46,585 bases of DNA from Pseudomonadota bacterium. GTDB lineage: Bacteria; Pseudomonadota; Gammaproteobacteria; Acidiferrobacterales; Acidiferrobacteraceae. Below, in pieces: positions 1 through 46,585 of the stretch. Every line of letters starts with the position of its first letter. Position 1 is the first letter of the stretch. The translations under genes were made by a program, and so were the position numbers. Location: positions 1 to 46,585 of the forward strand of contig JAJYHH010000077.1 of the NCBI GenBank assembly GCA_021784845.1, read 5' to 3'. The notes below the pieces were generated by a model, which was given only the letters and a program-made list of their open reading frames with translations, searched no databases and was not told the origin of the DNA.

Positions 1-1420
1 CCGAGTGGGTCAAAAACCCCTGCATCGCGGACTTCAGGCCGCCGGTGGTGAGGCTGCGTTCCATGCTTTTCTTGGTTTCGGCAATCATGCGGTCGAGCCG
101 CTTGATGCTGAGGCAGTCATAGAGCGCGGCGCTTTGCTGCGAAAAGATGTTGCGCGTCGCGTGAAAGCGCTGCATGGCCCGGTCGAATTCGATCTTGTCG
201 TTGCGTACCTTCTCCATCATGTGCTCAATGACATCCATGTTCTTGCCATTGAGACCGTTTAGCTCATCGAAATGCTCGCGCAAGCCCTGCAGCCGCTGGT
301 CGACCAGCTGCCGAACGCTGATTTCGACTTCGCGGAATTCCGCCGCCACCGTCTCGGCGACGATACCGCCTTTGCTTGGCAGCAGCTCGTCGGCGAGCGC
401 GCGTTCGAGGACCTCGATGCCGCTGCGGCTGATGAGCGGAATATCGTGCTTGATCTTGCCGCTCAGCGCCTTTTGCGCCGACACCGGATACACCCGGTTG
501 GGAGCGACGTTCAGGTGGCGGGCTGTTTCCTCGACCTGACGGGCGATCTCCCGTTTCACGTCGGTTTCCGTCTTCAGGTCATCCCACAGGCCGTCCACCT
601 TGTTCAGGACCACCAGACGGCCTTTGTGGCTGCCTTCGACATGCTGGCGCCAGACGCCGATCTCCGATTGCGTGACCCCGGTGTCGGCGGCCAGGACGAA
701 CAGGACTGCGTGGGCGTTTGGCAGCGTGTTCAGTGTCAGTTCCGGTTCGGCACCGAGGGCATTCAGGCCGGGCGTATCGAGAATGACGAGCCCATCCTTC
801 AGGAGCGGATGGGGGTAGTTGATCAGGGCGTAGCGCCAGCGCGGGATCTCCACTTCGCCCTTTTCATCGGCGATGATGCCGTTTTGACCCGCATCCCGGG
901 TGACCGTAAAGCCGAGCGCCTGGGCGCGGGCGGCCGTGACCGTTTTGGTCTGGGCGATGTGCTGAAGGGCCGCCGCGATGGCCCCGGGATTATCGAGAGG
1001 CAGCGGCAGGGTCTGCCATTGCTCCGGGAAGCCTTTCAGTTCCGTGATCGGCGCGCCGTTTTCCCGCGACTCGATGGGCAGCAGCTGCAGAGACGGCGCC
1101 ATGTCGGGATTGTAGAAGAGTTCCGTCGGACACATGGTCGTGCGGCCGGCGCTCGAGGGCAGAAGCCGCTGGCCGGAGCCGCCGAAGAACAGCGCGTTGA
1201 TCAGTTCCGACTTGCCCCGGGAAAACTCGGCAACGAAGGCCAGATGGAGCTTGTCGTCATGCAGCGCCGTCAGCATGCGATCGATGTGGGTTTCGCTCTG
1301 CCCCTGGGCCAGACCCTGTTCGGTCAGCCATCCACGCAGGTTCTCGAGTTCGCGCGCGAGATCCACCCGCCACCGGCCATAGGCCTCGAAGCGTGCCTCG
1401 ATCGCAGTATTTGCACCCAT
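1..1420 (-). CDS. Dynamin-like GTPase family protein (partial, runs off left edge)
   Basis: Reverse-strand frame from ATG at 1420 stays open to the window edge in the stretches translated. Reads MGANTAIEARFEAYGRWRVDLARELENLRGW...FVAEFSRGKSELINALFFGG (G1/P-loop), ...ILDTPGLNALG (G3), ...VVLNKVDGLWDD (G4). Absent from the ORF track because it is open-ended. Confidence 0.85.
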   Translation of the reverse strand, partial: MGANTAIEARFEAYGRWRVDLARELENLRGWLTEQGLAQGQSETHIDRMLTALHDDKLHLAFVAEFSRGKSELINALFFGGSGQRLLPSSAGRTTMCPTELFYNPDMAPSLQLLPIESRENGAPITELKGFPEQWQTLPLPLDNPGAIAAALQHIAQTKTVTAARAQALGFTVTRDAGQNGIIADEKGEVEIPRWRYALINYPHPLLKDGLVILDTPGLNALGAEPELTLNTLPNAHAVLFVLAADTGVTQSEIGVWRQHVEGSHKGRLVVLNKVDGLWDDLKTETDVKREIARQVEETARHLNVAPNRVYPVSAQKALSGKIKHDIPLISRSGIEVLERALADELLPSKGGIVAETVAAEFREVEISVRQLVDQRLQGLREHFDELNGLNGKNMDVIEHMMEKVRNDKIEFDRAMQRFHATRNIFSQQSAALYDCLSIKRLDRMIAETKKSMERSLTTGGLKSAMQGFLTHS

Positions 1421-1473
1421 GGAACCCCCTTTTTTATGAGGGAGCCCCCGCAGCGCCTGTGCGGGGTCCCTCT

Positions 1474-2289
1474 TCAATGCTGGCAGTGCCGGCAGAAAAA
1501 GCAACTGCGTCCAGACAGCGTTTGCCGCACGATCGGTGCGCCACAGTCCGGGCAACGATCCCCCTCGCGCCCGTACACGCGCAATGTCTGCTGAAAATAG
1601 CCAGGACGCCCATCGCTGCCTGCAAAATCCCGCAGGGTGGTCCCGCCATGGGCGATTGCGCTCTCGAGAACCGAGATCACGGCATATGATAGGCGACCGT
1701 AGCGGCTTCGTCCAATGCGACCGGCGGCCCGGCGCGGGTCGATACCCGCGACAAACAGCGCTTCATTGGCATAAATGTTGCCAATGCCGACGATCATGTG
1801 ACTGTTCATGAGGAAGTCGCGCACGGCGATTGTGCGGTTGCGCGAGGCGTCATACAGGTAATCGCCCTGAAGCGCCCCATCGAGCGGTTCGGGGCCCAGA
1901 TCCTTCAAAAGGGCATGGCGGCGCCAGTCTTCAGTCCAGAGCAGCGCCCCGAAGCGCCGCGGATCGCGCAGGCGCAGACTCATTCCGGAATCCACGTGGA
2001 TATCGAAGGGTTCGTGGCGGCCGGGCGCCCTGGTGGTGTCGACCAGGCGCAGACTGCCGGACATGCCGAGATGAATGATGAGGCAACTGCCGTCATCCAG
2101 GGAAAACAACAGATACTTCCCGCGGCGCGCAACGGCATCTATGCAACGGCCGCGGACCTGGCCCGGCAGTGTTGCGGGAATCGTCCAGCGCAGGCGCGGC
2201 TCGCGCACGATCACGTCGGTGATCCGCCGTCCGGTGACAAGGGGCGCAAGACCGCGACGGGTCGTCTCGACTTCGGGCAGCTCCGGCAT
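1474..2289 (-). CDS. mutM: Formamidopyrimidine-DNA glycosylase
   Basis: Starts MPELPEVETTRRGL (catalytic P2/E3); C-terminal zinc finger CPDCGAPIVRQTLSGRSCFFCRHCQH. The ORF track start at 2520 is over-extended. Confidence 0.97.
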   Translation of the reverse strand: MPELPEVETTRRGLAPLVTGRRITDVIVREPRLRWTIPATLPGQVRGRCIDAVARRGKYLLFSLDDGSCLIIHLGMSGSLRLVDTTRAPGRHEPFDIHVDSGMSLRLRDPRRFGALLWTEDWRRHALLKDLGPEPLDGALQGDYLYDASRNRTIAVRDFLMNSHMIVGIGNIYANEALFVAGIDPRRAAGRIGRSRYGRLSYAVISVLESAIAHGGTTLRDFAGSDGRPGYFQQTLRVYGREGDRCPDCGAPIVRQTLSGRSCFFCRHCQH

Positions 2290-3149
2290 CAGGGCGCAAT
2301 ATGGAGCATGCGCTCGCCAATCTCCTGCGGGAAGTGGTAGGCAAGGCGTTCCCGGGGCCGCAGCAGCACCACCTCGGGTGTCGTTGCGAGGATGTCGATG
2401 TGCAGCAAGCCGTGCCGCGGGTGACTGGCCGCGCGCCTCTCGTAACGGATCGTGACGCGGCCAAGAATCGTCCCTTTGCCGCGGTAGCGCGTCACCTGCA
2501 AGGCGCGCGCGTAGCGCCATTTGTCCACGAAACTGTTGATATGATCGTTGGAAATCCGGCTTGATGCCGGTGTCAGGCGCCAGATGCCCTTGACGCGCGC
2601 CACGGTAAAGGCCGGCATTAGAAAGGCCCGTGGGTGAATAGCGCGACCAAGCAGGCGCGTCGACAGGAAGCTGTCTACGGTAAGACGCGCGGGGTGAATG
2701 GCCTCAGCCGGGATCAGGTCCACGGTATGGCCGACCAGCACATAGCGCAGTGGCGCAAAAGGCTGGCGCGCGCCGAGCTCGATTGACACGCCGTTTAGAC
2801 GCAGGACCGCCTGGGGCGCGGCCAGGCCGTAGCGCGCCAGATCGGCGGGTGCCGGGAAGTGATCCTGCACGGTGGCATTGGCGACATCGGCCACGGCGGC
2901 GGCGCGGAAGCGGTCGGCCCGCGCCGGAAAGGGTGCGGAGAGCTGCCAGTGGCCGTGCGGGTCCCGGACGAGGCGGATGGTCGCATGGCCGGGGCGTTGC
3001 AGCGCGATCCGCGTGACCGCCGCGGGCTTGAAGGGTGTGAGCGCAGGCAAAGTGGCGGCTGCGCGGGAGCGCGGGTTTGACCAGAGTGTGGCCCCCAGAA
3101 CGACCGCCGCTGCCAGCAACGCCGCATTGATGATCCATCGCCTGTGCAT
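2289..3149 (-). CDS. DUF4340-like protein, probably an auxiliary of the adjacent ABC exporter
   Basis: 286 aa, N-terminal membrane anchor, DUF4340-like sequence; stop overlaps the mutM start; directly downstream of a GldG-like gene. Confidence 0.7.
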   Translation of the reverse strand: MHRRWIINAALLAAAVVLGATLWSNPRSRAAATLPALTPFKPAAVTRIALQRPGHATIRLVRDPHGHWQLSAPFPARADRFRAAAVADVANATVQDHFPAPADLARYGLAAPQAVLRLNGVSIELGARQPFAPLRYVLVGHTVDLIPAEAIHPARLTVDSFLSTRLLGRAIHPRAFLMPAFTVARVKGIWRLTPASSRISNDHINSFVDKWRYARALQVTRYRGKGTILGRVTIRYERRAASHPRHGLLHIDILATTPEVVLLRPRERLAYHFPQEIGERMLHIAP

Positions 3150-4472
3150 TTAGCGGTTGCGCCTCCGCCACCAGACCAGTATGCCGCCGCCGGCAAACAA
3201 TACCGGCAAGACTATCATGAAGCCAAAGGCGATGACCGACAGTTCCGACTGCGACAGCTGCAGCGTCAGGTCGGGGGATGTCCGGTTGGGTATGTTGATG
3301 AAGGACTCGTCGTTGGCCACCCAGTTGGCGACGTTCATGGCGAGCGCAAGATTGCCGCCTTCACCAAGATAGGTGTTGGAGAGGAAGTCGCTGTCGCCGA
3401 TCACCACGGCGCGGCCCGTGCGTGTGCCCACGGTCCTGGTGAAGGTCGCGCCCAGAACATACGGCCGTGGCAAGACCCCGCGCGGTGGCATGACGACGTT
3501 GCCAAGCGGCGTCGTCTGCAGCCAGGCACTGCCATCCGTGCGCAGGATCGGGACGCCCGCAAACGGACTGTGCGGCGCAAGCCTGAGTGCCGCGGCCGTC
3601 GGGAATACGGTGATCAGGTGCAGGCCGCGGACCGGACCCACGGCCGGATACTGATCGACCGTGATGAAGTTCGGCATGTCGCCGGTCAGCAGCGACGAAG
3701 CCGGATCCACAAGGAAACCGGGCGCGATGCGCAGGCCGAGGGTCTGCGCAAGCGGCGCCAGTCCCTCGCCGTGATCGGGCTCGAACAGCCAGACCAGGCT
3801 GCCGCCGGCTTTCACGTAGCCCGTGAGCAGATCAACCTCGCCTGGCAAAAACGGGCTGCGCGGGTCGGCGATGACCACCACCGCGGTGCCCGGCTTTGGC
3901 AGCGGGCCCTCTCCGATGCTGCGCGTGCTGACCGAAAAGCCGCGGTCGCGCAGCTGGGCGGCCCAGGCCGACAGGCCATAGGGCGCGGTGTCGGCCGGGC
4001 TGCGTTCGCCGTTGCCTGTCAGAAACACCACGCTGCGCAGGCCGGTGCGTTCCAGGCCAAACAGGGTGTTGGTGACAGCGCTCTGGCTCGGCGTGACAAC
4101 GGTCGCCCGGCGCTGGCCGTACCGGATGCGCAGTTCGCCGTCGTAGCTTATGTTGTTGCGGCGCACGATCCCCGGATGCTTGTTGGGGTCGATGAACTGC
4201 AGGTGGATGTTACGATTGACGCGCTGATACTGGGCGATCAGCGCGCGGATCGCCTGCCGCGTGGCGCCGGGGGAGGCAAAGGCCTGGATCTGCACCGGCC
4301 CTTTCAGGCGGCGCACCACGGCCACGCTCGGCCTGGCGAGACTGTTGCGGCTGTTGACCGTCCAGTCCGCCTCGTAGCGGAACCGGTGTGTGGCGTAGAG
4401 GGCAAGCCCCATGACGGCAAGCCACAGCACGACGAAACCCGCGCTGGCGGCGATGAGGTTGCGGCGTCCCAT
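3150..4472 (-). CDS. GldG-like ABC transporter auxiliary protein (ABC_transp_aux type)
   Basis: MGRRNLIAASAGFVVLWLAVMGLALYATHRFRYEADWTVNSRNSLARPSVAVVRRLKGPVQIQAF...; N- and C-terminal TM segments; adjacent to an ABC-2 permease. Confidence 0.8.
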   Translation of the reverse strand: MGRRNLIAASAGFVVLWLAVMGLALYATHRFRYEADWTVNSRNSLARPSVAVVRRLKGPVQIQAFASPGATRQAIRALIAQYQRVNRNIHLQFIDPNKHPGIVRRNNISYDGELRIRYGQRRATVVTPSQSAVTNTLFGLERTGLRSVVFLTGNGERSPADTAPYGLSAWAAQLRDRGFSVSTRSIGEGPLPKPGTAVVVIADPRSPFLPGEVDLLTGYVKAGGSLVWLFEPDHGEGLAPLAQTLGLRIAPGFLVDPASSLLTGDMPNFITVDQYPAVGPVRGLHLITVFPTAAALRLAPHSPFAGVPILRTDGSAWLQTTPLGNVVMPPRGVLPRPYVLGATFTRTVGTRTGRAVVIGDSDFLSNTYLGEGGNLALAMNVANWVANDESFINIPNRTSPDLTLQLSQSELSVIAFGFMIVLPVLFAGGGILVWWRRRNR

Positions 4473-4476
4473 GGGT

Positions 4477-5229
4477 TTAGGCCCCCACGCGATCGGCATC
4501 GAGGCGGCGCACGCCAAGGCCCAAAAACGCGGCGGTCACGATCAGGTAATACGCGAGTGCTGACGTATCGAACAGGCCACGCAGAAAGGGTTCGTAGTGA
4601 TTGAGTGCCGACAGATAGGCGACCACCGCGCCGCCCTCGCCGTGGCCCCGGCCGGCCCAGTCGATGATCCAGAACAGAAACAGGATGCCAAACGTGCTGA
4701 TCGCAGCGAGCGTGGGGTGGCTGGTCAGAGTCGACATGAAGACCCCTACCGCCGCAAACGTCATGACGAGCAGGACGAGTCCCAGCGCGCCGCAGGCGAG
4801 CATGCCGAAATCGAGATGGCCGCCAGCCAGTAAAGACAGTGGCATGAGAAGGATGAGGGCGACGATGATCAGAAAAAAGGACAGGACGCCCAGATACTTG
4901 CCGAGCACGATGGTCAGCCGCGACACCGGTGCGGTGTAGAGCAGCGTCAATGTGTGGTTGCGCCGCTCTTCGGCCACCACGCGCATCGTCATGATGGGCG
5001 CGATCAGCAGCATCAGCACCGCCGCGTTGCCGAGCGTCGGCGCCGCCACGAGCCCCGTCAATCCGGGCGCATTGGGGATCAACGGCAGTTTCGGTGCCAC
5101 ACTGAGAAAAATGTTGACGTGGCTCAGAAACAGAAAGCCCATGATGAGCTGCACGATGGCGAGGATCATCCACGCCAGAGGCGACAGAAACAAGCTGCGC
5201 AGTTCCCGCCGCGCTATCAGAAACATCAT
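4477..5229 (-). CDS. ABC-2 type permease (GldF-like)
   Basis: 250 aa with about 6 hydrophobic segments, MMFLIARRELRSLFLSPLAWMILAIVQLIMGFLF; overlaps the ATPase gene by 4 nt. Confidence 0.85.
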   Translation of the reverse strand: MMFLIARRELRSLFLSPLAWMILAIVQLIMGFLFLSHVNIFLSVAPKLPLIPNAPGLTGLVAAPTLGNAAVLMLLIAPIMTMRVVAEERRNHTLTLLYTAPVSRLTIVLGKYLGVLSFFLIIVALILLMPLSLLAGGHLDFGMLACGALGLVLLVMTFAAVGVFMSTLTSHPTLAAISTFGILFLFWIIDWAGRGHGEGGAVVAYLSALNHYEPFLRGLFDTSALAYYLIVTAAFLGLGVRRLDADRVGA

Positions 5230-6161
5230 GCTTCACCTGCCTGTCCGGTCAGTTCGACGAAGAGCGCCTCGAGCGACTGGTGCTCGGGGCTTATCTCATA
5301 TATGCCCCATGCGTGCTCGGTGGCGAGTTTGATGAGGGCCTCGGTCGGGTCCGCCGACGGGTCATGAAAAAGCTTAAAGCGCGTCTCGCCCTCTGGCGTG
5401 ACCGCGCCCACTCCGGGCAGCGCCGCCAGCGCCTCCAGCGAGGGACGCCGCCTGAAGGTGACGGTGAGCACCGACGACTGCATGCGCCGATCGAGATCCG
5501 GGATGCGCTCATTCAGGACCAGCCGCCCGCCGTTTATGATCTGCACGCGATCACAGCTCGCCCGCACTTCCGGCAGGATGTGCGTCGACAGGATGACGGC
5601 GTGTTCGCGCCCCAGCTCGCGGATCAGGCTGCGCATTTCACGCATCTGGATGGGATCGAGACCGACAGTCGGTTCATCCAGGATGATCACGTCGGGATCG
5701 TGGAGGATCGCCTGGGCGAGGCCTGCGCGCTGCTGATACCCTTTTGACAGGTGGCCCGTGAGGCGTCCGCCCACCTCGGCCAGGCCGCAGCGCGCCTTGG
5801 CGCGCTCGCGCGCAGCCTTGCGCTCTTTTCCGGACAGTCCGTGCAGCCCCGCGCAGAAATCGAGGAATTCATCCACCGTCAGTTCCCGGTAGAGCGGGGG
5901 GTATTCGGGCAGATAGCCGATATGTCTTTTCGCGTCCGTGGGATTTTCCAGGAGATCCCGCCCGGCGATGCTGATGCGCCCCTGGCTTGGCGCGAGATTG
6001 CCGCTTAGCATCTGCATGGTGGTCGTCTTGCCGGCGCCATTGGGCCCGAGAAAGCCTAGCACTTCACCGCGCCGGATCAGAAAGCTGACGTCCGCGACCG
6101 CGGCGGTTTTTCCGTAGAAGCGACTGACACCCTCGACTTCGACGAGGACTTGGCCGTTCAT
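5226..6161 (-). CDS. ABC transporter ATP-binding protein (GldA-like)
   Basis: Walker A GPNGAGKTT, signature-like LSKGYQQRAGLAQAI, Walker B VIILDEPTVGLDP. Confidence 0.93.
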   Translation of the reverse strand: MNGQVLVEVEGVSRFYGKTAAVADVSFLIRRGEVLGFLGPNGAGKTTTMQMLSGNLAPSQGRISIAGRDLLENPTDAKRHIGYLPEYPPLYRELTVDEFLDFCAGLHGLSGKERKAARERAKARCGLAEVGGRLTGHLSKGYQQRAGLAQAILHDPDVIILDEPTVGLDPIQMREMRSLIRELGREHAVILSTHILPEVRASCDRVQIINGGRLVLNERIPDLDRRMQSSVLTVTFRRRPSLEALAALPGVGAVTPEGETRFKLFHDPSADPTEALIKLATEHAWGIYEISPEHQSLEALFVELTGQAGEA

Positions 6162-6264
6162 GCGCGGGATGGTCTTGTGGTCGGAACCGTCATGCCGGCA
6201 TTAAAGGCCGACCCGGCGTTTTTGTCAACGCACCCGAAAGGCGGCGGCGCGGCCTCTGTGTAAC

Positions 6265-6280
6265 TTCTATATATATAGAA
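6265..6280. repeat. Perfect 16-bp AT-rich palindrome TTCTATATATATAGAA
   Basis: Read directly; lies in the divergent intergenic region between the ABC ATPase and the reductase gene. Confidence 0.95.
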
Positions 6281-6287
6281 AGAATAT

Positions 6288-6366
6288 CCGGGGCAGGCGG
6301 CCTGCGCGGGCACGGTCTGGCCTGCGGCCGAAGGCCGGTTGTGCCCGGTCGCGGCTGCCTGCCCGG
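6288..6366. other. Long multi-tier imperfect hairpin (candidate structured leader or sRNA)
   Basis: CCGGGGCAGGC (6288-6298) pairs with GCCTGCCCGG (6357-6366) with one bulge; inner GGGCAC (6308-6313) with GTGCCC (6341-6346); apical GGCCT (6319-6323) with AGGCC (6332-6336). Confidence 0.6.
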
Positions 6367-6433
6367 GGCACTCTTTCGCTGGCGGCGGCTTTTGGCGACA
6401 ATGCCTGTCTGATACTTCAGAGGAACCGTCACG

Positions 6434-7450
6434 GTGAGAGTGCGCATTGAGCCAAGCGGGCACGAGTTCGAGACATCCCCGGGGGAGACCATTCTGGAGG
6501 CGGCCCTGAGGGAAGGGTTTCATCTCCCCTATAGCTGTCGCAACGGCGCGTGTGGCACATGCAAGGGGCGGCTGCTTTCGGGTGACGTCACGCTGCAGGA
6601 CTATGAGCCCCGGGCGCTCACGCAAGCCGACCGGCAGGCTGGCAGGCTGCTGTTTTGCCGGGCGGTGCCGCAGACGCCGGTCGTCATCGAGGCACGCGAG
6701 ATCGGTGTCGCCAAAGACATCATCATCAAGACGCTGCCGGCGCGAGTCGCGCGCCTTGAGCGCCTCGCTCCCGACGTCATGCGCTTGCTGCTGAAACTGC
6801 CACAAAACGAGCGCCTGCAGTATCTGGCGGGCCAGTACATCGATATTCTGCTGAAAGACGGGCGGCGGCGGGGGTTTTCGCTCGCCAATGCGCCAGAGGC
6901 GGACGAACTGCTTGAGCTGCACATCCGGCATGTACCGGGCGGCCTGTTCTCGGGGCATGTATTCGAGTCGATGCAGGAGCGGGCCCTGTTGCGCTTTGAA
7001 GGACCGCTCGGCACTTTTTTCCTGCGCGAGGACAATGCCGCGCGGCCGGTCATCCTGCTGGCCGGCGGCACAGGCTTTGCGCCGATGAAAGCCCTCCTTG
7101 AGCACGCTTTCCTGACGCACAGCGAGCGCTCTTTTCACCTCTACTGGGGGGCGCGGGGAGTGCCCGATCTCTATCTGCCCGCGCTGCCACAGCAGTGGGC
7201 GCGCGAGCACGCCGGTTTTCGTTATACGCCGGTGCTGTCCCAACCGGGCGCGCAGGACCAGTGGCAGGGGCGCGTGGGCTACGTGCACGCGGCCGTCCTG
7301 GCGGATTATCCCGATCTCACGGGGCATGACGTCTATGCCTGCGGTCCGCCGCAGATGATCGAAGCGGCGCGGGACGCTTTTTACAAGGCGGGATTGCCGG
7401 AGGACCGTCTGTATTACGACGCGTTCGAGTATGCCCGCGACCCGGTCTGA
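6434..7450 (+). CDS. 2Fe-2S ferredoxin domain / FAD / NAD(P)H oxidoreductase (CDP-6-deoxy-delta-3,4-glucoseen reductase-like)
   Basis: GTG start; CRNGACGTCKGRL [2Fe-2S] motif with distal C; RGFSLANAP flavin motif; LAGGTGFAPMKALLE; YACGPPQMIEAAR. Confidence 0.9.
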   Translation: MRVRIEPSGHEFETSPGETILEAALREGFHLPYSCRNGACGTCKGRLLSGDVTLQDYEPRALTQADRQAGRLLFCRAVPQTPVVIEAREIGVAKDIIIKTLPARVARLERLAPDVMRLLLKLPQNERLQYLAGQYIDILLKDGRRRGFSLANAPEADELLELHIRHVPGGLFSGHVFESMQERALLRFEGPLGTFFLREDNAARPVILLAGGTGFAPMKALLEHAFLTHSERSFHLYWGARGVPDLYLPALPQQWAREHAGFRYTPVLSQPGAQDQWQGRVGYVHAAVLADYPDLTGHDVYACGPPQMIEAARDAFYKAGLPEDRLYYDAFEYARDPV

Positions 7451-7587
7451 GGCGGCCACTGTGTCGTGTTCATCAGGCCTGTGTCAAAGGGCCGTTCGGT
7501 GAGGCCGGCCGGGACCGGCGGCGGGTTGCGTCACGGCTTTGAGCCGGCGGGGCGCGTGGCCCCAGACCGGTTACGTGGAGACCTTGT

Positions 7588-8544
7588 GTGAGTGATTCCC
7601 ATGGGCATGAACGGCATGATTCCGGCCACGGGCACGAGCCTCGCCAGGAGGGGCATCATCACGCCCACGGAAACGGGCGCGGGTTCAAGATCGGTCTGGG
7701 CCTGACACTCCTCTTTGCCGTATGTGAGGCGCTGGCGGGTCTGTGGGCCCATTCACTGGCCCTGCTGAGCGATGCGGGCCATATGTTCTCGGACACGCTC
7801 GCGCTCGGTCTGTCGCTCTTTGCCGCGTGGCTTGCCCGGCGGCCACCATCGGCGCGTCACTCCTACGGGTTTGTGCGCACCGAAATCCTGGCCGCTCTGG
7901 CCAACGGTCTCATCCTGCTTGCTGTGGTCACGGCGATCGCCGTAGAGGCCATCGCGCGCCTGCAGAATCCCCGGCCGGTGGCGGGCTTCGTCGTCATGCT
8001 GGTGGCCACAGGCGGGATCATTGTCAACATCGGCGTCGTGCTGGCGCTGAGCCACGAAGCGCGCACTTTGAACACCCGCAGCGCGATTCTGCATGTGCTG
8101 GGGGATCTGGTCGGTTCGGCCGCGGCCCTGATGGCCGGCGCCGTCATCTATTACACGGGCTGGATGCCGATCGATCCGATCCTGTCCCTTGTGATCGGTC
8201 TTTTGATCCTTTATTCGACCTTGCGCCTCTTGCGCGAGGTGGTCCACATCCTCATGGAAGGTGTACCGGAATATCTTGATCTGCCGACGGTGGGCCGGCG
8301 CATGGCGGAGATCCCCGGAATCGTGTCCGTGCACGATCTGCACATCTGGACCCTGTCTTCAGGGACGCCCGCGCTGTCGGCGCATGTGGTCGTCGGGCAC
8401 AACACCGACTGGATGAATCTGCTGGCTGCGCTGCAAGACGTTCTGCTGCGGGAATTCGGCATCGCGCACGTCACGGTGCAGCCGGAGATATTGAATCTGC
8501 CAGGCCGCCCGCGCCGCGTGATCCCCATCCATCAGCACGTGTGA
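7588..8544 (+). CDS. Cation diffusion facilitator (CzcD/ZitB-type) metal efflux protein with His-rich N-terminus
   Basis: 318 aa; MSDSHGHERHDSGHGHEPRQEGHHHAHGNG...; ALLSDAGHMFSDTLAL and HDLHIWTL motifs of the CDF family. Confidence 0.95.
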   Translation: MSDSHGHERHDSGHGHEPRQEGHHHAHGNGRGFKIGLGLTLLFAVCEALAGLWAHSLALLSDAGHMFSDTLALGLSLFAAWLARRPPSARHSYGFVRTEILAALANGLILLAVVTAIAVEAIARLQNPRPVAGFVVMLVATGGIIVNIGVVLALSHEARTLNTRSAILHVLGDLVGSAAALMAGAVIYYTGWMPIDPILSLVIGLLILYSTLRLLREVVHILMEGVPEYLDLPTVGRRMAEIPGIVSVHDLHIWTLSSGTPALSAHVVVGHNTDWMNLLAALQDVLLREFGIAHVTVQPEILNLPGRPRRVIPIHQHV

Positions 8545-8578
8545 CACCGGCACGGTCGACGTGGCCGCCGGCGGTGTC

Positions 8579-9772
8579 TTACCGTGTGGCGGCGGGCCGG
8601 GTGCGCAAGCCGATCTTCAAGCCACGACGGCAATACTCGGCGGCCTTGGCCGTGTCGCCGATCTGATCCATCAAACCCACCAGCTGCGCGAAGGTTTCGC
8701 GCGTCGGCTCAAGGTGGGTGGCCCGTTCCGCGTACTCACGCGCCTTCCCGGGCAACTGCGCCGTGGCCGCGAGTTTTGCAAGCGCGACGAGGAGCGCCGG
8801 ACTGTCCGGTGCGGCGGCAAGCCAGGTTTCCGCCTGCGACAGCACCCGCAAGGAATCGTCGGAGCGCAGATCACCGTAGGCGGCAAACAGGGCTTCGTGG
8901 GGGGCGCGCTCCAGAGCGGGCGTAAGCAGAGATTCCGCGCGCTGCATTTCGCCGGCCTCGATGAATCCGCGGGCATGCAGCGCGATGATGGCCGGGTTGC
9001 GGCGCAACGATTTTGGCAAGTCGCGGAAGGCGTTCTCCCACGTTGGACCCGCACCGAGCGCAACCGTCAGCAGTTCGCGGTGTGCCTCAAGCTCCAGGGC
9101 GTCGATTTCGGCGGCATCGAGCGCCTTGTGCCGGCGCAGCTCCGGAATGATGTCGGCGATGGCGGTCCAGTCCTTCAGGCCGCGCGCCTGTTTGGCCAGC
9201 TCCTGGAGAACGGTGCGGTTGCCCGGGTGGGCGACGCGCAGGGCCCGCAGTGTCGCCAGCGACCGTTCGTATTCGCGGCCCATCGTGTACAGGCGGCTTT
9301 GCAGAAGGCCGGTGGCGAGCGCAAGCCCCCGCATCTGCTGGGCCCGGCCGAGATATTCGTCGCGCCGTTCGTGCTGATTCTGGGCCTGTGCGGCATAGGC
9401 GGCGGCCAGGTAATGCACGCCGGGAATGGTGTCGGGCTTGCGGTCGCCGATCAGTTCCTTTTCGGCGGCCGCATAATCGCCCTCGACGATCTTTATCAGG
9501 CCCTCGTGCAGCGCCTGCTGCAGCAGGCGGATCCGGCGGTCCAGACGCCACAGGCTGATCGCGCGCGGGATGTGCAGGACCCGCCGGGTGACGTGAATCA
9601 GGACATAGAGCAGCACCACGGTGGCGACGAGCAGCACGACGAAAAGCGTAAGCGGCATTTCCATGCTGTAGGGCGCGCGCTCGATCAGCACATAACCCGG
9701 GTTGTGCATGGCAAGCAAAGTCGTGCCGACCGTAAAGAGCAGCAGCACGATGACGCCGGCAAGTGTCCTCAT
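8579..9772 (-). CDS. hemY: HemY-type heme biosynthesis-associated TPR membrane protein
   Basis: Start MRTLAGVIVLLLFTVGTTLLAMHNPGYVLI; two TM helices plus TPR-like region; last gene of hemCDXY. ORF track start at 9826 is over-extended. Confidence 0.88.
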   Translation of the reverse strand: MRTLAGVIVLLLFTVGTTLLAMHNPGYVLIERAPYSMEMPLTLFVVLLVATVVLLYVLIHVTRRVLHIPRAISLWRLDRRIRLLQQALHEGLIKIVEGDYAAAEKELIGDRKPDTIPGVHYLAAAYAAQAQNQHERRDEYLGRAQQMRGLALATGLLQSRLYTMGREYERSLATLRALRVAHPGNRTVLQELAKQARGLKDWTAIADIIPELRRHKALDAAEIDALELEAHRELLTVALGAGPTWENAFRDLPKSLRRNPAIIALHARGFIEAGEMQRAESLLTPALERAPHEALFAAYGDLRSDDSLRVLSQAETWLAAAPDSPALLVALAKLAATAQLPGKAREYAERATHLEPTRETFAQLVGLMDQIGDTAKAAEYCRRGLKIGLRTRPAATR

Positions 9773-10752
9773 GAGTGGCCCCTGACCTGTCTTAGCAAGA
9801 CGAGGGCGCGATCCAGCGAGGGCCACTGGATGACCGCGGTCTTCGTGCGCAGGCCAGCCAGTTCGTTCAGAAACGCCGTGACCGACGCGTGGCTGGTGGC
9901 GAAGTATCGCCGCACCCAGCGGTCCGCCGCGTCGAGGTTGGCGCGGGCGACCGCAGGCTCGTGCTCGAGCAGGGCGAGCTCTGCGGCATAGAGCCGCAGT
10001 TTCAGGTTTTGACGCAGGAAATACTGGCGCTTTGGCGCGAGCAGGACACGTTCCTCCACCGGCTGCTTGCGTATCCGGATCAGGCGCAGCATGTCGCGGT
10101 GCAATCCTGCCCAGGCACGCGCCCAGAAGTTCTGCGGGATCCGTGCGGGTCTGGCGGCCGCAGGCGGCGCAAAGTGGGCCGGAACGTTCAGGGGCAGGCC
10201 GTCGATGGCGTGGGCCAGAGCCACGAGTTTCAGCGCCATGGATTGCGTGTGTGTATCCGACAGCGCGCGCAGCCTGACGATTTCATCGGCGATCGCCTGC
10301 CGGACCGGCAGGAGGCGGGGGTCGCGTTCGCGCGCCAGATCGTAGTCGGCCTCGCGCAAAGCGTCGAGCGCAAGCGGCACATTGTGGTCGAAATGCAGGC
10401 GGTCGCTGGCCATGAGCAGCAGATCTTCGGCCTCACGCATGCCGAAATTCTGCTGGTGCCGGCCGGCCGCGCCCAGCTGCCTCACGTCCTTGCGCAGACG
10501 CTTCACCCGTCCGTCGGCCACGGCCTGCTGCACGCCGATGGCGGTGAGGCTGCGGCCCATGTCGGTCTGGGCGCGCTCGACTGCCGCCAGTCGCCGGGTG
10601 ACGTGGGCGCCCAGGATGCCCTCCTGGAAGCGCAGCGCATACCAGAGATAACCCAGTCCGATCAGGGTGATCAGCGACAAAAGAAGGGCGAGCCCGCCCG
10701 CCGGTGAGCGCCGGGGGCGGGTGGGTGGTGGCGTTTTGGGTTCGTCTGTCAT
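9769..10752 (-). CDS. hemX: HemX-like uroporphyrinogen-III C-methyltransferase-associated protein
   Basis: 327 aa; Pro-rich cytoplasmic N-terminus, one TM, coiled-coil; position between hemD and hemY. Confidence 0.85.
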   Translation of the reverse strand: MTDEPKTPPPTRPRRSPAGGLALLLSLITLIGLGYLWYALRFQEGILGAHVTRRLAAVERAQTDMGRSLTAIGVQQAVADGRVKRLRKDVRQLGAAGRHQQNFGMREAEDLLLMASDRLHFDHNVPLALDALREADYDLARERDPRLLPVRQAIADEIVRLRALSDTHTQSMALKLVALAHAIDGLPLNVPAHFAPPAAARPARIPQNFWARAWAGLHRDMLRLIRIRKQPVEERVLLAPKRQYFLRQNLKLRLYAAELALLEHEPAVARANLDAADRWVRRYFATSHASVTAFLNELAGLRTKTAVIQWPSLDRALVLLRQVRGHS

Positions 10753-10772
10753 ATCAGCCTGTCGTAGGAAGT

Positions 10773-11558
10773 CTAGTTGTCGGGTGTCCCTTGCGCACGC
10801 CAGGTGCGCAAGGCGTCGATGAGCGCGTCGTCCGTGGCGTTGTCGGCCATCACTATGGCCCCTTCGAGGCCGAGATCGGCGGCGGCGGCGCGGATCCGTT
10901 CGCTGCTCACGACCAGCGGTGTCCGGGCGAGCCAGCGCCGGCCCACCTGTCCCAGGGCCTCATAAAGATTACGAAGCGCCTCGACGCTTGTCACGACAAC
11001 CACATCGACGCCCGTGCGCGCCCAGGTCCGCAGCAAAGTGCTCACGTCTGCGGTGGGGGGTGCGCGCCGGTAGCAGTCGGCATAGGTGACCCGTGCGCCG
11101 CGCGCCTCCAGTGTGTCCCCGAGGAGTTCACGCCCCCCTTCGCCCCGAAAAATGACGATGTTCTGGTCGTTGACCGCCTGCAAGGGGGGCATAAGAAGTA
11201 AGGACTCACTATCGAACCGGCCGGCGGGCGCCACCACGGTGTCCACACCAAAGCGCTTCAGTTCGCGTGCGCTGCCGCGGCCGATACAGGCGATGCGCAC
11301 ATGGGGCGGCCACGCTTCCCCGCGCGCGCGCCACAGCGCCATGGCCCGGTCGACGGCGTTGGGGCTTATAAAGATCGCCCAATGGAAGTCGGCCACGCGT
11401 CCGATTACGTCGAGCAGCGCCTGGCGGTCGTGGGGATCGAGGATCTCGATGGCGGCGAAATGGAGCGGCCGCGCCCCTTCCCGCGTCAGGTGTTCGAGCA
11501 GGCCGGCCGCCTGTCCGGCCGGCCGTGTCACCAGGACGCGCAGACCCTCCAGATTCAT
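10773..11558 (-). CDS. hemD: Uroporphyrinogen-III synthase
   Basis: MNLEGLRVLVTRPAGQAAGLLEHLTREG; 4-nt overlap with hemC. Confidence 0.93.
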   Translation of the reverse strand: MNLEGLRVLVTRPAGQAAGLLEHLTREGARPLHFAAIEILDPHDRQALLDVIGRVADFHWAIFISPNAVDRAMALWRARGEAWPPHVRIACIGRGSARELKRFGVDTVVAPAGRFDSESLLLMPPLQAVNDQNIVIFRGEGGRELLGDTLEARGARVTYADCYRRAPPTADVSTLLRTWARTGVDVVVVTSVEALRNLYEALGQVGRRWLARTPLVVSSERIRAAAADLGLEGAIVMADNATDDALIDALRTWRAQGTPDN

Positions 11559-12484
11559 GACAGACCGGCCCGCAAGGCGTCGATGATGCGGTCGGCGCCC
11601 TGGTCGAGCAGGTCGCGGGCCACCGCGCGGGCGAGGCTGGCGGCGGTCTTGCGGTCACCACAGCGCTCGGCATGCAGCAGGCGCCGGCCATCCGGTTCGC
11701 CGACCACCCCGCGGATGCGCAGCTCAGAACCTTTCAGCGTCGCGAACACGCCGATAGGCAGGCGGCAGCCCCCCGCCAGTACCCCGCTCACGATCCGTTC
11801 CGCCTCTATGCACGCGGCGGTGTCCGGGTGGTGGAGGGCGGCGACGCAGGCGCGGGTTGCCTCGTCATCGGCGCGGCATTCGATGCCAATGGCCCCCTGG
11901 GCGGCGGCGGGCAGGCTGATCTCCGGCTCCAGGTATGCGCTGATCCGGTCGGTGAAGCCCAGGCGCTTGAGGCCCGCGGCGGCAAGAATGAGGGCGCCGT
12001 ATTCGCCCTGATCGAACCGCGCCAGACGGCTGTTCACATTGCCGCGCAATCCCACGAGCCGCAGATCCGGGCGCACCGCCTGAATCTGCGCCCGCCGCCG
12101 CAGGCTCTCGGTGCCGACGCGCAGACCTTCCGGCAGGGCGCCCAGTGTGGCCCCCGCGCCGGCCACCAGCGCATCGCGCGGGTCTTCGCGTTCGAGGATC
12201 GCCGCGATGGTCAACCCGTCCGGCAGATCCGCGACGACATCTTTCATGGAATGAACCGCAAGGTCGATGCGTCTTTCCAGCAGACCTTGTTCCAGCTCCT
12301 TCGTGAACAGGGCTTTACCGCCGGTATCGACGAGCGGTCCGCCCAGGCGCCGGTCCCCTTCCGTGGTCATCGGCACGAGGGTGATGGTCAGATCGCGATG
12401 ATGGGCGAGCAGGCGCTCGCGCACATGGTTCGCCTGCCACAGGGCCAGGGCGCTCTTGCGGGTGCCGAGGTATAGGGTCGTCAA
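11555..12484 (-). CDS. hemC: Hydroxymethylbilane synthase (porphobilinogen deaminase)
   Basis: LYLGTRKSALALWQANHVRERL; HSMKDV; GGCRLPIGVFA containing the cofactor-binding Cys. Confidence 0.97.
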   Translation of the reverse strand: MTTLYLGTRKSALALWQANHVRERLLAHHRDLTITLVPMTTEGDRRLGGPLVDTGGKALFTKELEQGLLERRIDLAVHSMKDVVADLPDGLTIAAILEREDPRDALVAGAGATLGALPEGLRVGTESLRRRAQIQAVRPDLRLVGLRGNVNSRLARFDQGEYGALILAAAGLKRLGFTDRISAYLEPEISLPAAAQGAIGIECRADDEATRACVAALHHPDTAACIEAERIVSGVLAGGCRLPIGVFATLKGSELRIRGVVGEPDGRRLLHAERCGDRKTAASLARAVARDLLDQGADRIIDALRAGLS

Positions 12485-12499
12485 AGGGGGGCCCGGCTA

Positions 12500-13051
12500 G
12501 TGAGATTCGAGTGGCGTAATCGTAGAAGGTTGGTGGCGCTGACGCAAATGGTGGCGGGACTCGTCCTGTTTGCGTGCGCACCGCGTCTGGCGCTTGCCCT
12601 GCCAAGGGCCGTGGATCTGCGCAGCCTGGGGGCCCTGGCGCTTGCGCGCCGCACGCCGATCGTTCTCCTCTTCCGTTCCCACACATGCCGCTATTGCGCG
12701 GTGGTGGCGCATCAGTTTCTGGATCCGGCGGCCCGTGAGCCGCAGTACCGGCGCGTCCTCTTTCGCAGTGTGTACATCGACAGCAACAGGCCGCTTACGG
12801 ATTTCGCCGGGGTTCACACCACCGAGGCCCGGTTCGCGGCCCGCTACCATATCCGGCTCGTGCCCGACATCCAGTTTTACGACGGTCACGGGCGCCAGGT
12901 CGCCCATCGCCTCCTTGGCCTTTCGACGCCAGACTTTTATGCTTCCTATCTGTCGGCGGCCCTGCACAGGGCGATGCGCGCGTGTGCCCGATCGCCGGCC
13001 GGTACGCCCGGGCGACACCATTCATACACCACAAAAGGAGAAGATCGATGA
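12500..13051 (+). CDS. Exported thioredoxin-fold protein (start uncertain: GTG 12500 or ATG 12548)
   Basis: Hydrophobic N-terminus (MVAGLVLFACAPRLALA), FRSHTCRYCAVVAHQF (CxxC active-site-like), LVPDIQFYDGHGR (cis-Pro-like). Confidence 0.75.
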   Translation: MRFEWRNRRRLVALTQMVAGLVLFACAPRLALALPRAVDLRSLGALALARRTPIVLLFRSHTCRYCAVVAHQFLDPAAREPQYRRVLFRSVYIDSNRPLTDFAGVHTTEARFAARYHIRLVPDIQFYDGHGRQVAHRLLGLSTPDFYASYLSAALHRAMRACARSPAGTPGRHHSYTTKGEDR

Positions 13052-13497
13052 CAAAAGCCCTGATTCAGGCCCGCTTGCTCATGGCGGGTTGCGCGTTGAC
13101 CCTTCTGATGTTTGCCACACCGAGTTTTGCGCGGTTGGTGTCGCATGCGTTTGCCACCCATCATCTCGTCGTCCAGATCAGCAACGGGTCCGCCGCCGAA
13201 CAGACGCTGGTCTTGAACAATGTCGCAAACGTGCTGAATCATTTTGGCCCGGACAAAGTGCAGGTGGAGATCGTCGCCTTCGGTCCCGGCCTGCGGTTGC
13301 TCCTAAAGCACAACGTGAACGGGCCGCGCATCCGCAGCCTGTATGCCCAGGGTGTCGAATTTGCCGCCTGCCACAACACCATGATGAGCATGCACCTGAC
13401 CAAGGCCGATCTGAATCCGGTGGCGCACGTGGTCGTGGGCGGCGTCGTTGAAATCATGCGTCGCGAAAGCGAAGGCTGGAATTACATCCGTCCCTGA
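13048..13497 (+). CDS. Secreted DsrE-family protein (copy 1)
   Basis: SD AAGGAGAAG upstream of ATG 13048; signal peptide MTKALIQARLLMAGCALTLLMFATPSFA; DsrE-like core with GVEFAACHNTM conserved-Cys motif. Confidence 0.82.
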   Translation: MTKALIQARLLMAGCALTLLMFATPSFARLVSHAFATHHLVVQISNGSAAEQTLVLNNVANVLNHFGPDKVQVEIVAFGPGLRLLLKHNVNGPRIRSLYAQGVEFAACHNTMMSMHLTKADLNPVAHVVVGGVVEIMRRESEGWNYIRP

Positions 13498-13505
13498 GTA
13501 GGTGC

Positions 13506-13534
13506 TTGCGGGTGGGTGATGCGGTAACTATAAA
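13506..13534 (+). promoter_or_regulatory. Putative sigma-70 promoter of the porin gene
   Basis: TTGCGG (13506-13511) - 17 nt - TATAAA (13529-13534); followed by AT-rich leader and SD GAGGAGGAAGG. Confidence 0.55.
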
Positions 13535-13574
13535 GACATAACACAAAAAGGCATATTTCCGAGGAGGAAGGTTT

Positions 13575-14975
13575 ATGAAGAAGTCACTGGTGGCTGCCGC
13601 TGTCGCGGTGGCCTGCATGGGTACGGCTCATGCCACGAACTGGTTCCAGCTGCAAGGGACCGAGCCAAACGGCACGGCGCCGCTTTACAAGGTGTTTGGA
13701 TTCATTCAACCGACGTACTTCTCGACGGGGGGGTCGACGGTATCGGGTCTCGTGGGTCCGGGTGCGGCTTTTAATGGCACGGCGCCGAACTTCAATCTGG
13801 TGGCGCCCCAGCACACCTCGAGTTCGAGCTTCGAGATCATGCGCGCCCGTATCGCCGTGCGCGGTACGGTTCTGCCGATCAGCAACAAGATCGATTACTT
13901 CATCATGGCGGAGTTTGGCAATAACGGCGCCACCCAGGTGCCCGGTGGGTCGGTGGTGCGCCTGACGGATGCGTCGGTGACCTTCAACCAGATCCCGGGT
14001 GCCCGTGTCCGCGTCGGCTTGTTCAAGGCGCCTGGCGCCGAAGAAATGATGATGGGCATACCGGCGATGGACTATGTCAACTTCACCACCGTCACCCAGC
14101 AGCTCCTCTTCAATGAATTCACAAACGGCAATGTCTATACCAATGCTGCCGCCAAACTGACCGGCGGCGCCGGCGGCTACGAGGCCAATGTCGCCGAGAA
14201 CGATGTCGAACGCGACATCGGCGTGCAGGTGTTCGACTGGTTCAACAACGGCCCCTGGCAGTTTACATACGCCGGCATGGTCGGCAACGGCGCGCCCATC
14301 AATGGCACGCAGACCGCAAGCCAGCCGAGCTACTACGCGCGTGTTCAGGAATCCTACATCTTCCATCACAGCAAGGGGCCGCATCAGGCCGGTGTGACGG
14401 CCTGGCTGTGGGGCCATGTCGGCCATGGCCGGCTGAACGTCGGCAGCGCCACTAGCGCCTACACGACGCAAAACTACACCTATGAGCGTTTTGGCGGCGG
14501 CGCCCAGTTTCGCAGCAGCTTCATGACCCCGGGCGCCATGTCGGCCACCGGCGAATGGATGCGCGGCAACGGCTGGATCCTCGTGCCGGCCGCGTTTGGC
14601 CTGCCGCCGGGGGGTGCTGTGTGCGGTGCCGGTACAACGGGTAATCCCTTGTGCACGGGCTCCATCTATCCCGGCCACAACAACCAGGCCGATGGCTGGT
14701 ATCTGCAAGGCGGCGTGTTCGCGACCCGGAATGTGCAGCTCGAGGTGCGTTACGACCAGTACAACCGCCTGATCAACAGCGCGGCCAACGAGCGCATCTT
14801 CAAGACCTGGACGTTTGGCGCGCAGTACTGGTTCTCGCCGATGGCGCGCGTGACCCTGAATTACGCCGTCAACCGTCTGGTCGTGCCGTTCCCGAAGGCG
14901 GCGGGCCCGAACGCCAACCCGGTCGCCAACTCGATGGACAACGTCATCTCGCTGCAAACGACCCTGATGTTCTGA
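13575..14975 (+). CDS. Outer-membrane porin-like beta-barrel protein
   Basis: Signal peptide MKKSLVAAAVAVACMGTAHA; alternating amphipathic strands; C-terminal aromatic residue (ends SLQTTLMF); KIDYFIMAEFG and ARVRVGLFKAP typical of phosphate/polyphosphate-selective porin-like proteins. Confidence 0.85.
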   Translation: MKKSLVAAAVAVACMGTAHATNWFQLQGTEPNGTAPLYKVFGFIQPTYFSTGGSTVSGLVGPGAAFNGTAPNFNLVAPQHTSSSSFEIMRARIAVRGTVLPISNKIDYFIMAEFGNNGATQVPGGSVVRLTDASVTFNQIPGARVRVGLFKAPGAEEMMMGIPAMDYVNFTTVTQQLLFNEFTNGNVYTNAAAKLTGGAGGYEANVAENDVERDIGVQVFDWFNNGPWQFTYAGMVGNGAPINGTQTASQPSYYARVQESYIFHHSKGPHQAGVTAWLWGHVGHGRLNVGSATSAYTTQNYTYERFGGGAQFRSSFMTPGAMSATGEWMRGNGWILVPAAFGLPPGGAVCGAGTTGNPLCTGSIYPGHNNQADGWYLQGGVFATRNVQLEVRYDQYNRLINSAANERIFKTWTFGAQYWFSPMARVTLNYAVNRLVVPFPKAAGPNANPVANSMDNVISLQTTLMF

Positions 14976-14992
14976 CCTTGCAAAGGAGCACT

Positions 14993-15505
14993 ATGAGATC
15001 CAGTCACTGGTTACTGGCCGGCGCCCTGGCGGCATTCGCCTTCCAGGCGCGTGCCGCCGACGGGTTCGCGCACTGGCATACCCTGCATATTCAGGTGCCG
15101 GTGGTGCTAAAGCAGGCCAAGGTGGTTTTCAATATGGATCACCTGGCTTTCGTGCCGCACACCCGCGAACCGGTCGGTTTGTCGCAGATGCGCATGATGG
15201 TGGCGAAGTTCACGCGCGACCACACGCACTGGAAGATCGACGGCATCTTCCAGGGGGCGGCAGGTTACATGGTCCTGAACAACAAGGCCTATGACCGCTT
15301 CATGCACGTGCGCACCGGCAATCCCTATACGGGCCAGATCGAAAAACTGATCCACCAGGGGGTCGATATCGAGGCGTGTGGCGTGACGATGCGCGCCTAT
15401 CACTGGGGCAACCGGCAACTGTTACCCCATGTGAAGGTGAATGCCGGCGCGCTTGCGCGCATCATTCAGCTCGTGCAGCGCGGGTACGTGCAGATCCAAC
15501 CCTAG
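14993..15505 (+). CDS. Secreted DsrE-family protein (copy 2)
   Basis: SD AAAGGAGCA then ATG 14993; signal peptide MRSSHWLLAGALAAFAFQARAA; HQGVDIEACGVTMRAYHW conserved-Cys motif. Confidence 0.82.
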   Translation: MRSSHWLLAGALAAFAFQARAADGFAHWHTLHIQVPVVLKQAKVVFNMDHLAFVPHTREPVGLSQMRMMVAKFTRDHTHWKIDGIFQGAAGYMVLNNKAYDRFMHVRTGNPYTGQIEKLIHQGVDIEACGVTMRAYHWGNRQLLPHVKVNAGALARIIQLVQRGYVQIQP

Positions 15506-16301
15506 ACTGGAGCGCATAACGGCTCACGCCGTCTTGTGATAACGCCTGGGCGAGGCGCGGTAGGACCTCGCCCAGGCGGTTTTCCACCCCAAAGGGCGGA
15601 TTTATGATCACCACGCCCGACCCGTTCAGGCGGTTGTGGACGTCAGCCGGGAAGGTCAGCAGTTCCACCGAGAGACTCGGTCCTAGTTCCTCCAGCCCCT
15701 TGCGCAGCCGATCGGCCTCGCGCCGCTCCTTGATCGGATACCAGACCAGATAAACCCCTTGCCGGAATTTGCCGAGCGCCTGCTTGAGTCCGTCCAGGAG
15801 TTCCCGGCGTTCCCGGGCCGCCTCATAGGGCGGATCGATGAGGACCACCGCCCGCCGCTCCCGTGGCGGCAGCAGGGCATTCAGGGCCTGCCAGGCGCTG
15901 CCGAGGAAGATCTGCGTCTGGGGTGAGCGCAACACCTGTTGCAGGGCCGCATGGGCCCGCGGCGCCTGTTCGACGGCAACCAGCCGGTCGTCTGGGCGCA
16001 ACAGGCCACTGATCAGCAAAGGCGAGCCCGGATAGACCCTGAGCGCCGTGCCGTTGTGGCGCGCCACCGCTGCGAAATACGCCGCGAGTTCCGGCCAGTG
16101 CGCCCGTTGGGGCCACAGGCGCATGATGCCCTCTGTGGCCTCGGGCGTGCCCGCTATGCGGTAGAGTCCGTCGCCTGCGTGGGTGTCGAGCACAAACAAA
16201 GGCTTTGCCTTCTCCATCAGGCGCTCGAGACAAATGGTGAGGACCACGTGCTTCAAGACATCCGCCGCCGAGCCGGCGTGAAAAGCGTGTTGATAGTTCA
16301 C
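15462..16301 (-). CDS. rlmJ: 23S rRNA (adenine2030-N6)-methyltransferase
   Basis: MNYQHAFHAGSAADVLKHVVL; LIDPPYE (methyltransferase motif IV). Confidence 0.96.
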   Translation of the reverse strand: MNYQHAFHAGSAADVLKHVVLTICLERLMEKAKPLFVLDTHAGDGLYRIAGTPEATEGIMRLWPQRAHWPELAAYFAAVARHNGTALRVYPGSPLLISGLLRPDDRLVAVEQAPRAHAALQQVLRSPQTQIFLGSAWQALNALLPPRERRAVVLIDPPYEAARERRELLDGLKQALGKFRQGVYLVWYPIKERREADRLRKGLEELGPSLSVELLTFPADVHNRLNGSGVVIINPPFGVENRLGEVLPRLAQALSQDGVSRYALQSRVGSARTRAARAE

Positions 16302-16648
16302 TCGTAATCCGTGTACTTGCGGGCGCTGCCCCGAACCTTGTCTGCCGGGTACTTCAGCGCATTCTTCGCGATCTTTTCCCGCGCGGCCCGTTCGAGGTCG
16401 ATGCCGGCGCGGTCGGCGAAGCGAATCAGGTAGAGCAGCACGTCGGCCGCCTCTTCACTTACGGCCTGATGCTGCGCGCGGGACAGTTCCTGGCTCTGTT
16501 CTTCTGTCAGCCACTGCAGCTGTTCGACGAGTTCGCCCGCCTCGACCACCAGCGCCATGGCCAGATTCTTGGGCGAGTGGTACTGCTCCCAGTCCCGTTC
16601 CCGGGCAAATTCCGCCAGCTGTTGCCGCAAATCGTTCAGAACCGACAT
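16298..16648 (-). CDS. MazG-like nucleotide pyrophosphohydrolase (dCTPase/RS21-C6 type)
   Basis: 116 aa; REREW/DWEQYHSPKNLAMALVVEAGELVEQLQWL; SEEAADVLLYLIRFADRAGID. Confidence 0.93.
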   Translation of the reverse strand: MSVLNDLRQQLAEFARERDWEQYHSPKNLAMALVVEAGELVEQLQWLTEEQSQELSRAQHQAVSEEAADVLLYLIRFADRAGIDLERAAREKIAKNALKYPADKVRGSARKYTDYE

Positions 16649-16843
16649 TCCACCTCCCTTACCGTCCGCGCGGGATGCACGCCCCGCTGGACTCTATCAC
16701 ACCGGTGCCACCCCCGGAGTGGCGCCCATTTGGCGCACCCTGGTCTTTGTTGGTAGAGTGAACGGCCGTGCACGGGCCTGCAACAAACGGCACGCCGTGC
16801 GGTCTCAGCTCTGGAAACAGAGTCTATTTTCAGGAGGCTTTCC

Positions 16844-17236
16844 ATGGATTATCAGCAGGCACAAGGTCAGTTGACACAGGTTCAGCAGCAGTCGCAGCTC
16901 GTCATGCAGAAGGTCCAGGCGCTTGCCCAAAAACTGAGCGCGGCGGCGCCCGATGCCACCACCGGCCGGGAATGGGCCATGGATCTGCGCGAGATGGCGA
17001 TGGCCATCCAGGCGCAGACCCAGCAGACGACCATGCTGATCAGCCAGATGGCCGATTACATCGGGCGCCTGGAAAACGAGATGGCCACACATCCCGCTCC
17101 CACCGTCCAGCCAACCGGTTGGGCCAATCAGTCCGCAGGCGGCGGCTTCATGGGCGCGCTCACCAGCGGTCTTGGCATGGGTGCGGGTTTTGCGGTGGCC
17201 GACGACCTAGTCGGCGACCTCTTCAATCTCTTTTAA
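16844..17236 (+). CDS. Conserved small protein with coiled-coil N-terminus and Gly-rich C-terminal tail (DUF2076-like tail)
   Basis: [34 protein letters not shown]...[32 protein letters not shown]. Confidence 0.65.
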
Positions 17237-18619
17237 GGCCTGCAGACGCTCAGCCGCCCGAGCCGCCGCTGAGCGCACCTGCGCCGGCGCGGTGCCTCCG
17301 AAGTGGTTACGGGCGGCGATCGAGCCGTCCAGCGTCAAAACGGCAAATACGGTCTCGTCGATGACGCTTGCGCATTGGCGCAGTTCATCCAGAGACAGTG
17401 CGGCCAGGTCGACGCCGCGGCTGATCGCCAGACGGACCGCCTGTCCCGACGCTTCATGGGCGTCGCGAAAGGGCATCCCGCGCCGCACGAGATAATCGGC
17501 CAGATCCGTGGCGGTGGCGTAACCGCGGCCGGCTTCGCTGCGCATGCGCTCGCGGTGAAAGGTGGTCGCCGGCAGAAGTTCGGCGAGCGCCCGCAGGCTG
17601 TCTGACAGGGTATCGAGCGTATCGAACAGGGCCTCCTTGTCTTCCTGGTTGTCCTTGTTGTAGGCAAGCGGCTGACCCTTCATCACCATCAGAAGGCCGA
17701 CGAGGTGGCCCGTGACCCGGCCGGCCTTGCCGCGCAGCAGTTCGGGAACATCCGGGTTCTTCTTTTGCGGCATGATCGATGAGCCCGTGCAAAAGCCGTC
17801 GGCGAGCTCGATGAAGCCAAACTGCGGTGTCGACCAAAGGACCAGCTCTTCGGCGATGCGCGACAGATGCACCATGGCCAGGGCCGCATCCGCCGTGACC
17901 TCGATGACGAAGTCCCGGTCGGAGACGCTGTCTAGAGAATTCTCCGTCACCCCCGCAAAGCCGAGCAGCCGCGCCGTCAGATGGCGGTCGATCGGAAAGC
18001 TCGTCCCGGCAAGCGCCCCGGCTCCGAGCGGCAGGACGTTGATGCGCCTGCGGGCGTCCACGAGGCGCGCATGGTCGCGCATGAACATCTCGAACCACGC
18101 GAGCAGGTGGTGTCCGAGGGTCACCGGCTGCGCCACCTGCAGGTGGGTAAAGCCCGGCATGACGGTATCGGCTTCGTTGCGGGCGATATCGACCAGTGTG
18201 CGCATGAGGTCGCGCAATCGCGCGAGGATCTGGTCGACCTGATCGCGCAGGTACAGCCGGATGGTGGTCGCCACCTGGTCATTGCGTGATCGTGCCGTGT
18301 GCAGTTTCTTGCCGGTCTCGCCGATGCGTTCGGTCAGCACGGCCTCGATGTTCATGTGCACATCCTCGCGCGCCACCGACCAGGTAAACTGCCCTGCGTC
18401 GATCTCCGCCTCGATGGCCGCGAGCCCCTCACAGATCCGCATCGCCTCCGCAGCCGTCAGTACGCCAACTGCCGCGAGCATCCGGGCATGGGCCTGTGAC
18501 CCCTGGATGTCGTGATGATAGAGCCGCTTGTCGAAGCCGACCGAGGCCGTGAACTGCTCGACGAAGGCGTCTGTGGGCCCGCTGAACCGGCCCTTCCAGG
18601 CCTTATCGGAACTGGACAT
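17207..18619 (-). CDS. argH: Argininosuccinate lyase
   Basis: [20 protein letters not shown] signature; [20 protein letters not shown]. Confidence 0.98.
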
Positions 18620-18718
18620 GATAGTTTGATCCGCAAAGTGCCTATCTTACCGGATGGACGGTTGCCGGCGTAAGTCTTGCCGCCTGTCTGTGTCGAGGTG
18701 CCCTTTATCGGTCATAAA

Positions 18719-18747
18719 TTGAGCGTGAGCGCACGTTTGGCTAAGGT
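18719..18747 (+). promoter_or_regulatory. Weak candidate promoter for the putative sRNA
   Basis: TTGAGC (18719-18724) - 17 nt - TAAGGT (18742-18747). Confidence 0.3.
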
Positions 18748-18750
18748 TGC

Positions 18751-18851
18751 GGTGTTGCTCCTGGTGCCGGACTCTCCTTATGTGCACCCCCACCCCAAAA
18801 TGCCGGGCCAGGATTCTGCCCCTCGGACCCTTTCCGAGGGGCGTTTTTTTT
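18751..18851 (+). ncRNA. Candidate small RNA or structured leader with intrinsic terminator
   Basis: Hairpin 1 TCCTGGTgCCGG / CCGGGCCAGGA enclosing loop ACTCTCCTTATGTGCACCCCCACCCC...; hairpin 2 is a terminator. Lies in an intergenic region of about 240-290 nt with no ORF. Confidence 0.45.
18818..18851 (+). terminator. Rho-independent terminator
   Basis: GCCCCTCGG-ACCCTTT-CCGAGGGGC followed by G and eight T; 9-bp perfect stem. Confidence 0.9.
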
Positions 18852-18909
18852 AGGTAGCCTGATGTCTTGCCCGCCCTGCGCGCGGGTCTTCCTGGCGGAT
18901 CAAAAACCC

Positions 18910-19989
18910 ATGAAAGAGTCAGCCGGTTCCTTTCTTCCCGACTTTGCCTCCCCGGCAACCGCCGTGCGCATTCTGGTGCTGGCCGAGGTCATCGCCATCA
19001 TTTTCACCATAAGCCTGAATGACACCTGGGGGCCGAACGTAATCCGGGAATTCCTGTTCCTGTCGGCCTATACCTTCGCCATCGCCATCTGCAGCCTCGT
19101 CGTCTTGAAGCTTGCCAGCAAATGGCTGCGCCGGCTGTCCATCGCGGGCGGCACCGCGGCGGCGGTTGCCCTGCTTGTGCTGGTGATCGCCGGCGTCACC
19201 GAGGCCCTGATCTACGCTCTCTACCGTGCGGGCTTCGTTGCGCACCGCTGGCCGGCGTGGCAGCTGCCGATGCTGGTGCACAGCCTGCTCATCGGTGCCA
19301 TCGTCATGCTCCTTGCCCTGCGCTATTTCTTTGTCGCGCACAAGGCGCAGACGGATGCCAAACTCGAACAGGAGGCGCGCATGCAGGCTCTGCAGTCGCG
19401 TATCCGTCCGCATTTTCTTTTCAACAGCATGAACAGCATCGCAAGCCTCACGCGCAGCGACCCGCCGCGGGCGGAAGCCGCCCTGCAGGATCTTGCCGAC
19501 CTCTTCCGTGTGCTTCTGGCCGATGCGCGCAAACTCGTGCCTATATCCGCGGAACAGGAGATATCCCGCCAGTACCTGGAGATTGAAAAACTCCGCCTTG
19601 GCGATCGCCTGCATGTACAATGGCATGTCAGCAACGTGCCGAAAAATGCGCTGATTCCAACGCTGACCTTGCAGCCGCTTCTGGAAAATGCAATCTATCA
19701 TGGTATCGAGCCCCGTTTCGGTGGCGGTACCGTACGTGTAGAATTGTGGACAGACAACGGTGAGACATTGAACGTGCTCATCAGCAATCCGCTTCCCGAG
19801 GTGCGCAAACACGCACACGGAGGCGGCAACAAAATCGCCATGGACAACATCCGCCAGAGGCTCGCAACGCATTTCGAAGACAATGCGACCCTGCAGACGT
19901 TCGAAGAGGGCGGCCAGTATCACGTGAAAATAAAAATGCCGATTGTTCGTAATCAGGGGGGAAGACTGACTGCGGAGACTGTACGATGA
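18910..19989 (+). CDS. algZ: LytS/AlgZ-type sensor histidine kinase (upstream ATG 18862 possible)
   Basis: SFLPDFASPATAVRILVLAEVIAI N-terminal membrane region; QSRIRPHFLFNSMNSIASL H-box; LTLQPLLENAIYHGIEP N-box; adjacent to argH and a LytTR regulator. Confidence 0.88.
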   Translation: MKESAGSFLPDFASPATAVRILVLAEVIAIIFTISLNDTWGPNVIREFLFLSAYTFAIAICSLVVLKLASKWLRRLSIAGGTAAAVALLVLVIAGVTEALIYALYRAGFVAHRWPAWQLPMLVHSLLIGAIVMLLALRYFFVAHKAQTDAKLEQEARMQALQSRIRPHFLFNSMNSIASLTRSDPPRAEAALQDLADLFRVLLADARKLVPISAEQEISRQYLEIEKLRLGDRLHVQWHVSNVPKNALIPTLTLQPLLENAIYHGIEPRFGGGTVRVELWTDNGETLNVLISNPLPEVRKHAHGGGNKIAMDNIRQRLATHFEDNATLQTFEEGGQYHVKIKMPIVRNQGGRLTAETVR

Positions 19990-20039
19990 TGATGATGATA
20001 AGAGAGATGGCGCCACAAAACGAGTCGCGGAGGGATGCG

Positions 20040-20771
20040 ATGAAGGTGTTGATCGTCGACGACGAAAAGCTGGCCCGCGATCGTCTGCGCGAGCTTTTGG
20101 GTGAGATCGGCGAGCATACGGTAGTCGGCGAGGCCATGAACGGCAGTGAGGCCATCGAGCAGACCGAACGGCTCAACCCCGATGTGCTGCTCATGGATAT
20201 CCGCATGCCGGGCATGGACGGGCTCGAGGCGGCCATGCATTTGATGAGCCTTGATGCCCCGCCCGGGGTCATCTTTACGACCGCTTACGACCAGCACGCC
20301 CTGGATGCCTTTGAGGTGAACGCCATCGACTACCTCTTAAAGCCCATTCGCAAGGATCGTCTCGAGAAGGCGCTGGGCAAGGCGGGCAAGCTGACGCTGC
20401 AACAGCTCCAGGAGCTGAATCAGGCGCAGGAGCAGCCGGTCGTGCGCACGCATCTGAGCGTGCATCTGCGCGGCAACATCCGCCTGGTGCCGGTACAAGA
20501 CGTGCTCTATTTTCTTGCCGACAACAAATACGTCACGGTGCGCACGGCGACGGAAGAGCATCTGGTCGAAGACTCGCTGGTCAATCTGGAGCGCGAGTTT
20601 GGCGAAAGCTTTTTGCGCATCCACCGCAACGCCCTGGTGGCGACGCCCTATATCAGCGGCATCGAAAAGGATACGAGCGGCACGTGGCATGTGACCCTGA
20701 AGGGCCTGGAGCGGCGTTTGGCGGTGAGCCGCCGCCATGCCGCTGCGGTGCGGCGCTGGGCCCGCCGCTGA
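20040..20771 (+). CDS. algR: LytTR-family response regulator (AlgR-like)
   Basis: MKVLIVDDEKLARDRLRELL, LLMDIRMPGMDGLEA, C-terminal LytTR (VRTHLSVHLRGNIRLVPVQDVLYFLADNKYVTVRT...FLRIHRNALV). SD GGAGGG precedes 20040; track start 19986 is over-extended. Confidence 0.93.
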   Translation: MKVLIVDDEKLARDRLRELLGEIGEHTVVGEAMNGSEAIEQTERLNPDVLLMDIRMPGMDGLEAAMHLMSLDAPPGVIFTTAYDQHALDAFEVNAIDYLLKPIRKDRLEKALGKAGKLTLQQLQELNQAQEQPVVRTHLSVHLRGNIRLVPVQDVLYFLADNKYVTVRTATEEHLVEDSLVNLEREFGESFLRIHRNALVATPYISGIEKDTSGTWHVTLKGLERRLAVSRRHAAAVRRWARR

Positions 20772-20789
20772 CCGGAGGCCGGCTGCTCG

Positions 20790-21302
20790 TCACATACGCC
20801 ACAGGGCGGCGGCCGGCTCCGTGATGGCGCCGGCCGCCAGTGGCAGTTGCCGGTGCCGGATCGTGTCGAGCGCCAGCGCCACGCGCGGGAAATCCCGCTG
20901 GAGGCGCCAGAACACGCGGGCCTGGTGATGGTCGCTCTCGAGATCGGCGCTCTGGCCGAACGCACTGCGGCCATGGTCCACGTAATAGGCAAGCTGCCCC
21001 CGCGCGCGCAGACGCTCGCGGAAGAAGCCGCTCATGAACAGGGAGTATTCCGCCAGGTGGCGGATGATCAGGGCGGCGCGCGCCCGATCCTGTTCCTGCG
21101 CAAGCTGCAGTTCGGTCAGAAACTGGGCCAGAGTCGTCAGGTGGCGCTGATTGTGATCGCGGATGGGATAGAGGGCGCTCGTTTGCGCAAAGCGGGACAG
21201 AATGTCGGCGACATACTCGACGGTTCCGGTTTCCGCAAGCCCGGCCTGGCGAAAGCCATGCTGGATGTGGCGGTGAAAGAATTGATACAGAGTCGGCCCC
21301 AT
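20790..21302 (-). CDS. Hypothetical protein of about 170 aa
   Basis: Intact ORF MGPTLYQFFHRHIQHGFRQAGLAETGTVEYVADILSRFAQT...; convergent with algR, divergent from purT. Confidence 0.65.
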   Translation of the reverse strand: MGPTLYQFFHRHIQHGFRQAGLAETGTVEYVADILSRFAQTSALYPIRDHNQRHLTTLAQFLTELQLAQEQDRARAALIIRHLAEYSLFMSGFFRERLRARGQLAYYVDHGRSAFGQSADLESDHHQARVFWRLQRDFPRVALALDTIRHRQLPLAAGAITEPAAALWRM

Positions 21303-21479
21303 GCGCTTTACCTCCTGCACCAGGCAATCCTTCTGACGACAAGTATATAAGACGCCCGCCGGCTGCGCACGGTGATCGCGCGCAGTCGCGCCAATCCGGT
21401 GGTGCGGCCTTGCCCTTGATTGACAGCGCCCGGATGGCCGGTATCATGCCGCGCACACCGTTTGCCTGTGGAGAGCGAC

Positions 21480-22682
21480 ATGATCGTCTTTGGGACCCCC
21501 TATACGCCCGCCGCGTTGCGCATTCTCTTGCTTGGCAGTGGCGAGCTGGGCAAGGAGGTGGCCATCGAGGCGCAGCGGCTCGGGGTGGAGGTGGTGGCGG
21601 TCGATCGCTACGCGAACGCGCCCGCCCATCAGGTGGCCCATCGCGCGCATGTGATCGACATGCGCGACGGCAAAGCGGTGCGTGAGATCATTGCGCGCGA
21701 GAAACCGCACTTTGTGGTGCCGGAGCTCGAGGCCATCGCCACGGATACCTTAGTCGAGATCGAGCGCGAGGGACTTGCGACAGTGGTCCCCACCGCACTT
21801 GGCGCGCGCATGACCATGAATCGCGAGGCGATCCGGCGGCTCGCTGCCGAAGAACTGCGGTTGCCGACATCCCGCTACGCCTTTGCAGGAAGTTTTGCGG
21901 AATTGCAGCAGGCCGCCTCGGTCATCGGTTTCCCCTGCGTGGTCAAGCCCGTCATGTCCTCTTCCGGCAAGGGCCAATCGGTCGTATGGGCCGAGGGCGA
22001 ACTCGCCGCCGCCTGGGATCTGGCGCAAAGCAAGGGGCGGGTCGATCTGGCGCGCGTCATCGTCGAGGGCTTCATCGAATTCCAGTACGAGATCACCCTG
22101 CTGACGGTGCGCGCGAGCGCGCCAGACGGGACAATCGAAACCCATTTCTGTGAACCGATCGGACACCGCCAGGAGCGGGGCGATTACGTCGAGAGCTGGC
22201 AGCCGCATGTGATGAGCGAAAAGGCCCTGTGCCGTGCCCGCGAAATGGCCGCCAGCGTCACGGCGGCGCTCGGGGGGCGGGGCCTGTTTGGCTGCGAATT
22301 TTTCGTCAACGACGACGAGGTGTGGTTTTCCGAGGTGAGCCCCCGCCCCCATGACACCGGTCTTGTGACCCTCATGAGTCAGCAGCAGACGGAATTCGAA
22401 CTGCATGTGCGCGCGTTCCTTGGCCTGCCCGTTTCGACCGAGCTTTTGCAGGCAGCCGCGAGTGCGGTTATCTACGGCGGGTGCGATGCCTCTGCCGTCC
22501 GTTACGAGGGCGTGGCCGAGGCGCTCTGTGTGCCCGACACCAAGCTGCGCCTTTTCGGCAAGCCCGAAAGCTTCGTGCACCGCCGCATGGGTGTCGCGCT
22601 TGCGCGCGCAGGCGATGTGGACACGGCCCGGCGCCGCGCCCGGGAGTGTGCCGCGCGGGTCCGGGTGATCGCCGGGGACTGA
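21480..22682 (+). CDS. purT: Phosphoribosylglycinamide formyltransferase 2 (formate-dependent)
   Basis: [59 protein letters not shown]-grasp motifs [16 protein letters not shown]. Confidence 0.97.
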
Positions 22683-22704
22683 GGGTGTCGCGGCCACATA
22701 CGGG

Positions 22705-23214
22705 CTAGAAGCCAAAACCGATGCCCAGTCCGAAGTGCCAACGCGTGCGCGGGGTGTAGGGGCGCCTGAAGGCAGAGGGGTGTCTTTGCCACAGATGGGT
22801 CCTCAAAACGCGCATCTCGGGGTAGGTGTAGCGCGCCTGCCCGATCAGTCCGGTGGTCGTGCCGGTGATGATGCCAACCACGCTGATGAGACGCCCCCGT
22901 CCGCAGATCACGGGATCCAGATAACCGCGGATCACCGCGCGAAAGCGGCCGTAAGGAGGCCGGGACAGCCGGGGCCGTCCGTCCGGCGCGAGCGGATAAG
23001 CGAGGATCGTCAGTGTGCTTTGGGTGGCGCCTGCCGCGTCCCGCACGACTGTCCCGCCCCAACGCACCCGCATGCCCGCAGTCGCCGCGGGGTGAGCCAG
23101 AACGGTCTGTACGGTGACGGCGGGATTGACATGCAGCGCGCGCGGCAGAGGCTGCGTGGCGCAGCCCCCGAGCGCCACGCCGAGCGCGCCGAGCGCGAAC
23201 GCAGGCGCTCTCAT
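22705..23214 (-). CDS. Slp-family outer-membrane lipoprotein (copy 1)
   Basis: Lipobox LGGC; VRWGGTVV...; YLDPVICGRGRLISVVGIITGTTTGLIGQARYTYPEMRV. Confidence 0.85.
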   Translation of the reverse strand: MRAPAFALGALGVALGGCATQPLPRALHVNPAVTVQTVLAHPAATAGMRVRWGGTVVRDAAGATQSTLTILAYPLAPDGRPRLSRPPYGRFRAVIRGYLDPVICGRGRLISVVGIITGTTTGLIGQARYTYPEMRVLRTHLWQRHPSAFRRPYTPRTRWHFGLGIGFGF

Positions 23215-23232
23215 GGGTCTGCTGGCGCAGGC

Positions 23233-23787
23233 TCAGTATCCATAGGGCCCGCCCCAGCCCCACGACCAGCCCATGCCCCAGCCGGGGCCTACCCACATCG
23301 GCCCCGTCCAGCCCCACGCAGGCCACGGTGCCGCGTACTCGTAACGGATCACCGGGCGGGGCCGCCACAGAAACTGTGAGCGCACATGGACCACGGGAAA
23401 GTCGTAGGGGAAGTGGCCGATGGTCTCCCGCTTGAATCCGCTGAACGTGCCGACGACCGTGACCTCGCGTCCGACGGCATAGACATCGGGATCCAGGAAG
23501 CCGTTGATACGGGCCAGGAATCGCCCGCCGCTGTGCAGGGAGCGGCGTGGCCGTCCGTCTTCACGCAGAGGCAGGCTGATGATCTGCAGCCACGTGGCGC
23601 GGGCTCCGTTGGTTACGTGACCAATGACGCCGCCCCAGCGTACCATGACACCGGGCGGCACGATGTGGGCGCGGGCCGCTACCACGCTCGTGCGCGTGAC
23701 GCCGGGGGCGCGCAGCGCAGGCGGCACCGGCGCCGCACATCCGGCCAGCATCAGGATAATGCCCACTACGATGATGCGTCGCGTCAT
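23233..23787 (-). CDS. Slp-family outer-membrane lipoprotein (copy 2) with Gly/Trp/Pro-rich tail
   Basis: Lipobox LAGC; MVRWGGVIGHV; GFLDPDVYAVGREVTVVGTFSGFKRETIGHFPYDFPVV; tail WPAWGWTGPMWVGPGWGMGWSWGWGGPYGY. Confidence 0.85.
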   Translation of the reverse strand: MTRRIIVVGIILMLAGCAAPVPPALRAPGVTRTSVVAARAHIVPPGVMVRWGGVIGHVTNGARATWLQIISLPLREDGRPRRSLHSGGRFLARINGFLDPDVYAVGREVTVVGTFSGFKRETIGHFPYDFPVVHVRSQFLWRPRPVIRYEYAAPWPAWGWTGPMWVGPGWGMGWSWGWGGPYGY

Positions 23788-23865
23788 GGTCTCGATCCGA
23801 AGCACGCACGGGCTTTTATGGTAAACGGTCCGCCACCGCGTTGGCTAGGTCCACGCGGGGAAGCT

Positions 23866-23893
23866 CTTGAAGGCTCCGTTTGAGCCCCCATTA
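23866..23893 (+). promoter_or_regulatory. Putative heat-shock (sigma-32/RpoH) promoter of lon
   Basis: CTTGAAG (23866-23872) - 13 nt - CCCCATTA (23886-23893) versus consensus CTTGAAA-N(11-16)-CCCCATNT. Confidence 0.8.
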
Positions 23894-23916
23894 GCAGTAA
23901 AGCATCCAATGGCCTG

Positions 23917-26316
23917 GTGAACATGACAACACCCGATTCCGAGAATCCGCATGCGGTGGCCGAGGGTGGCCCCCTCGCCCTGGCCGGCGACGTTCTGCCG
24001 TCGACGATCCATTTGCTGCCCATAACCAACCGGCCCTTTTTCCCCGCCCAGGCGATTCCGCTCGTGCTCGATCGGGAACCGTGGCAGCGGACGGTGGCGC
24101 TCGCCATGGAGTCGTCCCACAAGCTGGTCGGTCTCGTGCTCGTGCGCTCCGACGACGCCCGCGACGTGCGGCGCGAGGACTTCTATACCATGGGCACCGC
24201 CTGCCGCGTGCACAAGGTCGTGCAGAATCAGGACAAGCTCCAGGTGTTTGTTGAAGGCATACAGCGCTTTGGCATCGAGCGGTGGCTTTCGCAGGAGCGG
24301 CCGTTTGCCGTGCGCGCCCGCTATTTCCCTGAAAGTGACCGCCGGGAAACCGACGACACGCGGGCCTATTCGCTGGCGATCATCAATACGATCAAGGAGC
24401 TGCTGCCGTTGAATCCCCTGTATGGGGAAGAGCTGAAGTTCTTTCTTACCCGTTTCGGGCCCGAGGAGCCGTCGCGGCTTGCGGATTTTGCGGCGAGCCT
24501 GACGGGCTCCAGCAAGCAGGATCTCCAGGACGTGCTGGAAACGGTCGTGCTCGACGAGCGGCTCGAGAAGGTGCTGCTTTTGCTGCGCAAGGAACTCGAG
24601 ATCGCGCGCACGCAGGCGAGCATCCGCGAGCGCGTCGAGGAAAAGATCAATGAGCAGCAGCGCCAGTTTTTCCTGCGCGAACAGCTGAAGGTGATCCAGA
24701 AGGAGCTCGGCATTGCCAAGGACGATCGCACGGCCGAGATCGAGACGTTTCGTGGCCGCCTGTCGAAGCTCACCTTGCCCCCTGCCGCCCGCGACCGCGT
24801 CGAGGAAGAGCTGAAAAAGATGGCCGTCCTCGAGGTGGGCTCGCCTGAGTACGCTGTCACGCGCAACTATCTCGAGTGGTGCACGTTGTTGCCCTGGGGT
24901 GTCTATTCGACCGACAAGATCGACCTGAAGAAGGCGCGCGCGATCCTCGATCAGGACCATGACGGACTGGGCGACGTGAAGGACCGCATCATCGAATTCC
25001 TGGCCGTCGGCGCCATGAAGGGCGAAGTGGCCGGCTCGATTCTCCTGCTGGTGGGCCCGCCGGGCGTGGGCAAGACCTCCATCGGCCGCTCCATCGCCAA
25101 CGCGCTCGGCCGCACGTTTTACCGGTTCTCGGTCGGCGGCATGCGTGACGAAGCGGAGATCAAGGGTCACCGGCGCACGTACATTGGCGCCATGCCCGGC
25201 AAATTCATTCAGGCCATCCGCGAAGTGGGCGTCAGCAATCCCATCATCATGCTTGATGAAATCGACAAGATCGGCTCATCGTACCAGGGCAACCCCGCGT
25301 CGGCTCTGCTCGAGGTGCTCGATCCGGAACAGAATGTCGATTTTCTCGATCACTATCTGGATCTGCGTTTCGATCTCTCGAAGGTACTGTTCATCTGCAC
25401 GGCCAACCAGCTAGACACCATTCCGCGTCCCTTGCTCGACCGCATGGAGGTGATCCGTCTTGCCGGGTACATCACCTCGGAGAAGCTTGCCATTGCCAAA
25501 CACCATCTGTTGCCGCGGCAGATCGAGCGCGTGGGCCTGAAGCGTGGCCAGCTGCGCATCGAAAACGGCGCGATCCGTGACATCATCGAAGGGTATGCGC
25601 GCGAGGCGGGTGTGCGTGGTCTGGAAAAAAAGCTGGGATCGATTGCCCGCAAGGCGGTGGTGGCGATCCTGAGCGGCAAGGAGCCTCCGATCAAGGTGAC
25701 GGCGCGCAACCTGGAGGAGTATCTGGACCGGCCGGTCTTCCAGCCGATCCGGCCGCTGCGGGGCGTCGGTGTGGTGACGGGGCTCGCGTGGACGCCCATG
25801 GGTGGCGCCACCCTCGACATCGAGGCGACCCGTGTCCATGGCGGCAACCGCGGGCTGCGCCTGACAGGCCAGCTCGGCGAGGTCATGCGTGAGTCGGCCG
25901 AGATTGCCTACAGTTATGTGTCATCGCATTGCCGTCAGTATGGCTGCCCGGATGATTTTTTCGACAAGGCCTATCTGCATGTGCATGTGCCGGCGGGGGC
26001 CACCCCAAAGGACGGTCCGAGCGCCGGTATCACCATAGCCAGCGCCCTCCTGTCGCTCGCCCGCGGCAAGCGCATCAAGCGCCCCTTGGCGATGACCGGC
26101 GAGATCACGCTCACGGGGGCCGTGTTGCCGGTCGGCGGGGTGCGCGAGAAGATCATCGCGGCCCGGCGGGTGGGGATTCCGGAAATCATTCTCCCGGACG
26201 GCAACCGCACCGACTTCGGCCAGTTGCCCGAGAATATCCGCAAGGGTCTGAAGGTGCATTACGTGAAACATTACCGCGATGTCGCGGCGCTCATTTTTCC
26301 GCCGATTGGAGACTGA
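23917..26316 (+). CDS. lon: ATP-dependent protease Lon (LonA type)
   Basis: 799 aa; Walker A GPPGVGKTS; catalytic PKDGPSAGI and Lys region GAVLPVGGVREKIIAARR. GTG 23917 or ATG 23923 start. Confidence 0.95.
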   Translation: MNMTTPDSENPHAVAEGGPLALAGDVLPSTIHLLPITNRPFFPAQAIPLVLDREPWQRTVALAMESSHKLVGLVLVRSDDARDVRREDFYTMGTACRVHKVVQNQDKLQVFVEGIQRFGIERWLSQERPFAVRARYFPESDRRETDDTRAYSLAIINTIKELLPLNPLYGEELKFFLTRFGPEEPSRLADFAASLTGSSKQDLQDVLETVVLDERLEKVLLLLRKELEIARTQASIRERVEEKINEQQRQFFLREQLKVIQKELGIAKDDRTAEIETFRGRLSKLTLPPAARDRVEEELKKMAVLEVGSPEYAVTRNYLEWCTLLPWGVYSTDKIDLKKARAILDQDHDGLGDVKDRIIEFLAVGAMKGEVAGSILLLVGPPGVGKTSIGRSIANALGRTFYRFSVGGMRDEAEIKGHRRTYIGAMPGKFIQAIREVGVSNPIIMLDEIDKIGSSYQGNPASALLEVLDPEQNVDFLDHYLDLRFDLSKVLFICTANQLDTIPRPLLDRMEVIRLAGYITSEKLAIAKHHLLPRQIERVGLKRGQLRIENGAIRDIIEGYAREAGVRGLEKKLGSIARKAVVAILSGKEPPIKVTARNLEEYLDRPVFQPIRPLRGVGVVTGLAWTPMGGATLDIEATRVHGGNRGLRLTGQLGEVMRESAEIAYSYVSSHCRQYGCPDDFFDKAYLHVHVPAGATPKDGPSAGITIASALLSLARGKRIKRPLAMTGEITLTGAVLPVGGVREKIIAARRVGIPEIILPDGNRTDFGQLPENIRKGLKVHYVKHYRDVAALIFPPIGD

Positions 26317-26597
26317 TGGGACATCTCGTGGATTTTCGTTGCCCGTATTGCCGGTATGAGGAGAAAGACGTTGCGGTCGGGCACGGCCGCGCCGCCGTAC
26401 CGTTTCTCAAGCTCTTTAGCTGCCCCAGCTGTCATTCGTTTGGCAGTTGCTGGATCGAGGAGGGGAAGATACCGCGCTGCAGCTGGTGCTATCACGACGC
26501 CGTGACGCTCGTGGCCGATGATGCGCCGGGACTTGCCTGTCCCAAGTGCGGCGAACCGGCGAAGCTTAACCACCGGCCGGACGACACCTGGGCATAG
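26316..26597 (+). CDS. Small zinc-ribbon/zinc-knuckle protein translationally coupled to lon
   Basis: 93 aa with CPYC, CPSC, CSWC and CPKC motifs; TGATG overlap with the lon stop codon. Confidence 0.8.
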   Translation: MGHLVDFRCPYCRYEEKDVAVGHGRAAVPFLKLFSCPSCHSFGSCWIEEGKIPRCSWCYHDAVTLVADDAPGLACPKCGEPAKLNHRPDDTWA

Positions 26598-26607
26598 CGG
26601 CGCGCTG

Positions 26608-26925
26608 CTAGGTCAGGGCGACAGGCGCCTTCAGCTGGTCGGAGGCGAAGCGCTCGATATCGGTGATGAGTTCGCCGCCTTCCCGCAACCATGCGTGGCG
26701 GTTGGCGTCGTAGTGGTAGTGGTAGCCGCCGCTGCGGGCTGCCACCCAGATTTCCTTCAGCGGGCGCTGCTTGTTGATGATGATGCGGGAGCGGTCGGGA
26801 AATTCGAGGGTCAGTATCTCGTTTTCCGATTCGAAGTCGATCGACGGGGCCTTCTTTTCGATCAGCTCTTCCAGGCGCACCATGAGGGCGTGCGCGGCAT
26901 CTTCATAGTCCGTGTCCGACAGCAT
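26608..26925 (-). CDS. cyaY: Frataxin-like iron-binding protein
   Basis: MLSDTDYEDAAHALMVRLEELIE...DFESENEILTLEFPDRSRIIINKQRPLKEIWVAARSGGYHYHYD. Confidence 0.95.
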   Translation of the reverse strand: MLSDTDYEDAAHALMVRLEELIEKKAPSIDFESENEILTLEFPDRSRIIINKQRPLKEIWVAARSGGYHYHYDANRHAWLREGGELITDIERFASDQLKAPVALT

Positions 26926-27090
26926 AAGTCCTCCGGGCGTGCGAAGAGGGCATGATACACGGGTGCCGTGGCCGGGTCGCGGGCCCAGGGACCGACCGGA
27001 AGCCGTGCGCGGCCGACCAAAGGCCGGCCATCGGGCTCGATGCGGCCTTTCCTTGAGTTCGGAGTGCCTCTCCATCTATTCTGTCGGCCC

Positions 27091-28170
27091 ATGACAAAAA
27101 AGGTTCTGGTGCTCGGTGGTTACGGCGCCTGCGGAAGCCACATCAGCCGGCTGTTGGCGCGCGACGCGGGGATCGCCTGTGTAATCGGCGGGCGTGACGC
27201 TGTCCGCGGCGGGGCGCTGGCAGACGAGCTCGGTGCCCTGTTCGTGCCCGTCGACATCACGCGGCCGGCTTCCCTGAACGCGGCGCTCGAAGGGGTGTTT
27301 GCGGTCGTCAACGCCTGCGGGCCGTTTCACTGGCAGGATTACACCGTAGCCGAGCGCTGCGCGCGCCGGGGCGTGCACTATGTGGATTTTGCCACCGACC
27401 GCGGCTATGTGCTTGGCATCGCGAAGCTTTCGCCGCAGGCGGCAGGTTCCGGAGCCGCTCTGGTTTCGGGGGGCGGCTCTCTTCTGGCCCTGTCATCGGT
27501 GCTGGCCGACGCCATCAGGGATCCCTTTGACACGATCGACCGGATCGATGTCGCCGTGTCATACGGTGGAGGCTGCCAGCGCGGGGTCGCGGCGATGCGC
27601 GCCCTCCTGTACGGCCAGCGCCTGCCGGCGCAGGTGCACGAGGAGGGCGTCTGGCGCCAGGCGCCCGGCTGGAGCCGCGGTCAGGTGGTGGAATGGCCGG
27701 CGCCGCTGGGCCGCCGCCGCCTGTACGCGGTCGACGCCCCCGAGGTCAGTCTTTTTGCCGAGCGCTACGGGGCGCCGGTGACCTATCGGGCAGGACTCGA
27801 ATCACCGGCCATGAATCACGCGCTGGCGTGGCTCGGTTCCATGAGCCGCATGGGAATCATAGGTGACCTGCCATCGCGCGCGGGGCTCGTGCACGGGCTG
27901 TACCGGTGGATGCGCGGTTCCGGTCAGGCGCGCTTCGGTCTGCGCGTGTCGCTGACCGGAACGCGGGATCAGCGGGAACTGGTGCGCTCAGCGGGCCTGG
28001 TCGCCGAGGATCGCGACATGGCGGCGCACTGCGCGCCGGTGCTCGCCCTGGTGCGCCGGTGGATCGCCGGGCAGGTGATCGCGGGGGCGGGTCCCTTCCT
28101 CGGGCTTTTGTCGCTTGCCGATATGACAGAGGAGCTTCAGCAGAGCAAGGCGGTGCTGTTATTATCATGA
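27091..28170 (+). CDS. Saccharopine dehydrogenase family oxidoreductase
   Basis: MTKKVLVLGGYGACGSHISRLLARD Rossmann motif; VVNACGPFHWQDYTVAERCARRGVHYVDFATDRGYV. Confidence 0.85.
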   Translation: MTKKVLVLGGYGACGSHISRLLARDAGIACVIGGRDAVRGGALADELGALFVPVDITRPASLNAALEGVFAVVNACGPFHWQDYTVAERCARRGVHYVDFATDRGYVLGIAKLSPQAAGSGAALVSGGGSLLALSSVLADAIRDPFDTIDRIDVAVSYGGGCQRGVAAMRALLYGQRLPAQVHEEGVWRQAPGWSRGQVVEWPAPLGRRRLYAVDAPEVSLFAERYGAPVTYRAGLESPAMNHALAWLGSMSRMGIIGDLPSRAGLVHGLYRWMRGSGQARFGLRVSLTGTRDQRELVRSAGLVAEDRDMAAHCAPVLALVRRWIAGQVIAGAGPFLGLLSLADMTEELQQSKAVLLLS

Positions 28171-28334
28171 GCACAAGGCGATGGGGAGCGATCCTGCTGG
28201 TGTGCGTGCTGAGTGGATGCGGCCGGATCGGTCCTTTGTATCTGCCGCCACCGAAAGCGCCACCTGCGGCCTTGGCGCACCCGTCACATGGCGCCACGAC
28301 ATCACAGAAAACCGTGTCACCCGCGACCCCTTAG
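28167..28334 (+). CDS. lptM: LptM/YifL-type small lipoprotein
   Basis: MSTRRWGAILLVCVLSGCGRIGPLYLPPPK; typical C-G-x-x-GPLY motif after the lipobox; ATGA overlap with upstream gene; precedes lysA/dapF. Confidence 0.9.
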   Translation: MSTRRWGAILLVCVLSGCGRIGPLYLPPPKAPPAALAHPSHGATTSQKTVSPATP

Positions 28335-28341
28335 GAATCTC

Positions 28342-29607
28342 ATGGACGCATTGAATTACCGGCACGGCGAGTTGTTCGTCGAGGATGTGGCTCTGGCGCG
28401 CATCGCCGAGGCCGTCGGCACCCCCTGTTATGTCTATGCGAAGAACCAGTTGAGCGCCGCCTATCGCGCCTTCGCAACGGCACTCGGTGGCCATGGGCTC
28501 GTGTGCTATGCGGTGAAGGCCAATTCCAATCTGGCCATTCTGGCCACTTTCGCGGCGTTGGGTGCCGGTTTCGACATCGTGTCGGCAGGCGAGCTCGAAC
28601 GCGTCATCGCCGCCGGCGGCGATCCGCGTCGCGTGGTCTTTTCGGGCGTGGGCAAGACGGCCGCCGAGATCGAGCGGGCGCTTGCGTGCGACATCAAGTG
28701 TTTCAATGTGGAATCGCCCGCGGAACTGGAGCGGCTGGAGGCGATTGCCGGGCGCGCCGGCAAGAGCGCGCCGGTGTCTTTGCGCGTGAATCCCGACGTG
28801 GACGCGGGTACGCATCCGTACATCGCCACGGGTCTCAAGGAGAACAAGTTCGGCATCCCGCTAAACGAGGCGGCGGCCCTCTATGGCGACGCGGCGCGCT
28901 ACCCGCATCTGCGCTTCGTGGGAGTCGACTGTCACATCGGTTCGCAGCTCACCGATCTGCGCCCGTTCGCCGACGCCCTCGACCGGGTACTGCCCCTGGT
29001 CAGACAGCTGCGCGCGCAGGGCCTGCCTGTCGAACACGTCGACGTCGGCGGCGGACTGGGTATCCGCTACCGCGATGAACGGCCGCCGGGCGTGGCGGCC
29101 TACGTGGGCCAGATGCGGGAGCGGCTCGTGGCGCATGGACTGGCGGACCTGTCGTTGCTGCTCGAGCCCGGCCGCGCGCTGGTGGCGGCCGCAGGTACGC
29201 TTCTGGCACGCGTCGAATATCTGAAATCCACCGACACCAGGCATTTTGCGATTATTGATGCCGGCATGAATGATCTCATCCGGCCCGCCCTGTATGGTGC
29301 CTTTCAGGCGATCCAGGCGGTGCGCGATCCGGGGGATGCGCCGACGCTCGATTACGACGTCGTGGGCCCGGTGTGCGAGAGCGCCGATGTCTTCGGCCGG
29401 GGCCGCCGCCTGCATCTGGCGCCGGGTGATCTGCTCGTGGTGCGCGATGCCGGCGCCTATGGATTTGCCATGTCGAGTCAGTACAACTCGCGGCCCCGCG
29501 CCGCCGAGGTGCTGGTCGATGGCGCCCGTTTCCGCGTGGTGCGCACGCGGGAGACGCTCGCCGACCTGTGGCGCGGCGAATCGGTGTCCGGGGCGGAGAC
29601 CGGCTGA
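28342..29607 (+). CDS. lysA: Diaminopimelate decarboxylase
   Basis: GTPCYVYAKNQL; VCYAVKANSNLAIL (PLP Lys); VDVGGGLGIRY; VGPVCESADVF. Confidence 0.98.
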   Translation: MDALNYRHGELFVEDVALARIAEAVGTPCYVYAKNQLSAAYRAFATALGGHGLVCYAVKANSNLAILATFAALGAGFDIVSAGELERVIAAGGDPRRVVFSGVGKTAAEIERALACDIKCFNVESPAELERLEAIAGRAGKSAPVSLRVNPDVDAGTHPYIATGLKENKFGIPLNEAAALYGDAARYPHLRFVGVDCHIGSQLTDLRPFADALDRVLPLVRQLRAQGLPVEHVDVGGGLGIRYRDERPPGVAAYVGQMRERLVAHGLADLSLLLEPGRALVAAAGTLLARVEYLKSTDTRHFAIIDAGMNDLIRPALYGAFQAIQAVRDPGDAPTLDYDVVGPVCESADVFGRGRRLHLAPGDLLVVRDAGAYGFAMSSQYNSRPRAAEVLVDGARFRVVRTRETLADLWRGESVSGAETG

Positions 29608-30467
29608 TGGCTGACCTTGTGCCCTTTTCCAAGATGCAGGGTCTTGGCAACGATTTTGTCGTATTCGACGCCGTATCCCGCCCCATCCCGCTGACACCGG
29701 CCGTGATCCGGCGCCTTGCGGACCGGCATTTCGGCATCGGCTGCGACCAGATTCTGGTGGTGGAGCCAAGCCGCGAATCCGGCGTGGACTTTGGCTACCG
29801 GATCTTCAACGCCGATGGCGGCGAGGTCGAACAGTGCGGCAATGGCGCCCGCTGCTTTGCGCGATTCGTGCGCGAGCGGGGGTTGACGGACAAAGACGAA
29901 ATCCGCGTGCGCACCCGCGGCGGATTGATGACACTGATACTAAAGCCCGGCGGACAGGTGCGGGTCAACATGGGATCGGTCGACCTGCGGCCCGAGACCG
30001 TGCCGTTTCGCGCCGAAATGCCGCAAACGGTCTATACTCTTCCCCTGGATGGGCATGCCGTCGAAGTGACGGTGCTTGCGCTCGGCAATCCCCATGCGGT
30101 GCAGGTGGTGCCCGACGTAGACACCGCGCCGGTTCTGGTGGATGGCCCCCGCATCGAACGCCACCCCTGGTTTCCGCGGGGCGTCAATGCCGGGTTCATG
30201 CAGATCGTGGATCGTGGTCATGTGCGTGTCCGCGTCTACGAGCGCGGTGCCGGCGAAACGCTGGCTTGTGGCAGCGGTGCGTGTGCGGCGGTTGCGGCCG
30301 GGCGGCTGCGGCAGCTGCTGGATGAGCGGGTCGTGGTGGATCTGCCAGGTGGCCAGCTGATCGTGCACTGGGACGGTCAGGGCCCGGTCTGGATGGAGGG
30401 ACCCGCGGAACATGTCTTCGAGGGGCTGGTCGACTTGTATGGATGGCGTGACCAAACTACCGAATGA
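29607..30467 (+). CDS. dapF: Diaminopimelate epimerase
   Basis: FSKMQGLGNDFVVFD; EVEQCGNGARCFARF; ETLACGSGACAAV (two catalytic Cys). Confidence 0.98.
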   Translation: MADLVPFSKMQGLGNDFVVFDAVSRPIPLTPAVIRRLADRHFGIGCDQILVVEPSRESGVDFGYRIFNADGGEVEQCGNGARCFARFVRERGLTDKDEIRVRTRGGLMTLILKPGGQVRVNMGSVDLRPETVPFRAEMPQTVYTLPLDGHAVEVTVLALGNPHAVQVVPDVDTAPVLVDGPRIERHPWFPRGVNAGFMQIVDRGHVRVRVYERGAGETLACGSGACAAVAAGRLRQLLDERVVVDLPGGQLIVHWDGQGPVWMEGPAEHVFEGLVDLYGWRDQTTE

Positions 30468-31140
30468 GGAATTGTCTTGGGAGGAGGCGGTTGCCCGCTA
30501 TCTGACCGAGAACCGGGATTATTTCCGCCGCCGCGCCGATCTGCTCGAGGTTCTGGACATCCCGCACGCGGGCAAGGGCGGGGCCATCTCGCTGATCGAA
30601 CGCCAGGTAGAGGTCCTGCGGGCGCGGCTTGCGGTCAAGGATCGCGAGTGGCAGAACTTCGTGGCGGTTGCGCGCGACAACGACGCGCTGGGAGAAAAGC
30701 TGCACCGGCTGGCGGTTTCCCTGATTGACGCCGCGTCCCTGGATGACGTTTTGGGCAGCCTGTACGATCTCGGGCGCCATGAGCTCGGTCTGGATCGGGT
30801 GGTGATCAGTCTGGGCGTCGAAGGCGGATCGCTCGGTGGCCGCGCCGAATTCGTGCCCCCGGATGACCCCAGGCTGCGCCAGGCGCTCGCCTTGAGCGGG
30901 GAGCGCTCGCTGTGCGGACCCGTGGGTTTGCTCGGCGATCTGCGCGAGCTGCTGGGCGCCGATGAGGCCCAGATGCGCTCCATGGCCCTCGTTCCCCTGC
31001 GCGATCCCGTGCGCTGCGGCTTTGTGCTCTTCGCCAGCCGCGATGAGCAGCGCTTTCCCGTAGGTATCGGCACGACCTATCTCGACCGCATCGGCGCGCT
31101 TTTTCTGCGGGCCTGCGCGCGCCAGCTCAATGGGGCCTGA
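30439..31140 (+). CDS. DUF484 family protein
   Basis: Between dapF and xerC; EDAVARYLTENRDYF-type N-terminus (WEEAVARYLTENRDYFRRRADLLEVLDIPH) and GAF-like C-terminus. Confidence 0.88.
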   Translation: MDGVTKLPNEELSWEEAVARYLTENRDYFRRRADLLEVLDIPHAGKGGAISLIERQVEVLRARLAVKDREWQNFVAVARDNDALGEKLHRLAVSLIDAASLDDVLGSLYDLGRHELGLDRVVISLGVEGGSLGGRAEFVPPDDPRLRQALALSGERSLCGPVGLLGDLRELLGADEAQMRSMALVPLRDPVRCGFVLFASRDEQRFPVGIGTTYLDRIGALFLRACARQLNGA

Positions 31141-32026
31141 CGCCTGGACGCAGGCGCAAGCCGCGTGGCTTGCGCGCCTGCAGTTTGAGCGCCGCTATTC
31201 CGCAAGAACCATTGCCGCCTATGGCCGTGACATCGAGGCGCTGGCCGCATTTGCGCGCTCGCTGGCGCTTGTGCCTGAGCAGATGGGGGCCGATCAGGCG
31301 CGCCGCTTCGTGGCGACGTTGAACCGCCAGCGTCTGAGTGCCCGCAGCGTCGCCCAGTATCTGGCCGCGGCCCGCGCTTTTTACCGGGATCTCCGGCTCG
31401 ACCCCAATCCCTTTCGCGGCATCCGGGCACCCAAGGGTGACCGGCGCCTGCCAAGCGATCTGCCGGTCGATCAGGTGCAGGCCCTGTTTGCGGCGGCGCC
31501 TTCGACCTGGTGGGACATTCGTGACCGGGCGATTGCCGAGCTCTTCTATGGCGCCGGCCTGCGGCTGGCCGAATTGACCGGCCTGCGGCTTACGGAACTC
31601 GATCTCGCAGAGGGGCTTGTGCGGGTGCGCGGCAAGGGCGCCAAGGACCGTGTCGTGCCGCTTGGGGCAGAAGCGGCCGCTGCACTGGCCGCCTGGTTGT
31701 CGAGCCGCCCGGGCGGGGCTGCGGCCACGGTCTTTACCACCCGGAAAGGGGGACCCTTAAGCGCGCGCGCGGTGCAAAAGCGGCTGGCCCTGCTGGGCCT
31801 GCGCTGCGGCGTCGAAGGCCGCCTGTACCCGCACAGGCTGCGCCACTCCTTTGCCAGCCACATCCTGCAGTCGAGTGGCAATCTGCGGGCTGTCCAGGAG
31901 CTGTTGGGCCATGCCAATCTGTCCACCACGCAGATCTATACGCATCTGGATTTCCAGCAGCTTGCGCGGGTTTACGACGCAGCCCATCCGCGTGCCCGCG
32001 CGAAGCGTCGCGCAGGTGGCGGCTGA
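31130..32026 (+). CDS. xerC: Tyrosine recombinase XerC
   Basis: GAGLRLAELTGL, PHRLRHSFASHIL, LLGHANLSTTQIYTHLD catalytic motifs. Confidence 0.95.
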   Translation: MGPDAWTQAQAAWLARLQFERRYSARTIAAYGRDIEALAAFARSLALVPEQMGADQARRFVATLNRQRLSARSVAQYLAAARAFYRDLRLDPNPFRGIRAPKGDRRLPSDLPVDQVQALFAAAPSTWWDIRDRAIAELFYGAGLRLAELTGLRLTELDLAEGLVRVRGKGAKDRVVPLGAEAAAALAAWLSSRPGGAAATVFTTRKGGPLSARAVQKRLALLGLRCGVEGRLYPHRLRHSFASHILQSSGNLRAVQELLGHANLSTTQIYTHLDFQQLARVYDAAHPRARAKRRAGGG

Positions 32027-32092
32027 CTCCTATTTGAAGCGGGTTTGGCGCTTATGCTAGCGTATTTCCCGGAGATTGCGCGGGGAGAGGTC

Positions 32093-32293
32093 ATGTTCTG
32101 GAAAAAAAGACAAAAACCGCAGAGGGCACCTGCCCCGGCTGTGGTCAGGACGGCAGGCTATGTGGGCGTCGAGCGCCGGCGCAGGCACCGCCGGCTGGTC
32201 AACGAGCGCCGCGATCTTATCCGCTGGCCCGCCCAGGATCGCCGACAGAACGCCGGGCGGCGCGCCACCGATGCACCGTGGGCCTATCGCTGA
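32093..32293 (+). CDS. Small very basic protein (Arg-rich)
   Basis: MFWKKRQKPQRAPAPAVVRTAGYVGVERRRRHRRLVNERRDLIRWPAQDRRQNAGRRATDAPWAYR; SD GGGGAGAGG. Confidence 0.55.
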   Translation: MFWKKRQKPQRAPAPAVVRTAGYVGVERRRRHRRLVNERRDLIRWPAQDRRQNAGRRATDAPWAYR

Positions 32294-32301
32294 CGTCCGC
32301 T

Positions 32302-32330
32302 CTTGCCTTTCGCTACGGGCGCCTCCACAT
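32302..32330 (+). promoter_or_regulatory. Weak candidate heat-shock promoter of hslVU
   Basis: CTTGCCT (32302-32308) - 14 nt - CTCCACAT (32323-32330); several mismatches to sigma-32 consensus. Confidence 0.35.
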
Positions 32331-32359
32331 AAAGGGTTCAACGCAAGTCAGGAGGCGCG

Positions 32360-32896
32360 GTGGAACAATTTCACGGCACGACGGTCCTTGCCGTCCGGCG
32401 CGGATCTTCGGTGGTGCTGGGCGCCGACGGGCAGGTGACCATGGGCCAGACCATCATGAAGGGCAATGCGCGCAAGGTCCGGCGCCTGTACAAGGACAAA
32501 ATCCTTGCCGGTTTTGCCGGCGGCACGGCGGACGCCTTTACCCTGTTTGAGCGCTTCGAGGCCAAGCTCGAGAAGCACCAGGGCCATCTGACGCGCGCCG
32601 CCGTCGAGCTCGCCAAGGACTGGCGCACGGATCGCATGCTGCGCAGACTCGAGGCGCTGCTTGCCGTCGCCGACAGTGCCGCCTCACTCATCCTGACCGG
32701 CAACGGCGACGTCATAGAACCGGAGGATGGACTCATCGCCATCGGTTCCGGCGGTCCGTACGCCCAGGCGGCGGCACGGGCCCTGATGGCCAACACCACC
32801 CTGTCGGCGCGCGAGATCGTCGAGCGATCGCTGCACATTGCAGGCGACATCTGCCTGTACACAAACCACAATCTGACCATTGAAGAGCTTAGCTGA
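32360..32896 (+). CDS. hslV: ATP-dependent protease subunit HslV
   Basis: GTG start; [39 protein letters not shown]. Confidence 0.98.
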
Positions 32897-32899
32897 CCG

Positions 32900-34240
32900 A
32901 TGCCGGAAATGACCCCCCGCGAGATCGCGCAGGAACTCGACAAACATATCGTCGGGCAGGCGGCAGCCAAGCGCGCCGTCGCCATTGCGCTGCGCAACCG
33001 GTGGCGCCGCACGCAGGTGCCAGATGAGAGTCTGCGCACGGAAATCACCCCAAAGAACATCCTGATGATCGGACCTACGGGTTGCGGCAAGACGGAGATC
33101 GCCCGGCGTCTTGCCAAACTTGCGCATGCGCCTTTTCTCAAGGTCGAAGCCACGAAATTCACCGAGGTCGGTTATGTCGGGCGCGATGTCGATTCCATCA
33201 TTCGCGATCTCGCCGATATCGCCGTCAAGATGATGCGCGCCGATGAAATGGAAAGGGTTCGCGCGCAGGCCGAGCGGGCCGCCGAGGATCGTGTCCTCGA
33301 TGCGCTGGTGCCGCCCCGCCACGATGGCGCCTACACAGTCGGCGCACCCGCCGAGCCCGAAGAGGGAGCGGCGCGCCCGCGTTTTCGCCAGCGGCTGCGC
33401 AACGGGGAGCTCGACGACAAGGAGATCGAAATCGAACTGCGCCAGGCACCCGGCGGCGTCGAGATTTTCGCGCCGCCTGGCATGGAGGAGATGACAAGCC
33501 AGCTGCAGGGCATGTTCCAGAACCTTGGCGGACGCCACGCCCGGACCCGCAAGGTGCGCGTGCGCGATGCCTTGAAGCTGCTGGTCGAGGACGAAGCCGC
33601 GCGTCTTATCAACGATGATGACCTGAAGGCGCGGGCGATCAGCCGCGCCGAGCAGCACGGCATCGTCTTTATCGATGAAATCGACAAGATCGTCGGGCGC
33701 GCCGAGACGCAAGGCGCGCAGGTGTCGCGCGAAGGGGTGCAGCGGGATCTGCTCCCGCTCGTCGAAGGATCCACCGTCTCGACCAAGTACGGCGCCGTGC
33801 GCACCGACCACATCCTTTTCATCGCCTCGGGCGCTTTTCATCTGGCGCGGCCCTCGGATCTCATCCCGGAACTGCAGGGGCGGCTTCCCATCCGTGTTGA
33901 GCTCGACGCGCTCACGGCAGACGATTTCGAGCGCATCCTGAAGGACACCCGCGCATCGCTGACAGAACAGTACGCCGCATTGCTTGCCACCGAAGGCGTG
34001 CGCATCGAGTTTGCCGGTGACGGCGTGCGCCGTCTGGCGGAGCTCGCCTTCCAGGTAAACGAAACCACTGAAAACATTGGCGCCAGGCGCCTGCACACAC
34101 TGATGGAGCGGCTGCTGGAGGCCATTTCCTATGAGGCCCCGGATCGCCCGGGTGCGCATGTGCTCGTCGACGCAGCCTATGTCGATGCCAATCTCGCGCA
34201 GGTGGCCGGCAACGAGGATCTGGCACGCTACATCCTGTGA
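32900..34240 (+). CDS. hslU: HslU ATPase subunit of HslUV
   Basis: [57 protein letters not shown]. Confidence 0.98.
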
Positions 34241-34361
34241 TCGGGGCGGCGCAAACCCCCAGGAATCGCCGTCGGTTCGCCGCCTACGAAGGCCCCTGCG
34301 GCCGGGCGCACCGCACCGCGCAGTACCGGTTTGTCGTTTCTATGGTTGTGGCTGCATGGGA

Positions 34362-34389
34362 CTTGAAAAGCCGCTGTGCGACCCCAAAT
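34362..34389 (+). promoter_or_regulatory. Putative heat-shock (sigma-32/RpoH) promoter of hsp20
   Basis: CTTGAAA (34362-34368) - 13 nt - CCCCAAAT (34382-34389); exact -35, 7/8 at -10. Confidence 0.88.
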
Positions 34390-34442
34390 AGTGGGCACCG
34401 GTGAGCAGGACTGGTACCGGTACAAACTCAGGAGGTGACGTT

Positions 34443-34880
34443 ATGACAGCCTTGATGCAGACCCCTTCGAACTGGACATTGGTCAACGACGACATCGACA
34501 ATCTGTTCGAGGGTTTTTTCCGGCCGTTCCGTCGGGATCTGGGTGCGGCACCCTCGCGTACCGTGCCGGCGATGGATGTGGCCGAGCGCGACAATGACTA
34601 TGTCATCCGGCTGGATATGCCAGGCGTAAGCCGTGATGACATCGACATCACGCTGGCCGACGGCGTTTTGACCGTGACCGGCGAGCTCAGGAAGGAAGAG
34701 CAAGAGGAAACCGACCATATGATCCGTGAGGAGCGCTACTACGGAAAGATGTCGCGCAGTGTCCGGCTCGGTCAGCAGATCGACGAGAAGAAAGTCATGG
34801 CCAACTACAAAGACGGTGTCCTTGAGTTGGTTTTGCCTAAGGCCGAGGAAGTGAAGCCGAAAAAGATCGCGGTATCCTGA
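34443..34880 (+). CDS. Hsp20/alpha-crystallin family small heat-shock protein
   Basis: DVAERDNDYVIRLDMPGVSRDDIDITLADGVLTVTGEL; ANYKDGVLELVLPKAEEVKPKKIAV; SD AGGAGG. Confidence 0.97.
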   Translation: MTALMQTPSNWTLVNDDIDNLFEGFFRPFRRDLGAAPSRTVPAMDVAERDNDYVIRLDMPGVSRDDIDITLADGVLTVTGELRKEEQEETDHMIREERYYGKMSRSVRLGQQIDEKKVMANYKDGVLELVLPKAEEVKPKKIAVS

Positions 34881-34923
34881 AAGGCCGTGCGGCCCCTGCG
34901 GATGCGGGGGCCGAAACCATATC

Positions 34924-34959
34924 CACCCTACGAGCGGGCGACGCTGGTAGGGTGTTTTT
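34924..34959 (+). terminator. Rho-independent terminator of hsp20
   Basis: CACCCTAC-g-AGCG-ggcga-CGCT-g-GTAGGGTG followed by TTTTT. Confidence 0.85.
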
Positions 34960-35042
34960 GTTTGCGGGACTGGCAGGGGATGTCCGGGCGGGGGGTGTGG
35001 CGCCCGGCTGACTTCGGTAGCCGAATGCGGTACCTTAAGTGA

Positions 35043-35939
<897 letters not shown>

Positions 35940-35948
35940 GAGACAGCC

Positions 35949-36209
35949 ATGAAGACAGCCCTTCACGACTACTTCGCCCATACGCCCGATATCGCGGTGT
36001 TGTGCACGCAAAACGGCTGGCCGGACAACGACAGCCTGCGGATCGACGTCCAAGACGAGGCGCCCGGGATGGTGCGTTGTGCCGTCAGCTTCGACGAGAT
36101 TCTGACCGGAGGGGCCGGCTGCGTGGCGGGGCGTGTGCGCTGCTGGGGGCGCTTTCGGGTGGAGCTCGGCGCAGACGGGCGCGTGGTGGCCGCCACGCGC
36201 GAGATGTAG
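35949..36209 (+). CDS. Small hypothetical protein between argB and slmA
   Basis: 86 aa intact ORF MKTALHDYFAHTPDIAVLCTQNGWPDNDSLRID... Confidence 0.6.
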   Translation: MKTALHDYFAHTPDIAVLCTQNGWPDNDSLRIDVQDEAPGMVRCAVSFDEILTGGAGCVAGRVRCWGRFRVELGADGRVVAATREM

Positions 36210-36212
36210 GGC

Positions 36213-36809
36213 ATGCCGCGGCCACGACGGGGCGAGCGTCGCCAGGACATTCTTCAGGCCCTTGCGCAGCAGCTCGAGGAGGCGCCGGGCGCGCCTGTCA
36301 CGACCGCGGCGCTCGCGCGCGCCGTCGGTGTCTCCGAGGCTGCGCTGTACCGCCATTTCCCGAGCAAGGCGCGCATGTATGACGCGCTTTTTGGCTTTGT
36401 CGAGGAGACGATCTTTAGCCGCATGAACCGCATCTGCGAGGAGCAGCAGGCAGCCGAGTCGCGACTAAAGCAGATGCTGACCCTGTGGCTTGTCTTTGCC
36501 GACAGGAATCACGGGCTTGCCTACCTGCTGCAGGGGGCGGCGCTGGCCGGCGAAGCCGACCGTCTGCGGGAGCGTCTTGCGCAAATCTACGAGCGTTTCG
36601 AGACGCATCTGCGGCAGGTCCTGCGCGACAGTCCGCTGCGCGCCGGGGCGCCGGCGCCAGCGGTCTGCGCACAGCTGCTGCTTGCCTGCGTGGACGGGCG
36701 GGTGGCGCAGGCCGTGCGCGGGCGCTTCCGGCAATCTCCGCTCGACAACTGGGAAGAGCAGTGGCAGGTCCTGCGCGCGGCCTTCTTCGACGGGCCGCCC
36801 GTGCCCTGA
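36213..36809 (+). CDS. slmA: Nucleoid occlusion factor SlmA (TetR family)
   Basis: RRQDILQALAQQLE...VTTAALARAVGVSEAALYRHFPSKARMYDALFGFVEETIFSRMNRI. Confidence 0.92.
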   Translation: MPRPRRGERRQDILQALAQQLEEAPGAPVTTAALARAVGVSEAALYRHFPSKARMYDALFGFVEETIFSRMNRICEEQQAAESRLKQMLTLWLVFADRNHGLAYLLQGAALAGEADRLRERLAQIYERFETHLRQVLRDSPLRAGAPAPAVCAQLLLACVDGRVAQAVRGRFRQSPLDNWEEQWQVLRAAFFDGPPVP

Positions 36810-36820
36810 GGCGGGGTGCG

Positions 36821-37573
36821 CTAGGCTGCGGCAGACCCGCAGACCGGACAGTCCGGATCCCGCTTGCGGCCGATGGTGTGGCTTGCCTGGGCCAGACCAT
36901 CGAATACGAGCAGGGCCCGGGCGAGCGGCTCCTCGATGCCGGCGATCATCTTCAGTGCCGCAAGCGCCTGCAGGCTGCCCATGACGCCGGCGGCGGGCGC
37001 GAAGACCCCCCGTTCGGCACATCGCTCCTCGTCGGCGGAAAAGTCGTCGCCGTAGAGGCAGCGGTAGCACCCGGCCTGCGGTGTCCCGGGGTCTACCACC
37101 AGCAGCTGCCCCTCGAAGCGGATCACCGCGGCGGACACAAGGGGCACCCCTTCCCGGACACAGGCTGCGTTCACCGCAAAACGTGTCGCGAAGTTGTCCG
37201 ATGCGTCGCAGACGAGATCGGCGTGTCTCACCGCCTGCACCAGCGCCTGGCCGGCCAGACGCTCACCGTGGACTGCGATCTCTCCGGGCGCGCAGCGCGC
37301 CAGGGCGCCAGCCGCCGCCACCACCTTCGGTGTACCGATGTCTTCCGGCGTGTAGAGGATCTGCCGGGGCAGATTGGAGGCGCTGACGGTGTCGTTGTCG
37401 GCAAGCGTCAGGCGGCCGATGCCGCTGCGCGCAAGGTAGGTGGCCACCACGCTGCCAAGACCGCCTGCGCCGATGACCAGGACATGCGCACCGCGCACGC
37501 GCTCGACGCCCTCTATACCCATCTGCGGCAGCAGGATGTGGGCGCTGTGATACAAAAGCTCCCGGTCATCCAT
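36821..37573 (-). CDS. moeB: MoeB/ThiF-type adenylyltransferase
   Basis: VLVIGAGGLGSVVATYLARSGIGRLTLADNDTVSASNLPRQILY; CX2C zinc motifs CYRC and CPVC. Confidence 0.9.
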   Translation of the reverse strand: MDDRELLYHSAHILLPQMGIEGVERVRGAHVLVIGAGGLGSVVATYLARSGIGRLTLADNDTVSASNLPRQILYTPEDIGTPKVVAAAGALARCAPGEIAVHGERLAGQALVQAVRHADLVCDASDNFATRFAVNAACVREGVPLVSAAVIRFEGQLLVVDPGTPQAGCYRCLYGDDFSADEERCAERGVFAPAAGVMGSLQALAALKMIAGIEEPLARALLVFDGLAQASHTIGRKRDPDCPVCGSAAA

Positions 37574-38411
37574 GGCGCAGACCTGCGCTGATTCGTTCCC
37601 AGCCTGCATAATCCCTCTTTGTGGCGACATCGCCAAAGCCCGCCTGGGCCAACAGCGCCCGTACGGCGGCACCCTGGCGATTGCCGTGTTCGACGAGCAG
37701 CCGGCCCCCTGGGGCGAGCACGCGCGCCGATTCCGCGATCACGGCGCGCAGATCGCGCAGTCCATCCGGTCCGCCCTCCAGGGCCTGGCGCGGCTCGTGG
37801 CGCAGACCCGCCTCGCCCAGGACCGGATCGCCTTCTTCGACGTAGGGCGGGTTGCTCACCACGAAATGGACCGAGCCGCTCGCGATGGCCGTGCCCCAAT
37901 GGCCCTGCAGGAAGGTCACGGGTAGGCCGTGGCGGCGCGCGTTGCGGCGGGCGATGGCCAGTGCTGCGCCCGAACGGTCGATTGCGACGATTGCCGCGTC
38001 CGGCCGTTCGTGCTGGAGCGCCAGGGCGATGGCGCCGCTGCCCGTGCCGAGATCGAGGACGCGCACCGCAGTGCCTGCGGGTATCCACGCCAGCGCCTGT
38101 TCGACCAGGATCTCTGTTTCGGGCCGTGGCACGAGCACCGCCGGTGACACCCAAAGGGGCAAAGACCAGAACTCCGTCTCGCCCGTGAGGTAGGCCAGGG
38201 GTTCACCCGCCGCGCGGCGCCTGACCAGCTCCTGAAGGCGCGCGACGGTCTGGTCGTCGGCGGGGCTTGCGCCCTGGGCGAGGAGTTTTGCCAGGGGCCA
38301 TTGCAGGACATGACAGGCGAGCTGCCAGATTTCGGGCTGGATACGCTCGCGTTCGGTTCCCGGCGGCCAGTGCGCGCAGGCCTCGCTCAGAATCGTCTGG
38401 ACCGGCTTCAT
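37566..38411 (-). CDS. prmC: Release factor glutamine methyltransferase
   Basis: [30 protein letters not shown] (NPPY). Confidence 0.96.
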
Positions 38412-39490
38412 TCCTGGCCGAGGAGTGCCAGCTGTTCGGCCTGGTCTTCGGCGATCAGGGCGTCGAGCAATTCATCCAGGTCCCCCTCCAGCGCGCGCTC
38501 GAGCCGGTAGAGAGTCAGATTGATGCGGTGATCCGTGATGCGTCCCTGGGGGAAATTGTACGTGCGTATGCGTTCCGAACGGTCCCCGCTGCCGACCAGT
38601 TTGCGGCGGGTTGCCGCCTCCTGTTCCTGCTTGGCGCGGGCCTCCCGTTCCTGCAGGCGGGAGGCGAGGATGGACAGCGCCCGCGCCCGGTTTTTGTGCT
38701 GCGAGCGCTCCTCCTGGCATTCGACGACCAGACCCGAAGGGAGATGCGTTATGCGGATCGCCGAGTCGGTCTTGTTCACATGCTGGCCGCCCGCACCCGA
38801 GGCGCGGAAGGTGTCGATCTTCAGGTCGGCGGGATTGATTGCGATCTCGCGTTCTTCGATTTCCGGCATGACCGCCACCGTACAGGCCGATGTGTGAATG
38901 CGCCCCTGCGCCTCGGTGGTGGGCACGCGCTGCACCCGGTGGCCGCCCGACTCGAACTTCAGATGCGAGTAGACGCCGCGTCCGGCGACACGGACGATGA
39001 TCTCCTTGTAACCACCGTGCTCCCCCGGGCTTGCGTGCATGATCTCCATCTGCCAGCCGTGTCGTGCCGCGTAACCGGCATACATGCGATAGAGATCGCC
39101 GGCAAAGAGCGCTGCCTCGTCGCCGCCGGTACCGGCGCGGATTTCCAGAAAGATGTTGCGCTCGTCGTTGGGGTCGCGCGGCAGCAGCAGCCGCTGCAGC
39201 TGCGTCTCATGCTCCTCCTGCAGTGTGCGCAGGCGGGCGATTTCGTCGCCGGCCATGGCGCGCACGACGGGATCGGCATCCTCCAGCAGGGATTGCGTCG
39301 CCGCCAGTTCGCTCACGGTATGCCGCCATTGCTGGAACCGTTCGACCACCGGACTCAGTTCGGCGCGCTCGCGCGACAGCCGCCGGAACCGCTCCTGATC
39401 GCGGGTGACGGCGGGGTCCGAGAGTTCGGCTGTGGTTTCCTCAAACCGGACGACGAGGTGGTCCAGTTTGGTGGCGATCGAAGGGTGCAT
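38408..39490 (-). CDS. prfA: Peptide chain release factor 1
   Basis: [46 protein letters not shown] (GGQ motif). Confidence 0.98.
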
Positions 39491-39492
39491 GG

Positions 39493-40749
39493 TCAGGGTT
39501 TCTCGTCGAGCCGGAACAACAGGCGGGCTGCGGCCAGCAGATCGACATCCCCGGCCGCATCGGCGGCACGCAATGCCGTACTCGGGGTGTGTGTGAATTT
39601 ATTGGTCAGATTGTGGGCAAAGCGCAGCAGGACATCGGCTGGCTGTTCGCCGCGCTCGAGGGCTCTCTGTGCCCGGTTGAGTTCCGCATCACGGATCGAC
39701 TCGGTGACCGTGCGCAAGGCGCGGATGGTCGGCACCGAATCCAGCGACCGGATCCAGCGCATGAATTCGACGACCTCCCCGTCGATGATCACTTCCGCGT
39801 CGCGGGCCGCTTCCTGCCGCGACTGCATGTTCTCCTCGATGACCCCTTTCAGCTCATCGATGGTGTAGAGATACACATCGTTCAGGTTGCCGACTTCGGG
39901 CTCGATGTCGCGGGGTACGGCCAGGTCGACGAGGAACATCGGCCGGTGTCTGCGCATTTTGATGGCCCGCTCGACGGCGCCCTTGCCGAGGATGGGCAGC
40001 AGGCTCGCGGTGCAGGAGATGACGATATCGGCGCTCGCCAGAAGCTCTGGCACCTCGGTAAGCGAGATGCCGTGCCCGCCATAGACCTCGGCGAGCGCAT
40101 CGGCCCGTTCGCGGGTGCGGTTGGCAACGACCAGACGCGTGATGCCCTGCTCTTTCAGGTGGCGGGCGACCAGCTCGATCATTTCGCCGGCGCCAATCAG
40201 CATGACCGTCTGCTGCGCGAGATCGTTGAAGATGCGACGGGCAAGGCTCACCGCCGCGAATGCCACCGAAACGGGGTTTGCGCCGATCGCCGTGTCAGTG
40301 CGTACCTGCTTGGCCACCGAGAACGTGCGCTCGAACAGGCGGTTTAGCATCTTGCCCGTGGTGCCGGCCCGGCGGGCGGCCGCAAACGCGTTTTTCATCT
40401 GCCCGAGGATCTGGGGCTCGCCGAGGACCAGTGAATCGAGGCCGGATGCGACGCGGAACGCGTGCTGCACCGCTGCGCGTCCGGCGTGGATGTAGAGGTG
40501 GGGGCGCAACAGGCGGTTTTGCAGGCTGCGGTAGTCGCACAGCCAGTCGATCAGATGATCGGGTGATTCATGTTCGATGCGGCAGTAGATTTCGGTTCGA
40601 TTGCAGGTCGACAGGATGGTCGCCTCGCCGGCGCCATGGTGCGCGACATCCTGCAGGGCCTCGGGCAGGGTCTGCGGGTCGAATGCGGCCCGTTCCCGCA
40701 GGGTGAGCGGCGCGGTCTTGTGGTTAATTCCGAAGGCGACGAGATGCAT
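39493..40749 (-). CDS. hemA: Glutamyl-tRNA reductase
   Basis: [49 protein letters not shown]. Confidence 0.98.
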
Positions 40750-42253
40750 AGTCTGTGAATCGGGACCCGGTTCGCCACAGCCAGATTATCCAGGCGGCTT
40801 CGATCATGAAGACGATTGCCACGCCAGCCGCCGTCGGCGAGTAAAGCGGCCCACCCCAACCGATGAGCCCCAAGGCGATATCAATCGGCACCAGCAAAAC
40901 GAGGCTCAAGGATACCACAATCGGCGGAAGTTGATGGCTGCGCGAAGTCAAAGCCCCTACTCCGCCCAGGCCGAGCAGGGCGCCGACGACGAGATCCGTC
41001 ATGCCGGTGTGCAAAATGAGCCAAAGCCCTGCCCCGCCCAAAGCCGTCCAGACGAGAGGGCGGCCGCCGCGTGCCGCGGGCACCGTCAGCAGGCTCTGCC
41101 CCAGCCGGTACTGCAAACTTTCGAAGGCGCTTGCGATGAGCAGTAAAAGGCTTGTGACGAACAGCGGCCGCACGACCGTCAACCCGAGCGCCTGCCCAAG
41201 CCCCCCGAGACCTTGGGCCGCGCTGCCAAGCAGCGCCACGGGCCCGGGATTGCTGGCGTAGAACTGGTGCCAGGCCGCCCGATCGGGCCAGGCGCTGAGG
41301 GCGCCGAGGAGAACCAGGACGGCGGCCGCTCCTTCGGCGATGGACAGGCCGTAGCGCGCCGCCAGTGACGGTGTGTCCAGACGGTCGCGGCTCAAGGGTG
41401 CCCATGCGGCGCCAAACGGCAGGGCGGTGGCAAGCAGGGGGAGGGCAGCACCCATGCCATGCGGGGGCAGCCGCGGCACGACGATCGCGGGGTGAAGGAT
41501 GGCGGCGCCCGCCAGCGCGCCGACGGCCGCCAGGATCAGGACCAGGACGCCGACCGTGCCAGTGGGCGGGTCGGGCGTCAGGGTGCGCTGACGGGTGCGT
41601 CTGAGCCAGAGGACGCAAAAGAGGGCGTAAAAGACGAGCGCGCCGGAGTCGACCGTCAGATGCCAGGGGCCAAGTGATCCGCGTATGGGCCCCTGGATGG
41701 CAAACGGCAGGAGCCGGCCGGCCACCGCGGATGACAGGGCGACGGCGAGGAGGCCCAAGACGCCGATGGCCTGTTCGAGAGGTCCTTTGGTCAGCCAGCT
41801 GTTTACGGGTTTGGCCAGCACATAGAGCATGGCAAAACCAAAGAGTGCGGCGGGGTGGGCCGCCGCCAGACCGGCCCAGAGCAGGGCCAGCACCGCCGCC
41901 GTGAAGAGCTGGTAGCCGCGGTCGACAAACAGACTCCCCGCGCGCGGTGCCGCCGGGCGCGACCGCGCCACGAGCATCAGGGCGCCGACTGTGGTGCTGG
42001 TCAGGAGAATCCACAGAAACACCGGGGCCCAGCCATAGCGGATGGCAAACACGGTCCCGGCCAGCGCAAGCGGCGTACCGAGCGTGCCCAGGCGACTGGC
42101 GAGCGAGAGGGTGGTCTGCGACCAAGATGCCTTGACTGTGCCGCCTGTATTATACTCAGCATCGCCCAGTACCGCGGCCACGAGGCGGCCAAGGTAGCGC
42201 AGCCCAAACAGCAGCACGAGCGCGGCGACGACAGGCAGTACGACCAGATTCAT
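40724..42253 (-). CDS. Divergent CstA-like (carbon-starvation/peptide transporter family) membrane protein
   Basis: Many TM helices; AIRYGWAPVFLWILLTSTTVGALMLVARS and SIAEGAAAVLVLLGAL resemble CstA blocks; SD GGGAGG 7 nt before ATG at 42253. Confidence 0.55.
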   Translation of the reverse strand: MNLVVLPVVAALVLLFGLRYLGRLVAAVLGDAEYNTGGTVKASWSQTTLSLASRLGTLGTPLALAGTVFAIRYGWAPVFLWILLTSTTVGALMLVARSRPAAPRAGSLFVDRGYQLFTAAVLALLWAGLAAAHPAALFGFAMLYVLAKPVNSWLTKGPLEQAIGVLGLLAVALSSAVAGRLLPFAIQGPIRGSLGPWHLTVDSGALVFYALFCVLWLRRTRQRTLTPDPPTGTVGVLVLILAAVGALAGAAILHPAIVVPRLPPHGMGAALPLLATALPFGAAWAPLSRDRLDTPSLAARYGLSIAEGAAAVLVLLGALSAWPDRAAWHQFYASNPGPVALLGSAAQGLGGLGQALGLTVVRPLFVTSLLLLIASAFESLQYRLGQSLLTVPAARGGRPLVWTALGGAGLWLILHTGMTDLVVGALLGLGGVGALTSRSHQLPPIVVSLSLVLLVPIDIALGLIGWGGPLYSPTAAGVAIVFMIEAAWIIWLWRTGSRFTDYASRRLRN

Positions 42254-42332
42254 GAGGGAGCCTCCCATTATCGTTAACAGCATAGACGCCCGCGCGGCTG
42301 CAGCCGAGTGGGTCGACCGGAGCTCCATAAAA

Positions 42333-44036
42333 ATGCGCCGCCTGCGGTTTCTGGCCTGGATGATGGTGGCAGCCCTGGCGGGCTGCGCGGGGACGCCGGT
42401 CCGCGTGACGCCGCCGCCTGTTACGCCACCTGTCGCGCGGACCTCTGTGCGCGCGCACCTTCTGTATCACGTGCTGGTCGGCGATATGGCCGGACAGCAG
42501 GGACGCCTTGGGGTGGCGGCCGCGGCCTTCGGCAAGGCGGCCCAGGAAAGTGGCGATAAAAACCTCGCCCGCCGCTCTGCTTTGCTTGCCCTGTATGCGC
42601 ATCATTACCGCGAAGGCGAGCGGCTGGCGCGCCTGTGGCGGCAGGCCGATCCGCAAAGCGCCAGTGCCCTCGAGGCGCTGGGCGACGCCGAGGTCGGTCA
42701 GGGCCTGGTGGCGCGGGCCGAACAACATTTTGAACAGGCGCTTGCCCGTGTCACCAGCGAAGCAGGCGGGGGCGGCCGGGCGTTTGCCTTCGAACAGATC
42801 GCGGCCTTGCTGTGGCGGCAGGCGCCAGACAGGAGCGTGCTGACGGTGATGCAGGTCGTCACCGGCAAATATCCCCGTGACCCGGTTGGCCGTTATGTGC
42901 TCGCCGATCTGGCCCGCCGCCGTGGCCATCTCGGTCTGGCCGGGCGCGCCGTGGATCAGGCGCTGGTCCTGAAGCCGCACTGGGAGGATGCAGCGGTCCT
43001 CAAGGCGCGCATCCTGTGGACCCATGACCCCCGGCTTTCGCTCGCCTTCAGCAAGCAGTTTCTGGCTGCCAATGCGGATGCGACACGGCTGCGTCTCGAT
43101 TACGCCCGACGGCTGGTGTCGCTGCAGTACTGGCGCAAGGCGCTGGCGCAGTTCGAGGTGATCGCCGAGGCGACACCGAATGATCCGCAGGTGCTCTACG
43201 CCACGAGTCTCGTGGCACTCAAAACCGGTGATCTTCTTCTGGCTCACGCCGATCTCAAGCGTGTGATTACCCTGGCGCCCGGGAATGCGCATGCGCGGCT
43301 CTATCTGGGCGAGATCGCCGAGCGCGCCCATCGCTACCGGGCGGCGGCGCGCTGGTACCGCGGTGTCGGGGCCCCGTACCAGTTTGCCGCGCAGGTGCGT
43401 CTGGCCCTGCTGCCCTTCTATCAGCACCGGCCACAGGCGAGTCTGGCGCAACTGGCGCGCCTGACGGCCGGCGATGACGACCAGGTGATCACGCTTGCGC
43501 TGGCGCGCGACCGGGTGCTCGGGCGGCTGCACCGCTATGCCGATGCCATCGCGGTGTTGAACCAGGCGCTGGCGCGCGTCCAGCATACCGGCGCCCTGCT
43601 CTATGCGCGCGCGCTCGACGAGGAGCGGCTCCATCATGTGTCTGCGGCGATTGCGGATCTGCGCGGCCTGCTCGTCCGCCGGCCTGATAACCCGATGGTC
43701 CTGAATGCGCTCGGCTACACGCTGGTGTCCCACAAGCGGCACAGACAGCAGGGCCTTGCGCTGGTGCGCAAGGCCCTGTCGCTGGATCCGGGCAACCCCT
43801 ATATCCTGGACAGCGTGGGCTGGGCTTACTTCATGTTGGGTCAGCCGTCTCTGGCGTTACCCTATCTGCATCACGCCTACCAGCTGTCCCATGACGGCAC
43901 GGTGGCGGCGCACCTGGGCCGGGCCCTGTGGGCGGTGGGCGATCATGACGCGGCGCGCGCGCTATGGCATCAGGCGGCGCGTGCCCATCCCCATAATGTG
44001 CATCTGCAGCGTGCGCTGGCGAGGCACGTTTCGTGA
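42333..44036 (+). CDS. TPR-repeat lipoprotein
   Basis: MRRLRFLAWMMVAALAGCAG lipobox; repeated TPR-like helices, RRPDNPMVLNALGYTLVSHKR...ALSLDPGNPYILDSVGWAYFMLGQ; directly upstream of lolB. Confidence 0.92.
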   Translation: MRRLRFLAWMMVAALAGCAGTPVRVTPPPVTPPVARTSVRAHLLYHVLVGDMAGQQGRLGVAAAAFGKAAQESGDKNLARRSALLALYAHHYREGERLARLWRQADPQSASALEALGDAEVGQGLVARAEQHFEQALARVTSEAGGGGRAFAFEQIAALLWRQAPDRSVLTVMQVVTGKYPRDPVGRYVLADLARRRGHLGLAGRAVDQALVLKPHWEDAAVLKARILWTHDPRLSLAFSKQFLAANADATRLRLDYARRLVSLQYWRKALAQFEVIAEATPNDPQVLYATSLVALKTGDLLLAHADLKRVITLAPGNAHARLYLGEIAERAHRYRAAARWYRGVGAPYQFAAQVRLALLPFYQHRPQASLAQLARLTAGDDDQVITLALARDRVLGRLHRYADAIAVLNQALARVQHTGALLYARALDEERLHHVSAAIADLRGLLVRRPDNPMVLNALGYTLVSHKRHRQQGLALVRKALSLDPGNPYILDSVGWAYFMLGQPSLALPYLHHAYQLSHDGTVAAHLGRALWAVGDHDAARALWHQAARAHPHNVHLQRALARHVS

Positions 44037-44650
44037 AACGCTGGCTGCTTGCGGGCTGTGTGGCGTTGCTGGCCGGATGCGCCACCCTGCCGCCGGCTGC
44101 CCCCGTTGCGCATCCGCAGGCCATCTGGCGCGCGCATCTGCGACACCTTGCGGCGGTGCGCCGCTATGCGCTGCGGGCTGCCGTGGCCGTGCGCGCGCGG
44201 GGTCACGGTGGCAGCCTCCATCTGCACTGGCAAGAGCGGGGGGCGGCCATGGAAATGGCCGGTTACGGACCGCTCGGGGGGCTCGTGTTCCGCTTGCGCG
44301 CCGACCGCGCGGGTGCCGTGCTGGCAACCGGCAGGGGCAGCCGCCGGGCGGCCGACGCCGGTCGTCTGCTTGCCCGCCTGACCGGCTGGCATCTGCCCGT
44401 AGGCGGTCTGCGCTACTGGGTTCTGGGCGAGCCCCGCCCGGGCGGCGGCTACACCTATGCGCTGGATCGTGCGGGCCTGCTGCGTCACCTCCGGCAGGCG
44501 GGATGGGTTGTCACCTATCCGCGTTACCGGCAGACCGCGCTTGGGCTTTTGCCGGTGCGGGTGGATCTGCGCCGCGCCGCGGGCCATGGCGCGCCCACCC
44601 TGTATATCCGCATGCATATCAGCCGCTGGTCCCGGGGAGCACGTGAATAG
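44033..44650 (+). CDS. lolB: Outer-membrane lipoprotein localisation protein LolB
   Basis: MKRWLLAGCVALLAGCATLPP lipobox; position between TPR lipoprotein and ispE; LTGWHLPVGGLRYWVLGEPRPG motif. Confidence 0.92.
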   Translation: MKRWLLAGCVALLAGCATLPPAAPVAHPQAIWRAHLRHLAAVRRYALRAAVAVRARGHGGSLHLHWQERGAAMEMAGYGPLGGLVFRLRADRAGAVLATGRGSRRAADAGRLLARLTGWHLPVGGLRYWVLGEPRPGGGYTYALDRAGLLRHLRQAGWVVTYPRYRQTALGLLPVRVDLRRAAGHGAPTLYIRMHISRWSRGARE

Positions 44651-45482
44651 TCCACACATATGGCCGGCGCCGGCCAAACTCAACCTGTTTTTGCATGTCA
44701 CCGGACGGCGGGCGGACGGCTACCATCTCTTGCAGACGGTGTTCCAGTTCATTGACTGGCAGGACGATCTCGAATTCACGGTGACTCATGACGGCGTCAT
44801 CGATCGCGCGCAGGATGTGGCCGGTGTCGATGGTGCGCAGGATCTCACCGTGCGGGCGGCCCGCCTGCTGCAGCAGACAGCGGGCGTCTCGCGGGGAGTG
44901 CGGATCAGGCTGACCAAGCGGTTGCCCATCGGCGGTGGTATCGGCGGGGGGAGCTCGGATGCCGCCACCACGCTGCTTGCTTTAAACCACCTGTGGGGCG
45001 TCCACATGCCCCGTCAGCAGCTTGCGCGTCTTGGGCTTGCGCTGGGTGCTGATGTCCCGGTCTTCGTGTCCGGCCATGCCGCGTGGGCAGAAGGGGTCGG
45101 CGAAGAGCTCGCGCCGATCGACTTGCCGGAACCCTGGTATGTCGTCGTCGCCCCGCCGGTGACGGTTTTGACCCGGGAGGTCTTTGCCGCGCTTGATTTG
45201 ACAGGGCTTGCGCCGCCTATCACAATACGCGACTTTCGCGCGGGGCTGGGACGAAACGATCTTGCCGCCATCGTGCGCCGCCGCCATCCTGAAGTCGATC
45301 GCGCCTGGCAGTGGCTCAGTCAGTACGGGGCCGTGCGCATGACGGGATCCGGGGCCTGCGTGTTCCTGGAGGTGGCCGATCCCGAACAGGGCCGGCAGAT
45401 CGTGGCCGAGTGTCCGCCGGGACATCGCTGTGCGCTGGCCCGCGGGTTGAATCGCCATCCGGTGCATGCGTACCTTGGGTAA
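44643..45482 (+). CDS. ispE: 4-diphosphocytidyl-2-C-methyl-D-erythritol kinase
   Basis: GTG start; WPAPAKLNLFLHVTGRRADGYHLLQTVFQFIDW; KRLPIGGGIGGGSSDAATTLLALN. Confidence 0.97.
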   Translation: MNSPHIWPAPAKLNLFLHVTGRRADGYHLLQTVFQFIDWQDDLEFTVTHDGVIDRAQDVAGVDGAQDLTVRAARLLQQTAGVSRGVRIRLTKRLPIGGGIGGGSSDAATTLLALNHLWGVHMPRQQLARLGLALGADVPVFVSGHAAWAEGVGEELAPIDLPEPWYVVVAPPVTVLTREVFAALDLTGLAPPITIRDFRAGLGRNDLAAIVRRRHPEVDRAWQWLSQYGAVRMTGSGACVFLEVADPEQGRQIVAECPPGHRCALARGLNRHPVHAYLG

Positions 45483-45496
45483 GGCTGCTGCTCTAT

Positions 45497-45571
45497 TGGG
45501 GTGTCGCCAAGCGGTAAGGCACCGGATTTTGATTCCGGCATTCCCAGGTTCGAATCCTGGCACCCCAGCCA
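45497..45571 (+). tRNA. tRNA-Gln (anticodon UUG), CCA encoded
   Basis: TGGGGTG/CACCCCA acceptor stem, CCGGA-TTTTGAT-TCCGG anticodon arm, CCAGG-TTCGAAT-CCTGG T-arm, terminal GCCA. Confidence 0.97.
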
Positions 45572-45614
45572 CATTCTGCGCCGTGGGGCGCTTTCCGAGA
45601 GGGACGAGGTAGCC

Positions 45615-46565
45615 GTGCCGGCAGATAACGTGATGGTATTCACTGGCAACGCGAACCCGGCGCTCGCCGAGTCTGTGGTCCGGCATCTGGGTATTCCGCT
45701 TGGCAAGGCGCACGTGGGGCGCTTCAGCGACGGCGAGATTTCGGTCGAGATCATGGAGAACGTCCGTGGGCGGGACGTTTTTCTGCTGCAGCCGACGTGC
45801 GCGCCGAGCAACGACAATCTGATGGAGTTGCTCATTCTGATCGATGCCGTCAAGCGGTCGTCGGCCCGCCGCATCACGGCGGTCATCCCGTATTATGGTT
45901 ATGCGCGTCAGGATCGCCGGCCGCGCACGGCGCGGGTGGCGATCGCCGCCAAGCTGGTTGCCGACATGGTGAGCGGCGCCGGTGCCCACCGGGTTCTGAC
46001 CATGGATCTTCACGCCGACCAGATCCAGGGATTTTTCAGCATTCCGACGGACAACATTTATGCAGGGCCGGTTCTGCTCGGTGATATCTGGCGTCACCTG
46101 CCCGAGAACCTGCTGGTGGTCTCGCCGGATGTGGGCGGTGTCGTGCGGGCGCGTGCGCTTGCCAAGCATCTGGAAGCGGGCCTTGCCATCATCGACAAAA
46201 GGCGCCCTCGCCCGAATGAGGCGAAGGTCATGCATATCATTGGCGAAGTCGAGGGGCGTTCCTGCATCCTCATGGACGATCTCGTCGACACCGCCAACAC
46301 GTTGTGTGAGGCGGCCGCCGCCTTGAAGGCGAACGGTGCGCGGAAAGTGGTCGCCTACTGCACCCACCCCGTGCTGTCCGGGCGGGCGGTGGAGCGGATC
46401 CGCGACTCGGTGCTCGACGAGCTCGTCGTGACCGACACCATTCCATTGAACGAGCAGGCGCGGGCCTGCAGCAAGATCCGGCAGCTGAGCGTAGCCGAGC
46501 TGCTGGCGGAAACCATAAGGCGCATTGCGGACGAAGATTCCGTCAGTTCGCTCTTTATGGATTGA
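45615..46565 (+). CDS. prs: Ribose-phosphate pyrophosphokinase
   Basis: [62 protein letters not shown] 45615 (or ATG 45633) start; track start 45501 lies within the tRNA and is spurious. Confidence 0.97.
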
Positions 46566-46585
46566 TCGACCTTCGGGTCTGTGGG

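Follow-up and report, generated by a model that had tools for sequence, protein, structure and literature searches.

Known DsrE sulfur carriers are cytoplasmic. DsrE3A, which is found with TusA in Metallosphaera cuprina, forms a Cys-S-thiosulfonate from tetrathionate, binding thiosulfate (PMC4175335). DsrE3A and DsrEFH have the DsrE fold and a Cys-based carrier chemistry in common with the proteins proposed here to act as carriers; they are, however, located in the cytoplasm and associated with TusA, Hdr or DsrC, whereas the proteins of the present cassette display export signals and flank a porin, without DsrF, DsrH or TusA. The Sox system, by contrast, resembles the proposed module in being periplasmic and based on a Cys carrier, although DsrE proteins and a porin are not known as Sox components. 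With respect to regulation, the ECF26 sigma factors RpoE4 (Sinorhizobium) and SigE (Starkeya) recognize a −35 GGAAT and a −10 CGTC and, as in the data below, are linked in their genomes to sulfur oxyanion oxidation. In the available portion of their descriptions these regulators control sulfite dehydrogenase genes, while neither a DsrE anti-sigma nor a DsrE-porin pair, nor control over a sox operon, features there; the ‘DsrE’ text match in the Sinorhizobium paper is apparently just ‘DsRed’ among the references. A search of the open-access literature found no description of a DsrE anti-sigma, a periplasmic DsrE or a DsrE-porin operon.

A conserved DsrE1-porin-DsrE2 cassette

The window, a 46,585-nucleotide stretch of DNA from a member of the Acidiferrobacteraceae, contains all four of the plus-strand genes that an earlier note had proposed as a periplasmic sulfur cassette, as judged by open reading frames and Pfam profile matches (Table 1). 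In 15 further Acidiferrobacteraceae genomes the order DsrE1-porin-DsrE2 is retained (∼50–94% protein identity), with hemC on one side and rlmJ on the other, and thus the cassette is not a chance arrangement; in addition, DsrE1 occurs at a contig edge in a further genome (G003). The conserved unit in these 16 genomes is therefore DsrE1-porin-DsrE2 and not the four-gene order originally claimed, as the thioredoxin-like gene has a homologue in only 5 of the 16 loci. The thioredoxin-like protein thus finds no support as a conserved member and reductant of the system. The 4 bp overlap (ATGA) between its stop and the DsrE1 start is real in the window but is not shared by all five thioredoxin-bearing loci, so the suggested translational coupling is not supported as general. 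Compared with SoxW and SoxS, the protein displays a PF13098 match alone, has no NCBIfam match and is not encoded near sox, and a PDB search with its sequence returned no match.

Table 1. Cassette features, in window coordinates
Feature	Position	Strand	Support
Thioredoxin-like gene, predicted exported product, 183 aa, motif HTCRYC; accessory	12500-13051	+	PF13098 6e-8, 33.4 bits (cut-off 27)
DsrE1 gene, predicted exported DsrE protein, 149 aa	13048-13497	+	PF02635 1.4e-6, 28.9 bits (cut-off 22.7)
DsrE1 Cys108 codon, invariant (FAACHNTM)	13369-13371	+	16/16 Acidiferrobacteraceae genomes
Sigma70-like promoter TTGCGG-N17-TATAAA, 5' of porin gene	13506-13534	+	Sequence; genus-level only
Porin gene Shine-Dalgarno	13563-13571	+	GGAGGA kept 16/16
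Porin-like outer-membrane protein gene, 466 aa, Porin_O_P-like	13575-14975	+	PF07396 22.1 bits (cut-off 20.9)
DsrE2 gene, predicted exported DsrE protein, distinct subfamily, 170 aa	14993-15505	+	PF02635 2.2e-5, 25.0 bits (cut-off 22.7)
DsrE2 Cys129 codon, invariant (EACGVTM)	15377-15379	+	16/16 Acidiferrobacteraceae genomes

By inspection, all four proteins begin with a hydrophobic stretch followed by an A-x-A-like cleavage site. These signals are kept in homologues of DsrE1, DsrE2 and the porin, which are thus predicted to be exported, in line with the earlier proposal and at odds with a cytoplasmic location. Both DsrE proteins belong to the DsrE/DsrF family (PF02635), scoring above the gathering cut-off, and the cysteine to which the note had drawn attention in each is conserved throughout the 16 genomes. 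In the PDB, DsrE1 matches MTH1491 (1l1s, 1.5e-14), a cysteine of which aligns with Cys108, and the DsrE2 cysteine likewise aligns with that of 1l1s; the residue aligned with Cys108 is present in 34/34 of the porin-locus DsrE set, and DsrE1 clusters with porin-linked DsrE1 proteins from other families. The DsrE fold is supported for DsrE2 by its AlphaFold model (pLDDT 75.8), which matched 1l1s, 3mc3, 1jx7 and 2pd2 most closely in Foldseek, all DsrE-fold structures; the second match, 3mc3, is SSO1125, the solved Sulfolobus counterpart of DsrE3A. DsrE2 also contains many His and Trp residues that are invariant in the 16 genomes. The first DsrE2 alignment was too divergent to be fit for scanning the genome collection.

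Despite the shared fold, the cassette does not correspond to DsrEFH/TusBCD, as its two DsrE genes are split by a porin gene and carry export signals, nor to the DsrE3A-TusA-Hdr grouping, as there is no linkage to tusA, hdr or lpd. Canonical-looking dsrEFH genes are found elsewhere, on contig C113, and a tusA-dsrE-hdr-like cluster on a separate contig. A CDF-type cation transporter gene 4 kb from the cassette belongs to the background synteny. Homologues of DsrE2 occur in tetrathionate reductase (ttr) operons, while others are fused to a SoxB-like protein, and Cys129 is kept in both settings. In Sulfuricella such homologues directly follow ttrBCA; in Sulfuricella sp. T08 the protein (56% identity) is encoded right after ttrA beside TlpA-like and DsbG proteins, although no DsrE1 or porin was recognized there. 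A search of 18 Acidiferrobacteraceae genomes, however, found no TtrA in 17 and a single 35% match in the other, and therefore the ttr link of DsrE2 is not directly transferable to this family. Accordingly, a partnership with the tetrathionate reductase system (ttrA/ttrB/ttrC) is not supported for the Acidiferrobacteraceae.

The porin matches the phosphate-selective porin O/P family (PF07396), as do all 15 aligned members (best 3.4e-10), but the similarity is weak and the genetic context different. Its structure model (pLDDT 39.6) was unusable and a PDB sequence search identified no relative. The strong Shine-Dalgarno sequence described for the porin gene proved general in the family; the accompanying promoter is present but conserved only in the three genomes of the window's genus (the window, L041 and L042).

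Relatives, the ECF sigma/anti-sigma pair and Sox

The module reaches far beyond the window organism, and its usual companion is an ECF sigma whose anti-sigma bears a DsrE domain. Among 40 porin loci outside the Acidiferrobacteraceae, a DsrE1-type gene lies directly upstream of the porin in 28 (22 families) and a divergent ECF sigma/anti-sigma pair adjoins the locus in 24 (20 families). By the count used, adjacent DsrE1 is absent at 12 of the 40, some of which are contig ends, and some loci consist of DsrE1-porin with no adjacent sigma/anti-sigma pair. Few further flanking genes recur. No plasmid or viral carriage of the anti-sigma or the porin was found in a search for it.

The ECF protein contains sigma70 r2 and r4 domains. 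In 20 members the putative anti-sigma displays a single hydrophobic segment at approximately residues 73–86, and its C-terminus is a DsrE domain that retains the cysteine (1l1s match, 8e-18) and is predicted to be the periplasmic half. The pair thus has the features of an ECF switch with a single-pass anti-sigma and a predicted periplasmic sensor. DsrE1 and the sensor belong to the same subfamily and have like Cys motifs (FAACHNTM and F.AC.N.I, respectively). The window genome encodes its own copy of the pair away from the cassette (G000:C9). In a whole-phylum sample the full-length DsrE anti-sigma was confined to the window's class, the Gammaproteobacteria, with other classes matching mainly the DsrE part.

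The motif GGAATAA-N15-17-CGTCT is located upstream of ECF and DsrE1 genes and also of some soxB genes. As GGAATA-N15-17-CGTC it is found 5' of 18/26 ECF and 9/30 DsrE1 genes, where ∼0.02 would be expected; in the C[GA]TC form it precedes soxB in 11 of 43 anti-sigma-positive genomes but in none of 17 that lack the anti-sigma. Genome-wide matches whose position is shared by several family genomes, and which are probably coding, were left uncounted as targets. In the window genome the motif lies ∼94 bp from the soxB match. None precedes soxB in the five Acidiferrobacter-side genomes tested, and none precedes the cassette in any of the 16 family loci, the window's included. The GGAAT/CGTC consensus is not restricted to ECF sigma factors of sulfur metabolism. 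The motif agrees with the ECF26 consensus of thiosulfate- and sulfite-inducible promoters given in the available part of a published account (PMC6527743), a likeness of promoter consensus and not a classification of the sigma factor.

Within a single sample of 274 genomes of the class, and with shared ancestry ignored, SoxB is encoded by 45 of the 51 porin-positive genomes compared with 67/223 porin-negative ones (p 1e-14), and by 58/61 genomes with the DsrE anti-sigma compared with 54/213 without (p 4e-24). In two genomes (G211 and G321) the genes are in direct linkage as ECF-antisigma-soxX-Y-Z-A-B, with SoxX, Y, Z and A above equivalog cut-offs, and the module is encoded beside soxXYZAB; linkage to sox was also found in G222. 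No sox genes lie next to the window cassette, which adjoins hemC and rlmJ. A Sox-linked periplasmic sulfur role is well supported by genomic context.

Proposed role and alternatives

The reading put forward in the earlier note is partly supported: its central proposal, exported DsrE proteins that work with a porin on sulfur compounds, withstands in silico scrutiny of neighbourhood, cysteines and export signals, while the thioredoxin-like protein finds no support as a conserved reductant. The sulfur reading gains independent support from SoxB co-occurrence, soxXYZAB linkage, the ttr and SoxB-like-fusion contexts and the sulfur-type ECF motif. The sequences show which genes are present, how they are conserved and linked, the promoter motif, the DsrE fold and the predicted export. 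The cassette is probably the form taken in the Acidiferrobacteraceae by a conserved module of exported DsrE proteins and a porin, serving periplasmic Sox-type oxidation of reduced sulfur oxyanions. For the porin cargo, the sulfur loading of Cys, the transfer partner and sensing by the anti-sigma, we infer the following. Thiosulfate, tetrathionate or a similar anion would cross the outer membrane via the porin; its sulfur group would then be bound by the single conserved cysteine of DsrE1 and of DsrE2, as Cys-S-S-SO3 or Cys-S-SH, and be passed to Sox enzymes or buffered for them. In most relatives a membrane-bound anti-sigma would hold the ECF sigma; the DsrE domain of this anti-sigma, predicted to be periplasmic, may sense the same sulfur species through its equivalent cysteine, and the sigma, once released, would activate its own gene together with DsrE1-porin, and in some genomes soxB or the sox operon as well. 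For the window organism, with the pair at its separate locus, the motif precedes soxB and not the cassette.

These data could also reflect defence against reactive-sulfur or thiol stress, in which the DsrE proteins would mop up toxic sulfite, polysulfide or oxidized thiols in the envelope and signal their presence and the porin would alter permeability, with no role in energy metabolism. Envelope stress is a typical setting of ECF/anti-sigma pairs, thioredoxin-fold proteins occur at some loci and, in the available text, a sulfite response in Sinorhizobium is controlled by ECF26 regulators that share this promoter consensus. The soxXYZAB linkage and near-restriction to SoxB genomes, however, fit catabolism better, and among the flanking genes examined no detoxification enzyme recurs beside the module, making this explanation unlikely. 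The kinship between DsrE1 and the anti-sigma sensor, in subfamily, Cys motif and promoter motif, together with the oligomerization of DsrE proteins, would be consistent with a mainly regulatory DsrE1 that forms mixed oligomers with the sensor for ligand delivery or negative feedback, leaving the porin as the only transport part. This is distinctly improbable, as the Acidiferrobacteraceae cassette lacks the motif and yet DsrE1 and DsrE2 are highly conserved beside the porin, and some loci have DsrE1-porin with no adjacent sigma/anti-sigma. The invariant His and Trp residues of DsrE2, the phosphate-selective porin match and the CDF gene could instead indicate that a His-rich DsrE2 and a Porin_O_P-like channel handle metal, or phosphate or arsenate, in acid, metal-rich water, the sulfur context being incidental; given that the CDF gene is background synteny, and given the SoxB, sox-operon, ttr and SoxB-like-fusion associations, such a function is highly improbable.

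The recurrence of module relatives across many sulfur oxidizers, often by a sigma/anti-sigma switch and sometimes in a sox operon, points to undescribed uptake, carriage and sensing of sulfur compounds outside the cytoplasm. The chances are about even that Sox bacteria possess an undescribed envelope system in which the periplasmic DsrE domain of the anti-sigma reads a thiosulfonate or persulfide on its cysteine and, via the ECF sigma, governs exported DsrE carriers and a porin dedicated to sulfur oxyanions, with sox also under its control in some lineages. The motif, together with the proposed sensor and carriers, offers parts open to direct testing, with relevance for chemolithotrophy, for acid mine drainage and for bioleaching. 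If true, a link of an exported DsrE branch with an outer-membrane channel and with sox would close gaps in the biology of Gram-negative sulfur oxidizers, namely how thiosulfate and tetrathionate cross the outer membrane, are carried in the periplasm and are sensed.

The exported DsrE and porin cassette in Acidiferrobacteraceae

The window derives from a 1.83 Mb draft genome, 80% complete, of the family Acidiferrobacteraceae. All four consecutive plus-strand ORFs described in the earlier note were confirmed, and inspection combined with hydropathy predicts an N-terminal export signal in each product; the predicted signal is kept among homologues of DsrE1, DsrE2 and the porin. The cassette is bounded by hemC and rlmJ, both leftward, and the 3' end of the DsrE2 gene overlaps the convergent rlmJ ORF by 44 bp.

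The proposed four-gene order survived in part. In the window and 15 relatives, DsrE1, porin and DsrE2 remain linked, with hemC on one side and rlmJ on the other, but the thioredoxin-like gene is present in only 5 of these 16 loci. An additional family genome carries DsrE1 and the start of the porin gene at a contig end. The third genus, represented by G004, is the only one lacking DsrE2; its porin is 36% identical and no DsrE gene adjoins it. As the hem and rlmJ/mazG flanks are likewise syntenic across the family loci, synteny alone is evidence of retention, not of function. The cysteines highlighted previously, C108 (DsrE1) and C129 (DsrE2), are both invariant. Loci without the thioredoxin-like gene still retain a short piece of its 5' end, as in the upstream regions of L043-L055. 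Read leftward, this stretch looks like a hemC promoter inside the thioredoxin 5' end (TTGCGT-N17-TAGGAT in one Acidiferrobacter-side genome). At L056-L059 the family has yet another exported DsrE paralogue, its third, which shares 46-50% identity with DsrE1; the L057 copy is a singleton downstream of pnp.

The AlphaFold model of DsrE2 (pLDDT 75.8) displays a DsrE fold, and Foldseek matched it (E < 0.001) to MTH1491, SSO1125, YchN and ST0148, and to a designed protein derived from one of this type. A whole-collection scan identified exported DsrE2 homologues (52-56% identity) in Sulfuricella sp. T08 and in three genomes derived from metagenomes. In Sulfuricella the gene directly follows ttrB-ttrC-ttrA (best models Ttr, 349, 194 and 1212 bits, respectively, under the curated equivalog cut-offs) and adjoins genes for thioredoxin-fold proteins: those for a TlpA/ResA-like protein and DsbG come next, and ttrR/ttrS face it. 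TtrA is essentially absent from Acidiferrobacteraceae. In SZUA-467 the DsrE2 domain is a C-terminal fusion to a secreted metallophosphatase/5'-nucleotidase-type protein, graded SoxB-like, not SoxB, because its best model, SoxB, scores 177 bits against a cut-off of 550. An exported DsrE2-like gene in G156 follows genes for an NrfD-like protein and a CxxCH heme-motif protein, an arrangement reminiscent of the dsrOhPh-tetrahaem locus in cable bacteria, and in G082 a DsrE2-like gene is divergent from a porin of the window-porin family.

Features and their coordinates
Feature	Location	Strand
Thioredoxin-like gene	window 12500-13051	+
Retained 5' stretch	window 12500-12550	
DsrE1	window 13048-13497	+
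Porin	window 13575-14975	+
DsrE2	window 14993-15505	+
DsrE2/rlmJ overlap	window 15462-15505	
ECF-type motif near soxB, window genome	G000:C39:25641-25665	
Tandem ECF/anti-sigma pairs, G165	L209:463-3891	
ttr locus, Sulfuricella sp. T08	L124:579-10501	
DsrE2 fusion (P0001), SZUA-467	L102:3537-5696	
DsrE2-like locus, G156	L108:5294-8768	
Extra DsrE1-like gene, G222	L192:924-1367	

A predicted DsrE-domain anti-sigma factor at porin loci

The porin profile matched 51 of the 274 genomes surveyed, and these are scattered across the class of the window. We examined the surroundings of 40 such loci, ∼5 kb to the left and right, in 29 families other than Acidiferrobacteraceae. At 28 loci (22 families) the porin gene is directly preceded, on the same strand, by one for an exported DsrE protein of the DsrE1 type. 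Genes for an ECF sigma factor and a ∼240-residue protein, divergent from the porin every time, are present at 24 loci (20 families), and all four genes occur together at 19 (16 families). Few other genes recur: a small-lipoprotein cluster is present in four loci, and the remaining clusters look antisense or unrelated. The window DsrE1 clusters in the tree with porin-linked DsrE1 proteins from other families. A candidate for comparison is EGV52132.1, a porin that exceeds every other protein of the Riftia symbiont in abundance (PMC7787665).

The ∼240-residue protein has an anti-sigma-like N-terminus (zf-HC2/RseA_N matches are sub-threshold) and a single hydrophobic segment, located around residue 75-85. 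Its C-terminal part is a DsrE domain (profile versus 1l1s, 8e-18), whose cysteine is invariant among 20 aligned sequences. The protein is present in 18/18 Acidiferrobacteraceae genomes; in the window genome, contig C9 encodes both it and its ECF sigma factor, apart from the cassette. G165 displays two tandem ECF/anti-sigma pairs upstream of a single DsrE1-porin unit.

Association with sox genes and the ECF promoter motif

Across the same 274 genomes, SoxB is encoded by 45/51 with the porin versus 67/223 without it (odds ratio 17, p 1e-14). For the anti-sigma the corresponding counts are 58/61 and 54/213 (odds ratio 57, p 4e-24). These tests ignore phylogeny, although the positives are distributed over many families. 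In G211 and G321 one operon comprises, in this order, ECF, the DsrE anti-sigma, soxX, soxY, soxZ, soxA and soxB, and DsrE1-porin diverges from it. Equivalog cut-offs are exceeded by SoxX, Y, Z and A, and SoxY ends in GGCGG. G222, besides its DsrE1-porin copy, has at this locus an extra DsrE1-like gene starting 13 bp after soxB.

Spaced-word counts upstream of ECF and DsrE1 genes revealed, de novo, GGAATA-N15-17-CGTC before 18/26 ECF and 9/30 DsrE1 genes, against ∼0.02 expected. Two published reports give the thiosulfate/sulfite-inducible ECF26 consensus as GGAAT (-35) and CGTC (-10) (PMC6527743; PMC3511301). With C[GA]TC allowed, the motif precedes soxB in 11/43 anti-sigma-positive versus 0/17 negative genomes (p 0.025; 0.08 expected when all 60 regions were shuffled). 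In the window genome the motif stands ∼94-95 bp ahead of the soxB match, and in a congener likewise ∼95 bp from it; the ECF gene of the window genome is also preceded by the motif. Upstream of the DsrE1-porin-DsrE2 cassette it is absent at 16/16 family loci; judged from promoter sequence, these effector genes appear to have escaped ECF control in this lineage.

A proposed periplasmic sulfur module

Each kind of component, DsrE carrier, ECF switch and porin, is already known. We found no description in the open-access literature searched of an anti-sigma factor with a DsrE sensor, of a pairing between exported DsrE carriers and a porin, or of exported DsrE, porin and DsrE-anti-sigma genes beside sox; earlier mention elsewhere is possible. 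DsrE-fold proteins carry sulfur on a cysteine. In Metallosphaera, DsrE3A accepts thiosulfate from tetrathionate as Cys-S-thiosulfonate (PMC4175335). The porin would admit anions of this type, with which the exported DsrE proteins would be loaded before transfer to Sox proteins, and the anti-sigma DsrE domain would sense the same load. Where present, the thioredoxin-like protein may serve to reduce the bound group or to release it. The module is likely to have a Sox-linked sulfur role in the periplasm.
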